This document shows, in pieces, positions 1-64,000 of a stretch of DNA of 64,000 nucleotides. The translations under genes were made by a program, and so were the position numbers. The notes under the pieces were generated by a model, which was given only the letters and a program-made list of their open reading frames with translations, made no database searches and was not told where the DNA came from. This DNA comes from Hyphomonadaceae bacterium (GTDB lineage Bacteria > Pseudomonadota > Alphaproteobacteria > Caulobacterales > Hyphomonadaceae). Every line of letters starts with the position of its first letter. The first letter of the stretch is position 1. The stretch covers positions 1 through 64,000 of the forward strand of contig CANJIL010000009.1 in assembly GCA_947474455.1 (NCBI GenBank), in the 5' to 3' direction.

Positions 1-163
1 GGCGCGTCAGGGTTGTAAGCGATGCGCTGGTGAAGAAGCCCGTCATGTCGGGAACCCCCCAGCTGAGCTTGGGTGGCGTGTAGGCGGGCGCAGCCTGCGC
101 CAGGGCGGCCGGCGCCATCGCGATGGCGCAAATGGCCGAGGCCAGGATCACTGAATGCTTCAT
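1..163 (-). CDS. Exported protein, N-terminal part only (runs off the window start)
   Basis: Reading leftward from an ATG at 163, the first 54 codons give an n-region MKHS, a hydrophobic core and an AxA-type cleavage site (ALAQA), so the product is probably secreted. After it comes a GVPDMTGFFTSASLTTLTR segment, which resembles the PDLQGxWTxxSLTPLxR opening seen in many proteobacterial secreted proteins of unknown function. A GGAAA ribosome site lies just upstream of the ATG. The gene diverges from the MarR gene at 351, and the palindrome at 291-311 lies between them, so MarR control is possible. Function unknown; the rest of the gene is outside the window. Confidence 0.7.
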   Translation of the reverse strand, partial: MKHSVILASAICAIAMAPAALAQAAPAYTPPKLSWGVPDMTGFFTSASLTTLTR

Positions 164-290
164 CGCACGTTTCCTTCAGTTACTGCTCGCCAGCCGCACA
201 TTGCCGAGGTCTTCGTCCGGACCGCCGGCAACGCCGCCCAGGCGCGGCTTGATCCAAACACTGTCGCCACCCTCGCCAATCGACTTTGCG

Positions 291-311
291 ATATCTTGAT
301 TGTCAAGATAT
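291..311. promoter_or_regulatory. Perfect palindromic operator upstream of the MarR gene
   Basis: ATATCTTGA and TCAAGATAT form a perfect 9-bp inverted repeat around a TTG centre. Size, symmetry and AT-richness are typical of MarR-family operators. The TTG centre could be read as a start codon for the regulator, but its position inside the palindrome argues that the real start is the ATG at 351. The site lies between the divergent genes at 163 and 351, so it probably serves autoregulation and perhaps the divergent gene. Binding by this MarR protein is inference. Confidence 0.65.
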
Positions 312-350
312 TATGAAGTCGCCAAAGTGTCAGCCGATAGCCGAGCCGTG

Positions 351-776
351 ATGAAATACACTTCAGTTGCCCGCCTGTTTCAGGCGCACCAGCAATTCCA
401 GAAACGCCTGGCGGAACGCACCGGTCTCAACACAACCGACGCGACCCTGTTCGGCGCGTTGATGCGTGCAGGTGAGCCATTGTCGGCGGGTACGCTGGCC
501 CAGATTGCGCTCCTTACGACCGGCGCAACGACGACAGCCATTGATCGCCTTGAGGCGCTGGGGCTCGTTCAACGTCGGCGGAGCGATGTAGATCGGAGAA
601 CTGTTCTCGTCGCGCCGCGACAGCCGAACGCCCGCAATGTGATGAAACAGATGGAGCCTTTGGGGAACCTGTGGACGAGTCTGTTGGGGCAGTTCAACGA
701 ACGCGAATGTGAAGCCATCGAACGCTTCGTGCGCGCATATACGGACGTGATAGAGGAAGCACTGATCGAGGCGTGA
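351..776 (+). CDS. MarR-family transcriptional regulator
   Basis: This 141-residue protein has the usual MarR size and layout: an N-terminal dimerisation helix, a winged helix with the recognition region TTGATTTAIDRLEALGLVQ, and a wing with the RRRSDVDRRTVLV pattern (the DxRxxxV wing motif). It should bind DNA as a dimer and respond to a small ligand. The ATG at 351 is chosen because the upstream in-frame TTG at 300 sits inside the palindromic operator. The divergent exported-protein gene is the obvious candidate target. The ligand cannot be told. Confidence 0.85.
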   Translation: MKYTSVARLFQAHQQFQKRLAERTGLNTTDATLFGALMRAGEPLSAGTLAQIALLTTGATTTAIDRLEALGLVQRRRSDVDRRTVLVAPRQPNARNVMKQMEPLGNLWTSLLGQFNERECEAIERFVRAYTDVIEEALIEA

Positions 777-857
777 TCACACGAAGACTGTAACGTGTCT
801 TCGCCGCGCCCCGTGGCGGTCACAAGACTTCGACCTGCGCGCAGTGCGACACGCAGA

Positions 858-1232
858 TCAGCCGCTCGCCTCCTGATCCAACCGGGCGCGTATTGATCCA
901 GCCTGCCACGCGCACGCGCGATCCGAACCGAAGCGCCACATCCGCAGCGCCCAGCCGTCGTAGCGCGGCGACGCGACCTCAACCCGCCGCACCCGCAATC
1001 CTGTGTCCAGCGCCAGCGCACCACCATCGAGCACGCGCGCCACGCGTCCCTGCTCGCCCGCCGACGGGTCGCCCTGGGACGCACACGCCGCCGCCAACCC
1101 GGCCAGAATACCGCCTCGCCGCGAACGGCGATTCCGGGAAGTCTGCCGCCTCGAAGCCCCAAGCGCCCTGAACAACAGGCGCCGACCGGCCTCACGCCAA
1201 CCGCGCTGGCGGCCCACCGCATTTGCAGGCAT
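858..1232 (-). CDS. Possible small exported protein with a nuclease-like strand, perhaps decayed
   Basis: This leftward frame contains a short lipobox-like stretch (LAGLAAAC) followed by RVARVLDGGALALDTGLRVR, which recalls the first beta strands of staphylococcal-nuclease-like OB folds (VxDGDTLxLDxGxxVRL). Catalytic residues of that family are not evident. An overlapping frame continues past the stop with a plausible OB-like ending (GSRVRVAGWINTRP to about position 830), so a frameshift near 940 is possible. The start is uncertain because no clear signal peptide follows the first ATG. It could equally be a non-coding GC-rich stretch. Confidence 0.25.
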   Translation of the reverse strand: MPANAVGRQRGWREAGRRLLFRALGASRRQTSRNRRSRRGGILAGLAAACASQGDPSAGEQGRVARVLDGGALALDTGLRVRRVEVASPRYDGWALRMWRFGSDRACAWQAGSIRARLDQEASG

Positions 1233-1245
1233 AAGACGCCCCGCT

Positions 1246-1322
1246 GATCCCGTAGCTCAGCTGGATAGAGCACCGGTTTCCTAAACCGGGGGTCGCAGGT
1301 TCAAATCCTGCCGGGATCGCCA
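1246..1322 (+). tRNA. tRNA-Arg (anticodon CCT)
   Basis: A complete cloverleaf can be folded: acceptor arms GATCCCG and CGGGATC, D arm GCTC/GAGC, anticodon arm CCGGT-TTCCTAA-ACCGG with anticodon CCT, a five-base variable loop, T arm GCAGG-TTCAAAT-CCTGC, and an encoded CCA at 1320-1322. It reads AGG codons. Confidence 0.97.
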
Positions 1323-1460
1323 GTTTTCCGACCGTCACATGACAACCAGTTTATTCGTGGACCGCGTCAGCCTGGGGCGCCTGCAGGCGTTGCGCCGAAA
1401 TTGCAGCCCCCCTAGAAGATTCCTGCAGAGCCGCGAAAGTGCATGCGGCGGGACCGATCG

Positions 1461-2519
1461 ATGGACTTCCTTTCTGGCATTTTCAAAGCGCTGGGAGACG
1501 CCTGGGCCTCGCTCGAGTCGGGACTGGTGGGCACGCCACAGCTTGCCGGAATCGGCCTCCTCCTCGCGATCGGGGCGGTTCTTGCCGTAGTTGTGCTTGT
1601 CCTGGCTTCACTCGTGCGTCTCGGCTTCACCACGCGCCGCGCCGCCATGGCCAGCGCGGTAAAGCGTGACAGCGCCGTCGGCGCCCGGATCATCGTGGTG
1701 CGCAGCGGCTCGGGCCGGCGCGCCGCTATCTCCGCCTTCCTGCGCAAGGCGATCGAATCGCACCTCAAGGACTACATGTTCGGCGGCCCATACCGCATCG
1801 TCGCCTACCCCGGCGGCGTCGAGGGCGACGAGCGCGCCCACGATCTGATGAAGCGCACCGATGCAGACGTAATCCTCTGGGCCGAGGACCCGCGCGGATC
1901 CAAGGGCGTCGCGCGCATCCTCTCGCGGCCCTCCAACGCCTTCGAATCCCGCCGCGCGCCCGTCACCTTCGCCATGCCGAAGAACAAGCCAGAATGGAAC
2001 GACGCGCTCAACCGCGCCATGGCCTATGCCGCCGCCAAGCAGTTCCGCCCCGCCCTCGGCCGCCCGCAGGATTTCCGCCCCGAACGCCTCCAGCCCGTCG
2101 TTGAATCCCTGCTGTCGATCCTCGACCAGAAACCGAAGGCCGATCCTGCCCTGCTCGCCGAAATGGTCGACGACGCCTCCGCCGGCGCCCTGCAGCTCGC
2201 CTTCGCCGGCAATGACGCCTGGATCGACCGCGCCGTCGACATCGCGCGCTCGACTCTCTCCGACATCAACCGCTCCGCCGCGCCGGACCGCTGGATCGCC
2301 GCCAACATCACGCTCGGCCGCGCCCTGCGCCTCAAGGCTGAGAAGCGCTTCGACCCGGTTATGCTCCGCGAAGGCATCGCCCACCTCACCGAAGCCCTCG
2401 AAGCGCTCCGCTCCGAGCCGCGCCTCAAGCTGGCCGAGAGCGCCGCACAGGCCATTGGCGAAGCACAGAAACTCCTCGGCACGCGCCGCAAATTCTCGAT
2501 CTCCGGCGGCGGGATCTAG
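1461..2519 (+). CDS. Membrane-anchored protein of unknown function
   Basis: The product is about 352 residues. The first 20 are polar, residues about 30-55 form one strongly hydrophobic membrane helix (LAGIGLLLAIGAVLAVVVLV), and the rest is a soluble domain. The C-terminal half is helix-rich with alanine/leucine periodicity and an ALRLKAEKRF segment, compatible with TPR-like repeats. An upstream in-frame ATG at 1443 would add six residues; 1461 follows a GGCGGGA ribosome site. It ends three bases before the convergent SET-domain gene. No family was recognised. Confidence 0.75.
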   Translation: MDFLSGIFKALGDAWASLESGLVGTPQLAGIGLLLAIGAVLAVVVLVLASLVRLGFTTRRAAMASAVKRDSAVGARIIVVRSGSGRRAAISAFLRKAIESHLKDYMFGGPYRIVAYPGGVEGDERAHDLMKRTDADVILWAEDPRGSKGVARILSRPSNAFESRRAPVTFAMPKNKPEWNDALNRAMAYAAAKQFRPALGRPQDFRPERLQPVVESLLSILDQKPKADPALLAEMVDDASAGALQLAFAGNDAWIDRAVDIARSTLSDINRSAAPDRWIAANITLGRALRLKAEKRFDPVMLREGIAHLTEALEALRSEPRLKLAESAAQAIGEAQKLLGTRRKFSISGGGI

Positions 2520-2522
2520 ATC

Positions 2523-2960
2523 CTACTCCGCGGTCTGCAGCGACTTCTGGAAAGCCTTCAGCTCGGCGCACTGCACGCACCGGCAATTGTCGCCGATATA
2601 GGCGCTGAAATACGTCTCGCCGTAATCGTAGGCCAGCTCCTCGCCCGGCTTGATCGCTTTGGTCGCATGGATCCAAACCCGGCCGCGCCAGATGTTCGGC
2701 TCGCAGTTCGGCTTGCAGGAATGGTTGATGTAGCGCGCCTTGTTGTCCCGCCCCTGCCCATCGATCGTCGTGCCGTTGTCGAGGTCGAACAGGTATTTCG
2801 ACCGGCTGGAGAACTTCTCCGCCTCGCTGATCGGCCGGCCCGTGTATTCGATGATGCATGCACCTTTGGGTATCTTCGAGTTGGTGAACAGGCCAAGCCC
2901 CGCGCTCGCGCGCTTCACCACTAGATCGAAATCGCCGGGCTTGTATTTGAGTTCAGCCAT
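2523..2960 (-). CDS. SET-domain protein-lysine methyltransferase
   Basis: This 145-residue protein is a minimal SET domain. The cofactor-binding loop is seen as SAGLGLFT (residues about 19-26), followed by IIEYTGRPIS, the catalytic NHSCKPNCEP knot (about 79-88), ELAYDYGETY (about 106-115) carrying the catalytic tyrosine, and a post-SET zinc cluster CRCVQC. Such proteins transfer methyl groups from S-adenosylmethionine to lysines; bacterial examples act on ribosomal, chromatin-like or unknown proteins. There is no operon partner: the gene converges on 1461-2519 and faces the broken yjhX gene. The substrate cannot be inferred. Confidence 0.92.
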   Translation of the reverse strand: MAELKYKPGDFDLVVKRASAGLGLFTNSKIPKGACIIEYTGRPISEAEKFSSRSKYLFDLDNGTTIDGQGRDNKARYINHSCKPNCEPNIWRGRVWIHATKAIKPGEELAYDYGETYFSAYIGDNCRCVQCAELKAFQKSLQTAE

Positions 2961-3103
2961 GAACGCGCCTGCCTCTGAAACCGGAACGGGTCTTTCACAT
3001 CAGCCTCGCCCCCAGAGCAAGGGATGTTGTATCGCCTCGCATGAAAAAGACGGAGACGTGTTCGCGCGTGACCGTGGTTCCATCGCCTCCGTCTTCGCTA
3101 TGC

Positions 3104-3370
3104 TCACCGGTTATCCGCCTGGGTGCGCACCGCCGCGAGACCTTCGCGTCAAACGGTAGGGCCCGCCTTCCTGGCTGCCGATGAACGGCCGCTTGCAAAG
3201 CGCCGGAAGACGCCGAGCGTGCAGTCCGCCAGCCTCCCTCCGTGGCGCGTGATGCAGTCCACGGCGATGACGTCGCCGTGTTCGTCCTTCATGGGGAGGA
3301 TACGTCCGCCTTGCGCGAGCTCGTGGAGCGTTCGCTGCTCGTACTTCGAGATGTTCACTTCGAAAATCAT
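3104..3370 (-). pseudogene. yjhX: yjhX-family gene disrupted by two compensating frameshifts
   Basis: From the ATG at 3370 the frame gives an N-terminal two-thirds matching the YjhX/UPF0386 family (about 85 residues in E. coli): KYEQRTLHELAQGGRI, VIAVDCITRHGGRLADCTLGVF. After GVFRR the family sequence continues in another frame (RPFIGSQEGGPYRLT) and then returns to the first frame as REGLAAVRTQADNR with a stop at 3104-3106. In the first frame a TGA occurs at 3149-3151. Two small indels, near 3193 and near 3147, therefore separate segments that together make a normal family member. E. coli YjhX is described as the toxin of a toxin-antitoxin pair with YjhQ; no yjhQ-like gene is adjacent. Confidence 0.75.
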
Positions 3371-4027
3371 CTGATCTGAACGGAAACCAGCCCGCGGCCA
3401 TTGCGGCGGCGGGTCGTCCAGCGCGAGCGGCGTCCTCAGCCGGTCATTGCGGCCACATCCCCGCATCCTTGAGCAATAGTGCCCACGCACTGACGTAAGG
3501 GAGGTCTTGAAGTCGACCGAACTTCCAGATCTGAGGGCGTTGGTCGCATCGCCCTCGGCGTGTCGGGTACTGCGAGAGCCCCGCCAAGGAAGCCAGTCGC
3601 GACTTGGGGTGGGCGCATTCGACCTCCCTTGGTTGCGAGGCGAAACGAACGTCGAGGGCGGCGCCTCCGGGGAACAGCTGGAGGGTCCAAGGTTTGTCGG
3701 TTCAACCCCGAGCATGCTGCATGGGTCACTGGCTATGGAGCTAACGCCCCTGTCGGCTCGTCCGGCTGGTGTGTAGGTGGCAACTCCGGCTCGCCATACC
3801 GGGGAGGAACGATCGATGCGGGGCGCGTAGCGACGCGCATCCGCCAGTCGCAAGGCAGGCAATAGGCACTATCCACGGCCCCCGCCACGCGCCCGGCTCC
3901 CTCGCCTGTAGGAACGAGCTACCGCATCCCGGAGGGATTCCACAGGCCAGATACAGGTGGAATGGCGCACGCATGTCGTACCCGTCACCGTGCTGCACAA
4001 AATCGCAGAAACCGAAAAGTGTCGCCA
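3371..4027. other. Gene-free stretch of about 650 bases with inverted repeats
   Basis: No frame here has convincing protein character. It contains secondary-structure signals: ATTCCAC and GTGGAAT arms around a 13-base loop (about 3937-3963), a GCGCGT-AGCG-ACGCGC hairpin near 3823-3838, and a TCGG-TTCAACC-CCGA stem-loop near 3698-3712 that looks like a T arm but lacks the rest of a tRNA. No match to tmRNA, RNase P RNA or SRP RNA could be recognised. It may be decayed DNA or an unrecognised structured RNA. Confidence 0.4.
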
Positions 4028-4075
4028 TTGACTTCCCGGATTACAGCCGTACTCTCCAATGAGATTACAGGTGTA
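4028..4075 (+). promoter_or_regulatory. Promoter with two BlaI-type operators
   Basis: A TTGACT -35 element (4028-4033) is followed at normal spacing by a weak -10 (TACTCT, 4050-4055). Two sites of the BlaI/MecI form TACANNTGTA are present: TACAGCCGTA at 4042-4051 with one mismatch, overlapping the spacer and -10, and a perfect TACAGGTGTA at 4066-4075, directly before the blaI start. They are spaced 24 bp start to start. The layout predicts autorepression of the downstream operon by its own BlaI protein. Confidence 0.75.
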
Positions 4076-4077
4076 CC

Positions 4078-4452
4078 ATGCAATCGATTTCCGACGCCGA
4101 AAGCCGCATCATGGAAGCCCTGTGGCGCAAGACACCGCTCACGGCCGAACAGATTTACGCCGCAGTAGGCCCCGAAAATGGCTGGGCGCCCGCCACGGTG
4201 AAGACGCTGGTCACTCGGCTGCTCAAGAAGAAAGCCATAGCCGGGGCCAAGGAAGGCGACAGCTACCGCTATCGCCCGCTCATCACACGCGCCTCCTGGG
4301 TGCAGTCCGAAAGCCAGGGACTGCTCGACAAGCTTTTCAAGGGCGAAGTCGCCCCACTTGTCGCCCACTTTGCCGAGCACCGTAAGCTTTCGGCCAAGGA
4401 CCTGAAACAGCTCAAGGCCCTGATCACGAAGATCGATGAGGACAGCAAATGA
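4078..4452 (+). CDS. blaI: BlaI/MecI/CopY-family repressor
   Basis: The 124-residue product starts with the classic BlaI opening (SDAESRIMEALWRKTPLTAEQIYAAV), a winged-helix domain with recognition segment WAPATVKTLVTRLLKKK, then the wing GDSYRYRPLI and a C-terminal dimerisation helix. Proteins of this family repress beta-lactamase or cell-wall stress genes and are inactivated by cleavage when a partner M56 membrane peptidase is triggered. The partner gene follows with a 4-base ATGA overlap at 4449-4452, and two BlaI-type operators precede this gene. Confidence 0.93.
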   Translation: MQSISDAESRIMEALWRKTPLTAEQIYAAVGPENGWAPATVKTLVTRLLKKKAIAGAKEGDSYRYRPLITRASWVQSESQGLLDKLFKGEVAPLVAHFAEHRKLSAKDLKQLKALITKIDEDSK

Positions 4453-5678
4453 ACGGCATCCTCGACGCCCTCGTCGAAATGAACATAGCGGCAAGCGCCG
4501 CGATTCTTGTCCTGCTGCTGGTCCGCAAGCCAGTCGGCCGCCATCTGGGACCAGACGCCGCCTATCTGCTCTGGGTGATCGTTCCCATCGTGGTCGCCTC
4601 AACCTTCATCCCCGCCCGCGCCATCGAGACCATGGCGCTCGGCCCGTCGCTCGAGGAAGTCGTCGCCCTTGCAAACGCTCCATCTGTTGTCCCTGGCTGG
4701 GAAATCTTCATTGCTCCCGCCCTACTCTCTATCTGGATTGCCGGCGCCATCGCGATCGGCGCAGCGCTCATTCGCCGCCAGCGCGCCTTCATGCGCGATG
4801 CGGATCTCGGCCTTGCAGGCCCCGCCGTCGTCGGCTTCTCGTATCAGCACATCGTCACGCCCCGGGATTTCGCCCGCCGGTTCGGCGACGATGAGCGCAG
4901 GCTGATCCTGACGCACGAACAGGTCCATCTCGACCGCAACGACGCCCGCATCAATGCGCTCGTCGCGCTCGCCCGCTGCCTCTTCTGGTTCAACCCGCTG
5001 ATCCATGTAGGCGCGAAGGCTCTCCGCCTCGACCAGGAAATGTCCTGCGACGCCGAGGTCATCGACCGCCGCCCCCGCACGCGTCGCGCGTATGCCGAAA
5101 CGCTGCTGCGGACGCAACTCGCCTCCCGTCCGCTCCCCGTCGGCTGCTACTGGCCTGCCGAATCGCAGCACCCGCTTGCCGAACGCATCGGCATGCTGGC
5201 GAACATGCCGCTCTCCGGCGCGCGCCGCGCCGCCGCCACGGCAATCGTGCTCGTCGCCGCCGCCGGCGCCGGCTTCGCCGCCTGGGCCGCCCAGCCCCAG
5301 CGCACCATCCTTCACGAAGCGCCCGACGTGTTCGTGCCATTCCAGCCACTGCATCGCGCCAGTCTCACGACGCAGCCGCATCTCTCCGACTTCGCACTGC
5401 CCGCTATTCCCACTGGCCTCAGCCTGCCTGGCGGCGTCGAGGTCGGCGCCGATCTCTGCGTTGGCAGAAGCGGCAGGGTCGAAAGCGTCCAGCTTATGAA
5501 ATCGGCTGGCTATCGCCACTTCGACAAGGCGGCGATCGACGCGCTCCGCGGCTCGCGCTTCCAGCCGGCCATGCATGACGGACGGGCCATTCGCGGCTGC
5601 GGCCATCCAGTCATGATTGCGTGGAGTCTCGGGCCCGCTGCCGTGAATACGGAACCGGCGGCGCCCGGGGCGCGCTAG
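4449..5678 (+). CDS. BlaR1-like M56 membrane metallopeptidase with C-terminal TonB domain
   Basis: The 409-residue protein has several N-terminal membrane helices, then the M56 zinc motif HEQVH (LTHEQVHLDRND, residues about 154-165) with a downstream glutamate in DQEMSCDAEVI. Another hydrophobic segment near residues 255-280 (AATAIVLVAAAGAGFAAWA) leads to a periplasmic part. Instead of the penicillin-binding domain of BlaR1, the last 90 residues are a TonB C-terminal-like domain (GRVESVQLMKSAGYRHFDKAAIDALRGSRFQP). It probably senses an envelope signal and cleaves BlaI. The gene overlaps blaI by four bases and is followed by a second TonB-domain gene. Confidence 0.88.
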   Translation: MNGILDALVEMNIAASAAILVLLLVRKPVGRHLGPDAAYLLWVIVPIVVASTFIPARAIETMALGPSLEEVVALANAPSVVPGWEIFIAPALLSIWIAGAIAIGAALIRRQRAFMRDADLGLAGPAVVGFSYQHIVTPRDFARRFGDDERRLILTHEQVHLDRNDARINALVALARCLFWFNPLIHVGAKALRLDQEMSCDAEVIDRRPRTRRAYAETLLRTQLASRPLPVGCYWPAESQHPLAERIGMLANMPLSGARRAAATAIVLVAAAGAGFAAWAAQPQRTILHEAPDVFVPFQPLHRASLTTQPHLSDFALPAIPTGLSLPGGVEVGADLCVGRSGRVESVQLMKSAGYRHFDKAAIDALRGSRFQPAMHDGRAIRGCGHPVMIAWSLGPAAVNTEPAAPGAR

Positions 5679-5705
5679 ACCATCGATCCGCTGAAGGAGG
5701 CCGCC

Positions 5706-6338
5706 ATGTATGGCGCAGTGAGAGAGCGTGCGCGTAGTTCATCCCAGATCGTGGGACTTTCATCCTCGATCCTTCTGACCACCATCGCCGGCTACGCGCT
5801 CAGCAGCCTAGGCGTCAACATCGTGAGCGTCGTCGACAAGCCCATCAGCTTCACGCCGCTGGCCGAAGACAAGGCCGACGAACCGCTTGTGCCGCCGGAT
5901 TTGCGGCTCCAGCCGATCGACTTCGGCGACATCGAGATCGTGGCTCCAGACAATGTCTTCCGTGTGGAAGATGACAACCGCATCGTCGCTGCAGAAACGA
6001 CCGCGCCCATTTCCGATCGAGCCGACGCGCCCGCGCCCACATGTCCCACGCCCGTCCGCGTCCGCCCAGCGCTGCTGAGCCCGAACCCGCCGCACTATCC
6101 GGCCGCCGAAATCCGCCAGCAGAACGAAGGCGTGACAACGCTTGAGGTCTGTGTCGATGCGAATGGCCGCACGTCTTCCGCAACAGTGGCCGCCTCCAGC
6201 GGCCACCCCGTCCTCGACAACACCGCCTTGAAATGGATCCGCGCCGCCCGCTTCAAGCCCGGCACGCTCGACGGCGCCGCCCAGTCCGTGTGCGGCCACC
6301 AAGTCGTTTACGAATGGAGGCTCGAAAACACGCGCTGA
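5706..6338 (+). CDS. TonB-family protein
   Basis: The 210-residue protein has a polar N-terminus, one membrane segment (residues about 14-40), an acidic and proline-containing linker, and a TonB C-terminal domain (PPHYPAAEIRQQNEGVTTLEVCVDANGRTSS, then VLDNTALKWIRAARFKPG). A GAAGGAGG ribosome site stands at 5693-5700. It lies 27 bases behind the M56 gene, so it is likely the third gene of a BlaI-controlled operon. Whether it energises an outer-membrane transporter or only uses the fold for protein contacts is not clear. Two cysteines (CVDANG and VCGHQ) also occur in the M56 protein's TonB domain, suggesting a shared disulfide. Confidence 0.85.
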   Translation: MYGAVRERARSSSQIVGLSSSILLTTIAGYALSSLGVNIVSVVDKPISFTPLAEDKADEPLVPPDLRLQPIDFGDIEIVAPDNVFRVEDDNRIVAAETTAPISDRADAPAPTCPTPVRVRPALLSPNPPHYPAAEIRQQNEGVTTLEVCVDANGRTSSATVAASSGHPVLDNTALKWIRAARFKPGTLDGAAQSVCGHQVVYEWRLENTR

Positions 6339-6625
6339 CGCGCTCAGTTCAAGCCCTGCCCCAGCAAGGCAGGGCGTGCCGGACCGCCAGGACGCCCCAC
6401 GTTCCGGCCGGCATTCGAAGCGCACCCTTCCCGCTCCCCCGGGGAGGGGGCGCTTCTGCTCTTCGATCAAGGCTTTTCACCACGCCCGCGCATGCGTGTT
6501 GCGCCGCAGCCCGGCAGGAAATGCCGATCGGAAAAGCCTGTCACAGGCATCTCGCCGCATGGAGATTCACTCGCGGGCAATCCGTGTTCACGAGTCAGAA
6601 ACACAGCGGCGGCATTTTCATCGGC

Positions 6626-7624
6626 ATGGTACAGCGTGATTACACTTGGTCATCGATCTTCGCCTGGGGCCTGACCCTTTCCGGCGCCGTACTGGCGACG
6701 GGCGGCGTCATCGGCATGTTCTGGCCGCAGCTGGACATCAGCTGGCTGTGCATTATCGCCTTCGCGGGCATGATGGCGTTCGGCATCGGACTCGTTAACT
6801 GTTCAGCCGCCGGCGCCCTGCAGGCGATCAAGCACCGCAAGCCTGACGGCCGTCAGGTGGAATGGACAGTTCTGCTGCCCGCCCTCGCCTGCTGCATCGG
6901 CTTTGTGTTCGCCACCAATGTCGGCGTCCACCTCGGATGGGAGATCGTGATCGCCAACGCGCCCGAGGGCGCGAAGCTGCCGCCGGCCATGACGGTCGAC
7001 GCCGTGTTCTACATCTTCGCCTTCGCCAAGCCCGCCATGGCCTGGATCGTCGAGGGCCGCAAAGCCATGGACGTCGAAAGTTACGCCGCTCATCGCGCGT
7101 CGCGCCGGCAGGAAGCCGCCGAGCTCGCGGAAGCGGAAATGATCCGCACGGAATTCGCACGGGCTGCAGTCCAGCCTCAGCCCGAGCCGGAGCCGGAGCC
7201 CGCGTCCGATACCGTGGAACCGGCGGCCCCGGCCGCCGAAACGTCAGCGGCCGCTGCGCAGCCTGTGCAGGAGACTATCCAGCAGGCTGTAGCGGAAACA
7301 CCTGCGGCGCGCGCGCCCAAGTCGAAGCGCAAGCCGAAGACCGTCGAAGAACAACGCGCCGCCGCGATGAAGGCCGCCGCCAAGCGCGTCGCGCAGTATC
7401 GCGAGCAACACATGGGCCGCGTCACCGACATCGAGCAGGCGCGGCTAGAGCAGTCGCTGACCCCCCAGCAGATCGCACGCGCCTGCGACACGCTGATCGC
7501 GCGCGGCGAAAAGCCGACGATGCGCCGCGTGGCGGAAGTTCTGGGCGTATCGCAAATCCGAATCGAGCGCGTCTGGCCGCAGGGCGTCCCGCTCGACGGC
7601 ACGGGCGAAGTGCGGGCGGCTTGA
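6626..7624 (+). CDS. Multi-pass membrane protein with charged C-terminal tail and HTH-like end
   Basis: The ATG at 6626 starts a 332-residue protein with four hydrophobic segments in the first 150 residues (about 10-32, 38-60, 73-95, 115-140). A Pro/Glu/Ala-rich linker follows (residues about 175-230, including a PEPEPEP run), then a lysine/arginine-rich stretch and an end resembling a helix-turn-helix (ARGEKPTMRRVAEVLGVSQIRIERVW). The combination suggests a membrane-anchored nucleic-acid-binding protein, but no named family is recognised. The 287 bases upstream hold only GC-rich hairpins. The frame is open further upstream, but codon use there is poor. Confidence 0.65.
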   Translation: MVQRDYTWSSIFAWGLTLSGAVLATGGVIGMFWPQLDISWLCIIAFAGMMAFGIGLVNCSAAGALQAIKHRKPDGRQVEWTVLLPALACCIGFVFATNVGVHLGWEIVIANAPEGAKLPPAMTVDAVFYIFAFAKPAMAWIVEGRKAMDVESYAAHRASRRQEAAELAEAEMIRTEFARAAVQPQPEPEPEPASDTVEPAAPAAETSAAAAQPVQETIQQAVAETPAARAPKSKRKPKTVEEQRAAAMKAAAKRVAQYREQHMGRVTDIEQARLEQSLTPQQIARACDTLIARGEKPTMRRVAEVLGVSQIRIERVWPQGVPLDGTGEVRAA

Positions 7625-7644
7625 TACAAACGCCGCGTTAGTAA

Positions 7645-8037
7645 TTAGCTGGCGTCTCGGTACGTAATGAATTCCATCAACGAACCATCGGGATCGCGAA
7701 AATAGACGCTTTTGCCGGCTCCGCGGGCCCCAAAGCGTTGTGTAGGTCCGCACTCGACCTGAATGCCATGCCGCGCGAGATGCGCCATCGCGTCAGTGAT
7801 CGGGCCGTTCCATTCGAAGCAGAGATCGCTGTTCCCGGGCTGCACCGGGAGCCTCGCGACTTCGGCCGGCGCGACCCCCGGCCCGTGCACGTTAAGTTGC
7901 CGGTCACCAAAACGATAAGCCCAGCCCACTGGTCGCTCGATCAAGGTCGCACCCATGACGTCACGGTAAAACGTGTTGGAACGTTCCCAATCGGTTATCT
8001 TGATCACGCAATGATCGAGGCTCACCGGCAACGTCAT
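7645..8037 (-). CDS. VOC (glyoxalase/bleomycin-resistance) family protein
   Basis: This 130-residue protein has the vicinal-oxygen-chelate pattern: an opening LDHCVIKITDWERSNTFYRDVMGA, a central FGDRQLNVHGPG, the second-half LCFEWNGPITDAMAHLARHGI, and the closing VYFRDPDGSLMEFITY with the usual metal-ligand glutamate. The histidine in LDH and the glutamate in MEF match the expected metal ligands. Its substrate is unknown; family members include glyoxalase-like enzymes, dioxygenases and resistance proteins. It lies downstream of ettA on the same strand, 37 bases away. Confidence 0.88.
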   Translation of the reverse strand: MTLPVSLDHCVIKITDWERSNTFYRDVMGATLIERPVGWAYRFGDRQLNVHGPGVAPAEVARLPVQPGNSDLCFEWNGPITDAMAHLARHGIQVECGPTQRFGARGAGKSVYFRDPDGSLMEFITYRDAS

Positions 8038-8074
8038 CGCGATCCCCTGTCGGCGCGGCCGCCCGTGGCGGCGA

Positions 8075-9739
8075 CTACCGCGCGAACTTCTTGAACGTCG
8101 GTCGCTTGGGCTCAACGGCTTCGGCGCCCAGCCTGCGCTTCTTGTCCTCGAGATAGGACGAGAAATCGCCCTCGAACCATTCGACATGGCTGTCGCCTTC
8201 GAAGGCCAGGATGTGCGTCGCCACACGGTCAAGGAACCAGCGGTCGTGGCTTATGATGACGGCGCAACCGGGGAAATCCTCAAGCGCCGCTTCCAGGGCC
8301 TGCAGCGTCTCCACGTCGAGGTCGTTGGTCGGTTCGTCGAGCAGCAGAAGGTTCGAGCCTTCCTTCAGCATCTTGGCGAGGTGGACGCGGTTGCGTTCAC
8401 CACCCGAGAGCTGGCCGACTTTCTTCTGCTGGTCGACGCCCTTGAAGTTGAATGCGCCGACATACGCCCTGCTCGGCTGCTCGATGCCGCCGACCTCGAT
8501 GATGTCGAGACCGCCGGAGAGTTCCTGCCACACCGTGTTCTTGTCATTGAGTGAATCACGCGACTGGTCGATGTAACCAAGCTTCACGGACTCGCCGACC
8601 TTGAATGTGCCGCCATCTGGCTGCTCGCGACCGGTGATCATCTTGAACAGCGTCGTCTTGCCAGCGCCGTTCGGGCCGATAACGCCGACAATGCCGCCCG
8701 GCGGCAGCTTGAAAGACAGGTCCTCGATCAGGAGCTTGTCGCCGAACGCCTTGTTGAGATGTTCCGCATCGATGACGACGGAGCCTAGGCGCGGCCCCGG
8801 CGGGATGCGGATCTGCGCGGTGGAAATCTTCTCGCGCTCGGCCTTTGCGGCCATTTCCTCGTAGGCGTTGACGCGCGCCTTGGATTTGGCCTGACGCGCC
8901 TTCGGGCTCGCCTTGACCCATTCGAGTTCGCGGTTGAGCGATTTCTGCCGGCCGGCTTCCTCGCGCTGTTCCTGCGCGATGCGCTTGGCCTTCTTCTCAA
9001 GCCACACCGAATAGTTGCCTTCGTAGGGAATGCCCTGCCCGCGGTCGAGCTCGAGGATCCACGTCGTGATCTGGTCGAGGAAGTAACGGTCGTGAGTGAC
9101 AAGGATCACGCAGCCCGGGAAATTGGTGAGATAGTTCTGCAGCCAGGCCACCGATTCCGCATCGAGGTGGTTGGTCGGTTCGTCCATCAGGATCATGTCG
9201 GGCTTGGACAGCAGCAACGCGCAGATGGCTGTCCGGCGGATCTCGCCTCCCGAAAGCTTCGTGACGTCCGCATCGCCCGGAGGACAGCGCAGCGCTTCCA
9301 TCGCCATCTCGATCTTGGAGTCGATGTCCCAGGCGTCCGCCGCGTCGATCTGTTCCTGCAGCTTCGTCATCTGCTCCATCAGCTCGTCGGTGTATTCCTC
9401 GCCGAGCTTGGCCGAGATCGCGTTGAACTCGTCGAGCATCTGCTTCTCGGGGCATTTGGCGGCGATATTGTGGAACACGTCTTTCGTCGGATCGAGTTTC
9501 GGCTCCTGCGGCAGGTAGCCGATCTTGATGCCGTCAGCCGCCTTCGCCTCGCCAAGAATCTCATGGTCCTCGCCCGCCATGATGCGCAGCAACGTTGACT
9601 TGCCTGAGCCGTTGACCCCGACGATCCCGATCTTGGCGTCCGGCAGGAAATGCAGCCGGATATTCTCGAACACCTTCTTCCCGCCCGGATAGATCTTGGT
9701 CAGGCCGTCAAGGTGATAGACATAGTGATAGGCGGGCAT
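8075..9739 (-). CDS. ettA: Energy-dependent translational throttle protein EttA (ABC-F ATPase)
   Basis: The 554-residue protein has two ABC ATPase domains in one chain and no membrane segments. Walker A motifs are GVNGSGKST (residues about 39-47) and GPNGAGKTT (about 355); signature motifs are LSGGEIRR and LSGGERNR; Walker B segments are MILMDEPTNHLD and LLLLDEPTNDLD. The linker (AKRIAQEQREEAGRQKSLNRELEWVKASPKA, split here by its RQKS centre) and the arm insert are those of EttA. EttA binds the ribosomal E site and gates entry into elongation according to the ADP/ATP ratio. Length agrees with E. coli EttA (555). Confidence 0.96.
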   Translation of the reverse strand: MPAYHYVYHLDGLTKIYPGGKKVFENIRLHFLPDAKIGIVGVNGSGKSTLLRIMAGEDHEILGEAKAADGIKIGYLPQEPKLDPTKDVFHNIAAKCPEKQMLDEFNAISAKLGEEYTDELMEQMTKLQEQIDAADAWDIDSKIEMAMEALRCPPGDADVTKLSGGEIRRTAICALLLSKPDMILMDEPTNHLDAESVAWLQNYLTNFPGCVILVTHDRYFLDQITTWILELDRGQGIPYEGNYSVWLEKKAKRIAQEQREEAGRQKSLNRELEWVKASPKARQAKSKARVNAYEEMAAKAEREKISTAQIRIPPGPRLGSVVIDAEHLNKAFGDKLLIEDLSFKLPPGGIVGVIGPNGAGKTTLFKMITGREQPDGGTFKVGESVKLGYIDQSRDSLNDKNTVWQELSGGLDIIEVGGIEQPSRAYVGAFNFKGVDQQKKVGQLSGGERNRVHLAKMLKEGSNLLLLDEPTNDLDVETLQALEAALEDFPGCAVIISHDRWFLDRVATHILAFEGDSHVEWFEGDFSSYLEDKKRRLGAEAVEPKRPTFKKFAR

Positions 9740-9927
9740 TCGATTATCCTGGCGCCGGGAAAGTGTGCTGCGGGCCTAGATGCGATGGCGCGGCGGTGAG
9801 ATCAAGGCCACACTTCGCATCCGCAGCACCTCGCCTTCACCCAGCGATACGCCTCGCCAAGCGGTCCCCCATGTGAAACCGTCAGAGCGACAAAAAAGCA
9901 GCCAAAAAGGCCATCCGGAACGTTCGC

Positions 9928-11553
9928 ATGACCGCACCCGAAAACGCCCGTGCAGGCGCGCCGCGCACGGCGCCCTATGCCTGGGTGGTGCTCGGCATGC
10001 TGGCGTTCATCTACGTGTTTAACTTCCTCGACCGGCAGTTGATGTCGACCGTCATCGAGTCAATCAAGCGCGACACCGGCTTCACCGACGCTGAAATGGG
10101 CTACATGACCGGCTTCTGGTTTGCGTTGGTCTATACGACCTTCGGGGTCGTCGTCGGCTTCTTCGCCGACCGCACCAGCCGCCGCAACGTGCTGTTCTGC
10201 GGCGCAGTGCTGTGGAGCGCGTTTACGGCGATGTGCGGCATGGCGACAAATTACTGGATGATGCTCGCGGCCCGTGTGGGCGTCGGCGTCGGCGAAGCGG
10301 CCGGCACCCCGCCCTCCTACTCGATCATTTCGGACTACTTCCCGGCCGAGAAGCGTGGCGCCGCACTCGCCATCTTCTCGCTCGGCGTTCCATTCGGTCA
10401 GGCGCTGGCCGTCGCCTTCGGCTCGCAGATCGACATCATCTGGGGTTGGCGCGCGGCTTTCATCGGCATCGGCATCGCTGGCATTTTCGCCGCAATCCTC
10501 ATGTACTTCGTGGTGCGCGAGCCCAGACGCGGCGCTATGGACCCTCCGCACCTCGCAGCCATCGCGCATGAGACGAGCGGCTTTGGTGAAACCTTCTGGG
10601 AATTCGTCAACCGCCCTGTCCTGCTGTTCACGGCGCTCAGCTGCGGCCTATCGGCCTTCGTCGGCTACGCTGCGCTGAACTGGAATGCGCCCTTCCTCTT
10701 GCGCGTGCAGGGCATGACGCGCGAGGAGCTGTCGATCTGGTACGCGCTGATGCTGGCGATCGCGCTGGGCCTCGGCACATGGCTGTCGGGAGTCATGGTG
10801 GACTGGCTCGCGAAACGCTCGCGCGTCTGGTACGCGATGCTTCCAGCCCTGACCTTCGCCATCGCAACGCCGTTCTGGTATTTCGCAACTCAGGCGGCCA
10901 GCTGGCAGGCGGCTCTCGCCATTCTGTCGGTGCCGACCTTCCTCACGATCTTCTATCTCGCGCCGGGGATCGCTCTCGTCAACAATTCGGTAAAGCCGTC
11001 TCAGCGCACGATGTCGAGCGCCATCCTGCTGATGGTGCTGAACTTCATCGGTCTTGGCGGGGGACCGACGCTTGTGGGCGCGCTCTCGACCAGCTTCACC
11101 GCATCGAAGCTAGAAGCGGGGCTCGGCGTCACGCCGGAGCAGGTAGGCGCCTATCTCAAGATGACGACCGCTGAGGCGAAGACGCTCCCTGAAAATGTCC
11201 AGACGGCGATCGTTGCGGCTGGCGCAGGCGGTTTGCGCGACGCGCTCGCGTGGATGACGCCATTCTACCTTGTCGCGATATTTTTGCTTCTGCTGCAGGC
11301 CCTCGCAGTCAGCCGCGAACTGAAGGCGGGCGCGCCAATTCGCGACGGCGGCGCACGTCTGGGTATCGTACTGCTCGTGGTTGGCGCCGTCGGCCTGGTC
11401 GCGAATTTCGTGATGCGCGGGCCCGCCGCTATGGTTTCAATCAGCGACGTCCTTTCGATGACGCAAGGCCTCATGCTCTTGATTGCCACGCTGGCGGGCA
11501 CGTTCCTGTGCTTCAAGGCGATCAGGTCCAGGTCTTCGGTAGACGCGCTGTAA
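9928..11553 (+). CDS. Spinster-like MFS transporter
   Basis: The 541-residue inner-membrane protein has about twelve to fourteen hydrophobic segments. The opening YAWVVLGMLAFIYVFNFLDRQ and the loop-2/3 signature GFFADRTSRRNVL, then ARVGVGVGEAAGTPPSYSII, are characteristic of the spinster/hexuronate-like branch of the major facilitator superfamily, to which many uncharacterised alphaproteobacterial transporters belong. Substrate unknown. It has no co-oriented neighbour close upstream and is followed by a lipoprotein gene 84 bases downstream. A relic of a similar transporter lies at 33400-33816. Confidence 0.9.
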   Translation: MTAPENARAGAPRTAPYAWVVLGMLAFIYVFNFLDRQLMSTVIESIKRDTGFTDAEMGYMTGFWFALVYTTFGVVVGFFADRTSRRNVLFCGAVLWSAFTAMCGMATNYWMMLAARVGVGVGEAAGTPPSYSIISDYFPAEKRGAALAIFSLGVPFGQALAVAFGSQIDIIWGWRAAFIGIGIAGIFAAILMYFVVREPRRGAMDPPHLAAIAHETSGFGETFWEFVNRPVLLFTALSCGLSAFVGYAALNWNAPFLLRVQGMTREELSIWYALMLAIALGLGTWLSGVMVDWLAKRSRVWYAMLPALTFAIATPFWYFATQAASWQAALAILSVPTFLTIFYLAPGIALVNNSVKPSQRTMSSAILLMVLNFIGLGGGPTLVGALSTSFTASKLEAGLGVTPEQVGAYLKMTTAEAKTLPENVQTAIVAAGAGGLRDALAWMTPFYLVAIFLLLLQALAVSRELKAGAPIRDGGARLGIVLLVVGAVGLVANFVMRGPAAMVSISDVLSMTQGLMLLIATLAGTFLCFKAIRSRSSVDAL

Positions 11554-11637
11554 AAACGCCTTAAGCAGCCGGCGTCACTTGAGCGCCACAGCTACACGGG
11601 TAGAACCGCCATGGGAAATCGTCGCGGGGACATGGTC

Positions 11638-12411
11638 ATGTCAGGCATTAAGGATCGTATGGGCCGGCTTCTTGCCGCGGCGGCGTTCACAGCGAGTCTT
11701 TCCGGTTGCGGACCACGCGATGACGGCGCTGACCTTGCTGCTACCGCCACACCGGCCGCCGCAGCCGACTCTTCCTGCCCCACCGGATCGCCGCTGCCGA
11801 TCACCGGCCTGTGCAGCGATGGCAACGCCGCGCTATTTCTTGCGACCGACAATGGCGTCGAAAGACTGGCGCCGCGCTGCGTCTGGCGCACGCAGGAAGT
11901 AAGCCTCTCTCCCAACGAGGCGCTTGTCTTCCGCGCACAGGATTGTTCGGGCGAGGGCTGGGACCAGACCGTCTATTCCTATCTGTCTGGCTATTTGAAG
12001 CAGCGCATGACTTCGATGCCGGAAGATCAGGCCGGCTTTGCACTACAGATATTCCCGCTCGCCGATGGTGAAACCGCCGAACAGGCAGCGATGAAAACGC
12101 TCGACAAGGCGCCGGACGATCAGCGGACGCGTTGCGAGACCCGGCCGCTGAGCGGTCCCAAGCTTGCCGGGCGCGCCTTTGAACTGGCGCCCAATTATGA
12201 CCTGAAGACCGAAATGGACACCCAGTTTCCAGACGAGCCCTGGGATGCCTGCGGACCGAACGGCGTCACAGGTGATGCAGCGCAAATGTGGGAAGGCCGC
12301 AAGCACCAAGCGCTTTTCCACATGCTCGGCCAGGACACGCCCTACTGGGACCCGGCTAGCTTCACATTCTATCGCAAGGGCGCTGACGGCGCGTGGTCGA
12401 AGTCAAACTGA
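11638..12411 (+). CDS. Lipoprotein of unknown function
   Basis: The ATG at 11638 is preceded by GGGGA at good spacing and opens a signal sequence ending in the lipobox LSGC. The mature part (about 230 residues) contains six or more cysteines (for example SSCPTG, GLCSDG, PRCVW, QDCSG, RCETR, DACG), so it is likely disulfide-bonded in the periplasm. No catalytic motif or named family is recognised. Two in-frame ATGs upstream (11611, 11632) lack the ribosome site. Confidence 0.75.
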   Translation: MSGIKDRMGRLLAAAAFTASLSGCGPRDDGADLAATATPAAAADSSCPTGSPLPITGLCSDGNAALFLATDNGVERLAPRCVWRTQEVSLSPNEALVFRAQDCSGEGWDQTVYSYLSGYLKQRMTSMPEDQAGFALQIFPLADGETAEQAAMKTLDKAPDDQRTRCETRPLSGPKLAGRAFELAPNYDLKTEMDTQFPDEPWDACGPNGVTGDAAQMWEGRKHQALFHMLGQDTPYWDPASFTFYRKGADGAWSKSN

Positions 12412-12482
12412 CATCACCCGCTTTTCGCCATATCGGCGACGCCTGCGTAAGCTTAGCATCGAACAGGACGTGGGAGATAGAT

Positions 12483-12833
12483 ATGCGCATCACGGCTCTT
12501 TTGCTGTCAGCTTGCACGGCGCTTGCAGCCTGCGCTACGTCAACGCCGGAGGCTCCGATGCCCATGCCGGCGCCCGCGATCACCGGAGGATACGGCACGG
12601 CCGATCTGAACAATGAGGGCGTAAAGGCGGCCCAGGCCATTGCGGTCAACGCCATCTACACCCGCAACCCGACACGCGCGCTTGTCGAGAAGGCCAGCGC
12701 CGAGACACAGGTTGTCGCCGGCCTCAACTACCGATTCACCATCACCATGACCGGCGGCGCCGCCTATCGCATCGTCGTCTTTCGCAGCCTGCAGGGCGTG
12801 ATGTCGGTCACGAGCTACGAGAAAATAGCCTAG
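12483..12833 (+). CDS. Lipoprotein with a cystatin-like domain
   Basis: The 116-residue product has a lipobox (ALAAC) and, in its mature part, the cystatin layout: an N-terminal GGYG, a long helix (NNEGVKAAQAIAVNAIY), the QVVAG hairpin (residues about 76-80, the QxVxG signature of cystatin cysteine-protease inhibitors), and strands NYRFTITMT and YRIVVFRSL. It is probably anchored in the envelope. Whether it inhibits a protease or is a cystatin fold with another job is not known. Its stop codon (12831-12833) overlaps the convergent stop codon of the fRMsr gene. Confidence 0.8.
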   Translation: MRITALLLSACTALAACATSTPEAPMPMPAPAITGGYGTADLNNEGVKAAQAIAVNAIYTRNPTRALVEKASAETQVVAGLNYRFTITMTGGAAYRIVVFRSLQGVMSVTSYEKIA

Positions 12834-13324
12834 CCAGTCATCATAGCTCGGCACACGGCCTCGAGCCCGCGTGCATCGACCTCGTCGAATGCCGCAAACG
12901 ATGTCGAGTCCACGTCGAGCACCGCAACCAGCGAGCCTGATGCATCAAACACGGGGACGACGATCTCGGAATTGGATCGCGAGTCGCACGCGATGTGACC
13001 GGGGAAGGCATGCACATCCGGCACGATGATCGTTTCGCGCTTGGTGGCGCAGGCGCCGCAGACGCCCCTGCCAAAAGGAATGCGCAGGCAGCCCAGCGTC
13101 CCTTGATACGGCCCTACGACAAGCTCGCCTTCCTTCAGCGGGTCCACCTCGTAGAACCCGCACCAGAAGAACCGCTCGCCGAACGCTGCCGTCAGCAGCG
13201 GAACTGCGGTTGCATACCGAGCCGTGCGCGACGTCTCGCCCGCCACGACTGACGCTACCTCTTCGGCAAGCTGACGGTAAGCCGTCGCCTTGTCCGCGGA
13301 ATATTCGATCCGCTGCTCTGTCAT
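12830..13324 (-). CDS. msrC: Free methionine-(R)-sulfoxide reductase (GAF-domain)
   Basis: The 164-residue protein is a single GAF domain of the fRMsr type. It has three cysteines at the positions expected for this enzyme: C79 (GTLGC), C89 (GRGVC) and C113 (HIACD), within a conserved block ending NSEIVVPVF. The enzyme reduces free methionine-R-sulfoxide through a disulfide relay recycled by thioredoxin. It shares a 10-base gap with the downstream MarR gene, and its end overlaps the convergent cystatin-like gene by four bases. Confidence 0.93.
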   Translation of the reverse strand: MTEQRIEYSADKATAYRQLAEEVASVVAGETSRTARYATAVPLLTAAFGERFFWCGFYEVDPLKEGELVVGPYQGTLGCLRIPFGRGVCGACATKRETIIVPDVHAFPGHIACDSRSNSEIVVPVFDASGSLVAVLDVDSTSFAAFDEVDARGLEAVCRAMMTG

Positions 13325-13333
13325 GATTGCGTT

Positions 13334-13741
13334 CTAGGCCTTGGCGAGCCGCCCGTAGAGGGTCTCGAGGGTCGCTGCGAAATCTTTCTGCTTGTCCGAG
13401 CTCAAAGCCTCGATCGCTGCGGTCAGACGGTGCACGGGATCATGATCCAGCAGCGCCTTGCCGGCGGCAGTCAGGTCTATCCGGCGGATGCGGCGATCTT
13501 CAGCGTCTGCTTTCACCGTGACCAGATCCTTGCGCGCCAGAGAAGCTACCGCGCGTGAGGCCGGGGCATGCGTGACTCCCAGATAGGTTGCAACGCCGCC
13601 CACCGTGCGCGCCTGACGGCCCGCCCGGGCGAGATAACGCAGAACGGCCCACTGGCCAGCGTGGATGGCTTTGGGACCTCTTGCCTCGTAAACCGCACGG
13701 GCGGTTTGTTCGAGCAACCGGGCGACAACACTCGCGTCCAT
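13334..13741 (-). CDS. MarR-family transcriptional regulator
   Basis: The 135-residue protein carries a winged helix with GVATYLGVTHAPASRAVASLARKDLVTV as helix-turn-helix and the wing KADAEDRRIRRIDLTAAGKAL, the typical D-x-R wing of MarR proteins. The N-terminal and C-terminal helices form the dimer interface. It follows the fRMsr gene's upstream side on the same strand (9 bases apart), so the two may be transcribed together with this gene first. Ligand unknown. The 292 bases upstream, up to the tRNA-Gly gene, show no other gene. Confidence 0.85.
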   Translation of the reverse strand: MDASVVARLLEQTARAVYEARGPKAIHAGQWAVLRYLARAGRQARTVGGVATYLGVTHAPASRAVASLARKDLVTVKADAEDRRIRRIDLTAAGKALLDHDPVHRLTAAIEALSSDKQKDFAATLETLYGRLAKA

Positions 13742-14033
13742 AGCCTTTCAATCCCCTGGTGATCCGGCCGAACGCGACGAGGCCACCCACGTCCCACGAC
13801 CGGTCATAGCCACTAGCACTCAGACAGGTTTCGCATCCGTCAATGCACAGACCTGGCAAGTTGATTTCAGCGATGACAGCGTCTAATTTATCTTACGCTT
13901 ACGTCAAGAAGCGGTATCCGGCAGAGGCTTTTCGTTAACAACCGCCCGGCTATTCTTAACTTCGGATACAAGGCTCCAAACCGGCCAACTATTCCCCTCG
14001 CAAACACATGGATTCACGACAGTTGACTTGAAG

Positions 14034-14107
14034 TGGAGCGGGTGAAGGGAATCGAACCCTCGTCGTAAGCTTGGGAAGCTTCTGCTCTGCCATTGAGCTA
14101 CACCCGC
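14034..14107 (-). tRNA. tRNA-Gly (anticodon CCC)
   Basis: On the minus strand the acceptor arms are GCGGGTG and CACCCGC, the D arm is GCTC/GAGC, and the anticodon loop TTCCCAA gives anticodon CCC. The T arm is GAGGG-TTCGATT-CCCTT, and CCA is encoded (TGG at 14034-14036 on the plus strand). The top pair of the anticodon stem is a G-A mismatch. It decodes GGG. Confidence 0.95.
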
Positions 14108-14295
14108 GATCCTGGCCTTTTTAGCGTGTTTCTCATCCACCGCATACGGAAACTCACCCAATTGCGACTAATTTGCAAACGTCTTGGCATGTAGCACACG
14201 AAACAGTCCGCACCGTCTCGCCGTCCAGGTGTATTGATGGCATCGCTAGCGCAATTGTGCTTGACCGAGCGGGAACGGGGCTCTGAGGTTCGGAA

Positions 14296-15747
14296 ATGAC
14301 GGTTCCGGGGGCTTTTGTAATCTTTGGCGCGACGGGCGATCTTGCCCGCCGGATGCTTTTCCCGTCCCTTTACTTCCTTGATGCAGACGGGCTTTTGCCT
14401 TCGCGCTTGCAGATCGTTGGCGCCGCACGATCGAACCACACGGACAACGAATTCCGGAAGGACGTCGAAGGATGGGTGCGCGAACGCGCCGGCGCATTCT
14501 TCTCGCAGGAAGCCTGGGAAGCATTCGCCAAGCGTCTTTCCTACGTGTCCGGAGATGCAGCCGTTCCGGATAGCTACGCCACGCTCAAGAAGCGGATCGA
14601 TGGCGCGCAAGGCGGCGCTCTCTTTTACCTGTCCACCTCGCCCGCCCTCTACATCCCGATCGTGAACGGCCTCGCCTCGCAGAACCTCGCAGGCGAGCCC
14701 AATCGCGTCATCGTCGAAAAGCCGATCGGGAAGAGCTGGGCGACCTGCGAACAGATCAACGCCGCCATCGCCGAACATTTCAGCGAGAACCGCACGTTCC
14801 GCATCGACCACTATCTCGGCAAGGAAACGGTCCAGAACCTGATCGCGCTGCGTTTCGCGAATGCGCTGTTCGAGCCGCTGTGGAATCGCCACGCCATCGA
14901 CCACGTCCAGATCACTGTCGCCGAGACGCTCGGCGTCGAAGGCCGGTTTGGCTATTACGACGAGTACGGCGCGACGCGCGACATGGTGCAGAACCACCTG
15001 CTACAACTCCTGTGCCTGATCGCGATGGAGCCGCCGTTCAACCTCCGACCTGAATCGGTGCGCGGTGAAAAGGTGAAAGTGCTGCGCTCGCTGCGACCGA
15101 TCCGCGATTCCGAGCTGCGGGAGAAGACCGTGCGCGGCCAGTACGTGCGCGGCGTCGCCGATGGCAAAAGCGTGCCCGGCTACGCCGAAGAGGAAGGCGG
15201 CAAACCATCAGACACCGAAACCTTTGCCGCCCTCTGCGCTCACGTCGACAATTGGCGTTGGGCTGGCGTGCCCTTCTATCTGCGCACGGGCAAACGGTTG
15301 CCGAACCGCACGTCGCAGATCGTGATCCAGTTCCGCGATGTGCCGCACTCGATCTTCAACGGCAGCCCGTTGATGGCCAACCGCCTCACGATCACGCTGC
15401 AGCCCGAGGAATCGATCGCACTCACCATCATGAACAAGACGCCGTCCCTCACGCAGGGCGGCTACGAACTCCAGCCGCTGACACTCAACCTGTCCCTGCT
15501 CGACGCCTTCAAGGGCGAGAAGCGCCGCCGCATCGCTTACGAGCGCCTGCTCCTCGAAGCCATCTCCGACAACTCCACCCTCTTCGTGCGCCGCGACGAG
15601 GCGGAAGCGGCCTGGGTCTGGATCGACCGCATCATCGAAGGCTGGACCCGCACCGGCATGAGACCTGCCCCCTATCAGGCAGGAAGCTGGGGTCCCGCCG
15701 GCGCCTTCGCCCTTACAGAACGCAATGGACACAGCTGGTACGAATGA
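14296..15747 (+). CDS. zwf: Glucose-6-phosphate 1-dehydrogenase
   Basis: The 483-residue enzyme oxidises glucose-6-phosphate to 6-phosphogluconolactone with NAD(P)+. The N-terminal nucleotide-binding loop FGATGDLARRML (residues about 8-19) and the active-site motif RIDHYLGKE (about 170-178) are present; the FYLRTGKRL and FKGEKRRRIAYE segments also fit. Length matches the family. It is the first gene of a zwf-pgl pair and overlaps pgl by four bases (ATGA), indicating coupled translation. The route continues with Edd and Eda encoded 2 kb downstream. Confidence 0.97.
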   Translation: MTVPGAFVIFGATGDLARRMLFPSLYFLDADGLLPSRLQIVGAARSNHTDNEFRKDVEGWVRERAGAFFSQEAWEAFAKRLSYVSGDAAVPDSYATLKKRIDGAQGGALFYLSTSPALYIPIVNGLASQNLAGEPNRVIVEKPIGKSWATCEQINAAIAEHFSENRTFRIDHYLGKETVQNLIALRFANALFEPLWNRHAIDHVQITVAETLGVEGRFGYYDEYGATRDMVQNHLLQLLCLIAMEPPFNLRPESVRGEKVKVLRSLRPIRDSELREKTVRGQYVRGVADGKSVPGYAEEEGGKPSDTETFAALCAHVDNWRWAGVPFYLRTGKRLPNRTSQIVIQFRDVPHSIFNGSPLMANRLTITLQPEESIALTIMNKTPSLTQGGYELQPLTLNLSLLDAFKGEKRRRIAYERLLLEAISDNSTLFVRRDEAEAAWVWIDRIIEGWTRTGMRPAPYQAGSWGPAGAFALTERNGHSWYE

Positions 15748-16454
15748 GCCCGCCGACGATCATCCACGAGGAAACCTTCTTCCAGGACCGCCGCCGGCTT
15801 TACGCTGGCCTGTGCCAGGACTTCGCAGACAAGCTCGCGGAGATCACCCGCAAGCGCCGCAAGGCCTCCCTCGCCCTCGCCGGCGGCACGACGCCGGGAC
15901 CGCTCTATGAGTCGCTGTCGAACGTCCCGATAAACTGGGAAAAGGTCTCGCTGACGCTGACCGACGAACGCTGGGTCCATCCGCAGGATCCTGCCTCGAA
16001 TGAATTCCTGGTCCGCGACACGCTGATGCGCCGCCGTGCGGCTGTAGCGACATTCGTTCCGCTCAAGACCAATCACGCAAAGCCTTCGGGTGGAGCTGCG
16101 ACCGCCGAGAAGCGGATCGCGCCGATCATGCCCTTCGACATCTGCCTGCTCGGCATGGGTCCTGACGGTCACATCGCGTCGCTGATCCCCGGAGCTGAAG
16201 GTTTCGACGCGGCAGTCGACCCGGCCGGAACACGCAAGCTTGCCGGCATCCACGCCCCTGGCGCTGCCGGCAGCCCCGAGCGCATGACGCTGACAGTGCC
16301 GGGCATTCTTGCGTCCCGCCGCATCGTCCTGCTCTTCATGGGCCAGGACAAACTCAACGTGTTCAACGAGGCCAAGGAAGGCCGCGGCAATTCTCCCATC
16401 AGGGAGCTGCTATCGCAGAAGAAAGTTCCGGTTCACGCTTTCTGGGCGCCGTGA
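15744..16454 (+). CDS. pgl: 6-phosphogluconolactonase
   Basis: The 236-residue protein contains the DevB/SOL-type lactonase blocks: LALAGGTTPGPLYESLS near residue 45, LTDERWVHPQDPASNE near 75, CLLGMGPDGHIASLIPG near 135, and a C-terminal VPVHAFWAP. It hydrolyses the lactone made by Zwf to 6-phosphogluconate. The start overlaps the zwf stop codon (15744-15747), and no other start with a ribosome site is available. It is the last gene of this transcript, because the esterase gene follows on the opposite strand. Confidence 0.95.
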   Translation: MSPPTIIHEETFFQDRRRLYAGLCQDFADKLAEITRKRRKASLALAGGTTPGPLYESLSNVPINWEKVSLTLTDERWVHPQDPASNEFLVRDTLMRRRAAVATFVPLKTNHAKPSGGAATAEKRIAPIMPFDICLLGMGPDGHIASLIPGAEGFDAAVDPAGTRKLAGIHAPGAAGSPERMTLTVPGILASRRIVLLFMGQDKLNVFNEAKEGRGNSPIRELLSQKKVPVHAFWAP

Positions 16455-16524
16455 TCAAACGAAACTGGCTTAGTCGATAAGAAGGGCTGCGGTCTCGCGA
16501 CGAAGGCCCTTGGATGATCTAGCT

Positions 16525-18114
16525 CTAGCGCTTCGCAAGCCGATCCAGGAACAGCGCCTCCACCGCATCGAGCTCCTTTTTGCGGAGATCGGACTTCACG
16601 GTGAACCCGACCTCGCCGAACTCCATGTAGCGTTCGCCGCCATCGCCGAACTTCGGCCACGCCTTGAGGCCGGCGCCGTTGGGGTCGCCCGTCTTGATGA
16701 AGTTGAGCAGATAGTTGCTCATGCCAAGGCTCAGCGCCTCGTCGATCGCTGCGAAATCGCCGAGCTGCAAGGGCCCGGTGCGGTTTGCGATGTAGGGCGC
16801 CGCGGGAAGATTGCGCAAGAAATACGGTATCTCCGCTGTGTGAAATGCCCCGACTTTTCCGCGCACGCCCGCGCCGTTGACGCGCGTGAACTCATACTGC
16901 CAGACGTCCGACGCCATGTCCGCCGACCGCGCCATCTGCCGCGCGCCGACTGAGAACCAGCTGTCGCGCATGATGTCGAAGTTTGCTGCTTCGGCTCCCG
17001 CATCCGTCGTTGCGCCATAGACAGCAAGCAGACCATCCGAGTTCGGGCCGACGCTGTCGCCTACGCGCTTTTTCGCTTCTTCCAGCGTGGCTACCGATTG
17101 CGTGAAGATCGTGCCTTCGTCGCGGTTCGTGCCAACGATAAGCTTGGCCCGATTGATCCTGCCTTCGCGCCACAGAACTGTCGGGTCATCTGGAATGATC
17201 AGGCCATCGACAACCTGATGCATGGTTGGGCTCGCCATGGGCGTGCGGGGAATGGCGACAATGTCAGGCGCCGACTTGGCGCGCAGGTCCGCCAGGGTAC
17301 CGAGCGCGGCGCCAGCTTCCTCAGCGGGTTTGCGACCGTACCAGGTCTTTTTCACGTGGGTCGAAGGATGCAGGAAGCCCCAGGGAGAACTCGCCACCGC
17401 CTTGTGGAACAGTCCATTCGCTTTCGGTGAAAGCAGCAACAGGCCCATCGATGTGCCGCCGGCGCTCTCGCCCATGATGGTGACGTTATCCTTGTCCCCG
17501 CCAAAGCCGCCGATATTGGCCTGCACCCATTTCAGCGACTGGATCATGTCCGTAACACCCTGATTGCCGGAAACGCCGTCGGGCGATTCCGCGCTCAGCT
17601 CCGGGTGTGAGAAGAAGCCGAACATGCCGAGCCGGTAGTTGATCGTCACCACGACCATCCCCTGGCTGGCCAGGGCCGTGCCGTCGAACAACGGCATAAT
17701 GCCCGATCCGCTTTCATAGGCGCCGCCGTGAATCCAGACCATCACTGGCAGCTTCGCGCCGGCGGCCTGGGCAGGCGTCCACACATTCAGGTTGAGACAA
17801 TCTTCCGAAGACGTCGGGGTCACGCCGCGGCCCGAAATGCATTCCGGCCCGAAGGAAACCGCCGTTTTGATGCCCTCCCACCGAGCAGCAGACTGCGCCG
17901 GCTTCCAGCGCAGGGCGCCGACCGGCGGCGCGGCATAAGGAATTCCCTTGTAGATCCGCACCGGCCCGTTCAGGCCCGACACATATCCGCTATCGAGCTT
18001 CACCACGTTTGACAGGCCGGTGGATACCGCTCCCGGCGCCACGCTTCCCGGCGCCAGCGCGGCGCACGCGCCCGCCATCATCGCCAGCGCGAACGCTGCA
18101 ACCCTTATTTTCAT
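16525..18114 (-). CDS. Type-B carboxylesterase, exported
   Basis: The 529-residue protein has a short signal (MKIRVAAFALAMMAGAC, lipobox-like) and an alpha/beta hydrolase domain of the carboxylesterase/cholinesterase family. The nucleophile elbow is GESAGG, the oxyanion stretch is WIHGGAYESGSG, the acid residue is probably the glutamate in NRDEGTIF, and the histidine is in FHTAEIPYF. The EDCLNLNVWTP motif is also diagnostic. ATG 18114 is chosen because of the GGGGAGAT ribosome site in front of it. Substrate unknown. It sits antiparallel between pgl and edd, splitting the Entner-Doudoroff gene set. Confidence 0.92.
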   Translation of the reverse strand: MKIRVAAFALAMMAGACAALAPGSVAPGAVSTGLSNVVKLDSGYVSGLNGPVRIYKGIPYAAPPVGALRWKPAQSAARWEGIKTAVSFGPECISGRGVTPTSSEDCLNLNVWTPAQAAGAKLPVMVWIHGGAYESGSGIMPLFDGTALASQGMVVVTINYRLGMFGFFSHPELSAESPDGVSGNQGVTDMIQSLKWVQANIGGFGGDKDNVTIMGESAGGTSMGLLLLSPKANGLFHKAVASSPWGFLHPSTHVKKTWYGRKPAEEAGAALGTLADLRAKSAPDIVAIPRTPMASPTMHQVVDGLIIPDDPTVLWREGRINRAKLIVGTNRDEGTIFTQSVATLEEAKKRVGDSVGPNSDGLLAVYGATTDAGAEAANFDIMRDSWFSVGARQMARSADMASDVWQYEFTRVNGAGVRGKVGAFHTAEIPYFLRNLPAAPYIANRTGPLQLGDFAAIDEALSLGMSNYLLNFIKTGDPNGAGLKAWPKFGDGGERYMEFGEVGFTVKSDLRKKELDAVEALFLDRLAKR

Positions 18115-18248
18115 TGAAATCTCCCCGGTCTCTTGACTGACCATGTATCAAAGCCAGCTATCTGTTCAACGCACGAGCCTTCGCTTGCCGTTGCATACGC
18201 GAAGACGGAAACATGGCCGCTGATGGCCCTCTGCCGAATCGAGATGTC

Positions 18249-20072
18249 ATGAACAAGCTTCACCCGAAGATCGCCGAAGTCACCGCGCGCATTGAGGACC
18301 GCAGCCGCGACACGCGCGGCGCATACCTTGCCCGCATCGATGAAGCCCGCAAGGCAGGTCCCGGCCGGCAGCATCTTTCATGCGGGAATCTTGCCCACGC
18401 CTTCGCCGCATCGACGCTTGGAGACAAGCTCACCATGCGCAGCCGGGCCCCGAACATCGGCATAGTCACCAGCTACAACGACATGCTGAGCGCCCATGAG
18501 CCGTTCAAGGATTTTCCCGACATCATCAAAGACGCCGCACGCAAGGTCGGCGCAACCGCACAAGTCGCCGGCGGCGTACCCGCCATGTGCGATGGCGTCA
18601 CGCAGGGCCGCCCGGGCATGGAGCTTTCGCTGTTCTCGCGAGAGGTGATCGCGTTATCGACCGCCATCGCCATGACGCATGACGCTTTTGACGCCGGCCT
18701 CATGCTCGGCACGTGCGACAAGATCGTGCCGGGACTCGTGATTGGCGCACTGTCGTTTGGCCATCTGCCGGTGATCTTCTCGCCTGCCGGCCCGATGCCG
18801 TCAGGCATCAGCAACAAGGAAAAGGCGAAGGTTCGCGAACTCTTCGCCCTCGGCCAGGTGACGCGCGACCAGTTGCTCGAAGCTGAGGCCGCTTCCTACC
18901 ACACTGCGGGGACATGCACCTTCTATGGCACCGCCAATTCCAACCAGATGATGATGGAGCTGATGGGGCTTCACTTGCCCGGTACTGCCTTCATCAATCC
19001 CGGCACCCCGCTTCGCGAAGCCCTGGTCCGTGCCGCGGCCGAACGTTGCATCGCGCTGGCGAAGACCGGCGAGTCGCCCATGGCGCATGTCGTTGATGTG
19101 AAATCCATCGTCAACGCCATCGTCGGCCTCATGGCGACTGGCGGCTCGACCAACCACGCGTTGCACATTCCCGCCATGGCGCTGGCGGCCGGCGTCATCG
19201 TCGACTGGAACGACTTCTCGGATATTTCCGGCGTCACGCCGCTGCTCGCGCGGGTCTATCCGAACGGCTCGGCGGATGTGAACCAGTTCCACGCCGCTGG
19301 CGGTATGGCCTTCGTGACCCGCGAACTGCTTCACGCCGGCCTCCTGCACGCAGACACGACCACTGTCGCAGGCGCCGGACTTGAAGCCTATATCCAGGAG
19401 CCGTGGATCGACGGCGAAGTGCTGCGCTGGCGCCCGGGTCCTGAAAAATCCCTCGACGAAAACATCCTCCGCCCCATCTCCTCTCCGTTCGAGATGGAGG
19501 GCGGCATTCGTCTTCTGAAAGGCGGGCTCGGCCGCGGGGTGATCAAGATATCGTCCGTCCCGAAGGACCGCCGCATCATCGACGCACCCGCCGCCGTGTT
19601 CCAGACGCAGGAGGATTTCCTCGACGCCTTCAGGGCCGGCAGACTTGATCGCGATGTCAATGTCGTCGTGCGCTTCCAGGGGCCGCGCGCCAACGGGATG
19701 CCGGAACTGCACAAGCTCACCCCTTCGCTGACGGCTCTGCAGAACAAGGGCTTCCGCGTCGCGCTGATCACGGATGGCCGCATGTCCGGCGCATCCGGCG
19801 CAGTTCCCGCGGCCATCCATCTGACCCCGGGCGCCGATCAGGACTCGGCCCTCGCCCGCGTTCAGGATGGCGATCGCATCGTACTCGACGCCGAGGCGGG
19901 AACACTTGATCTTCTGGTCGATCCCACGGAACTCGCCAGCCGCCCCCGCACCCCTGTTCCGCCAGCAGGCCATGGCTGGGGCCGTGAACTCTTCGCGCCG
20001 TTCCGCGCAGTGGCTGGCGACGCCGAAATTGGCGGAGGCATCTTCAGCGCCTATGCAGGAAGCCTGACATGA
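18249..20072 (+). CDS. edd: 6-phosphogluconate dehydratase
   Basis: The 607-residue enzyme converts 6-phosphogluconate to 2-keto-3-deoxy-6-phosphogluconate. It belongs to the IlvD/Edd family with an iron-sulfur cluster; cysteines in [19 protein letters not shown] and [13 protein letters not shown] are the expected ligands. VTDGR-type ends ([20 protein letters not shown]) are present. The start at 18249 aligns with the E. coli N-terminus; an in-frame ATG at 18213 with a GGAAA site would add 12 residues. It overlaps eda by four bases (20069-20072). Confidence 0.96.
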
Positions 20073-20695
20073 CCGTCGACGAACTCATGGCCGTGCAGCC
20101 GGTGATCCCCGTGATCACAATCGAACGCGAAGGCGACGCCATCCCGCTCGCCACAGCCCTTTCCGGCGCCGGACTGCCCGTGCTGGAAGTGACGCTGCGC
20201 ACGCCCGCCGCGCTCGCCTGCATCCGCAAAATGTCGCAAGTCTCTGGCGCCATCGTTGGCGCAGGGACAGTCCTCTCAGCCAATGATGTAATGCTTGCAC
20301 GCGAGGCGGGCGCCACCTTCATCGTCACGCCCGGCCTGTCCGCAGCCACCGTTGCAGCGGCGCGCGAGGCAGGGATCCCGATCCTGCCGGGCGTCGCCAC
20401 CGCAACCGAGCTGATGGCTGGGCTCGACCTTGGTCTCGACCGTTTCAAGTTCTTCCCCGCCGAACAGGCCGGCGGCCGCGCCATGCTCGACGCGTTCAAG
20501 GGGCCATTCGGGCAAGTGAAATTCTGTCCCACGGGCGGCATCACGCTGGATCTGGCACGCGACTATCTCACCCGCTCCAACGTCGCCTGCGTCGGCGGAG
20601 GCTGGCTGGCGCCCAAGAAGCTGATCGGCGCCGGGAAATGGGACGAGATCGGTGCGCTGGCCAAAGAAGCCGCAAGCCTCAAACGCGGCGGCTAG
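20069..20695 (+). CDS. eda: KDPG aldolase (2-dehydro-3-deoxyphosphogluconate aldolase)
   Basis: The 208-residue class I aldolase splits KDPG into pyruvate and glyceraldehyde-3-phosphate. The Schiff-base lysine lies in DRFKFFPAE, the catalytic glutamate in [14 protein letters not shown] context, and the phosphate-binding end is FCPTGGI followed by [11 protein letters not shown]. Translation is coupled to edd by an ATGA overlap. Glucokinase, often in this operon in Caulobacter, is not in the window. Confidence 0.96.
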
Positions 20696-20701
20696 AGCGC
20701 C

Positions 20702-21736
20702 CTAAGCCGGCAGCAGACGCAGGAACTCGTCATCCCGCCATTTCAGCTGGCGCGGCCCCATGGCGCGAAGGATCTGGTTGGCCTGCCGCGCAATCACCAG
20801 CCCTCGCTTGCGTAGCAGGTAGAGCCGCTGGTCGCCAGCGCCCGCCGCCATTACGATATCCTCTCCCGTCGCCGCAGCGCCGATCGCGTCGCCATCAATG
20901 CCCGAGCGGGGACTCGGCCCGATCAGGCCTGGACGCAACAGCCACCACGAAAGTCCATAGCCGGGATTGGCCTGCGTCGACTCGAACAGCGCCGCATACA
21001 CCTTGGGATCGGCGCCTTTGGCGCCATCCATCACCCACTGGCCGAACTTCGCCCAATCACGTGCGTTGAAATGAGCGCCCTGCGGCAGGAACGGGTTGCC
21101 GTCCGCTCCGCGCTTCCAGTCCGTCGGCCTGACGCCAAGCCCGTCGAACAACCGTCCTTGCAGCCAGACCACCGGGTCATCCGATTTGCCTGCCGCCCGG
21201 AGCTTCCGCGTCATGATCTCACCGAAGCACTGGAAGTTTGTCGGGCCGTAGACGAACTTGGCGCCGGGCTCCAGAGCGGCCTTCGCCTTGACTGCGTCGA
21301 GATAGGCTGGCGGCCGCGCCACTTCACCTGCGCCCTGCAGCCCCGCTGTCAGCGTCAGCAGATGGCGGATGGTGATCTTGTTGCGTGCGTCGTTCTTCCA
21401 CTCGGTCAGCGTCTTCGCTGCTGGCTCGTCGATATCGAGCATGCCGTCAGCTGAAGCGAGCGCCGCCATGACGCCGGTAAAGCTCTTTGTGCCGCTCGCC
21501 AGCTCCCATCCCTTCTCGGGCGCGCCGACACTCGGATAATGTTCAAAAAGTATCTTTCCGTGCTGCATGACCAGCAGCGAAACACCCCGCCGCGCAGCTG
21601 CATACTCCGCCGCCGGGCCATAGGCGCCCGCAACCGGCGCAGGGTCATTTCTTCCGCCGAATACCTGGGCGTTGGCGCTTCCGATGAACGCCGCCGCTCC
21701 AACGCCCGCGAGCAGAGCCCGTCTCGACGCTTCCAT
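20702..21736 (-). CDS. Serine hydrolase of the beta-lactamase/class C fold, Tat-type export signal
   Basis: The 344-residue product begins with a twin-arginine-like signal (SRRALLAGVGAAAFIGSANAQ). The domain shows the SxxK motif in ASGTKSF, a YxN-type motif in YGPTN, and a C-terminal glycine-rich end. Such proteins include class C beta-lactamases, esterases and D-aminopeptidases; the sequence alone does not decide. The start at 21736 follows a GGAGG site; an ATG at 21796 would bury the signal sequence. The gene ends six bases from the convergent eda. Confidence 0.85.
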   Translation of the reverse strand: MEASRRALLAGVGAAAFIGSANAQVFGGRNDPAPVAGAYGPAAEYAAARRGVSLLVMQHGKILFEHYPSVGAPEKGWELASGTKSFTGVMAALASADGMLDIDEPAAKTLTEWKNDARNKITIRHLLTLTAGLQGAGEVARPPAYLDAVKAKAALEPGAKFVYGPTNFQCFGEIMTRKLRAAGKSDDPVVWLQGRLFDGLGVRPTDWKRGADGNPFLPQGAHFNARDWAKFGQWVMDGAKGADPKVYAALFESTQANPGYGLSWWLLRPGLIGPSPRSGIDGDAIGAAATGEDIVMAAGAGDQRLYLLRKRGLVIARQANQILRAMGPRQLKWRDDEFLRLLPA

Positions 21737-21825
21737 CACAGCCTCCACATCGCTTGCACTGACATGAAACACCGCAGCTGAACGCGGCTTGAACATCAGG
21801 GGCGCTGGATGCCTTTTTGAAAAGC

Positions 21826-22911
21826 TCAGTCCTCGGCGCTTTCGAAATACTTCGAAAGCCGAAGCCCCTGTCCCGCATACGTCGAATAGGAGCCTGTTGC
21901 GCCATAGGGAACATCGGGCTTCTGCGTCAGCTTCTCGAACACGAGACGGCCCACCGGCTGACCGTCTTCCAGAATGAACGGCACGTCGCGCGAGCGCACT
22001 TCCAGCACAGCCTTGCCCTTCGAGTGCGTCACGCCGAAGCCGGGATCGAAGAACCCCGCATAGTGCGCGCGGAACTCGCCCAGCTCTGGCGCAATCGGCG
22101 CCATCTCGGCGGCTTCATCCAGCGGGATCACGATCTTCTCTTTTGAGGCCAGGATGTAGAACTCGCCCGGGTCCAGAACGATGCGCCCCTCCCGCGCCCG
22201 CACCGGCTCCCAGAAATCCTCCACCGTGTGCGCGCCGATCGCGGCGAGGTCGATCACCCTTGAATGCCGTTTGGCCCGATAGCCCACAATGTCCGAACTG
22301 GTCGGATGCAGGTCGAGGCTGAACGTCATCTCGCGCACAGGTTGCTGCACGCCGCGCCGTATCCGCAGCTGCAACAACCGGTCGCCTGTCCGCGCGAGCA
22401 CCGAAAACGTGCGCGGCGAGATCTCGGCATAGAGCTCGCCCTCATAGCCCGCAGGAATGCCGTCGAACGCCCGCGCGCGATCCGACACGGCGCGCACGAA
22501 TACGTCGATCCGTCCGGTCGAACTCTTCGGATTCGCCGCCGCCGACAAATCCTTCGTAAGCTTCAGCCGCTCCTGCAGCGGCACCAGATAAACGCACCCC
22601 GTCTCCAGCACAGCGCCGCGCGTTAGATCCAGCGTGTGCATGACGAGACTGTCGTCCAGCCTGTCCGCCACCACCTGCTTGCCCGGCAGGAAGCTGGCGC
22701 GCAGGCGGAACGCCACCTTGCCCAACCGCAGATCCAGGGACGCAGGCTGGATCTGATCCGGCTTGATGCCGCCTTCAGCGAAAACGAGTCCCGACTTGAC
22801 GATATCCTTGAGTTCGCCGTCCGGCAAAACGCCCAGCGCCGCTGGTTTCGCAGCCACCTTCGCCTTCGCCGGCGCTTTTGCTGCGGCCTTGATGGACTTG
22901 GCTTTCGTCAT
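21826..22911 (-). CDS. dcd: 2'-deoxycytidine 5'-triphosphate deaminase (long alphaproteobacterial form)
   Basis: The 361-residue protein starts with a Lys/Ala-rich tail and then two dUTPase-fold repeats (LPDGELKDIVKSG, IKPDQIQPASLDLRLG; then LDPGEFYILASKEKIVIPLDEAAEMAP). This is the long deaminase found in alphaproteobacteria, about twice the size of E. coli Dcd. It produces dUTP for thymidylate synthesis. ATG 22911 overlaps the stop codon of the upstream GST gene, supporting this start and an operon. Confidence 0.9.
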   Translation of the reverse strand: MTKAKSIKAAAKAPAKAKVAAKPAALGVLPDGELKDIVKSGLVFAEGGIKPDQIQPASLDLRLGKVAFRLRASFLPGKQVVADRLDDSLVMHTLDLTRGAVLETGCVYLVPLQERLKLTKDLSAAANPKSSTGRIDVFVRAVSDRARAFDGIPAGYEGELYAEISPRTFSVLARTGDRLLQLRIRRGVQQPVREMTFSLDLHPTSSDIVGYRAKRHSRVIDLAAIGAHTVEDFWEPVRAREGRIVLDPGEFYILASKEKIVIPLDEAAEMAPIAPELGEFRAHYAGFFDPGFGVTHSKGKAVLEVRSRDVPFILEDGQPVGRLVFEKLTQKPDVPYGATGSYSTYAGQGLRLSKYFESAED

Positions 22912-23540
22912 TGCGGCGGCGTGACCTTGAAGGGCTGCTGAATTTCCCGGAACGGCTCGAGCGCCTCGCATTTCGCGGCGTGCGCGGCAAGCAGCGGCCA
23001 GCCTTCCAGGAGATCGAACAGCCCCGCATGCGCATCACCCAGGAAACGCAGCGCACATGCCGCCGCCACATCCGCATGGCCGATGGTTGATCCGAACCAC
23101 CATTCCGTCGAATGGCCAATCCGGCTGCGCTCGAGGCCGCTCAGGCATCCTGCGATCTGCGACAGACAGCGCTCGACCCAGGCAGGCGTTGCGCGCCCGT
23201 GCACGACTGTCTCATAGACCAGCGACACTGCCTTGTCGGCCAAGCCCGTTGCCAGCGCACACACCTTCTGCGCCTCGCGTCGTTCCGCCCCCGCAGGCAT
23301 CATGGCGAGCCCGGGAGGCGCCAGCTGATCCAGCGCATCCAGGATCGCATGGCTTTCAATCAGCACCTCGCCATTGCCCAGCACCAGCGTCGGCACGCGC
23401 ATCAGGGGATTGTACTGCGCGATCTTCTCCGCATCGCCGAACACCGACCATGGACGGTGCTCGAACGACAGGCCGTAAAGCCGCATCGCAATCGCCACGC
23501 GCCGCACAAAGGGGCTGTCGAACTGGCCGATCAGAATCAT
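22908..23540 (-). CDS. Glutathione S-transferase family protein
   Basis: The 210-residue protein has a thioredoxin-like N-terminal domain (MILIGQFDSPFVRRVAIAMR), the conserved cis-proline region (RVPTLVLGNGEVLIESHAIL, where ES binds the glutathione gamma-glutamyl group), and an all-helical C-terminal domain. The start at 23540 follows GGAGG at seven bases. Catalytic serine is probable in DSPFVRR. It is the first gene of a two-gene unit with dcd. Substrate unknown. Confidence 0.9.
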   Translation of the reverse strand: MILIGQFDSPFVRRVAIAMRLYGLSFEHRPWSVFGDAEKIAQYNPLMRVPTLVLGNGEVLIESHAILDALDQLAPPGLAMMPAGAERREAQKVCALATGLADKAVSLVYETVVHGRATPAWVERCLSQIAGCLSGLERSRIGHSTEWWFGSTIGHADVAAACALRFLGDAHAGLFDLLEGWPLLAAHAAKCEALEPFREIQQPFKVTPPQ

Positions 23541-23684
23541 CAAAGGCCTCCGGAAGGGCTGCATAGCAGCATCATCGCCAGATGCCGAGGGAGTCCCCGG
23601 CCATGTCGCATCGTTTAGCTCTGCTCACTGGCGCCCCGGCGGATCACGGCCTATAGGGCGAGCGAACCACGAAAGGCAGCCGCC

Positions 23685-24887
23685 ATGACGAAGAACAGCA
23701 AGACCGGAAAATCCAAGACCTGGCGCCCGCAAACCCTGATGGTGCGCGGCGGCCTCACCCGCTCGGAACACGGCGAAACGTCCGAAGCTCTCTTTCTCAA
23801 TTCCGGCTTTGTTTATGACAGCCCGGAACAACACTCGGCGCGCATGGCCGGCGATGAACCCGGTTACATCTATTCGCGCTATGCCAACCCGACGGTGCGC
23901 ATGTTCGAGGAGCGGCTGGCGCAGCTGGAAGGCGCCGAGGATTGCCGCGCCACCGCCAGCGGCATGGCCGCAATCCACACCATGCTTGTCGCCCCGATAA
24001 AGCCGGGCGAGCGCATCGTCGCCCCGCGTCAGCTCTTCTCGTCGGTTATCTGGATCCTCAAGAACGTCATGCCGAAAATGGGCGTCGAGGTAACGTGGGT
24101 TGATGGTTCTGATCTGGGCCAATGGGAAAAGGCGATGACCAAGCCCTGCCGCTTCTCCATCATCGAGACGCCGTCAAACCCGTTGCTCGATGCAGTCGAT
24201 ATCCGCGCTGTCGCCAATCTCACGCACACCGCCGGCGGCGAACTCATCGTCGACAACGTCTTTGCCTCGCCCATCCTGCAGAAGCCGCTGGCGCTCGGCG
24301 CCGACTGGGTCGTCTATTCAACGACCAAGCATGTGGACGGACAAGGCCGCACGCTAGGCGGCGCCATTCTCGGCAAGACCAAGAAGATCGAGGATGATCT
24401 CCAGCAATACTATCGCCACACCGGCCCTTCAATGTCACCGTTCAATGCCTGGGTGGTGCTGAAGGGCCTCGAGACGATGGACCTGCGCGTCCGCCGCATG
24501 AGCGACAATGCGCGGAAAGTTGCTGACCGTCTCGCGGACAACAAGAAGGTCGCCTCGGTCCGCTATCCGGGCCGCACCGATCACCCGCATCACAACATAC
24601 ATGCCTCGCAGATGCCGGAAGGCGGCGGCTCGATGGTGGCGCTGTCGCTCAAGGGCGGTAAGTCTGCGGCCTATGCGGCGCTCAACAAACTCAACCTAAT
24701 CGACATCTCCAACAATCTCGGGGATTCGAAATCGCTGATCACGCATCCGGCGACAACGACACACCGCACACTCACCGAAGATGAGCGCGCGGCCATCGGC
24801 CTCGACGACTCGTGGGTTCGTCTTTCGATCGGTCTCGAGGATGCCGACGACATCGCGGAAGACCTGGAACAGGCGCTCAACGGGTAG
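23685..24887 (+). CDS. metZ: O-succinylhomoserine sulfhydrylase
   Basis: The 400-residue PLP enzyme belongs to the Cys/Met metabolism family. PLP-binding residues are seen in YSRYANPTVRMFEERLAQLEG, ATASGMAAIHTML, and the Schiff-base lysine in YSTTKHVDGQGR. It makes homocysteine from O-succinylhomoserine and sulfide. The preference for the MetZ label comes from its alphaproteobacterial context (next to dcd, apaG, hslO). No SAM-II riboswitch-like sequence was found in the short leader. Confidence 0.92.
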   Translation: MTKNSKTGKSKTWRPQTLMVRGGLTRSEHGETSEALFLNSGFVYDSPEQHSARMAGDEPGYIYSRYANPTVRMFEERLAQLEGAEDCRATASGMAAIHTMLVAPIKPGERIVAPRQLFSSVIWILKNVMPKMGVEVTWVDGSDLGQWEKAMTKPCRFSIIETPSNPLLDAVDIRAVANLTHTAGGELIVDNVFASPILQKPLALGADWVVYSTTKHVDGQGRTLGGAILGKTKKIEDDLQQYYRHTGPSMSPFNAWVVLKGLETMDLRVRRMSDNARKVADRLADNKKVASVRYPGRTDHPHHNIHASQMPEGGGSMVALSLKGGKSAAYAALNKLNLIDISNNLGDSKSLITHPATTTHRTLTEDERAAIGLDDSWVRLSIGLEDADDIAEDLEQALNG

Positions 24888-24934
24888 GCAAGCAACGGAC
24901 CGGCTGCGCTTCAGGCCCGCTGATTCCGAGCCTT

Positions 24935-24970
24935 AGTTGCGACCGCAACTTTTATTGTTGCAATCGCAAC
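24935..24970 (+). promoter_or_regulatory. Tandem GTTGC-N4-GCAAC inverted repeats; terminator or operator
   Basis: GTTGC-GACC-GCAAC (24936-24949) and GTTGC-AATC-GCAAC (24957-24970) are two copies of the same palindrome, 21 bases apart (two helical turns). The first copy extends to AGTTGC/GCAACT and is followed by TTTATT, so it could also terminate metZ. The equal spacing and repeated half-sites rather suggest a dimeric regulator binding in front of the broken yceI gene. The protein is unknown. Confidence 0.5.
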
Positions 24971-25036
24971 AAACACTTCGCATCGGCCGCACAACGTGAA
25001 CGCCGCAACTCCCATGCGGCCGGGGCGTTCTGTCAG

Positions 25037-25751
25037 TTGAAGAAATTGCATTTCAATACGCTTTTCGCTGGCGCAAGCCTCGCCGTTCTCGCCCTTGTCG
25101 CATGTAGCCCCGCCCCGGCGTCCGAAGCCGCAGCGCCAATCGTCAGCACGGCCTACGTCTCCGCGCCCTGGCCGATCACCATCGCCTGCCGGCGATTTTG
25201 CGTCCGACCCGAACCATTCCACCGTCAAGTTCAGGCTGCAGCACCCTGGGCTTTGGTCATACGCGCTGAAGTTTGGGACCTATGATGCAACAGTCACTTT
25301 TGATCCGGCGAAGATCGCGGCTTCGAAAGTCACGGCGACGATCAGGCCCGGCGATATCCTCGCCGGCTACCCCAGCGACTACGTCGCCAAACACAAGGGC
25401 GTCAAGTCCCCGTCGTGGGAGGATGATCTCGCCAACAGCACAAACTTCCCAGACGCGAAGCAAATCCCGGCGATCACCTTCACCCCGACATCGGTGGAAC
25501 CAAGGGGTGAGCCGGTTACGAAAGTGACAGACGACCTCACGTTCAACGGCGAGACCAAGCCGGTTACACTGGATGTCACTTTCGCCCGCGCGACTGCGTC
25601 GCATCCATTCTCGAAGACTCCAGCCATCCGATTTTCCCCCGCGCGCGGCTTCAAGCGTTGGGACCTCGGGCTCGACTACCTCTCCGGCATGATCGGCGAT
25701 GATGCCAGCTTCGAAGTCGGGGGCGACTTCATCCAGACGCCCCCTGCCTGA
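25037..25751 (+). pseudogene. yceI: yceI-family lipoprotein gene with a frameshift
   Basis: The first part, from a TTG at 25037, encodes a lipoprotein signal ending in LALVACS. The YceI domain continues in the next frame from about 25185 (AGDFASDPNHSTVKFRLQHPGLWSYALKFG to stop at 25751, with DDLTFNGETKPVTLDVTF). Removing one base, for example the G at 25184, restores ITIPAGDFASDPNHST, the form expected for YceI. YceI proteins bind isoprenoids in the periplasm. Either the gene is inactive or a single-base error is present. The start codon is not ATG and has only a weak ribosome site. Confidence 0.75.
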
Positions 25752-25771
25752 TAAAACGTTTCGGAACTGAA

Positions 25772-25805
25772 AAGGGCGCGGTCATGCGACTGCGCCCTTG
25801 TCTTT
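25772..25805 (+). terminator. Rho-independent-type terminator after yceI
   Basis: AAGGGCGC (25772-25779) and GCGCCCTT (25792-25799) form a perfect 8-bp stem around a 12-base loop, preceded by adenines and followed by GTCTTTG. It lies 20 bases behind the yceI stop codon and before apaG. Confidence 0.65.
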
Positions 25806-25861
25806 GAGTGTCAGCCCTCTATGCAATTGCTTTGGGGACATTGAACAAGGGCGGGACGGAC

Positions 25862-26269
25862 TTGGCCAGCGCCTATCCATATCAGGCCGAAACCAACGGC
25901 ATCATCGTGCGCGTTCGGCCTGTTTTCATTGACGAGGAGAGTTCGCCCGAGGACGACCGCTTTCTCTGGGCCTACCATATCGAGATCGAAAACCGCGGGT
26001 CACGCACGCTTCAGCTGATGACACGCCACTGGAAGATTACCGATGGCGATGGGCGCCTGCAGGAAGTCAGGGGCGACGGGGTGGTCGGCAAGCAGCCGGT
26101 GCTCCGGCCGGGCGCGAGCTTCGAATATTCATCCGGCTGCCCGCTGACGACGCCATCCGGCCTGATGCAGGGTGCCTACAAGTTCGAAGACGAAAACGGC
26201 GGCGCGTTCGAGGCGATAATTCCCCTCTTCGCGCTCGACAGCCCATACGACGAACGCAGGCTCAACTGA
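25862..26269 (+). CDS. apaG: ApaG (DUF525) protein
   Basis: The 135-residue product has the ApaG core: IIVRVRPVFIDEESSPEDDRFLWAYHIEIEN, VRGDGVVGKQPVLRPG, FEYSSGCPLTTPSGLMQGAYKFE and the end LDSPYDERRLN. The fold is a fibronectin-III-like beta sandwich; the protein has been linked to cobalt and magnesium resistance in enterobacteria, with no firm reaction known. The start is not certain: TTG 25862 follows a GGGCGGGAC stretch, and a GTG at 25808 would add 18 residues without a ribosome site. No in-frame ATG exists. Confidence 0.92.
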   Translation: MASAYPYQAETNGIIVRVRPVFIDEESSPEDDRFLWAYHIEIENRGSRTLQLMTRHWKITDGDGRLQEVRGDGVVGKQPVLRPGASFEYSSGCPLTTPSGLMQGAYKFEDENGGAFEAIIPLFALDSPYDERRLN

Positions 26270-26270
26270 G

Positions 26271-27203
26271 TCAGATCTGCTCCACCGGGAACCGGTACAG
26301 GCGGCCGCAGAACTGGCAGTCGGCCGTGATGGCGCCGTCCTCGTTGGCGAGGGCTCTGATCTCGCCCTTGTCCATCTGACGCAGGGTCGTCAGCAGCTTC
26401 CCGTCCGAGCAGGTGCACTTGTCGGTTAGCGCGCGCGGCGGTTCGAGGCGCACGCCGGTTTCATGGAACAGTCGAAACAGCAGCGTGCCGGAGGACACGT
26501 CCGGATCGACCAACTCGATATCCTCAATCGTGTCGAACAGGTGGCGTGCATTGTCCCACGAGTCGTCGGTCGAGCCGCGCGCATCATCGCCGGCGACCTG
26601 CTGGATGATGGCGCCGCCCGAGCGCCAGCGCTTCGTGCCGCCGGGCTCGGAAATTTCAGCGATGGCGAGGCGCACGCGCGTGGGCGCCTGCTCTGATTGC
26701 GAAAACCAGAGCTGGGCGCATTGCGCGATGGTGGCGCCTTCGATTGGCACCATGGATTGCCACGGCGCCTGGTTGGGATCATTGGGCTGCAGCAGCAGGG
26801 CCATCACGCCCCTGCCGATGGCTTGCGGCACGTGTGGCCGCTGGCCTTTGTTGATGCGTTCGAGATTGTCCCACTTGGCCTTGTCGAGGCGGAGATAGCC
26901 GCGCACGCCGCCGTCCGAGCGCGCCTCGGCGACCATCAGCGGCACCGGGCCTTCGCCCTGCGCCTGCACCATCACCTTGCCGTCGAACTTCAGCGAGGCC
27001 GAGACCAGCACGGCCAACGTCACCGCCTCGCCCAGCAGGTGGGCGGCCCAGCGGGGATAGTCGTGCCGTTTGAGGATAGGATCGAGCACGCCATCGCCGA
27101 GCCGCGCGATGCGGCCGCGGACGGAAGTGTCCTCAATCTGGAACGTCGCGACGAAGTCGTCGCCAGGCCCAAACGGGTCATTTGGCATAGCTTTATCGGT
27201 CAT
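26271..27203 (-). CDS. hslO: Redox-regulated chaperone Hsp33
   Basis: The 310-residue protein contains the Hsp33 core (FVRGRI-type opening DDFVATFQIEDTSVRGRIARLG, then VQAQGEGPVPLMVAEA and GYLRLDKAKW). The C-terminal zinc redox switch is CTC (DKCTCSDGK) plus CQFC. Under oxidation and heat the zinc is released, disulfides form, and the protein becomes a holdase. Three in-frame ATGs (27230, 27203, 27188) are possible. It lies downstream of the argD-argF block, usual in alphaproteobacteria, but is separated from it here by a 0.9 kb stretch with decayed genes. Confidence 0.93.
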   Translation of the reverse strand: MTDKAMPNDPFGPGDDFVATFQIEDTSVRGRIARLGDGVLDPILKRHDYPRWAAHLLGEAVTLAVLVSASLKFDGKVMVQAQGEGPVPLMVAEARSDGGVRGYLRLDKAKWDNLERINKGQRPHVPQAIGRGVMALLLQPNDPNQAPWQSMVPIEGATIAQCAQLWFSQSEQAPTRVRLAIAEISEPGGTKRWRSGGAIIQQVAGDDARGSTDDSWDNARHLFDTIEDIELVDPDVSSGTLLFRLFHETGVRLEPPRALTDKCTCSDGKLLTTLRQMDKGEIRALANEDGAITADCQFCGRLYRFPVEQI

Positions 27204-27306
27204 TTCCGTGGAGCTATCATGTGTGAGCATACGCGCCAAATGGGCGTTGGGACGCGCAGTTTCAACGGGTGATCTGGACGCCTCAAGCATAGGCGCCGGC
27301 CCTTCC

Positions 27307-27372
27307 GGAGTCCCGGCTTTCCTTTCCGGTCGCCGAGGGCGAGCGTGGCGCGGCCGTGAAAGCTGGGTTCCC
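27307..27372. repeat. Imperfect palindromic (REP-like) element
   Basis: Arms GGAGTCCCGGCTTTC (27307-27321) and GAAAGCTGGGTTCCC (27358-27372) are 11/15 complementary and surround a GC-rich centre with a nested GCCGAGGGCG-type hairpin. Palindromes of this kind, reading GAAAGCTGGGTTCC at one end, are typical of scattered repeats in alphaproteobacterial genomes. It replaces the C-terminal end of the broken gene at 27373-27783. Confidence 0.45.
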
Positions 27373-27783
27373 ACGCGGCGAGATGACAGAAGCGGTCGAG
27401 GCCTTTGCGCAGGCGGAACGCGAGCAGGCGGCTTGGCACGACGATGCGGGGCTCGCGACGGGCGCGCCGCTTTCGCTGACGCTGGCGCAATGCGCTCGGC
27501 GTCATGCGGAGGCTGAGGCGCCAGGTCGAAGAGTCTTCGCGATTGAAGACGGGCGCGCGTTTGCGGATTCGCGCTGAGTGAGGTCGCGCGGTGTTGGCGG
27601 CGGCGGTCTGGAAGCGATCGTGCTGGCTTCGAGGAAGAGGGCGCGGCAGAGCATCTCCTCGACAATGCGGAACCAGCGGAGGAGTTCATGGCGGCGCTTG
27701 CGTCGGATGACGATCTCAAGGGCGATGGCTTGTGGCGTGAAGAAGCGGACGAAGAGATGGCCTGGCAAGTCGCGGGCACGCAC
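27373..27783 (-). pseudogene. Broken gene for a small protein of unknown function
   Basis: From ATG 27783 the frame has strong coding bias and encodes HLFVRFFTPQAIALEIVIRR and RHELLRWFRIVEEMLCRALF, a helical segment seen in small alphaproteobacterial hypothetical proteins. At the AAA run (27560-27562 on the plus strand as TTT) coding character moves to another frame, which gives FNREDSSTWRLSLRM and then a basic stretch. One added A would join the two. The C-terminus then runs into the palindromic element. A rightward frame (27384-27577, 64 codons) overlaps but is less convincing. Confidence 0.45.
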
Positions 27784-27822
27784 AAGACCGTCGCAAGACC
27801 GTGGGCGGCGATGCGGCCGATG

Positions 27823-28098
27823 TTAGGAACGAAAACGACGGGGAAGCGCCCCCTCAGCCTTCCTGCAGACGCCGCTGGCATCGCTGAAGCCTCAATGCTT
27901 TGGAACACCCAGCCGGGCATAGCCGAAGGCGCCCGGCTTGCACGCCGTGGCGAATGGCTTGTGCGTGTGCAGGTTCACAATCCGGCGCCTGCCGAAACGG
28001 CTCGGGAAGCTGCAATCGTCATTGGCAAATTGCTCGTCTCGGCCGTCAGCCAGATCACGGCCGATTGGCTCGCCTTAGAGGGAAGCTGCTGTCCTTGA
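27823..28098 (+). CDS. Possible small protein of unknown function
   Basis: An open frame of about 91 codons ends at 28098 and has plausible composition: a turn-rich N-terminus, then LARRGEWLVRVQVHNPAPAE, REAAIVIGKLLVSAVSQITADW. The start is uncertain (ATG at 27823 or 27811, no good ribosome site). GC bias at third positions is weaker than in neighbouring genes. It resembles no family I know. It may be the only gene, or another relic, between hslO and the argF block. Confidence 0.35.
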   Translation, partial: LGTKTTGKRPLSLPADAAGIAEASMLWNTQPGIAEGARLARRGEWLVRVQVHNPAPAETAREAAIVIGKLLVSAVSQITADWLALEGSCCP

Positions 28099-28144
28099 GT
28101 ACGCACCCTGAGGCGCCTGAGGCCGAAGCGCGGCCTAGTCGACC

Positions 28145-28417
28145 TTACTCATCCGGGGCGCGGACAATCACGTCCCATTGCCAGGAACTGAAGAGATACT
28201 GGCCGCCGCCGGGTCGATCTGTGAGTGCGACCTGCACCTTGAAGCGCGAACCGACGGGATAGTCCTGCACGAGACTTTTGTTGCCCTCGACCAGAAGATT
28301 TGGCGAGAAGCGTTGGCCAGCCACCGGCCGCAGATGAACAGGACCCCTGAGCCCTTGAGCGTGAGGGCCCTCGAAGCTTTCGATCTCGAGTGCTTGGGAG
28401 TGCTTGGGCGGAATCAT
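28145..28417 (-). CDS. Small conserved-looking protein of unknown function
   Basis: The 90-residue product has a beta-rich second half (YPVGSRFKVQVALTDRPGG followed by YLFSSWQWDVIV) and no signal or membrane segment. An AAGGAACAAGCTC leader stands in front of the ATG at 28417. It lies 86 bases downstream of argF on the same strand. No function is assigned; composition and codon use agree with a real gene. Confidence 0.6.
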   Translation of the reverse strand: MIPPKHSQALEIESFEGPHAQGLRGPVHLRPVAGQRFSPNLLVEGNKSLVQDYPVGSRFKVQVALTDRPGGGQYLFSSWQWDVIVRAPDE

Positions 28418-28503
28418 GAGCTTGTTCCTTGACTGACAGCCTGCCTAGCACCCACAGGGCAGCTCCGCGACAGGAACCTCGTCCAGCGAAGGATGGGGTA
28501 GCG

Positions 28504-29424
28504 TCAGCCACGCAGACACCACTCCAGGATGGCCTTCTGGGCGTGGAGGCGGTTTTCGGCTTCCTCGAACACCAGCGATTGGGGGCCGTCGATGACTTCG
28601 GCGTCAACTTCCTCGCCGCGGTGAGCGGGGAGGCAGTGGAGGAATTTCGCGCCGCCATTTGCCGCGCGCATCAGATCGCCGCTGACCTTGTAAGGCGCGA
28701 GATCGGTAAGGCGCTTGTCGGCATCCTTGTCGCCCATTGAGACGAAGGTGTCGGCGACGACCACGTCGGCGCCTGCCACCGCCTGTTTCGGATCGCGGAA
28801 AAGGTCGATGTGGCCCTGCTCGGCGCGGGCACGTTCGACGTCCGTCATGTCTGGGTCGTAGCCGGGGGGCGTGGCGACCGAGAGGGAGAAGCCGAATTTG
28901 GGCGCGGCGTGGACGAAGGTGTTGGCCATGTTGTTGCCATCGCCCACCCAGGCGATGCGCGCGCCTTTCAGCGTGAGGCCAGCTTCTTCCAGCGTCTGCA
29001 GGTCAGCCATGATCTGGCAGGGGTGAGATTTCTCGGTGAGGCCGTTGATGACGGGGACCGATGCAAACTTCGCGAACGCCTCGACATCGGCGTGGCGGTT
29101 AGCGCGCATCATCACGGCATCGACATAGCGGGAGAGAACTTGCGCCGTGTCCTCGATGCTTTCGCCGCGGCTGATCTGGGAGTCCGACGCGGTGAGGATC
29201 AGGGATGAGCCGCCCAGCTGGCGGATCGCCATGTCGAAGGAGACGCGGGTGCGCGTCGAGTTTTTCTCAAAGATCATCGCGAGCGTGCGACCAGCGAGCG
29301 GCGCGTCCTTGTCGGCCGCGCCTTTCGGCAGGCCCTTGCGCGCGGCCTTGCGAGATTTTGCATTGTCCAGAATCAGCCGCAGCTCGCTGGACGCGATCGG
29401 CCAGAGATCGAGGAAGTGGTTCAT
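28504..29424 (-). CDS. argF: Ornithine carbamoyltransferase
   Basis: The 306-residue enzyme joins carbamoyl phosphate and ornithine to give citrulline. The carbamoyl-phosphate motif STRTR ([13 protein letters not shown]), [11 protein letters not shown], the ornithine-binding SMGDKDAD region and [11 protein letters not shown] are all present. It overlaps the argD stop codon by four bases (29421-29424), so argD-argF are co-transcribed. Confidence 0.97.
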
Positions 29425-30611
29425 GATCCCGCGGCCGTCATCATGCTTGAGAATTGCTGGTCGATGATGTCGAGCGCTTCGCGCACATCATCCTCGGTGA
29501 CGACCAGCGGCGGGGCGAGGCGCAGCGTATTGTTGCCCGCCGTGCCGACCAGCAGGCCACGGTCGGAGAGCTTACCGCGCAGGGGCAGCGGATCGTCCCT
29601 CATGCGCAGGCCGCGGAGGAGGCCGGCGCCGGTGACTTCCAGCACCAGTTCGGGGTAGCGGCCTTTGAGGCTTTCCATGCCCTGCTGCATCGTGCCCGCC
29701 ACGCGGCGCACCTGTTCGAGGAAGCCCTCGCCCGCTACAACATCAAGTACGGCGTTGCCGACGGCCATGGCGAGCGGGCCGCCGCCGAAGGTCGTGCCGT
29801 GCACGCCCTTGGCCATGCCAGAAGAGGCGTTGGCGGTTGCGAGGATCATCCCCATCGGGAAGCCGCCGCCGATGCCTTTGGCGGCGGCGAGGAGATCGGG
29901 CTCGGCGCCTTTGGTCCACTGATGGTGGAAGAGCTGGCCTGTGCGGCCGGCGCCGCACTGGATCTCGTCATAGATCAGCAGGACGCCGCTGGCATTGCAC
30001 ATTTCGCGCAGCTTGAGCAGGAATTCGGGCTTCGCTTCGCGCACGCCGCCTTCGCCCTGCACCGGCTCGATGAGCACGGCGGCGAGATCCGGCTTCACGA
30101 TCTCGGCTTCGAGCGCGACGAGATCTTCCCACGGAATAGAGCGGAAGCCCGGCAGGCGCGGACCAAAGCCTTCGCGGTATTTCTCCTGCGCGCCGGCATT
30201 GATCCCGCCGAGCGTGCGGCCGTGGAACGAGCCTTCGAAGGACAAGATGCCGATGCGCTCGGGCTGGCCTTTCGACCAGTGATAGCGCCGTGCGATCTTG
30301 ATGCAGCCTTCGATCGATTCCGCGCCCGAATTGGTGAAGAAAGCGAAGTCCGCGAAAGTGAGATCGACATAGCGCTGGGCCAGACGCTCCTGTCCCGGCA
30401 CGCGGAACATGTTCGAGGTGTGCCACAGCCTGTTGGCCTGCCCGGTCAGCGCCTTGACGAGAACCGGGTGGCAATGGCCCAGCGCATTGACCGCGATGCC
30501 AGCGATGAAATCTAGGTAAGACTTGCCCTTGTCGTCATACATGCGCACGCCCTCGCCTCGCTCGAAAACGACCGGGCTCGGGCCGTAGACGGGAAGCACT
30601 GCGTTCGACAT
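29421..30611 (-). CDS. argD: Acetylornithine aminotransferase
   Basis: The 396-residue class III aminotransferase carries the PLP lysine in [15 protein letters not shown], the aspartate in [14 protein letters not shown], and a substrate-site [14 protein letters not shown]. It converts N-acetylglutamate semialdehyde to N-acetylornithine in arginine synthesis, and may act on succinyldiaminopimelate in lysine synthesis. It is the first gene of the argD-argF unit; the leader has AAGGAGATGCCCCC before ATG 30611. Confidence 0.95.
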
Positions 30612-30761
30612 GGGGGCATCTCCTTATGACGCCGGCTGGGAAACTCTGAAAACCTCTTTTCAGGGGCGACTTGGAAAGCGCGCTCAATGAGGCTGGTCGC
30701 CCCAGGTGTCAATGAAAATGCGTCGATCCGGGTCGAGTCGTCACGAACCTGTCGGTTGGCG

Positions 30762-31610
30762 TCAAGCCTTCAGCTTGTAGCCCGTGGCGAGCCAGCGCCA
30801 GCACAGCGCGCACAGCGCCAGCGTGATTGCCAGCGACATCAGCCCGCCGAACCACAAATTGCTTTCGGCGTGGCCAGTGAAGCCATAGCGGAAGCCGTCG
30901 ATCATCTGGAAGAACGGGTTGTAGTGACTGATCGTGACGAACGGCTCTGGCAGGCGGCTGATCGGATAGAATGTGCCGGACAGCATTGTCAGCGGCATAA
31001 TGACGAAGTTCTGCACCGCGGCCATGTGGTCGAACTTGTCCGCCCATATCCCGCCGAGAAGGCCGACTGCGCCCATGAATAGCGACGCCACGACGGAGAA
31101 ATAGACGATAGCGAACAGGTTCGCGATCGTGAACGGCGTGATCCCCATGATCCAAACGGCGGCGTAGGTCACCAGTCCGACGAGGACGCCGCGCGTCACC
31201 GCGCCGGACAGGAAGCCGAGCGTCAGTTCGAGCGGCGACAGGGGCGGCATCAGGAAGTCGACCGAGTTGCCCTGCACCTTTGCGATGATCAGCGAGGACG
31301 ACGTGTTGGCGAAGGCGTTGTTGAGGATCGCCATCATCACCACGCCCGGCGCGAGGAAAGTTTCGAACGACACGCCGCCCGGGCTCGTCGCCGATCCGCC
31401 CCGATCGAACGCCAGCTTGAAGACGAAGAGCATCAGCAGGGACGACACCACGGGCGCAAACAACGTCTGCATCCCGACTTTCCAGAAGCGCCGCGTCTCA
31501 CGCAGGCAGAGCGTCCACAATCCCAGCCAGTTGACCGCGCCGTACTGTCTAGGCCCCGCCATGCCGGGGCTGGCGGCTTCCGTCGGCGGTCGTGTCAAAG
31601 TCTGATCCAT
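30762..31610 (-). CDS. ABC-2 type transporter permease
   Basis: The 282-residue protein has a cytoplasmic N-terminus with TLCLRETRRFWKVGMQTLFAPVVSSLLMLFVF (written here as its parts TLCLRETRRFWKVG and LFAPVVSSLLML), six hydrophobic segments and the ABC-2 signature near LMPPLSPLELTLGFL. It resembles permeases of the NodJ/drug or polysaccharide exporter group. No ATPase gene is adjacent, so the partner must be elsewhere or lost. It diverges from gcrA. Confidence 0.9.
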   Translation of the reverse strand: MDQTLTRPPTEAASPGMAGPRQYGAVNWLGLWTLCLRETRRFWKVGMQTLFAPVVSSLLMLFVFKLAFDRGGSATSPGGVSFETFLAPGVVMMAILNNAFANTSSSLIIAKVQGNSVDFLMPPLSPLELTLGFLSGAVTRGVLVGLVTYAAVWIMGITPFTIANLFAIVYFSVVASLFMGAVGLLGGIWADKFDHMAAVQNFVIMPLTMLSGTFYPISRLPEPFVTISHYNPFFQMIDGFRYGFTGHAESNLWFGGLMSLAITLALCALCWRWLATGYKLKA

Positions 31611-31987
31611 GGCCGCGTTTTATGCCCCTGAGCCGCTAGCGCCACGGAAATGTTGTCGTTGTGGGGACGACACAAGAGCAGCTCACCGTGGCCGCCGAGA
31701 GTTCTCGGTGCAGAAAGACGCCGACAAGCTTCCCCAGCGCTATCGGGAGACTTCGCCTGAAAGTTGAGTCCGCAGAGCCACAACCGCTGGAAACCCGCCC
31801 GTGACCCCGTGACTCACTTAGTCTGTGAGCAACCCCAATATATTGATTAACCTGTTAGGAAGCGCCCCAGCATATTGCGGTGCGCCCTGTCGCAGCTACT
31901 ATACATAGAAATTGGGAGCCGGGTTGCTTCAGGCACAACCTATATCTTGTGTCTTGCATGATTCCCTGAGGCTGTGGAGAGACATTC
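31611..31987. promoter_or_regulatory. gcrA upstream region with three GANTC sites
   Basis: The 377 bases between the permease gene and gcrA hold no gene. CcrM-type GANTC sites occur at 31766-31770 (GAGTC), 31811-31815 (GACTC) and 31960-31964 (GATTC), the last within 30 bases of the gcrA start. In Caulobacter the gcrA promoter responds to CcrM methylation and DnaA; the same control here is inference. A TTAACCTGTTA stretch near 31849 is AT-rich and may include a promoter. Confidence 0.5.
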
Positions 31988-32524
31988 ATGGGCTGGACCG
32001 AAGAACGCGTCGCAGAACTCAAGAAACTCTGGGCCGAAGGGCACAGTGCCAGCCAGATCGCCAAACGGCTGGGTTCGGTCACCCGCAATGCGGTGATCGG
32101 CAAGGTGCACCGTCTCGGACTCTCCGGCCGGGCGACTCCGTCCCGCCCAGTGAAGCGCCCGCCCCGTCTAGCCCGACCCAAGCCGCAGCAGCTTCCGCGC
32201 CAGGCTTCGGCGCCTGCCGCGCGCGGGGCGAACGCGCTCGCCGTCCGGCCTGAACCCGCGCACACCCACATCACCGAGGCCCAGGCCAATATCGAGCCGC
32301 AACGCCTTCCAAATGGCGACATGGTCACCGTCCTCACCGTGAAGGACTCCATGTGCAAGTGGCCTATCGGCGACCCGGCCGATGCGAATTTCGGTTTCTG
32401 CGGCCACACTTCGGCAGAAGGCTCACCCTACTGCGCAGAGCATGCACGCGTTGCTTTCCAGCCGGCCAAGAAGCGCGAACGCCGCGCGCGCGAGTTCGAC
32501 TACATCCAGCGCCTTGCCGGCTGA
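31988..32524 (+). CDS. gcrA: GcrA cell-cycle regulator
   Basis: The 178-residue protein opens with the highly conserved GcrA N-terminus MGWTEERVAELKKLWAEGHS, a helix-turn-helix (ASQIAKRLG, TRNAVIGKVHRLGLSGR), a proline-rich linker and the C-terminal sigma-70-contact domain with CKWPIGDP, FCGH and YCAEHARVAF. GcrA binds GANTC-methylated promoters with RNA polymerase in Caulobacterales and Rhizobiales and drives division genes. The presence of this protein is the best taxonomic marker in the window. Confidence 0.97.
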   Translation: MGWTEERVAELKKLWAEGHSASQIAKRLGSVTRNAVIGKVHRLGLSGRATPSRPVKRPPRLARPKPQQLPRQASAPAARGANALAVRPEPAHTHITEAQANIEPQRLPNGDMVTVLTVKDSMCKWPIGDPADANFGFCGHTSAEGSPYCAEHARVAFQPAKKRERRAREFDYIQRLAG

Positions 32525-32674
32525 TCTTTTTCCAACACGGGCCTGATCAGGCACGCCTGACTTCTACCCGCGACGGGGCCGCCCCAGAGTCCATGGGATT
32601 CCGGGGTGGTTTCGTATTTGGTCCAACTCGCGCCAACTGAACTTGCTCGCAGGGCCGCAAGATTTCCCTCAGCC

Positions 32675-32773
32675 GTCATTCCAGGTGAGCGCAGCGAGAC
32701 CTGGAGCTCGGCAACCGCGCCAGACAACCTCTGGGTTCTGTCTCTCCGCTCTTCCGGCTCCAGCCGGAATGAC
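32675..32773. repeat. Palindromic MITE/REP-like element
   Basis: GTCATTCC (32675-32682) and GGAATGAC (32766-32773) are perfect terminal inverted repeats of a 99-bp element. Two hairpins lie inside: CCAGGT...ACCTGG (32681-32704) and TTCCGGCT-CC-AGCCGGAA (about 32752-32769). It sits in the intergenic region after gcrA. No transposase gene is present; elements with GTCATTCC ends are scattered non-autonomous repeats in many proteobacteria. Confidence 0.6.
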
Positions 32774-32813
32774 ATTTTGAGGTTCGCACACGAGCCCGCG
32801 ATGGAGGCTACGA

Positions 32814-33374
32814 TCAGCCCCGTGGGAAACTCCAGAGCCAGTTCACGCGTTCGACGGTCCGCGACCACTCCTGATCGAACTCCCGCTGCAACGTGCCGCC
32901 GTGAAACTCGAGGCCGGCGGGTGTGGGCGGCGTTATGGGCTCGACCCATGCGGGCAAAGCGGGTTCGGCTTCGATCCATCCGCCATCATATTCGGTGCGG
33001 CTTTTTACGGTCACGGGCAGAAAGCTGCGGAAATAGGCTTCGTCGAAGAACAGCGTCACTTCCGACTGGAACAGAAAGGGGGTCGTGACCAGGCACGCCA
33101 CGCGGCAATCCCTGGGCCGCCGCTCCGCTCTCTCGACGGCGTCTGCCGCCGCGAAGATCGCCGCAATGCAGGCCCGCTGGGTTTGGGGCGTTGCGTGCGG
33201 CGGCTCCACCAGTTTCGAGAAAACCGGGACCTTGAAATTCCAGAAGCGCTCGGCCGCCGCGGTCTCCGCCTTCGGCAACTGCTCGATAATCTGTTGCGGC
33301 CAGCGCGCCAGCGACCTTAGGTGGCGCGCTGGATTGCGCAGCTTCTTCCGGGGGCGAAGGTCGAGCCGTCTCAT
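32814..33374 (-). CDS. DUF3916-like protein of unknown function
   Basis: The 186-residue protein starts MRRLDLRPRKKLRNPARHLR and contains FWNFKVPVFSKLVEPP, CIAAIFAAADAVERA, a strand pair FLFQSEVTLFFDEAYFRSF, and a tryptophan-rich end (VERVNWLWSF). The pattern of basic N-terminus, KMPV-like block, and FFxxxYF block resembles the DUF3916 family as I remember it; this is not certain. No catalytic motif is evident. Ends overlap no other gene, and codon use fits neighbours. Confidence 0.7.
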   Translation of the reverse strand: MRRLDLRPRKKLRNPARHLRSLARWPQQIIEQLPKAETAAAERFWNFKVPVFSKLVEPPHATPQTQRACIAAIFAAADAVERAERRPRDCRVACLVTTPFLFQSEVTLFFDEAYFRSFLPVTVKSRTEYDGGWIEAEPALPAWVEPITPPTPAGLEFHGGTLQREFDQEWSRTVERVNWLWSFPRG

Positions 33375-33399
33375 GCGCGCAGTTTCTAGCTGACCCGCG

Positions 33400-33816
33400 C
33401 TATTTGGCCACCAGATCCTTCTGCAGCGTCTTCAGACACAGCATGAAGAAGGCCGCCGGCAGGAAATAGAGGAGCGACCTGATCAGCAATGAATTCTGCA
33501 GCGCCTTCGCTTCGCCCACCCGGCAGCAACGAAGGCGCTGCGTCCGGCAACTGCGCCGGGGCCGCGCCTTGCAGGAGGCGCGCGCGACATCAACAAAGCC
33601 TTCCGCCTTCGCATGCATCGCGAACAGCAGGTCAGAGACATGGCCGATGAACTGCGGCCCGCCGCTATAGCCGGACAGGGTGATGATCACGAGCAGGATC
33701 GCCGCTGCTGCGGCGCGGATCCGTAGTCCGACCGCGCTCTGCCCGATCGTGTACTGGGCGGCGAGATGGGCGTGAAGGTCACGCAGGCTGCCAAGCCGAT
33801 GGCCAATAGTGTTTTG
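33400..33816 (-). pseudogene. C-terminal relic of a spinster-like MFS transporter
   Basis: From 33816 leftward, directly after an in-frame TGA (33817-33819), the frame gives RIRAAAAAILLVIITLSGYS, GGPQFIGHVSDLLFAM, and at the end LLIRSLLYFLPAAFFMLCLK, TLQKDLVAK. These match the last two membrane helices of spinster-like transporters (compare 9928-11553). No start codon lies in front of it, and the N-terminal 80 percent of the protein is missing. Between the two helices an in-frame insertion of about 110 bases, containing the hairpin at 33498-33541, adds basic cysteine-rich residues. Confidence 0.6.
33498..33541. repeat. 12-bp-arm palindromic element inside the MFS relic
   Basis: GCAGCGCCTTCG (33498-33509) and CGAAGGCGCTGC (33530-33541) are perfect inverted repeats around a 20-base loop. 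The following bases (GCAACTGCGCCGGGGC and GCGCCTTGCAGGAGGCGCG) add further hairpin potential to about 33590. The whole patch is out of character with the flanking membrane-protein sequence and looks inserted. Confidence 0.55.
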
Positions 33817-33871
33817 TCAGGCCTTCGGCCGACCCGGCCTTGGCTTTTCCCCGCACCGCGATCTCGACTGG

Positions 33872-34714
33872 TCAGTCTGTCAGACCGGATTCATGGGGCG
33901 TGTGAAGGCCGGCGGGCGACAGCGTGAAGATCTCCACGCCTGTTTCCGTTATGCCGACCGAATGTTCGTATTGGGCCGATAGCGAGCGGTCGCGCGTCAC
34001 CGCCGTCCAGCCATCCGCCAGCAATGCAACATCGAGACGGCCGAGATTGACCATCGGCTCGACGGTGAAGATCATTCCGGGCACCAGGCGCTCGCCCTGA
34101 CCGCGGCGACCGAAGTGCAGGATGTTAGGCGAGTCATGGAACACGCGGCCGAGGCCGTGTCCGCAGAACGCTTCCACTACGGAATAGCGCTGTCGCTCGG
34201 CATGCTCCTGGATCGCAGCACCGAGATCGCCCAGGCGCGCACCCGGCTTGATCGCCTCGATGCCGCGCATCATGGATTCGTAGGTGACGTCCATAAGGCG
34301 CATCGCTTTCCGCTTCACACCGCCGACCGAATACATGCGCGAGGTGTCGCCATGCCAGCCGTCGACAATGACCGTCACGTCGATGTTGACGATGTCGCCT
34401 TCCTTTAACGCCTTCGGGCCAGGAATGCCGTGGCAGACGACATGGTTGACCGAGGTGCAGACGGTGTGGCGATAACCCTTGTAGAACAGGCAGGCCGGAA
34501 CGCCGCCGCCCGCCAGTACGAATTCGCGCGCCAGATCATCGATCGTCGACGTCATCACGCCCGCCACGACATGGGGAGCCAGCATGTCGAGGCATTCGGC
34601 CGCCAGGCGCCCGGCCTTCCGCATACCTGCAAAGGCTTCGGGGCCGTGCAGCTTGATCTGCGGGGTCGCGCGCGGCGGGGCTTCGGTTGCGTTGATGAAT
34701 CCGGCTTCGATCAT
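33872..34714 (-). CDS. map: Methionine aminopeptidase, type I
   Basis: The 280-residue pita-bread enzyme removes initiator methionine. Metal ligands fit the family: aspartates in VNIDVTVIVDGWHGDTSR, the histidine in FCGHGLGRVFHDSPNI, and glutamates in FTVEPMVN and YEHSVGITETG. The CxxxHG(I)P segment VNHVVCHGIPG is also present. A 25-residue N-terminal extension is longer than in E. coli. It follows a small membrane-protein gene by two bases. Confidence 0.96.
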   Translation of the reverse strand: MIEAGFINATEAPPRATPQIKLHGPEAFAGMRKAGRLAAECLDMLAPHVVAGVMTSTIDDLAREFVLAGGGVPACLFYKGYRHTVCTSVNHVVCHGIPGPKALKEGDIVNIDVTVIVDGWHGDTSRMYSVGGVKRKAMRLMDVTYESMMRGIEAIKPGARLGDLGAAIQEHAERQRYSVVEAFCGHGLGRVFHDSPNILHFGRRGQGERLVPGMIFTVEPMVNLGRLDVALLADGWTAVTRDRSLSAQYEHSVGITETGVEIFTLSPAGLHTPHESGLTD

Positions 34715-34716
34715 GT

Positions 34717-34950
34717 CTACCTGTCCTCGCCGCGGCGCGTGACCCGCACCCGTACGGCCTGCATCGATGCACGCTGCAGCGCCATGACCAGAGACCGCCC
34801 GCCCAACGCTGCAGTAAATACGACACCGCTTAGGCCAATGACCGCCGCCGGTATGTCCGGCGGGAATTGCACGGAAAACATCATCGCCAGCCCTCCCATC
34901 ATCGCGAGCACGGGGAGCAGCATGTTGGCCGGGACGGGAGCGAATTTCAT
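34717..34950 (-). CDS. Small two-helix membrane protein
   Basis: The 77-residue product has two hydrophobic segments (LLPVLAMMGGLAMMFSV and AAVIGLSGVVFTAALGG) and a basic tail (RVRVTRRGED). The start at 34950 follows GAGGTGGCGCC; an ATG at 34986 would add 12 residues. It ends two bases before the map start on the same strand, so the two are probably co-transcribed. No function can be assigned. Confidence 0.6.
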   Translation of the reverse strand: MKFAPVPANMLLPVLAMMGGLAMMFSVQFPPDIPAAVIGLSGVVFTAALGGRSLVMALQRASMQAVRVRVTRRGEDR

Positions 34951-35019
34951 GGCGCCACCTCTGAGGTTCCGGCGACTATTTAGCATGGCTCAAGGCGGCT
35001 GGCGAACCGCACGAAATTC

Positions 35020-35448
35020 CTAGCTGAGACGCGCCTTGCGGCGTGGCGGCTCCGGCGCAAATGGCGCCGGGATGGGCATGGCCGGCACGCCCTCCTCGAT
35101 CAGATCCTTGGCGACGTCGGGCGTGACCTCGCCCCAGACTGGCCGGTGCTCGGCGTCGCCGTAATACATCGCCCTCGCTTCGTCCGCGAACTTCTCACCA
35201 ACATAGTCGTGGGTGGAGGCAATGTGCCGCCGGACTTCGCCGACCATCTTCGCCGCTGCGACATCGGCCGGCACGGCCTTGTCAGACGAGCGAACCGCCG
35301 GCGCCATGATCTGCTTCTTCACATCGCTCGACCCGCACACGGGGCATTCGACCAGATTCTTCTTGCGCTGCGTGTCATACGCATTCGAATTCGAGAACCA
35401 TGCCTCGAACTCATGTTCCCCCACGCATGCGAGAGAGTAGCGGATCAC
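35020..35448 (-). CDS. DUF1178 family protein
   Basis: The 142-residue protein starts at a GTG (IRYSLACVGEHEFEAWFSNS) and has a zinc-ribbon-like pair (CVGEHEFEAWF and CPVCGSSDVKKQIMAPAV), then EVRRHIASTHDYVGEKFADEAR and the end GEVTPDVAKDLIEEGVPAMPIP. This order is typical of DUF1178. The family is of unknown function and in alphaproteobacteria commonly lies beside grxC, as here. The upstream region has no in-frame ATG that gives the family N-terminus. Confidence 0.9.
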   Translation of the reverse strand: MIRYSLACVGEHEFEAWFSNSNAYDTQRKKNLVECPVCGSSDVKKQIMAPAVRSSDKAVPADVAAAKMVGEVRRHIASTHDYVGEKFADEARAMYYGDAEHRPVWGEVTPDVAKDLIEEGVPAMPIPAPFAPEPPRRKARLS

Positions 35449-35464
35449 GTCAGACGCCTTCCTT

Positions 35465-35734
35465 TCACGCCGCAGCGGACTCAGCGAGCAACGGGTCGAG
35501 CTTGCCGTCATAGTCGAGATCGTGAATATCATCGGAACCACCTACATGGCGACCGTTGATGAAGATCTGCGGATAGGTGGTGCCGTGGCTGCGCTGGATC
35601 ATCTCGCGGCGCTTTTCAGGATCGTCGCCCGCGCGGTACTCAATGACCTGCACGCCCTTGGACTGTAGCAACTCCTTAGCCCGCGTGCAGTAGCCGCAAT
35701 AGTCCCGAGTATAGATTTCGACACGCGCCGACAC
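35465..35734 (-). CDS. grxC: Glutaredoxin 3
   Basis: The 89-residue thioredoxin-fold protein has the active site CGYC (residues 13-16), the cis-proline stretch TTYPQIFINGRHVGGSDD, and a C-terminal helix. It reduces disulfides and glutathionylated proteins at the expense of glutathione. Start is GTG 35734, behind CAGGAGTTGCC, giving the family length; an upstream ATG (35788) would add 18 residues. It is 16 bases from the DUF1178 gene. Confidence 0.93.
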   Translation of the reverse strand: MSARVEIYTRDYCGYCTRAKELLQSKGVQVIEYRAGDDPEKRREMIQRSHGTTYPQIFINGRHVGGSDDIHDLDYDGKLDPLLAESAAA

Positions 35735-35796
35735 CGGCAACTCCTGACCTGATCTTGCCAGCCAATCTTCCCTGGACAGGCTGAACAACTACCAAA

Positions 35797-36480
35797 CTAC
35801 AGAACGCCAATATCTAAGTTGTGGCCTCTGGAATCGTTCCAAAAGTATATGGGTACCGCCCATGACCTCGCAACACGGGCCAGTGCGACAACATAGACGC
35901 GTGCCGCGCCGGTGCCTCGAAATGCCCGCGCGCAGGCCTCCGCCGCGGCTACCGTGGTCAAAACATCATCGACCAGCAAGATTTTCTGATCCTTCGCGAG
36001 GCCCTGTCGGGACCGCATGACCTTGAACACCCCCAGGAAGTTCCGGCGTCGGCCTTAGGCCGAAAGCTCGCCCTGGATAGGCGTCCGTCACCAACTGGTG
36101 GCCGGTGCTCACCATCCAGCCGGCCAGCCAGCATCGAAAGCCCGTCAAGCCGCTCTGAAATTTGAGCCCCAGCACAAGGTGGCGTAAGACGTCGCCGTAG
36201 ACCAGCGCCGCCCGTGCCTGGCGATATACGGGCGGGTCGGCAACACAGGCGGCGGATACCAGGGCCGCGTCGACCGCTATTTCGAATGCCGTCCCACAGC
36301 GCGTGCACACCGGATCGGACAGGAATTGCAGCTTCGCCCATAGGTCCGGCTCGAGCGCGCCCGGCCCGCGACCTCGCGACTGGCGATCAGCGACCGCTGC
36401 GGCCAGATCAGCCCGGCCAAGCCGGAAGGACGACGTTTGCGGCGCGTCTTATCCTTTTGGCGCCGAGCCGCTACATAGTC
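35797..36480 (-). pseudogene. comF: comF-family phosphoribosyltransferase gene, decayed
   Basis: Three frame-separated parts can be joined. The first (from about 36480, LAGLIWPQRSLIASREVAG) breaks at GCGGGCC near 36372, where one more G would continue into PGALEPDLWAKLQFLSDP and the zinc-ribbon VCTRCGTAFEIAVDAALV. That frame runs through RAALVYGDVLRHLVLGLKFQ to about 36090. The PRPP-binding part then reappears in the first frame (NFLGVFKVMRSRQG, KILLVDDVLTTVAAAEACAR) and ends at 35797. The stretch between, which should hold the RRRxNQ region of ComF (some 50 residues), is missing. The product cannot be functional. Confidence 0.8.
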
Positions 36481-36485
36481 AGCCG

Positions 36486-37415
36486 ATGGCTGATCTACCC
36501 CCCACTGCCCCACCCGATCCGATGCGGATATTCGACCGAAACCTGCACGCCCGGAGGCGAGCGCGGGCGTCGGCCGGATACGCGCAATATTCCTTTCTGA
36601 AAAAGCTCGCGGCGGAAGACATCGCCTGGCGTCTTTCCGCCATCAATCGCCGTTTTGAGCGCGTGCTTGATCTCGGCGCCCATGACGGCGTCCTCGCCAA
36701 GACCCTGAAGGCCGATCCGCAGACAGCCAACCGTCTTGGCGAGAGCGTTTCGGCCGACCTCTCTCCCGCCTTCGGACATCAGGTGGCCGATGAGGAGGCG
36801 TTGCCGTTTGCAGAACAGTCGTTCGATCTCGTCGTCTCGGCGTTGTCGCTGCACTGGGTCAACGACCTGCCCGGCGCGCTGATCCAGATCCGGCGCGTGT
36901 TGAAACCCGACGGGCTTTTCATAGCGACCGTGCTGGGCGGACGCACGCTGGTAGAGCTGCGCCAATCCCTGCTCGCGGCCGAGGAGGAAATCCGCGGCGG
37001 CGCGACCAATCGCGTCTCGCCCATGCTGGACGTGATCGACGCCGCCGGCCTGCTTCAGCGTACGCAGTTCGCCATGCCTGTCGCCGACAATGACGCGCGC
37101 ACGGTGCGGTACGCCCATCCGCTGAAACTACTGGCCGACCTGCGCGGCATGGGCGAAACGGCGGCTTTCGCCGACCGCTCCGCTCCCAAGCTCACGCGGG
37201 GCATCCTGATGCGTGCGATGGAAATCTACGCGCAGCGCTTCTCCGACCCTGACGGGCGCATTCGCGCAACGTTCGAGTTCGTCACCCTGTCGGGCTGGTC
37301 GCCTGGCCCCGATCAGCCAAAGCCGAAGCGGCCTGGCAGCGCAACCGTGCGTCTCGCCGATGCGCTCGGCGTGAAGGAGCAGACGGCCGGTGAAAAGGCT
37401 GGTGGAAAGACCTGA
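36486..37415 (+). CDS. SAM-dependent methyltransferase (BioC/NDUFAF5-like)
   Basis: The 309-residue protein carries motif I VLDLGAHDGVLAK, the acidic motif SADLSPAFGHQVADEEALPFA, and FDLVVSALSLHWVNDLPGALIQIRRVLKPDG, the class I methyltransferase blocks. N-terminal IFDRNLHARRRARAS is the hallmark of the BioC-like proteins related to the mitochondrial complex I assembly factor NDUFAF5, a hydroxylase of an arginine in NADH dehydrogenase. The exact activity here is not decided. It diverges from the comF remnant, the usual neighbour in alphaproteobacteria. Confidence 0.9.
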   Translation: MADLPPTAPPDPMRIFDRNLHARRRARASAGYAQYSFLKKLAAEDIAWRLSAINRRFERVLDLGAHDGVLAKTLKADPQTANRLGESVSADLSPAFGHQVADEEALPFAEQSFDLVVSALSLHWVNDLPGALIQIRRVLKPDGLFIATVLGGRTLVELRQSLLAAEEEIRGGATNRVSPMLDVIDAAGLLQRTQFAMPVADNDARTVRYAHPLKLLADLRGMGETAAFADRSAPKLTRGILMRAMEIYAQRFSDPDGRIRATFEFVTLSGWSPGPDQPKPKRPGSATVRLADALGVKEQTAGEKAGGKT

Positions 37416-37430
37416 GGCTTTGCGAACCGG

Positions 37431-37619
37431 TTACGGCGCCGCGCTTGCGCCCCAGCCCTGTTCGCTGACGCTCTCGAACGACGATCTCGTCGCATCGCCG
37501 ATCGCACTGGCGCCTGCGACGATGGCGATGCAGATGGCGCCCGCGATCATGACATACTCGATCGAGGTTGCGCCCGAACGGTTGTCGAGGAATCGGAGGA
37601 ATTCGTGGATCGTTTTCAT
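37431..37619 (-). CDS. Flp/Fap-type pilin
   Basis: The 62-residue protein has the class IVb prepilin form: a short basic leader ending G16, cleavage before A17, and glutamate at +5 (GATSIEYVMIAGAICIAIV), followed by one hydrophobic helix and a short soluble end. It would be assembled by a Tad system, but no tad/cpa gene is in the window. The start overlaps the mutT stop codon (37616-37619), which is unusual for a structural pilin gene. Confidence 0.9.
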   Translation of the reverse strand: MKTIHEFLRFLDNRSGATSIEYVMIAGAICIAIVAGASAIGDATRSSFESVSEQGWGASAAP

Positions 37620-38050
37620 GCGTGTCCCGGCTTCGACCAATCTATGAATTGCCCGATCAGGGGCAGATCGGCCGCAGGGACTGGATAGCCCCTGATCTCC
37701 ATGGCCGAGACCCATGCGAGCTGCTGACCCTCCCGCGCTTCAATTTCGCCTTCCCATCGCCGGACCAGAAACACCGGCATGAGAAGGTGAAACTTCTCAT
37801 AGGTATGCGAGGCAAAGGAAAATGCCTGCATGTCGTGTTCAGCAACGACGACGCCGAGTTCTTCCCTCAGTTCGCGCGCGAGCGCTTCCTGAGGGATTTC
37901 ACCGGCTTCGACCTTGCCGCCTGGGAATTCCCAGAGACCCGCCATCGCTTTTCCCTCGGGCCGCTGTGCAAGCAGCAACAGCCCGTCACTCCGCACTAAT
38001 GCCGCCGCAGCTACGAGAACCAACGGTCTTGCGCGTGAGTCTTGTGTCAT
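37616..38050 (-). CDS. mutT: NUDIX hydrolase, 8-oxo-dGTP diphosphatase MutT
   Basis: The 144-residue protein has a full Nudix box (GGKVEAGEIPQEALARELREELGV, given as GGKVEAGE and RELREELGV), the preceding QRPEGKAMAGLWEFPG, and a C-terminal PADLPLIGQFIDW. MutT cleans oxidised dGTP from the nucleotide pool. It is part of a prsA-argJ-mutT unit on the minus strand, a common alphaproteobacterial arrangement. Confidence 0.93.
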   Translation of the reverse strand: MTQDSRARPLVLVAAAALVRSDGLLLLAQRPEGKAMAGLWEFPGGKVEAGEIPQEALARELREELGVVVAEHDMQAFSFASHTYEKFHLLMPVFLVRRWEGEIEAREGQQLAWVSAMEIRGYPVPAADLPLIGQFIDWSKPGHA

Positions 38051-38081
38051 ATCGATGTGAGCATGAGGTGCGCGGCGTCCA

Positions 38082-39323
38082 TCAACTTCTGTAGGCGCCG
38101 TTTATCTTCACGTAACCATCCGTGAGGTCACAGGTCCAGACACGGGCTTTTCCGTGGCCGACGCCGACATCCACGCATATGAATACTTCGTCCGCGGAAA
38201 CGGCCTGCGTCGCTTTTTCTTCCGAATAATCCGGCGACCGGGCCCCGTCCCGGGCGACAAGATGGTCTCCGAACCACAACGAGAGGCGGTCGCGCTCAAC
38301 CGGTTCGGCCGTCTTGCCGACCGCCATGACCACACGCCCCCAGTTTGCATCGCCCGCCGCAATTGCCGTCTTGACCAGCGGGGAGTTGGCGATCGAACAG
38401 GCGATGGCCTTGGCAGAGGCGTCGCTTGCCGCGCCTTCGACAGTGATCTCGATGATCTTGGTTGCTCCCTCGCCGTCGCGCACGATCTGCGTGGCAAGAT
38501 CCTGTAGCACGCGATGCATCGCCTCGATGAAGCCGGCAAGGCGCGGATCGTCTGGATTGTCGATCGGCTCGCCGCCAGCCGCGCCCGTGGCGAAGAACAG
38601 CAGCGTATCAGACGTCGACGTGTCGCTGTCGACCGTGATGCAATTGTAGGTGAGATCACCCAGTTTCGAGATCAGCGCCTGGCAGACCTTCGGACCCAGC
38701 GCGGCATCGGTGAAGAGATAGTTGAGCGTGGTCGCCATGTTGGGCTGGATCATCCCCGAGCCCTTAGCGACGCCGACGATGGCGACATTGCGCCGGTTGA
38801 GTTCGGCGATCTCGCCTGCCGCTTTGGCGAAAGTGTCGGTCGTACGGATGCAGTTGGCGACCTTTTCCCAGTTGGGCGCGCCGAGCTGGCCCCAGACCTT
38901 TTCCACGCCGCCCGAGACGATGTGCGCGGGCAGCGGCTCGCCGATCACGCCTGTCGCCGAGATGAAGACCTCATGATCGCGGCAGCCCGCCTTTTTCACT
39001 GCGGAGGCAACCGTCGCGCGGTTCTTTGCGATGCCTGCAGCCCCGGTGAAGGCGTTCGAGTTGCCGGTGTTGACCACCAGCACGCGCGCCCTGCCGCCGC
39101 CGGCCTTCAGCGCTTCGCGACACCAATCGACATCGTCAGAACGCGTCGAGGAATTGGTGAAGATGCCGCCCACCGATGCGCCGTCGGGAAAGTGAACGAC
39201 CAGCAGGTCATCGCGCACCTTGCCTTTGTAGAGGCCAAGCGAATGCGTCGTGATCTCGACGCCGCCCACGTTCGGCAGAACCGGGAACCGCTCGGGCGCG
39301 AGCGGAGAGATGGACAGGTCCAT
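38082..39323 (-). CDS. argJ: Glutamate N-acetyltransferase / amino-acid acetyltransferase (bifunctional ArgJ)
   Basis: The 413-residue protein matures by self-cleavage before the nucleophile threonine in KGSGMIQPNMATTLNYLFTD. Other family blocks: FTNSSTRSDDVDW, NTGNSNAFTGAAG and the C-terminal DLTDGYVKINGAYRS. It transfers acetyl groups between N-acetylornithine and glutamate in arginine synthesis and complements ArgD and ArgF elsewhere in the window. ATG 39323 is chosen as the first codon of the conserved part; prsA ends 25 bases upstream. Confidence 0.96.
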   Translation of the reverse strand: MDLSISPLAPERFPVLPNVGGVEITTHSLGLYKGKVRDDLLVVHFPDGASVGGIFTNSSTRSDDVDWCREALKAGGGRARVLVVNTGNSNAFTGAAGIAKNRATVASAVKKAGCRDHEVFISATGVIGEPLPAHIVSGGVEKVWGQLGAPNWEKVANCIRTTDTFAKAAGEIAELNRRNVAIVGVAKGSGMIQPNMATTLNYLFTDAALGPKVCQALISKLGDLTYNCITVDSDTSTSDTLLFFATGAAGGEPIDNPDDPRLAGFIEAMHRVLQDLATQIVRDGEGATKIIEITVEGAASDASAKAIACSIANSPLVKTAIAAGDANWGRVVMAVGKTAEPVERDRLSLWFGDHLVARDGARSPDYSEEKATQAVSADEVFICVDVGVGHGKARVWTCDLTDGYVKINGAYRS

Positions 39324-39348
39324 ATTGCTGGCCAAGGCGGGCGACTCT

Positions 39349-40542
39349 CTACTGGGAAGGTGGCGTTGCGGGCGGCAGTGCTGGCGCTGCTGCAAGCGGA
39401 GTGGCGGCAGGCGGCGTCGCCGGCTTGGGCGCGATCACCGTCGGCTGTGCAGGTGCGATGATGGTCGAGGGCGCTGGCGCCGCCGGTTTTGGAGCTACGG
39501 ACGCAGCGGGCTTCGGAGCGGCAGGCGTTGCTGGCGCAGTGATGGTGCGTGCTTCGGTCGCGTCGGCAGCCGGCGCTGCGGGTTGTGGGGCGGCCGGAGC
39601 CGGGACCGGGGACGCGGGCGCGGCAGGCGTCACACGCGGCTCGTCGGGTGCATCGAGGCGCGAGTTGCGCGGGCTCGTCTTCTTGCTGATCTCCGCTTCG
39701 CTGCGCAGCTGCTTGAGGATTTCCTCAAGCTGCGACCGCCGCAGGAACTGCACGATGGGTCCGCGCAGTTCCTCGATCGAGGGCGGCTGTTCCTTGCGCA
39801 CCTCGTCGATCTTCACGACATGCCAGCCCATCTGGTCCTCGAAGGGACGCGAGATCCCCCCGCTCGGCGTCTCGCGGATCACCTTGGCGAATTCGGGCGT
39901 GGCGTCGTCAGCCGTCATGTAGCCCAGATCGCCGCCATCCATCCGGGTAGCCTGGTCGGTCGATCGCTTCGCCGCGAGCACGGCGAAATCGGCGCCCGCT
40001 TTCAGTTCCGCTGCGACCTTATCGATCGCTTCTTTCGTGGGCGCCAGAATGTGGCGAACATGCGCCTCGTCATCCTGCACCAGAAGCTGGACCTGCGCTT
40101 CGTACATTTTGCGGATGGCGGCCTCGTCCACTTTCTCGTCGGCGACGTGCTCAAGAAGGATGTTGCCGAGGATATTGTCCCGAGCGGTCAACAGGCGGTG
40201 GCGCGCTTCGGGCTCCTCATCCAGCCCCCGGCTCACAGCTTCCATCGCCAACAGCTTGATTTCGATCAGCTGATCCAGGATTTCGTTGAATTCGGCGCTC
40301 TCGGGCTCCACCGTCTCGCCTTCACGGATCAGCCCCTTCATCCGGGCCTCCATTTCGACGTCAGAGACGTAGATCGTTTGACCGTTAACGATTGCGGCTT
40401 CGGCGGAAGGGTCGCTGCTGGCTGCTTGCCTTTCGGCAGGCTCCTGCTCGTCGCCGCAGGCCGATAGTGTCAGGCAGGCCAGAAGCGCGGCGACCGCAAC
40501 GCCGGCGAGCCGTGTCCCAAATGCCATCCCCAGGCTCCTCAA
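39349..40542 (-). CDS. Parvulin-type peptidyl-prolyl isomerase lipoprotein
   Basis: The 397-residue protein (or 392 from an internal ATG at 40527) has a lipobox (LTLSACG), an N-terminal SurA-like helical region and a rotamase domain: AHVRHILAPTKEAIDKV, STDQATRMDGGDLGYM, FAKVIRETPSGGISRPFEDQMGWHVVKIDEV. Residues about 285-397 are a low-complexity Pro/Ala tail (repeats such as APKPAASVAPKPAAP). It probably assists folding of exported proteins. Transcribed away from secA and ahead of argJ. Confidence 0.9.
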   Translation of the reverse strand: MRSLGMAFGTRLAGVAVAALLACLTLSACGDEQEPAERQAASSDPSAEAAIVNGQTIYVSDVEMEARMKGLIREGETVEPESAEFNEILDQLIEIKLLAMEAVSRGLDEEPEARHRLLTARDNILGNILLEHVADEKVDEAAIRKMYEAQVQLLVQDDEAHVRHILAPTKEAIDKVAAELKAGADFAVLAAKRSTDQATRMDGGDLGYMTADDATPEFAKVIRETPSGGISRPFEDQMGWHVVKIDEVRKEQPPSIEELRGPIVQFLRRSQLEEILKQLRSEAEISKKTSPRNSRLDAPDEPRVTPAAPASPVPAPAAPQPAAPAADATEARTITAPATPAAPKPAASVAPKPAAPAPSTIIAPAQPTVIAPKPATPPAATPLAAAPALPPATPPSQ

Positions 40543-40771
40543 GCTGTTAAAGCTGTTTTCAGGCAGTCAGGGCTGCCAGCGCCAAGATTGACACTGGGTA
40601 AGCTGGTCCTTACGTCTCGCCAATGCTCAAGTCGAGGGAGTTTCCCGGGGCGTTTTCCGGGGATTTTCTGCGACGTGGAGCTATGGTAACCGAGGCCGGA
40701 TAACTCCCCCGGATACACTATATACCAAGGGGCCCGCGACCGTCGCGGAAGGCTGGCAGCGGAATATCGTA

Positions 40772-43492
40772 ATGCTCGGGATCGCCACGAAACTATTTGG
40801 CTCCGTAAACGAACGCAAAATCCGTCCCTTCAAGGGCATCGTTCAGCGCATCAACGCGCTCGAGCCGGTGACCGAGGCGCTGTCGGACGACGCCCTCAAA
40901 CAGCGCACCCGGGACTTCCGCCAGCAGGTGGCCAACGGCGCCAAGCTGGACGACATCCTGCCCGAAGCCTTCGCCACCGTTCGCGAAGCGGCAAAGCGCA
41001 CGCTCGGTCTGCGGCATTTCGACGTCCAGCTGATTGGCGGCATGGTGCTGCACAAGGGCGGCATCGCCGAAATGCGCACCGGCGAGGGCAAGACCCTGGT
41101 CGCCACGGCGCCAGTCTATCTCAACGCTCTCGAAGGCCGGGGCGTTCACGTCGTCACCGTCAACGACTACCTCGCCAGCCGCGACGCCGAGTGGATGGGC
41201 CAGGTCTACCGCTTCCTCGGCATGTCGGTCGGCAAGATCGTGCATGGCCTCGACGATGCGCAACGCCGCGCGTCCTACGCCTGCGACATCACCTACGGCA
41301 CCAACAACGAATTCGGCTTCGACTATCTCCGCGACAACATGAAGTATTCGCTCGCCGAGATGGTCCAGCGCGGCCACCGCTTCGCCATGGTCGACGAGGT
41401 CGACTCCATTCTCGTCGACGAAAGCCGCACGCCGCTGATCATCTCCGGTCCGACCGATGACCGGTCGGACCTCTATATCGCGATCGACGCGATCATCCCG
41501 CAGCTCACCAAGGACGACTACACGCTGGACGAAAAGCAGCGCTCGGTCGTCTATTCCGAAAGCGGCAACGAAAAGATCGAAGAGCTGATGGTGCAGGCCG
41601 GCATCCTCCAGGGCTCGCTCTACGAGCCCGCCAACATCACCCTCGTCCACCACGCCAACCAAGCGCTACGCGCCCACAAGCTATTCCAGAAGGACAAGGA
41701 CTACATCGTCAAGAACAACGAAGTGGTCCTGATCGACGAATTCACCGGTCGGATGATGCAGGGCCGTCGCCTCTCCGAAGGCCTCCACCAGGCGATCGAG
41801 GCAAAAGAGAAGACGAAGATCCAGCCCGAGAACCAGACGCTGGCCTCGATCACTTTCCAGAACTATTTCCGTCTCTACGACAAGCTTTCCGGCATGACCG
41901 GCACGGCCTCGACCGAGGCGGCAGAGTTCCAGGACATCTACAAGCTGGAAGTCACCGAGATTCCCACCAACCGGCCGATCAAGCGGATCGACGAGGACGA
42001 CGTTGTCTACCGGACGGCGAAAGAGAAATACAAGGCGATCATCGCCGACATTCGCGACTGTGCACGCCGCAAGCAGCCCGTGCTCGTCGGCACGGTGTCT
42101 ATCGAGAAATCGGAAGTTCTGTCCAACCTGCTGTCGGTTGAGAAGATCCCGCACCAAGTTCTCAACGCGCGCCATCACGAACGCGAAGCGCACATCATCG
42201 CGCAGGCCGGCGTGCCCGGAGCCGTGACGGTCGCCACCAACATGGCTGGCCGCGGCACCGACATCCAGCTTGGCGGCAACCTCGACATGCGCATCGAGGA
42301 AGCAACGGCCGAGAAAGTGCAATCGCTCGGCCGCGAACTAACCGAGGACGAAATCAAGACGTTGAACGCCGCCATCGGCGCAGATATCGCCGCTAAGAAG
42401 GCCGAGGCGCTCGCCGCCGGCGGCCTCTACGTGCTCGCCACGGAACGCCACGAAAGCCGCCGGATCGACAACCAGCTGCGAGGACGGACGGGTCGTCAGG
42501 GCGATCCGGGCCGTTCGAAATTCTACGTCTGCCTGGAAGACGACCTGCTACGCATTTTCGCCGCCGAACGCCTCGACAGCATCATGCGCAGCCTGGGCAT
42601 CAAGGAAGACGAGGCCATCACCCACAAGTGGATGAACAAGGCGCTCGAAACCTCGCAGAAGCGCGTGGAACAGCGCAACTTCGAGATCCGCAAGAACCTG
42701 CTGAAGTTCGACGACGTCACCAACGACCAGCGCAAGGCGATCTTCGAACAACGCATCGAGTTCATGCGCGCAACCTCCGTGGCCGACACCGTGAAGGACA
42801 TGCGTCACCAGCTGATCAACGACATGTGCCTGCGACACATGCCGGAGAAGGCCTATCAGGAACAGTGGAACATCGCTGACCTCGAGGAAGAAATCGCTGA
42901 CGTTCTGGGCCTGCCGGCGCCCGTGCGCGAGTGGGCCAACGAGGAAGGCGCCGCCACGCAGGAAGTCGCCGCCAAGCTGCTCGAACTGACCGACGACGTC
43001 TACGCCCGTAAGGCCGCCGCCGTGGGCGAGGAGCGGATGCGTTGGCTCGAGAAACAGGTCCTGCTCCAGGAAGTCGACACCCGCTGGCGCGAGCACCTCT
43101 GGCACCTCGACCAACTTCGCTCGGTCATCCACCTGCGCGGGTATGCGCAGCGTGATCCGCTGAACGAGTTCAAGAACGAAGCCTTCACGCTGTTCGAACG
43201 CCTCCTGGCGGATCTCCGCTCGGGTGTCACCCGCGTGTTGATGCGCGGGCAGTTCGTCGCTGAGCAGCCGCCCGGCGCCGACGCCGGCAATGCGCGGGCA
43301 GCCCCGCCGCAACAGCTGGCTTCGCGTCCCCAAGCCGCTCCGGCGCAGGCAGCTGCACCGCAACCGCAACAGGCGGCTGCCGGCGGTACGGCGGCCTGGG
43401 CGTCGACGCCGCGCAATGCTCCCTGCCCCTGCGGCTCAGGCAAGCGTTACAAGAACTGCCATGGCGACGTGAGCACCGCCGCACGCGCCTAA
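40772..43492 (+). CDS. secA: Preprotein translocase ATPase SecA
   Basis: The 906-residue motor drives secretion through SecYEG. The Walker A motif is [12 protein letters not shown], the DEAD-type Walker B is [12 protein letters not shown], and further motor motifs are [33 protein letters not shown] and [11 protein letters not shown] glutamine/alanine-rich linker and a terminal zinc cluster [14 protein letters not shown] close the protein. Length is normal and the frame is intact. It diverges from the prsA-like gene. Confidence 0.98.
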
Positions 43493-43513
43493 CCCTTGAG
43501 ACAACCAGAGTTG

Positions 43514-43547
43514 AAGGGTCCGGGAAGCTCACGCCTTCGGGACCTTT
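43514..43547. terminator. Bidirectional terminator between secA and a converging pseudogene
   Basis: An imperfect hairpin with AAGGGTCC/GGGACCTT arms and inner GGAAGC/GCCTTC pairs is followed by TTTTC on the plus strand and by CCTTC on the minus strand. It lies 22 bases behind the secA stop. Confidence 0.55.
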
Positions 43548-44856
43548 TCAATCCGCCGCCTGCGCGAGCGTTTCGCGCTGCCCTGCCGGCTCGTCGCGAA
43601 TCGACAGGAGACGCCGCGTCAGCAACGGCGCAAGGCCAAGTACTGCGATGCCCGCCCCCAGTATCACTGTGTTGGACACCCCAATCGTCTCGGCGACCCA
43701 GCCTGCGGTCAGGATCGAGACCGTCATGGCTACGCCGGTAGTCACCTGGTTGAACCCGTTTGCACGTGCGAGCTCTTCCTCCGGCAGAAGCTTCTGCTGA
43801 AGACTGACCGACAACACCATGTAGATCATGAAGCCGAAATCGCCGAGGAATTGCTGCGCGCCCAGGAACAATAGTGACCATTCCTTGAACGCAGCCGCGG
43901 GAATAAGCATCAACAGGCCAACCTACTGAAGCAGAAACCCGCCACGGCCGCCGGTCCATAGCCGATCGCTTTCGCCATCGGCCGCGCCGCCAGCGATCCC
44001 AGCAGCGCGCTGAACCCGGCGACCGAGATCATGACGCCGATCACCGACGGCGCCATGCCGAGGTCGCGGAACAGGAACACCATCAGCGTCGCAAAGAAGA
44101 AGCCTGCTGCGATGGAACAGAAAAAGTTGGCCGTGATGATCGCGCGCATCGGAGGGCGCCGCCAGATCGCGAAGAAACCGACAACAATGTCGGTGCGCAA
44201 TGTCGCCCACGCCGAAGGCCGCGAAACAAGTTCGGCTTTCGCCTCCTCCGTCGCCGCCCCTGCTGTTTCGGAATCCGCCACAGCCAGAACGCTGACCATA
44301 TGAACGAGAATGCATCCACCACCATCCCGAAGGGCGCGGTTAGCAGGTCGATGAGAATGCCCGCTGCGCCCGGTCCTGTTAGCTCGGCTATGGCTTCCGT
44401 CGCCTGCAGCCGCGAATTGGCCTCGATCAAATGGTCCTTACCGACCAGCCGCGGCAGGATCGCCACGTCTGCATTCTGGAACAACGCGCTTGCTCCGCCT
44501 ACACCGGCCGCAAGGACGCAGAGCAGCGGGAAGCTCATTAGGCCAAGTTGCCAGGCCACCGGCGCGGCGATCACGAAGACGAAACGGACCAGGTGCATCG
44601 CCGCCATGAGCCGCGTCTTGTTGGCCCGTTCGACAAAACCGCCGCCGAACAGTCCCGCCGCCACGACGGGCGCATAGCTCAGCGCAGAAAGAACGGCCGC
44701 CTCCAATGGCGACACCATGAGAACGCTAACAGCTATGATGGGTATGGCCGTGCGTGTGATCCGGCTTCCTAACGCGGAGAGAACCTGTGCGGCCCAGAGC
44801 CGATTAAAATTGGCGCGTCGCCACAGTGCTGAGGCGCGCCGCATGAACTCGAGCAT
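43548..44856 (-). pseudogene. MFS transporter gene with two frameshifts
   Basis: Three consecutive frames encode one MFS_3/EntS-like transporter. The first (ATG 44856, FMRRASALWRRANFNRLWAA to FSFIWSAFWLWRIPKQQG) passes at the GGGG run near 44257-44260 to a second (AATEEAKAELVSRPS, then RAIITANFFCSIAAGFFFAT to AAVAGFCFS). Near 43922 it passes to a third (GLLMLIPAAAFKEWS, LARANGFNQVTTGVAMTV to stop 43548). One base added at each place restores a normal protein. It is therefore inactive as read. Confidence 0.85.
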
Positions 44857-45114
44857 TGGATACTTCCGATATGAGTGTCAGGCGCGCGTGTCGGTGACAC
44901 GCGCAGCGACGGTGCAGAGGCCAGGCCGGGCGGGTTCCCGGCGCGTACGATAGGGTGACGGCACTCATAGGCGGGCTCTCAACGGAAGCGGGCGGGCTTC
45001 TGATCCGCTTGCGCACTCGAGTCAATCCGCCAGAACCTGTCGGATCAAACCCGTTGCTCCAAGGGCACCCTGAAACAGGGAGCTCAACCCCATACGCCAC
45101 ACACGGCGAAACCT

Positions 45115-45590
45115 GAAAAGCAATTGCGGGAACAGCTCGATAAGGTCCGCGCACGTATGCTCGCCATCGAGGGCTCGCACAGCCACATTCAGGCGATGGG
45201 GCGCGCGGCCGACAAGGATGGCGCCGCGCGGCTGTGGTTCTTCAAGTCCTGTTCCCGCGACCTGCAAGAGGAAATGGGCGCCCGATCGCACTCGCATTTC
45301 TGAGTAATCGGCAAGGACCAGGACGACCACGCTGGTCTGATGGGCCGCCTCGCCGAAAGCCGCGATCGCGGCAAGATCGAACAATACTGGTCCGACATCG
45401 TTGCCTCCTAGTTCAAAGGCAAGGACGATCCGGGTCGCCCTGCTCGAGTTCGACCCAATGGAGGCCGCCATCTAGGCTTCAACGAAGAACCCTATCCACT
45501 TCGCGTGGGAAATCCGGTCCACCACGAATTTGTACAAGGAGCCCCTCGTCGGCGCCCGCGCCCATGTCAATTTCACTCAGCCCAAAGCGT
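45115..45590 (+). pseudogene. General-stress / pyridoxamine-oxidase-like gene with in-frame stops
   Basis: The plus strand encodes segments of the general stress protein 26 / pyridoxamine 5'-phosphate oxidase-like family: LDKVRARMLAIEGSHSHIQ, AARLWFFKSCSRDLQEEMG, VIGKDQDDHAGLMGRLAESR, KIEQYWSDIVAS, VALLEFDPMEAAI, HFAWEI and a final KEPLVGARAHVNFTQ. They are separated by TGA (45301), TAG (45409), a one-base frame change near 45430, and TAG (45473). Both TAG codons stand where the family has tryptophan (WF after VVAA; WAST). No start codon with a ribosome site is visible. Confidence 0.75.
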
Positions 45591-45683
45591 CCCGCGCCCC
45601 GCGAGGACGCCGGCAAACGCCACAAGAGCGCAGCGCGCCAGAATGGAATTCGCCGCCAGAATCAGCCAGGTCCAGCCGCTTTG

Positions 45684-46637
45684 TCACGCAAAACCCTCCC
45701 GGCCGATGGCGTAGAAACGCTCCTTGCGCTGGGCGCGCAGGTCGTCGGGCGTCATGCCCTGCAGGGTCGAAAGCGCCTCCTCGATAGCTTCACCCACCTG
45801 TTCGATGGCAATCTTCGGATCGCGATGCGCGCCGCCCATCGGTTCAGGCACAACGGCGTCGACGATGCGGAACTTCTCAAGATCCTGCGCCGTTATCTTC
45901 ATCGCCTCTGCCGTGTCCTTGGCGCGCTTGGCATCGTGAAACAGGATGGACGCAGCGCCTTCAGGCGAGATCACTGAATAGACCGCGTGCTCCATCATCA
46001 GCACCTTGTTGCCGGAGGCCAGCGCCACCGCGCCGCCCGAACCGCCCTCGCCCACGATCACGGAGATCATTGGCGTATCGAGCGTCAGGCACGCCTCAAT
46101 CGAACGGGCCAGGGCCTCGGCCTGTCCGCGCTCTTCCCCGCCCTTGCCCGGGAAGGCGCCTGACGTGTCGACCAACGCGATCACAGGCAAGTTGAACCGC
46201 CCCGCCAGCTCGATCAGGCGCACCGCCTTGCGGTAGCCTTCCGGTTTGCCCATCCCGAAATTGTGCTTGAGCCTGGTCTGGGTATCGCGCCCCTTCTCGT
46301 GCCCGATCACCACCACCGGCTTGCCGCGGAAACGGGCGAGCCCGCCCATGATCGCATCGTCATTCATGAACTTGCGATCACCCGCTAATTCGACGAACTC
46401 GTCGAACAGACTTTCGACATAGTCCATGAAGTGCGGCCGGTCGGGATGGCGCGCCACCTGCGTTTTCTGCCAGGCGTTGAGGTGCGTGTAGATGTGCTCG
46501 AGCTGCTTCTCAGCCTTCTCGCGCAGCTTGCCGACTTCCTCCTCGACGGTCGCCCCGCCGGTCGCTTCGAGCTCTGCGATTTTCTTTTCGAGATCCGCGA
46601 CGGGCTTCTCGAAATCGAGATAGGTGGAAATGGCCAT
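45684..46637 (-). CDS. accA: Acetyl-CoA carboxylase carboxyltransferase, alpha subunit
   Basis: The 317-residue protein has the AccA pattern: YLDFEKPVADLEKKIAELE, RPHFMDYVESLFDEFVELAGDR, GHEKGRDTQTRLKHNFGMGKPEGYRKA and the oxyanion-hole region VGEGGSGGAVALASGNKVLM followed by YSVISPEGAASILF. With AccD it transfers carboxyl from biotin to acetyl-CoA. The ATG at 46637 starts the family N-terminus. The beta subunit gene is not in this window. Confidence 0.97.
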   Translation of the reverse strand: MAISTYLDFEKPVADLEKKIAELEATGGATVEEEVGKLREKAEKQLEHIYTHLNAWQKTQVARHPDRPHFMDYVESLFDEFVELAGDRKFMNDDAIMGGLARFRGKPVVVIGHEKGRDTQTRLKHNFGMGKPEGYRKAVRLIELAGRFNLPVIALVDTSGAFPGKGGEERGQAEALARSIEACLTLDTPMISVIVGEGGSGGAVALASGNKVLMMEHAVYSVISPEGAASILFHDAKRAKDTAEAMKITAQDLEKFRIVDAVVPEPMGGAHRDPKIAIEQVGEAIEEALSTLQGMTPDDLRAQRKERFYAIGREGFA

Positions 46638-46737
46638 AGGGAGGCTCCGGCTGACGATGCGCGGAGATAACGCCAGCCACCCCGCCCGGCAAGGTTGGCC
46701 CTCACAACCCTTTGAAAATTCCAAATTTCGATCGGCG

Positions 46738-48357
46738 TTAAGCACGCTTGACGTCTTCCAACAGCATCGCGGCGCCCTTTTCGGCGATCATCATGGTCGG
46801 CGAATTGGTGTTGCCGCTTGTTATGGTTGGCATCACCGAGGCGTCGATCACCCGCAGCCCCTCTACTCCGATCACCCGCAGCCGCTCGTCCACGACGGCG
46901 GTCGGGTCGCCTGCGGCGCCCATCTTGGCCGTTCCCACGGGATGGAAGATCGTCGTCCCGATGTCGCCCGCCGCCTTGGCCAGTTCGGCGTCGGTGGTTA
47001 GACCCGCGCTTGGCCCGAATTCCTCCGGCGAGTAACGCTGCAGCGCCCGCTGAGCGACGATCTTCCGGACCAGCCGGATCGATTCGACCGCCGTGATCTT
47101 GTCGCCCTCCGTCGCCAGATAGTTGGGCTGGATCGATGGTGCGACTTCGGGGTCCGGCGAATGCGCATGGATCGATCCGCGACTGTCGGGCCGCAGATTG
47201 CAGACACTGATCGTGATCGCGGGGAAACGATAGAGCGCCTCGCCGAATTTCGGCAGCGCCAGCGGCTGGACGTGGAACTGCACGTTGGGCGTTGCGTGGC
47301 GCTCGTTCGTCTTCGCAAACGCGCCCATTTGCGACGGCGCCATGGTCATCGGCCCGCGCCGCCGCAGCGCGTAGTCCGCCGCCATCATGGGCCGGCGCAA
47401 CAGGTTGGCGTACTGCTCGTTCAACGTTGGCACGCCGCGCACCTTATAGATCGGTCGCAGCTGCAGATGATCCTGCAGGTTCTCTCCGACACCGGGCGAA
47501 TTGTGGATCACCGGAACGCCAAGCTTCTTCAGCCGCTGGCCCTGCCCGATCCCCGACAACTCCAGCAGTTTCGGCGTTTGCACCGCGCCCGCCGCCAGAA
47601 TGATGTTCGGCGCCAGCGAGACATGGTGCTCGACATCTTCGTTCAACTCGCGGAACCACGACACGCCAGCCGCGCGGTTGTTGTTCAGCACAACATTCTC
47701 GACGAGCGCTCCCGTCACCAGCTTCAGGTTCGGCCGCGTCCTAAGGATCGGCTTCAGGAAGCCCCGCGCTGACGACCAGCGGACGCCCTGCTTCTGGTTC
47801 ACCTGGAAATAGCCAACGCCGGTATTGTCGCCCGTATTGAAATCCGCGACGTGGGGAATGCCCACTGCATCGGCCGCATCGGCAAACGCATCCAGCACCT
47901 GCCAGCGCATGCGTGGATGCTCGACGCGCCATTCCCCGCCCTGCCCATGATGCTCGCCGCCGGCCACATGGTCCTGCTGTTTCAGGAACAGTGGTTTCAC
48001 ATCATCCCAGCCCCAGCCCGCGAGCCCCATCTGTCGCCAGGTGTCGTAGTCCGCCCGCTGCCCGCGCATGTAGATCATCGCGTTGATCGCGGACGATCCG
48101 CCGATCACTTTCCCGCGCGGATAGTTCAACGAACGCCCGCTGAGCCCCGGCACCGGGTCGGTCTTGAACATCCAGTCGGCGCGCGGATTGCCGATCGCGA
48201 ACAGATAGCCGACCGGGATGTGGAACCAGATCCAGTCGTCCTTGCCCCCTGCTTCCAGCAGAAGTACGCGGTTTTTCGGGTCGGCCGACAGCCGGTTGGC
48301 CAGCACGCACCCCGCCGATCCGGCGCCGACGATGATGTAGTCGAAACTCTCGCTCAT
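46738..48357 (-). CDS. GMC-family FAD oxidoreductase (choline/alcohol dehydrogenase-like)
   Basis: The 539-residue enzyme has the FAD-binding [20 protein letters not shown], the GMC signature 1 [21 protein letters not shown], signature 2 [17 protein letters not shown], and the C-terminal active-site histidine in [10 protein letters not shown] and asparagine in [16 protein letters not shown]. It probably oxidises an alcohol; substrate is not known. A betaine-aldehyde dehydrogenase gene is not adjacent. It is 100 bases upstream of accA on the same strand and convergent with nothing close. Confidence 0.92.
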
Positions 48358-48479
48358 GCCCGGCAGATTCAACACTGGACGCAAACGTTCAACCCTCTTC
48401 CCGTGCGCGTTGACCAAAACGGCATGCTTGACCGCTTTTTCCTCCCTGCCATCGTGAACACGTCTTGGGAGGACACGCC

Positions 48480-49817
48480 ATGAAACTCAGGAATGCTCTG
48501 CTCGCCGCCAGTGCGCTGGCCCTGTCTGGCTGCGTGATCGCAGTCACCGATACGCCGCGGCCGGCGATCGCGCCGCTGGCCCTTGCGCCGGCGCCCATCG
48601 CGCCCGCGCCGATCGCCAGTGAAGCGCCGCGCCAGACCCTCTCGCAGGCGCGACTCGAAACGCTGGACAAGGTGATGAAGCAGTACGTCGCCGACGGGAA
48701 GCTGGCCGGCGCCGTGCTCATGATCCATCAGGGCGGACGGGACGTCTTCTCCAACGCCTATGGCTGGCGTGACCGCGAAGCTGGCGCGGCCATGCAGGAA
48801 GACACAATCTTCCGCATCGCATCACAGACCAAGGCGCTCACCTCCGTCGCCATCATGATGATGATGGAGGAAGGCAAGCTTGTGCTCGACGATCCGCTTG
48901 GCAAGTTCCTGCCGGAATGGTCGAAGACGACGGTCGCCGTCACGAACGACAAGGGCGGCTATGACGTCGTCCCGGCCAAGCGCCCCATCACCATCCGCGA
49001 TCTTCTCTCCCACACTGCCGGCATCTCCTACGGCACAGGCCCCGCCGAGAAGGCGTGGAAGGATGCAGGCGTGCTCGGCTGGTATTTCGCTGACAAGCAG
49101 GCGCCGGTGGCCGACGTGGTCGCAAAGATGGCGAAGCTGCCCATGGCGGCGCAGCCCGGCGAGAAATGGGTCTACGGCTACAACACTGACATTCTCGGCG
49201 TGGTCGTCGAGAAGCTTTCCGGCAAGCCGCTGGACCTATTCTTCAAGGAACGACTGATCGAACCGCTAGGAATGGTCGACACCGCTTTCTGCCTGCCGCC
49301 TGAAAAGACCAACCGGTTGGCCGTTGTATATTCGGAGAAGGACGGAAAAGCCGAACGCGCGCCGTCTCCGGGCGCATGGCAGCAACCGGGCGGGCACATC
49401 GGTCAGGGCCATTATGCAGGCGGTCCGTGCAAGGCCTATGCAGGCGGCGCGGGGCTTCTCTCAACGGTCAGCGACTATTCGCGATTCCTCCAGATGATGC
49501 TGCAGGGCGGAACCTACGAAGGCAAACGCTACATCTCCAGGAAGAGCGTCGAGCTGATGTCGCACGACACCCTGGTTTCAGCCTCATACCAGCCGGGGCT
49601 CGGCTGGGGGCTCGGCTTCCGCGTGGTCACGGACGTGGGTAAGTTCGCCCAGCCAGGTTCGGTGGGCGACTATGGCTGGGGCGGCGCCTATCACTCGACC
49701 TACTGGGTCGATCCGAAGGAAGACCTCACCGTCGTGTATCTGACGCAGCTCATTCCAGCAGGCGGGCTTGAGGATCAGCAGAAAATCCGCGCCCTGATCT
49801 ACTCCGCGCTGGAATAA
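48480..49817 (+). CDS. Serine hydrolase lipoprotein of the beta-lactamase (class C) fold
   Basis: The ATG at 48480 with a GGGAGGAC ribosome site starts a lipoprotein signal with lipobox LSGC. The 445-residue chain then has the SxxK motif in RIASQTKALTSVAIMM, a YxN motif in YGYNTDILG, and a glycine-rich final segment near YGWGGAYHSTYW. These features fit EstB-like esterases and class C beta-lactamase relatives; no gene marker of resistance can be read from sequence. Divergent from the GMC gene. Confidence 0.88.
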   Translation: MKLRNALLAASALALSGCVIAVTDTPRPAIAPLALAPAPIAPAPIASEAPRQTLSQARLETLDKVMKQYVADGKLAGAVLMIHQGGRDVFSNAYGWRDREAGAAMQEDTIFRIASQTKALTSVAIMMMMEEGKLVLDDPLGKFLPEWSKTTVAVTNDKGGYDVVPAKRPITIRDLLSHTAGISYGTGPAEKAWKDAGVLGWYFADKQAPVADVVAKMAKLPMAAQPGEKWVYGYNTDILGVVVEKLSGKPLDLFFKERLIEPLGMVDTAFCLPPEKTNRLAVVYSEKDGKAERAPSPGAWQQPGGHIGQGHYAGGPCKAYAGGAGLLSTVSDYSRFLQMMLQGGTYEGKRYISRKSVELMSHDTLVSASYQPGLGWGLGFRVVTDVGKFAQPGSVGDYGWGGAYHSTYWVDPKEDLTVVYLTQLIPAGGLEDQQKIRALIYSALE

Positions 49818-50420
49818 CTACTTCACCGCCGAATAAGCAAACGTCCCGCACAGCGCGGTCTCCGGTTTCTCTGGCGGCCAGCCTTCGCCTATGAACACCG
49901 CGATGGTGATCACCTCACCCTGCGAGTCGGTGTGCGGATAGACGGCGAAGATGAAGGGCTTATCGCACAGCCCGCCGTTGGGTGCGGTTGGCGGAATAGT
50001 CTCGCCCTCGACCGTGTACATTTCGATCATCCCCGGATCGACCGGATCCGGCGCGGATGGAAAGACGCCCTTGAAGTCATACGCCGGATCGCCCATCCCC
50101 GCCCCGCCCGGCACCATCACGGTATCGTAGCGGATGCCGTTCTCGAACACGAAGGTCGCGCCCGGCGGCAGGTTGATCGACTGCTGTGGCGTGGGCGTCA
50201 CGGTCAGCTTGCCCGGCGTGAAGCTCATCGCCGTCTTCGACGCCGCCTCATAGGTCTTGGGCGGCCCGACCGGCGCGGGCTCGAACACGATGTCCGCATC
50301 GTCCTGCCCCAGCTCCTCGGGTGTTGGCGCAATCGCCGCGGATTCCTGCGCCGGTTTCGCTTCGGGCTGGCAGGCGGCCAGCGCCATCAGCGAAGCAAAG
50401 CCAAGAATCACAACGCGCAT
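49818..50420 (-). CDS. Lipoprotein of unknown function
   Basis: The 200-residue product has a lipobox (ALAAC) and a mature domain containing MSFTPGKLTVTPTPQQSINL, FENGIRYDTVMVPGG and two cysteines near the end (GGLCDKPF, ALCGTF) suitable for a disulfide. FIFAVYPHTDS and ITIAVFIGEGWPPEKPE are beta-like. No family is recognised. Its stop codon directly abuts the stop codon of the convergent hydrolase gene (49817/49818). It starts 27 bases after phoA and may be co-transcribed. Confidence 0.75.
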   Translation of the reverse strand: MRVVILGFASLMALAACQPEAKPAQESAAIAPTPEELGQDDADIVFEPAPVGPPKTYEAASKTAMSFTPGKLTVTPTPQQSINLPPGATFVFENGIRYDTVMVPGGAGMGDPAYDFKGVFPSAPDPVDPGMIEMYTVEGETIPPTAPNGGLCDKPFIFAVYPHTDSQGEVITIAVFIGEGWPPEKPETALCGTFAYSAVK

Positions 50421-50446
50421 CGGTTTCTCCAGACCTGTGGGAAAAC

Positions 50447-52012
50447 CTATCGCGCAGGCGCCTGTTCCACCAGACCGAGACTGCGCGCCATGACATGGAA
50501 GATCTCGTTCTCCTCGACAGCGCCGGAGAACAGGTTGGCGCCCGGCCCGCCCGCGAAGATCGCAACGTCTTCCCCGCCATGCGTTTCCGACCCCAGTGGG
50601 ACCAACGACTGCTGCAGGAAGCCAAGCGCCGTCGTGTCAACGTTGGTGAGATCAGCGCGGTCGCAGAGATATTTGCCGTCATTCTGCGGCTTGCACACCG
50701 AGCCCGGACCGTTGGCGAAGGAAAGCGTGGTGTAGGGTTTTCCGTCGCGCGCCTTCACCGGCTCGTTGTTCTCTTTCACCAGACCGAGGATCGGATTCCC
50801 GCGCTGCGGATAGCCCTGAATGATCAGCGTGTGCGAGTGGTCCGCGGTCACGATGATCAGCGTGTCTTTCGGGTCGGTTGTCGCGACGGCAGCCGCGATC
50901 GCCTCGTCGAGCGCCTCGGCGTCGCCAAGCGCACGATGGGCGTCGCCTTCGTGCAAGGCATGATCGACACGGCCGCCTTCGACCATCATCACATAGCCAT
51001 TCGGGTTGCGCGACAGGCGCGTGATCGCCGCCTTCGTCATCTCGGCGATGGAGGGTTCACCCTTCCCGTCCCTGGCGCGGTCGAGTTCGTAGCGCATGTG
51101 TGAGGGCTCGAAGAGACCGAGGATCTGCCCGTCGCTGTTCCAGTTGAAGGCGTTGAAACCAGCGCGATCCGTCACGGCCGTGCGGTTCGGCGCTCCGGCT
51201 TTCCATTCTTCGACGAGATTGCGGCCATCCGTGCGATTGCCCTTCTGGTTGGGATATTCCGGGTCCATCATCGTGGCAGGCAGGAAGTTCGTCCGTCCAC
51301 CGCCGAGGATGACGTCGAACCCGTTCCCATGCTTGCCCTGCCAGGCGATCAGGTCTGAGGCGATGTCAGTGCAGCCGGCGCCCTTTCCTGTGGGTGAGAC
51401 ATCTTTGTCGCTTTCCCAGTCACGCTCGGTCGTCTCGACATAGGTCGCCGCGGGCGTCGCATGCGTGATCCGCGCCGTTGAAATGACGCCGGTGGCCATG
51501 CCGGCGTCTTCCGCGATCTCCCACAGGCTTGTGGTGCCGTTGGTCCTGGCGCTCGTGCAATCCTTGATGTTGGCGTTCTGCGTGATGCCCAGCGTGCCGT
51601 TGTAGGATTTGACGCCGGTCGTCATCGCGGTCGCCGTGGGCGCCGAATCCGCAACCTGGCTGTCATGGGTGTAGGTCTTAGAAAAGGCCGAGTACGGCAG
51701 CTTTTCCATCGCAAGCTGGTAGCTCTCGCCATCGAGGCCCTTCTGCTGCCCTGCATAAATCCGCGTCGCTGTGATGGTGGAGATGCCCATGCCGTCGCCG
51801 ATGAAAAGGATCACGTTCTTCGCGCGCTGTCCGCCGCGTTCAGCCGCCCGCGTCGCAACAGCGTTGTGGCCTTTCACGTAATAGCTGTCCTGCGCCTGAA
51901 CCGGCGTGACCGCGTTGTGCGTAGATTGGGATATCGTCGCACAGGCTGCAGCAGCCAATGCGGCCACAGATGCCGCAAGCACAGTCCGGATCACGAAAGT
52001 CTCCCGCGCCAC
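50447..52012 (-). CDS. phoA: Alkaline phosphatase
   Basis: The 521-residue enzyme has an export signal (possible lipobox AAAC), the metal site NVILFIGDGMGIST, the nucleophile serine in VADSAPTATAMTTG, MVEGGRVDHALHEGD, VTADHSHT, and SETHGGEDVAIFA. All residues of the two-zinc one-magnesium centre seem present. It releases phosphate from monoesters in the periplasm. A degenerate Pho-box-like CTGTCGC-ATCA-CTGGACT lies upstream (52033-52050) but is weak. Confidence 0.95.
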   Translation of the reverse strand: MARETFVIRTVLAASVAALAAAACATISQSTHNAVTPVQAQDSYYVKGHNAVATRAAERGGQRAKNVILFIGDGMGISTITATRIYAGQQKGLDGESYQLAMEKLPYSAFSKTYTHDSQVADSAPTATAMTTGVKSYNGTLGITQNANIKDCTSARTNGTTSLWEIAEDAGMATGVISTARITHATPAATYVETTERDWESDKDVSPTGKGAGCTDIASDLIAWQGKHGNGFDVILGGGRTNFLPATMMDPEYPNQKGNRTDGRNLVEEWKAGAPNRTAVTDRAGFNAFNWNSDGQILGLFEPSHMRYELDRARDGKGEPSIAEMTKAAITRLSRNPNGYVMMVEGGRVDHALHEGDAHRALGDAEALDEAIAAAVATTDPKDTLIIVTADHSHTLIIQGYPQRGNPILGLVKENNEPVKARDGKPYTTLSFANGPGSVCKPQNDGKYLCDRADLTNVDTTALGFLQQSLVPLGSETHGGEDVAIFAGGPGANLFSGAVEENEIFHVMARSLGLVEQAPAR

Positions 52013-52091
52013 TTCAGAATTGCGCGGAACCTAGTCCAGTGATGCGACAGTTCCGAGTCGCTTCTTTCCGGCGGATTCCGCCCGGCTGGAT

Positions 52092-52121
52092 AAAACAATC
52101 CCCGGAGCTGACGCCCCGGGG
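52092..52121 (-). terminator. Terminator of the ParA-like gene
   Basis: On the minus strand CCCCGG and CCGGGG pair around a 10-base loop and are followed by ATTGTTTTATC. It stands 28 bases behind the ATPase stop codon and before phoA. Confidence 0.6.
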
Positions 52122-52148
52122 CCGAGTGCGAGGCTCGTCAATAAGAGA

Positions 52149-52940
52149 TCAGGCCGCCTGCGACAGCTGCTGGCGCGCGGGCGCACGGTCGATCAGCGCC
52201 AGTAGCGACCGCACTTCCGAACGGCCGGAAAGTTCGCTCATGGTCAGCTTGCCGTCGGCCGGGGTGTCGAAAACGGTGCGGCCTTCGAGGGCCAGGGCGC
52301 GATGGACAACACGGTCACGCAGACGCCATACGGCTTCGAAGCCGACTTCCTTGGCTAAGTCAGCCATGCGGTCATTGATCACCCCGCCGATCTTGGACGG
52401 CAACGAAGAAACGCGGTTCATCACGACGTGCCAACGCTGGACCGGCAGGCCGGCGCGCTTGCGGTCGAACCGCACGGTTTCGATCATTTCGCGATAGTTG
52501 ATACGGGGCGCGGCCGCCGAACCGACCGGGGCGAACAGGCCATGCATGTCGGACGGGCTTTCGTTCATCGGCGTCAGGATCACATCGGCCAGTAGGTGGG
52601 CCTCTGCATCCTCCGCCAGGTTTCCCGAGGAAGTGTCGATGATCATGAGGTCGTAGCCATCCATCCGCGCCATGCGGATCAGCGGCTCAAGACGGCCGGA
52701 ATGCTTGGGTTTGGCGCCCCCCCGGACGTCCTGTTCCAGATCCATGAGCATCACATGATCAGGGCTTTGGAGGCGTGAAGCGCGCCGGAGTGTCAGAAAA
52801 CTGGACAGGTTTCGCGTGTTGAGATCAAGGTCGAGGCTCGCCACCCGGAGGCCGTACTTGACCGCCGCGACGCCCAGAAGTGAGGCAACGGTGGTCTTAC
52901 CCGTACCGCCTTTGAAACCGCTGATGGTAACAACCTGCAT
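52149..52940 (-). CDS. ParA/MipZ-type ATPase
   Basis: The 263-residue protein has the deviant Walker A motif [15 protein letters not shown], then [15 protein letters not shown], the Walker B-type [10 protein letters not shown] and a SPSDMH segment. The LDLDLNTR block with two aspartates resembles MipZ division-site proteins of Caulobacter more than ParA plasmid partition proteins, but an orphan ParA role is equally possible. The start at 52940 gives the family N-terminus. It diverges from chvI with 220 bases between. Confidence 0.82.
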
Positions 52941-53160
52941 GGAACCCTCCATCACGTTGCGGGAAGCGGAATTCCGGTACCCACGTTGGCATCCCCGCCA
53001 GCCTTCCCGTGTCTGGGGTGGTTCAATTCGCGTGCCAGACGAGCGAGGGAGCGCGAATCTCGGTGCAGACAAGCGTTCTCGGGCACTTGCCCTTGCGCCC
53101 GCACGCCCCGATTATGGCAAAACGCATCGCGGCGGGACGCCCGCCAGGAGAATAACGGAT

Positions 53161-53856
53161 ATGGCCACCATCGCCCTCGTGGACGACGACGAGAACATTG
53201 TTGAGGCGCTGACTGCCTTCTTTGAGGCCGAGGGTTATCAGGTGCGCGCCTATCACGACGGGGCGTCCGCCCTAGCCGGCCTGTCCGAGACGCCGCCCGA
53301 CATCGCCATCCTCGATGTTAAGATGCCGAAGATGGACGGCATGGAGCTGCTGCGGAAACTCCGCCAGACCTCGAACCTCCCGGCAATCTTCCTGACCTCG
53401 AAGGATGACGAGATCGACGAGGTGGTCGGCTTCAACATCGGCGCAGACGACTTCATCCGGAAACCGTGCTCCACCCGCCTTCTTGGTGAACGCGTGAAGG
53501 CCATCCTGCGCCGGTCGCGCGGCGCGGCCGGCGGTCCGGAAGACGGGGACAAGAAGCCGATCGTGCGCGGCCGCCTCACGCTCGACCCGAATCGCCATGC
53601 CTGCCAGTGGGACGGGAAGGTCGTGCGCCTTACAGTCACCGAATTCCTGATCCTGCAGGCCCTGGCCACCCGCCCTGGTTATGTGAAAAGCCGCGACCAG
53701 CTGATGGACGCCGCCTACGACGATCAAGTTTATGTCGACGACCGCACCATCGACAGCCACATAAAGCGGCTGCGCAAGAAGTTCCGCGATCTCGACGACA
53801 ACTTTGATTCGATCGAGACGCTGTACGGCGTGGGGTACCGCTATAAGGAAGCCTGA
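53161..53856 (+). CDS. chvI: Response regulator ChvI
   Basis: The 231-residue OmpR/PhoB-type regulator has the receiver aspartate at D52 ([12 protein letters not shown]), acidic D8-D10, threonine and lysine of the switch (FLTSKDDE and FIRKPC), and a winged-helix domain ([44 protein letters not shown]). ChvI controls envelope and acid-stress genes in alphaproteobacteria. The sensor gene chvG follows 22 bases later. Confidence 0.96.
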
Positions 53857-53878
53857 CACATCGGCGAGCCCGCTGGTC

Positions 53879-55525
53879 ATGCCGGCGGCGCTCAGGCGAG
53901 ACAGGGATGCGACGGCGAAGGCAGGCAGGGCCACAGCGCCCTCCAAGCCGCGCCCTCTGCTGCTGTCGCCGATCGCGCGCCTGATTCTTGCCTCGAACCT
54001 CGCCGGTCTCGTGATCCTGATCGCCGGCGCGCTGGTGCTGAACGAATTCCGCTCCAGCCTCGTCAACGCGCGCAAGGCCAGCCTCAGCGAGATGACGCAG
54101 CTCATATCCTCCTTCATCACCGACAACGCCACCTTCGACGATCCGGCGATGCTCGACATCGTCAAGTTGTCGGACCAGCTGAAATCCATCCCGCTCACCA
54201 GCGCCACGCGCATCCGTGTCCACGACCCTCAGGGCGAACTGGTCGCCGACACCATGCTGCTGAAAGACGAGATCGAGCTGAGGGACCTGCCGGCAATCCG
54301 CGAGCCAAGCCCGTTCGAGCGTGCATGGCTCGACTTCGTCCGCCTCGCGAATCGCACGTTCGAAACCGTCAGCGCTGCTGGCCGCCAGCCGATTGCTGAA
54401 GCGCGATCGCTCGAGGAAGAAGTCGCCATGGCCCTCGGCGGCAATGCCGGCTTCTCCGAGCGCTTCGGCGATCAGGCCGAGCGCTTGCTGTCAGTCACCA
54501 TGCCGATCACCAAGGTCGCGCGCGTGGTCGGCTCCATCACGGTCGAAACCAGCGACGTCACGCAGATCATCGCGGATGAACGAGCGGCGCTCGTGCCGCT
54601 GATCATCGTTGCTGTGCTGGTGGCGATCATCACCGCAACGCTGCTGACGCTCGGCATCGCCCGGCCGCTGCGCAATCTGGCGCGCGCCTCCGACAAGGTC
54701 CGCACCGGCGCCACCGAACGGCTCGACCTGGGTAAGCTGCACGACCGGAAGGACGAGATCGGTGACCTCGCCCGCGCCATGGAGGCGATGACCGAGGCGC
54801 TCTATGTCCGCATCCAGGAGAACGAACGCTTCGCCGCCGACGTCGCGCACGAACTCAAGAACCCTCTCACGTCCATCCGCTCGGCGGTCGAGACTTCGCA
54901 GGTCGTGCAGGACCCAGCCGTCCGCGACCGCATGCGCGACGTCATCGCACGCGATGTCGTCCGCCTCGACCGCTTGATTTCGGACATCTCGAACCTTTCC
55001 CGCCTCGAAGCAGAGATCGTGCGGGAAAAGCTTGTCCCCGTGAACATGGCGCGGCTGCTGGAAGACATCGTCTCCATCTACGCCGATACCAAGACGGAAA
55101 CAGGGGCGCGCGTCACGCTGGCGGCGCAGCCGGGTGACTACAGCGTTATGGGACGCGAAGGGCCGCTCGCGCAGGTTATACGCAATCTCATCGAGAATGC
55201 GCGCTCGTTCTCTCCGCCGAACGGACTGGTCACTGTCACATTGTCGCGCCTCACCTCTCCGCGAGGGCCAGCGGTTCGCGTGACAGTGGAAGACGAAGGC
55301 CCCGGCGTGCCCCCCGACAAACTTGAAAAGATTTTCCAGCGTTTCTACACAGATCGGCCCAAGGGCGCGAAGTTCGGAAATAATTCAGGTTTGGGGCTTT
55401 CTATCGTTCGCCAGATCACTGAAACCCACCGGGGCGCCGTATGGGCGGAGAACCGCATGATCGACGGTAAAATCGCAGGGGCCCGTTTCATCGTCGACCT
55501 GCCGCCTGCGCCGCTGAATATCTGA
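53879..55525 (+). CDS. chvG: Sensor histidine kinase ChvG
   Basis: The 548-residue kinase has a first membrane helix near residues 30-55 (LILASNLAGLVILIAGALVL), a periplasmic sensor domain, a second helix near 240-262, a HAMP linker (RPLRNLARASDKVRTG), the phosphorylation box FAADVAHELKNPLTSIRSAV with the histidine, an N box VIRNLIENARSFSPP, and the G boxes DEGPGVPP and GLGLSIVRQI. Start is ATG 53879; the reading frame extends upstream into chvI. ChvG phosphorylates ChvI and responds to acid and envelope stress. Confidence 0.95.
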   Translation: MPAALRRDRDATAKAGRATAPSKPRPLLLSPIARLILASNLAGLVILIAGALVLNEFRSSLVNARKASLSEMTQLISSFITDNATFDDPAMLDIVKLSDQLKSIPLTSATRIRVHDPQGELVADTMLLKDEIELRDLPAIREPSPFERAWLDFVRLANRTFETVSAAGRQPIAEARSLEEEVAMALGGNAGFSERFGDQAERLLSVTMPITKVARVVGSITVETSDVTQIIADERAALVPLIIVAVLVAIITATLLTLGIARPLRNLARASDKVRTGATERLDLGKLHDRKDEIGDLARAMEAMTEALYVRIQENERFAADVAHELKNPLTSIRSAVETSQVVQDPAVRDRMRDVIARDVVRLDRLISDISNLSRLEAEIVREKLVPVNMARLLEDIVSIYADTKTETGARVTLAAQPGDYSVMGREGPLAQVIRNLIENARSFSPPNGLVTVTLSRLTSPRGPAVRVTVEDEGPGVPPDKLEKIFQRFYTDRPKGAKFGNNSGLGLSIVRQITETHRGAVWAENRMIDGKIAGARFIVDLPPAPLNI

Positions 55526-55591
55526 TCGCTATTGACCCCGAAACAAACGAGTCCTCACCATGGGATGCTGGGATATGCGGGAGTGTTTCCA

Positions 55592-55996
55592 ATGATCGGT
55601 TTGGTCGTGGTCACGCACGGCCGGTTGGCCGAGGAGTTCATTGCCGCCGCCGAACATGTCGTTGGCCGGCTGGACAATGCTCGTGCGATTTCAATCGGTC
55701 CCGATGACGACATGGACATGCGCCGCAAGGAAATCATTGCAGCCGCTAAGGCGTCGGATGTCGGGTCAGGCGTGATCATCCTCACCGACATGTTCGGCGG
55801 CACGCCGTCAAACCTGGCCATTTCAGTCATGGGCGGGGCGAAGATCGAAGTGATCGCCGGCGTCAACCTGCCGATGCTGATCAAGCTCGCCGAGGTGCGC
55901 GGCAAGCTGCCCATCGCCGAAGCGGCGCTGGCGGCGCAGGAAGCTGGACGCAAATACATCTCTGTCGCCTCCACCCTGCTGCAGCGGGCCGAGTGA
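55592..55996 (+). CDS. PTS EIIA component of the mannose family (PtsM)
   Basis: The 134-residue protein has the active-site histidine H9 (LVVVTHGRLAEEF), the central VIILTDMFGGTPSNLAISVM and the end VNLPMLIKLAEVR, as in EIIA-Man. It takes phosphate from HPr and in alphaproteobacteria belongs to a regulatory PTS without sugar permeases. The start at 55592 follows GGGAGTG. It begins 66 bases after chvG: there is no room for hprK or rapZ, which commonly lie here. Confidence 0.93.
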   Translation: MIGLVVVTHGRLAEEFIAAAEHVVGRLDNARAISIGPDDDMDMRRKEIIAAAKASDVGSGVIILTDMFGGTPSNLAISVMGGAKIEVIAGVNLPMLIKLAEVRGKLPIAEAALAAQEAGRKYISVASTLLQRAE

Positions 55997-56009
55997 GCGC
56001 TTTCGTCCG

Positions 56010-56288
56010 ATGACCGACAAATGGTCCAGCAGCGCCGAACTCGTGAACCAGCGCGGACTCCATGCGCGTGCATCTGCCGCCTTCGCACGCGAGGCCTCGA
56101 AATACGACGCCAGGATTACGGTCCGCTATGACGGCATGAGCGCAAGCGCCGCCTCGATCATGGACCTCTTGATGCTCGGCGCCCGTTTCGGTCAGACCGT
56201 CGAGATCGACGCCGAAGGCCGCGAGGCCCGCGAAGCGCTCGACGCCCTGTGCAACCTTATCGGCCGCAAGTTCGACGAAAAAGAATAG
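56010..56288 (+). CDS. ptsH: Phosphocarrier protein HPr
   Basis: The 92-residue protein carries the phosphorylation histidine H18 (NQRGLHARASAAF), and serine S49 in SAASIMDLLML at the place of the regulatory Ser46 of Bacillus HPr. The usual SIMGLMML is here SIMDLLML, so a glycine is replaced by aspartate. It passes phosphate to the neighbouring EIIA. The gene ends six bases before the convergent EF-hand gene. Confidence 0.95.
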   Translation: MTDKWSSSAELVNQRGLHARASAAFAREASKYDARITVRYDGMSASAASIMDLLMLGARFGQTVEIDAEGREAREALDALCNLIGRKFDEKE

Positions 56289-56294
56289 GCCGGC

Positions 56295-56852
56295 CTACTG
56301 GCCGGAAAGCCTGCCGGGCGGGCGGCCCCCCGGCGGCGGACCACGTCCGTTGTCGCCATTCGCCTGCTCGCCGGGCCGGGTCATCGGCTTCACCAGGTCC
56401 GCAAACGTCAGCTCGCCAGCAGGCTGGATCTGTCCGGCTAGCCGCCTCAACCCGGCAGCGAACTCCGCCCGCGTGACGGAGCGGTCGAGATCGATGTCGA
56501 AGGTCATGGCGTTGCTGAGGACATCGCCCCCTCCGGTCATCAGGTCGGCCCAGTCGGTCTGCTCGAAGCCGGTGATGACGCCATCGCCGTTCTTGTCGAC
56601 GATGGCAAACGCGCCCTCGGCGCCTGCGTCCATCTCTTCGGTCGTGATCCGCCCATCGAAGTTCCGGTCGAAGCTGGCGAACACCAGCGCGGCAGGGCTC
56701 ACCACCCTTACGCCCTCAGGCGCCCTGAAGACGCCCCCGGGAGACGGCGCGCCGGTCACGCGGTCGATGCGATCCACATCCTGGGCGAACGCCGGCAGGG
56801 CGCCCGCCAGCGTCAGACATCCACCAACCACGATCGCCAGATAAGCCCGCAT
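56295..56852 (-). CDS. Exported EF-hand calcium-binding protein
   Basis: The 185-residue product has a signal sequence ([24 protein letters not shown] in two parts, cleaved after AFA). The mature chain has two canonical EF-hand loops ([12 protein letters not shown] and [12 protein letters not shown]) and a third less regular one ([13 protein letters not shown]), then a Pro/Gly-rich end ([10 protein letters not shown]). It should bind calcium in the periplasm. ATG 56852 is chosen over 56870 for its ribosome site spacing. It is antiparallel between ptsH and ahcY. Confidence 0.85.
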
Positions 56853-57011
56853 GCCAAAAACCTTTGTCATTTCCCCATTCGGGCTTGTCAGACGGCGCCT
56901 CTGTGGGCGCGCGAACGGCACTGTGGCGCGACAGCAACAGCACCGACAAGGGTCCAGTGACAGCAGATGGGGGCCAAACCGAGGCAAAGCGAGGGGAAAC
57001 CGGCGAGCAGG

Positions 57012-57041
57012 AAATCATATAAAGATATCCTTATATGATTT
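57012..57041. promoter_or_regulatory. 30-bp palindromic operator upstream of ahcY
   Basis: AAATCATATAA (57012-57022) and TTATATGATTT (57031-57041) form a perfect 11-bp inverted repeat around AGATATCC, itself centred on the palindrome GATATC. Palindromes of the form CATATAAAGATATC are known upstream of methionine-cycle genes in proteobacteria and have been assigned to the ArsR-type regulator SahR. Its place 83 bases before ahcY supports the same role. The regulator gene is not in the window. Confidence 0.7.
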
Positions 57042-57123
57042 GCCGGAGCGGCGAGCCGCTGCTATAGGCCTTCCGCGGGCAGCCGGACGGAGCCCGCCTC
57101 TGCAGGTTTCAAGGAGTGCCGCG

Positions 57124-58524
57124 ATGGCGTTCGACGATTTCAAGGTTGCGGATCTTTCCCTGGCTGACTGGGGCCGCAAGGAACTGACTATCGCGGAAAC
57201 CGAAATGCCGGGCCTGATGGCCACGCGCGCCGAATACGGCAAGGCGCAGCCGCTGAAAGGCGCGCGCATCACCGGCTCGCTCCACATGACAATCCAGACC
57301 GGCGTTCTCATCGAAACGTTGAAGCATCTCGGCGCCGACGTGCGCTGGGCCTCGTGCAACATCTTCTCGACGCAGGATCACGCCGCCGCCGCCATCGCCA
57401 GAGCCGGCACCCCCGTCTTCGCCGTGAAAGGCGAGAACCTCGAAGAGTACTGGGACTACACCGACAGGATCTTTCAGTGGCCGGACGGCAGCTTCACCAA
57501 CATGATTCTTGACGACGGCGGCGACGCCACCATGTATATCCTCATCGGCGCACGCGTCGAAGAGGGCGAGGCGGCTTTGATCGAGAAGCCGGAATCCGAG
57601 GAAGAAATCTACTTCTTCAAGCAGATCAAGAAACGCCTCGCCCAGTCGCCGGGCTGGTTCACGAAACAACGCCACGCAATCAAGGGCGTCACTGAGGAAA
57701 CCACCACCGGCGTCAACCGCCTCTATCGGCTGATGGAAAAGGGCCACCTGCCCTTCCCCGCGATCAACGTGAACGACTCGGTCACCAAGTCGAAGTTCGA
57801 CAACAAGTATGGCTGCAAGGAATCGCTGGTCGACGGCATCCGCCGCGCAACCGACACGATGATGGCCGGCAAGGTCGCTGTCGTGTGCGGCTATGGCGAC
57901 GTCGGCAAGGGCTCGGCCGCATCGCTCCAGGGGGCAGGCGCCCGCGTCAAGGTCACTGAGATCGACCCGATCTGTGCGCTGCAGGCCTGCATGGACGGCT
58001 ATGAGGTCGTCACGCTCGAAGACGTCGTGAAATCCGCCGACATCTTCATCACCACCACCGGCAACAAGGACATCATCCGCCTCGAGCATATGCGCGAGAT
58101 GAAGGACATGGCCATCGTCGGCAACATTGGCCATTTCGACAACGAGATCCAGGTCGCCGCGCTCAAGAACTACCAGTGGGACAATATCAAGCCGCAGGTC
58201 GACATGATCAACTTCCCGGACGGGAAGCGTATGATCCTCCTGTCCGAAGGCCGCCTGCTCAACCTCGGCAACGCCACCGGCCACCCCAGCTTCGTGATGT
58301 CCGCGTCCTTCACCAACCAGACGCTCGCGCAGATCGAACTCTGGACCAACGGCAAGGCCTACGAGAACAAGGTCTACACCTTGCCCAAGAAGCTCGACGA
58401 GAAAGTCGCCAAGCTTCACCTCAACAAGCTGGGCGCGAACCTCACCAAGCTCTCGGAAGACCAGGCCGCCTATATCGGCGTCACGCAGGAAGGTCCGTAC
58501 AAGCCGGAACACTATCGCTACTAG
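57124..58524 (+). CDS. ahcY: S-adenosylhomocysteine hydrolase
   Basis: The 466-residue enzyme splits S-adenosylhomocysteine to adenosine and homocysteine, relieving product inhibition of methyltransferases. It has the NAD-binding [20 protein letters not shown], the catalytic regions [50 protein letters not shown], and the C-terminal KPEHYRY. Length matches the bacterial form with its insert of about 40 residues. The SahR-type palindrome and the terminator downstream frame the gene as a single unit. Confidence 0.98.
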
Positions 58525-58550
58525 GCAGCGTGAAACTGAAGTGAATTGCG

Positions 58551-58580
58551 AAGGGGCTGACAGAATAGTCAGCCCTTTTC
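58551..58580 (+). terminator. Rho-independent terminator after ahcY
   Basis: GGGCTGAC and GTCAGCCC form an 8-bp stem around AGAATA, extended by AAG on the left and CTTTTC on the right. It stands 27 bases behind the ahcY stop codon. Confidence 0.85.
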
Positions 58581-58647
58581 GTATCACGACTCGTCCTGCG
58601 TTCACTGAACGAAAGCAAGATCAGAGACTCATACTGCGGAGCGTGGG

Positions 58648-59160
58648 ATGGACTATCACCTCGTCTAAAATGTCACGACGGCTGGGCCATCGGGTCGGTC
58701 CTTTGCATTTATAGTTTTCGGTTTGATCGTGACGGCGGTTTCGGACTTCGTCGTCTTCAGGCCTCAACCAGCGGATCCGCGAAAGCCAGGCAGTACCGAC
58801 ATTCCTTCAGCTGGACTGCGAGGCTGGGCCCTCTTTGTCGTCGGTGAAATCTTCGCGCTGTTTTCGTCGTGGGGAACCTTTAGAAATCGTGGTGAGCTTG
58901 TTGCTGCCGCCGAGCGCGGCGACTGCAAGGTGATTCCAGGGCCTGTTTGGGATTTCGTCCGCCTCCGTGGCAGCGGAAGCCAGCCCTTGGCAGTCGATTG
59001 CGTCTATTTCAAATACTCGGATTTCCGGATGACCGGCGCATTCAATCATTCCGCCGGATATGGCGGCCCGATAGAACCTGATTGTCCGACTGGGATTTGC
59101 TATGTCGCCGGCGAAGAATTGGGCGACAACCGGATCCTTCAATTGCAAGTCGCGTCCTAG
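58648..59160 (+). pseudogene. Membrane protein gene with a stop at codon 7
   Basis: An ATG at 58648 with a strong GGAGCGTGGG ribosome site is followed after six codons by TAA (58666-58668), then by an open frame to 59160. The residues after the stop (FAFIVFGLIVTAVSDFVVF) form a membrane segment, and later LRGWALFVVGEIFALFSSW gives a second. The mature end has two cysteines (CPTGICYVAGEE). Either the gene has a nonsense mutation (for example CAA to TAA), or translation starts at TTG 58723 (145 residues). No family is recognised. Confidence 0.5.
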
Positions 59161-59235
59161 TCTCGATACCGGGCTCGACGTCGGTCCTGCATCGGCGGGG
59201 TAAAAATTTCACCGCCGCCGAAATAGAGCAGGAAA

Positions 59236-61143
59236 CTACCCTCCGATTCCGCGTTCTTTGAGAGACGCAGTAATTTCGTCCAAGATGGCCGGGTCGTCGA
59301 TGGTAGCGGGCATTTTCCACGGCTCGTTGTCGGCGATCTTCTGCATGGTCCCGCGCAGGATCTTGCCCGAGCGCGTCTTCGGCAGGCGCTTGATCGTCAC
59401 CACCATTTTGAACGCCGCCACAGGGCCAATCTTGTCGCGCACTAGCGCCACGACCTCACGCTCAATAATGCTCACATCACGCGAGACGCCCGCGTTGAGC
59501 ACTACGAAGCCAAGCGGCGTCTGGCCCTTCATCGCGTCAGCGATGCCGATGACCGCGCATTCGGCCACATCCGGATGCATCGCCACGACTTCTTCCATGC
59601 CGCCCGTCGACAGCCTGTGGCCCGCCACATTGATGATGTCGTCCGTGCGCGCCATGATGAAGAGATAGCCGTCCTCATCGACATAGCCGGCGTCCGCCGT
59701 TTTGTAGTAGCCGGGGAACTCTTCAAGATACGCCTCACGGAAGCGATCGTCGGCGTTCCAAAGCGTCGGCAGGCAGCCAGGCGGCAGCGGCAGCTTGATC
59801 ACCACATTGCCCAGCGTGCCGCGTGGCAGCTCATGCCCCGCATCATCCAGCACATGTATGTCATAGCCCGGCATGGCCACGCCCGGAGAGCCGTACTTCA
59901 CCGGCAGAAGGCCAAGCCCCGCCGGGTTCTGGCTGACCGGAGACCCCGTCTCCGTCTGCCACCAGTGATCGATCACCGGCCGCTTGAGCTTGTTTTCGGC
60001 CCATTGGATGGTCGGCGGATCGGCGCGCTCGCCAGCGAGGAAAAGCATGCGGAACTTCGACAGGTCGTATTTCTTCACGAACTCGCCCTGCGGGTCTTCC
60101 TTCTTGATCGCGCGGAAGGCGGTCGGGGCAGTGAACAGTGCAACGACGCCATGCTCCGAAATGACGCGCCAGAACGTCCCCGCGTCCGGCGTGCCCACGG
60201 GCTTGCCCTCGAACAGGATCGAGGTCGCGCCGTGGATCAGCGGGCCATAGACGATGTAGGAGTGGCCAACCACCCAGCCGACATCCGACGCGCCCCAGAA
60301 CACTTCGCCCGGTTTCACGCCGAACTCGTTCTCCATCGACCATTCCAGCGCCACCATGTGGCCGCCGCAGTCGCGCACCACGCCCTTGGGCTGGCCGGTG
60401 GTGCCGGAGGTATAGAGCACGTAAAGCGGATCGGTCGCTTTGACGGTGACGCAATCCACCTTGCGGCCGGCCGCCTTCGCAGCTTCCACCGCGCTCCGGT
60501 AATCGATGTCGCGTCCCTGCCTCAGCTCATAGGCATGCTGCGGACGCTGCAGCACGATGCAGCTTGACGGCTTGTGCGTCGACTGCTCGATCGCGCCTTC
60601 CAGCAGCGGCTGGTAGGGGATGAGCCGGCCCGGCTCGATGCCGCAGGACGCTGTGATGATGGCCTTCGGCTTGGCGTCGTCGATGCGGGTCGCAAGCTCG
60701 CGCGCGGCGAACCCGCCGAACACAACCGAGTGCACCGCGCCAAGGCGGGCGCAGGCCAGCATCGCAACAGCAGCCTCGGCGACCATGGGCATATAGATGA
60801 TGACGCGGTCGCCCTTGGACACGCCCTGATCCTGCAGCACCGCCGCCAGCGCCACGACTTCGGCGAGTAGCTCGGCATAGCTAAAGCGCTTGATCGACCC
60901 GGTGATTGGCGAGTCATAGATCAGCGCGACCTGGTTCGCCCGCCCGCCCGCGACCTGACGGTCCAGAGCGTTGTAGCAGACATTGCATTCAGCGCCGACG
61001 AACCAGTGACCATAGGTGCCCGCGTTGGGTTCAAAAACCTTGTCCCATTTACGAGTCCAGCTGATCGCTTCCGCCGCCTTGGCCCAGAAGTCCTCGGGGT
61101 CAGCCTTCCACGCGGAATAGACCTCTTGATAGCGTGGCGACAT
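59236..61143 (-). CDS. prpE: Propionyl-CoA synthetase
   Basis: The 635-residue acyl-CoA synthetase has the AMP-binding motif LYTSGTTGQPKGVVRD, DHWWQTETGSP, the hinge YKTADAGYVDEDGYLFIMARTDDIINVAGHRLSTGGMEE (shown by TADAG and RTDDIINVAGHRL), and the acetylation-site lysine in LPKTRSGKILRG. N-terminal FWAKAAEAISWTRKWDKVFEP is typical of PrpE rather than Acs. It activates propionate. No prpB, prpC or prpD gene is adjacent. Confidence 0.93.
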   Translation of the reverse strand: MSPRYQEVYSAWKADPEDFWAKAAEAISWTRKWDKVFEPNAGTYGHWFVGAECNVCYNALDRQVAGGRANQVALIYDSPITGSIKRFSYAELLAEVVALAAVLQDQGVSKGDRVIIYMPMVAEAAVAMLACARLGAVHSVVFGGFAARELATRIDDAKPKAIITASCGIEPGRLIPYQPLLEGAIEQSTHKPSSCIVLQRPQHAYELRQGRDIDYRSAVEAAKAAGRKVDCVTVKATDPLYVLYTSGTTGQPKGVVRDCGGHMVALEWSMENEFGVKPGEVFWGASDVGWVVGHSYIVYGPLIHGATSILFEGKPVGTPDAGTFWRVISEHGVVALFTAPTAFRAIKKEDPQGEFVKKYDLSKFRMLFLAGERADPPTIQWAENKLKRPVIDHWWQTETGSPVSQNPAGLGLLPVKYGSPGVAMPGYDIHVLDDAGHELPRGTLGNVVIKLPLPPGCLPTLWNADDRFREAYLEEFPGYYKTADAGYVDEDGYLFIMARTDDIINVAGHRLSTGGMEEVVAMHPDVAECAVIGIADAMKGQTPLGFVVLNAGVSRDVSIIEREVVALVRDKIGPVAAFKMVVTIKRLPKTRSGKILRGTMQKIADNEPWKMPATIDDPAILDEITASLKERGIGG

Positions 61144-61384
61144 GAAATTCTCCCGATTTTTAGACTGACTTGCCATCCGGCAAGACGCCTGTCCATCCAG
61201 TCAGAAACGGGAAAAATGCACGGATAAGCCGCAATTATTCAGAGGCGTCCCGCTCCGCTGCCCTCGCCGAAACGCAATGTAAACAGCTGCAGCGGAAAAT
61301 AACCGCTTCCACCTGGGTCCCGACAGGCGTAACAGCCGCGCCCGTTCGGGACGGGAATCCCGTTCGCGGCAGAGGGCGTATAGA

Positions 61385-63310
61385 ATGAGCGATGCTTCGT
61401 CGGTTGGCGGCGCAGCTCACGCGGCAGGAGAAAAGGCCGGAACCAGAAGATTCTGGCCCCTCGCGCTGGGTTCCATCGGCGTCGTCTTCGGCGACATCGG
61501 CACCAGCCCGCTCTACGCCTTCAAGGAGTCTGTTCATCATATCACCGCGGCGGGCGACCGCGTGGTGCAGCGCGAGGAAGTGCTCGGCGTCATCTCACTG
61601 ATGCTGTGGTCGCTGATTATCGTAGTGACGCTGAAATACGTCGTACTGCTGCTGCGTATGGATAACCGCGGCGAGGGCGGCACGTTGTCGCTGATGGCGC
61701 TGGTCCAGCGCACCATCGGCCGCCGTACGCCCTTCCTGTTGCTGATCGCAATGTGCAGCGCCGGCATGTTCTTCGGCGACGCGTTGCTCACGCCGGCCAT
61801 GTCGGTCCTGTCGGCGGTCGAAGGCCTCAAGGTCATCCCCGAGTTGGAAGGCCGCATCGACCCGTTCATCGTGCCGATCGCACTTGGCCTGCTGACCTTT
61901 CTCTTCATGATCCAGAAGAAAGGCACGTCCGTCATCGGTGCACTGTTCGGGCCGGTCTGCCTTGTCTGGTTCCTGGCGCTCGGCGCCTTGGGCGTCTGGC
62001 ACATCACGCAGGATGGCGCGCAGATCCTGATGGCGATCAGCCCGCATTATGCGGTGATGTTCCTGTCGACTCACGCCCTGCTCGGCTTCGTCGTTCTGGG
62101 CTCCGTCTTCCTGTGCGTGACCGGCGCCGAAGCGCTCTATGCCGATATGGGCCATTTCGGGCGCAAGCCGATCGTCGCGATGTGGCTGTGGCTGGTGATG
62201 CCCTGCCTGGCCATCAACTATCTCGGCCAGGGAGCCATGGTGCTGGCCCGCCCAGAGACGCTGGACAACCCGTTCTTCCTGATGGCGCCGCCGATGCTGC
62301 AGGCTCCGCTGGTCATCCTCGCCACGCTGGCGACCATCGTCGCCAGCCAGGCCGTCATCACCGGCGCCTACTCACTGACACAGCAAGCCGTGCAGCTCGG
62401 CCTCTTGCCGCGCCTCCAGATCGTCAACACGTCGGCTAAGGAGCACGGTCAGATCTACATGCCGCAGATCAACTACATGCTGCTCGCCGGCGTGGTGTTC
62501 CTAGTCATCGCTTTCAAATCATCGTCAGCGCTCGCCAACGCCTATGGCGTCTCCGTCATCGGCGCAATGATTACCTCGTCCATCCTCGCAGTCGTCGCAG
62601 TGCGCCGCGTCTGGAAGAAGAGCCTCTGGCTCGCGACGCTCATCGTCGCGCCTTTCCTTGTCGTCGAAGGCGTCTTCCTCGCCTCGAACTTGCTCAAGGT
62701 TCCCTCGGGCGGCTACATCCCCCTCCTGATCGCCACCGGTCTGATGCTGGTGATGTGGACCTGGGTCCGCGGCACCAAGCTCCTGCTCGCCCGCACCCGC
62801 AAAGACGTCTCCACGCTTGACGTCTTCAAAGGCCTCGAAGTGAGCCCGCCGCACACGGTCAAGGGAACCGCCGTCTTCCTCACCGCCGATCCCGACGCGG
62901 CGCCCACCGCGCTGCTTCACAACCTCAAGCACAACAAGGTGCTCCACGAGCACAATGTCATACTCAACGTCCGCACCGAGCAGGTGCCGTATGTGCCGGA
63001 TGAAAAGAAGGTCGAGGTCGTCGAGATCTTCCACAATCTCAACCGTCTCACCATGCACTTCGGCTACATGGAAACGCCGAACGTCGCGCGCGGCCTGACG
63101 CTGGCCAAGAAGTGCGGCCTGTCATTTGATATCATGCACACGTCGTTCTTCCTCAGCCGCCGCACGCTGCTGGCCGATGGAAAATGGGGCATGCCGCTCT
63201 GGCAGGATCATCTCTTCATCTTCCTGAGCCGCAACGCGACCAATGCAACGGAGTTCTTCCGCATCCCGACATCGCGTGTCGTCGAGCTTGGCAGCCAGAT
63301 GACAATCTAG
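61385..63310 (+). CDS. kup: KUP-family potassium uptake protein
   Basis: The 641-residue protein has the Kup opening LGSIGVVFGDIGTSPLYAF, about twelve membrane segments, LKYVVLLLRMDNRGEGGTLSLMALVQ and a soluble C-terminal domain after about residue 460. The C-terminal cytoplasmic end (VVEIFHNLNRLTMHFGYMET) is family-like. It imports K+ with H+ symport. The 241 bases upstream, towards prpE, contain no gene and may hold both promoters. Confidence 0.97.
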   Translation: MSDASSVGGAAHAAGEKAGTRRFWPLALGSIGVVFGDIGTSPLYAFKESVHHITAAGDRVVQREEVLGVISLMLWSLIIVVTLKYVVLLLRMDNRGEGGTLSLMALVQRTIGRRTPFLLLIAMCSAGMFFGDALLTPAMSVLSAVEGLKVIPELEGRIDPFIVPIALGLLTFLFMIQKKGTSVIGALFGPVCLVWFLALGALGVWHITQDGAQILMAISPHYAVMFLSTHALLGFVVLGSVFLCVTGAEALYADMGHFGRKPIVAMWLWLVMPCLAINYLGQGAMVLARPETLDNPFFLMAPPMLQAPLVILATLATIVASQAVITGAYSLTQQAVQLGLLPRLQIVNTSAKEHGQIYMPQINYMLLAGVVFLVIAFKSSSALANAYGVSVIGAMITSSILAVVAVRRVWKKSLWLATLIVAPFLVVEGVFLASNLLKVPSGGYIPLLIATGLMLVMWTWVRGTKLLLARTRKDVSTLDVFKGLEVSPPHTVKGTAVFLTADPDAAPTALLHNLKHNKVLHEHNVILNVRTEQVPYVPDEKKVEVVEIFHNLNRLTMHFGYMETPNVARGLTLAKKCGLSFDIMHTSFFLSRRTLLADGKWGMPLWQDHLFIFLSRNATNATEFFRIPTSRVVELGSQMTI

Positions 63311-63679
63311 GCGCCGTCGAACATCCGTGAACGCCAGCTTGCATGTTCGACATGAAGGCGCGCTCTGTTCGCCTTATGAACACTTTCAGACGCCGTCACT
63401 CACCTCTGGAGCGAGTAACGCACGCGCCAGCCTGTCTCCGCAAAAGCGGCGTCCGACCCTGTGGATAAACTTTCTTCCAAGCGGGCGCCGAGTCCATCCC
63501 GTCACTGCAAAAAATCCCGTCGTCCTGCTGATTAACGGCAGGTTTTTTGGGCGGCAGGACATCCCTGACGCTGCAAGTCGCTCGCGACGCGCGAGTTAGC
63601 TCTGGCGATGCCGGAGGGCCCGCGATAGGAGACGGCGCGGCCCGTGACGGCTTCGCTATCCGGAAAAGCCAGGATTCTC
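63311..63679. other. Intergenic region with one perfect DnaA box
   Basis: No gene is seen here. TGTGGATAA at 63460-63468 is the complement of the DnaA box TTATCCACA. GANTC sites lie at 63490-63494 and 63673-63677. An imperfect hairpin AACGGCAGG/CGGCAGGAC-like repeat surrounds TTTTTTGGG near 63535-63550. A single DnaA box of nine bases is expected by chance about once in 130 kb of either strand, so it carries little weight alone. Confidence 0.4.
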
Positions 63680-64000
63680 ATGAAAACCCCCCGTTCCGAC
63701 ATCACAGCGAACACCTACGAGTTCGAAACCACTCCGTTGGTGAAGCCGACGGGTTTCCGCGAGTATGACGCCCGCTGGTGGTTTGGCGGGCCGCAATATC
63801 CCAAGGCCCCCGAGCTCAACTATCTCGGCGTCCAGGCGCTGGGCCTCGGCCTCGGCACGCTGATCCGCGAAATGGACGTCGCCCCGAGAATTGTGACAGG
63901 CCACGACTACCGCTCTTATTCGCTTTCGATCAAACAGGCGCTGACCCTCGGCCTGCTCGAAGCAGGCTTCGAAGTCCACGACATCGGCCTCGCCCTGTCG
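63680..64000 (+). CDS. Phosphomannomutase/phosphoglucomutase, N-terminal part
   Basis: The first 107 codons encode an alpha-D-phosphohexomutase start: ANTYEFETTPLVKPTGFREYDARWWFGG, then YLGVQALGLGLGTLIREM, and VTGHDYRSYSLSIKQALTLGLLEAG. The FREYDARW and GHDYRS blocks match the AlgC/ManB branch. The catalytic serine probably lies in DYRSYS. It interconverts hexose 1- and 6-phosphates for surface polysaccharides. The rest of the gene is beyond the window end. Confidence 0.9.
   Translation, partial: MKTPRSDITANTYEFETTPLVKPTGFREYDARWWFGGPQYPKAPELNYLGVQALGLGLGTLIREMDVAPRIVTGHDYRSYSLSIKQALTLGLLEAGFEVHDIGLALS

Follow-up and report, generated by a model that had tools for sequence, protein, structure and literature searches.

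A BlaI-type repressor and an M56 protease with a TonB C-terminal domain as a candidate switch over auxiliary TonB and ExbD genes

The window analyzed here, by which we mean the whole stretch of 64,000 nt from a Hyphomonadaceae bacterium (GCA_947474455.1, contig CANJIL010000009.1, positions 1-64,000, forward strand), contains an operon consisting of blaI, a gene for an M56 membrane protease that ends in a TonB C-terminal domain, and a gene for a further TonB-family protein. We consider it probable that this operon encodes a proteolytic switch of the BlaI/BlaR1 type, redirected to the Ton system, where it would control an auxiliary TonB/ExbD pair. The operator that precedes blaI also precedes an unlinked, stand-alone exbD paralogue and a DUF4349 lipoprotein gene, and a role in the Ton system is therefore more likely than the first-pass annotation of this DNA could have known.

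Uptake of nutrients across the outer membrane draws its power from the TonB-ExbD machine. In our judgment, and to our knowledge, how the supply of TonB-ExbB-ExbD motors is matched to many TonB-dependent receptors is little understood. In C. crescentus, 66 TonB-dependent receptors stand beside two ExbD proteins (PMC12864828). A repressor-protease pair with a TonB domain, placed over TonB and ExbD paralogues, would offer a concrete and testable circuit, and it suggests that swapping the sensor domain can rewire the BlaR1 design.

The operon and the operators before blaI

The first gene, blaI (4078-4452, + strand, 124 aa), encodes a repressor of the BlaI/MecI type. Its residues 4-117 match the Pfam family Penicillinase_R (PF03965, E 7.7e-34), which takes in both the winged helix and the dimer tail, and residues 3-118 align with MecI (1sd6, E 2e-15). 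In this alignment F97 falls on the phenylalanine of LVLNF in MecI and BlaI, the P1' residue of the site at which these repressors are cleaved (PMC9834060). As the first-pass annotation had described, the end of blaI overlaps the gene of the M56 (BlaR1-type) protease (4449-5678, + strand, 409 aa) by four bases, ATGA, and a second TonB-domain gene follows (5706-6338, + strand, 210 aa). The product of the latter has a C-terminal TonB_C domain (PF03544, E 5.1e-16) and an N-terminal hydrophobic segment that, by eye, resembles that of the housekeeping TonB. Its reading frame begins 27 bp after the M56 stop codon and is preceded by AAGGAGG, and a terminator search of the + strand over 6338-6700 gave none. 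Upstream of the operon lies a gene for a small SET-domain protein (2523-2960, - strand, PF00856, E 4.6e-24), to which we saw no link.

A promoter-like element, TTGACT-16 bp-TACTCT, stands before blaI at 4028-4055 (+ strand); a generic promoter scan did not call it, and the pattern TTGACN-16-TANNYT is kept in all 12 genus genomes with a complete blaI. Two putative operators on the + strand accompany it. O1 (ATTACAGCCGTACT, 4040-4053), whose core TACAGCCGTA at 4042-4051 has 7/8 arm bases, sits behind the -35-like TTGACT (4028-4033) and overlaps the -10-like TACTCT (4050-4055). O2 (ATTACAGGTGTACC, 4064-4077) has a perfect TACANNTGTA core at 4066-4075, which ends 2 bp before the blaI ATG and is the only exact TACANNTGTA in the 64 kb, against 0.01 expected by shuffling. 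An earlier claim of two TACANNTGTA operators was thus slightly overstated: it stands for O2 and not for O1, which matches in seven arm bases of eight. The O1/O2 pair thus sits where a repressor classically binds.

To see how far this arrangement is conserved, we compared 15 genomes of the genus, host included. The set of blaI, M56 and TonB genes is complete in 12/15 and cut by a contig end in one (G103, where the M56 end and the TonB gene lie on a broken contig); in the remaining two, G094 and G101, both BlaI and the M56-TonB part of the operon are missing. Wherever the operon or its end is present (13/13), the TonB gene follows the M56 gene. O1 precedes O2 upstream of blaI in 12/12 genomes with a complete blaI, with 6-8 of the eight arm bases matched in O1 and with O2 perfect and near the start; the two are spaced by 24 bp in 10 of the 12. 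Outside this sample, two Kordiimonas loci (L190, 5561/5595, and L192, 5567/5601) have a pair of TTACANNTGTAAA operators upstream of blaI, with a spacing of 34 bp; the M56 protein there carries ankyrin-like repeats, as recognized by eye.

The M56 protease and its TonB-type domain

The second gene product matches Peptidase_M56 (E 7.2e-58) and, at its C-terminal end, TonB_C (E 2.6e-9) in Pfam. The latter domain is encoded at 5448-5603 (+ strand; E 6.6e-10). In HEQVH (156-160) and E197xxxD201, the residues H156, E157, H160, E197 and D201 are invariant in 12 M56 sequences, and these motifs match the HEXXH and EXXXD of BlaR1 (PMC9834060). An AlphaFold2 model built from the 12 sequences is weak overall (mean pLDDT 65.8). 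It shows long helices at 2-33, 35-51, 83-119 and 257-280 and is better in the C-terminal domain, where ten-residue blocks reach about 73-86. A Foldseek search paired this domain with the TonB C-terminal domain 1u07 (E 7.8e-4, target TM-score 0.79), and the model also matched BlaR1 (8exs, E 0.012).

Within Pfam, the protein matched M56 and TonB_C-type families only, with no penicillin-binding or transpeptidase family up to E 10. Two statements of the first-pass annotation, that the protein ends in a TonB-like domain and that the beta-lactam sensor domain of BlaR1 is missing, are therefore borne out, and without a penicillin-binding sensor domain the protein is not a BlaR1 in the strict sense. 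Given that a TonB domain replaces the penicillin sensor, the sensor domain is unlikely to bind a beta-lactam, which supports the annotation's further suggestion that the signal is probably something else. The annotation also proposed that the sensor and the neighbouring TonB protein may share a partner in the envelope, which we treat as conjecture. Nor does the protein have the membrane anchor and proline-rich spacer of a TonB; since its TonB_C domain lies behind an M56 membrane domain, we regard it as a TonB-domain protein and not as an energy transducer. The cysteines of the TonB domain, considered as a special clue, were discarded because an equivalent pair is present in the host's housekeeping TonB.

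TonB_C was found by Pfam in 11 of the 12 complete M56 proteins of the genus and in the G103 fragment. The M56 protein of G099 has lost the domain, and that genome retains both the operon and the operator at exbD. At G099, L105:897-3392, a BlaI-linked M56 protease is fused to an M23 peptidase domain, another exchanged periplasmic domain within the same genus. We also considered whether the fusion of M56 and TonB_C might be unique and rejected this idea, because such fusions occur elsewhere in the phylum: when 397 of its genomes were drawn, four of the 29 best-scoring M56 loci had one, and there is another in a Phenylobacterium MAG. In a plasmid collection, 15 records had M56 matches, none of which covered 80% of the query.

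Unlinked operators and the predicted regulon

The host genome (3.29 Mb) contains four TACANNTGTA sites, all of them 2-47 bp before start codons: 2 bp before blaI, 47 bp before the stand-alone exbD, and 18 bp before both a DUF4349 lipoprotein gene and a gene for an OmpR-type response regulator. Near-miss host sites (TACANNNGTA, 25 rows at 21 places) were screened for downstream reading frames and gave no further convincing target. A housekeeping cluster in the host also encodes TonB and two ExbD proteins, so the tonB and exbD under predicted BlaI control are extra copies.

The stand-alone exbD is present in 11 genus genomes, mostly close to a gene that, by eye, looks like exonuclease III; the operon occurs without a match to it in G098 and G102. 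An operator with at least 7/8 arm bases lies within 130 bp upstream of this exbD in 10 of the 11 (7 perfect, 3 with 7/8) and upstream of the housekeeping exbD in 0/15, counts that are not independent trials since the genomes are related. As a background, random 130-bp stretches of the window, operators excluded, reach 7/8 in 0.74% of cases. The operator stands 42-53 bp before the start in nine genomes and 81 bp before it in G099; the one exbD with no operator within 130 bp upstream is that of G093. In 9 of the 10 operators, 30/36 flank positions are self-complementary, versus 27% expected, and the flanks keep this self-complementarity even as centre and flank bases vary between genomes.

The stand-alone ExbD also has a characteristic sequence. 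A CxxC motif just after the membrane helix, in the part predicted to be periplasmic, is found in 8 of 10 aligned proteins and a CxxxC in one more (G099); the ExbD of G093, the only one whose gene lacks an operator, has no cysteine at this place. Because the G100 gene runs over two reading frames, its ExbD was excluded from the alignment. Neither motif appears in any of the 14 housekeeping ExbD proteins aligned.

At the DUF4349 gene, the site is present in 9/15 genus genomes (7 perfect, 2 with one mismatch), a count that takes in G096, where the gene start lies on a separate contig. Four of the six genomes without it have BlaI (G092, G093, G095 and G099). The other two are the BlaI-less G094 and G101, which lack the M56-TonB genes, the stand-alone exbD and the DUF4349 site altogether; these two look like close relatives, and their joint absence may be one event. 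Among the 15 genomes, the response-regulator site was recognized in the host only. At L123 (G000:C10), site 3164, TACAGCTGTA lies 18 bp before an OmpR-type response regulator gene, which is followed by a 499-aa reading frame and adjoined by a gene for an EF-hand-like protein (named by eye).

Altogether, the 15 genomes contain 68 perfect sites, 38 of which we assigned by reading to blaI (all classes), exbD, DUF4349 or the response regulator, while about 30 have no recognized target. No beta-lactamase or PBP gene was recognized, by eye, next to any operator. The host has a single BlaI gene, and most of the other genus genomes have further BlaI paralogues. A second class of BlaI occurs in seven genomes (L063, L067, L074, L078, L081, L101 and L104), where the operator mostly has the form GCTACANNTGTAGC and, at the loci looked at, the M56 protein is longer.

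On the strength of the sequence comparisons, we regard the predicted BlaI regulon as well supported. As far as we searched, the conserved unlinked operators at exbD and DUF4349 and the CxxC-bearing ExbD are new; a search covering part of the literature recognized no report that ties BlaI or M56 proteins to the control of TonB or ExbD.

The proposed switch, its alternatives and known systems

We propose that BlaI dimers would repress their own operon from O1 and O2, and likewise the unlinked stand-alone exbD and, in most genomes, the DUF4349 lipoprotein gene. The M56 protein would be a four-helix gluzincin of the inner membrane whose active site faces the cytoplasm and whose TonB C-terminal domain extends into the periplasm. 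A signal received there by that domain would activate the protease, which would then cut BlaI before F97, and the loss of BlaI would allow the auxiliary TonB and ExbD to be made and to partner the housekeeping ExbB. What the TonB_C domain most probably senses is the condition of the Ton machinery, through engaged TonB-dependent receptors or ExbD, and this is the least certain step of the scheme. More tentatively, it is possible that the domain is a decoy for sampling TonB-dependent receptors or ExbD, such that the cell gauges the load or failure of the Ton motor, destroys BlaI and installs a second TonB together with the CxxC-bearing ExbD. If this were true, the operon would form a homeostatic circuit for the Ton motor.

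Alternatively, and in our estimate this is unlikely, the system could be a general envelope-stress switch. The TonB_C domain would then do no more than provide an anchor in the periplasm or bind a partner for a signal of peptidoglycan damage, metal or redox state, and TonB, ExbD, DUF4349 and the two-component system would form a broad envelope response. Such a response could accommodate the DUF4349 lipoprotein and the OmpR-type regulator with its following second reading frame in the host regulon, the survival of the circuit in G099 without TonB_C, and the M56 proteins elsewhere that end in ankyrin or M23 domains or have no further known domain at the C-terminus; the CxxC of the regulated ExbD, too, could mean redox or metal. 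However, the response-regulator site is confined to the host among the genomes compared, and both the constant presence of a TonB gene behind the M56 gene and the standing of exbD as the most regularly controlled unlinked gene point to the Ton system. Given that the sensor is of the TonB type and that the tonB and exbD genes belong to the same machine, we favor a signal from the state of the Ton system over a general envelope signal.

We think it very unlikely that another regulator that binds TACANNTGTA owns the exbD and DUF4349 operators and that the window operon regulates only itself. The BlaI paralogues of most genus genomes, one class of which has its own operator form, would supply candidates for such a regulator, but the host has only the BlaI of the window, the host sites share the same core, and the exbD sites resemble the window operators in having the ATTACANNTGTAAT form instead of the GC-flanked one. 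Least probable of all is a response to beta-lactams or cell-wall antibiotics of the classical BlaR1 kind in which the ligand would be sensed indirectly: the BlaI and M56 families, the cleavage-site phenylalanine and the dual operator are all classical, yet the M56 protein has no penicillin-binding domain and the operators have no recognized beta-lactamase or PBP gene beside them.

The reading that we prefer, a proteolytic switch over auxiliary TonB and ExbD genes, can be set beside several known systems. BlaI/MecI operators are palindromes of TACA/TGTA, and sites of this kind are present here too. With BlaI-BlaR1 and MecI-MecR1 of Staphylococcus and Bacillus, the operon shares the repressor-protease pair, the HEXXH and EXXXD motifs and the phenylalanine of the cleavage site (PMC9834060). 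It differs from them in its sensor, which is TonB_C and not a penicillin-binding domain, and in its predicted targets, which are TonB and ExbD genes and not blaZ or mecA. The BlaI regulon of Mycobacterium tuberculosis (Rv1846c) similarly extends beyond beta-lactamase to unlinked genes, including those of an energy machine (PMC12565901, citing Sala 2009), although the targets named there are ATP synthase and division genes, with no TonB system among them. The BlaI regulons of Clostridium thermocellum are likewise small, with paired inverted repeats and self-regulation, but have another motif and other targets (PMC8457756).

The M56-TonB_C fusions of other Pseudomonadota have the same two domains, and G332, a phylum-level relative outside the genus, also has a dual-operator layout before blaI like that of the window. 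Unlike in our genus, the four fusion genomes checked there had no site at exbD, and two of them contained three TTACANNTGTAA sites in total; the literature searched gave no function for these fusions. In cell-surface signaling of the FecA/FecR/FecI type, a receptor signals to an anti-sigma factor. There, too, regulated proteolysis ties gene control to TonB-dependent transport (PMC7593790), whereas in the present case the protease partner of a repressor itself carries a TonB-like domain.
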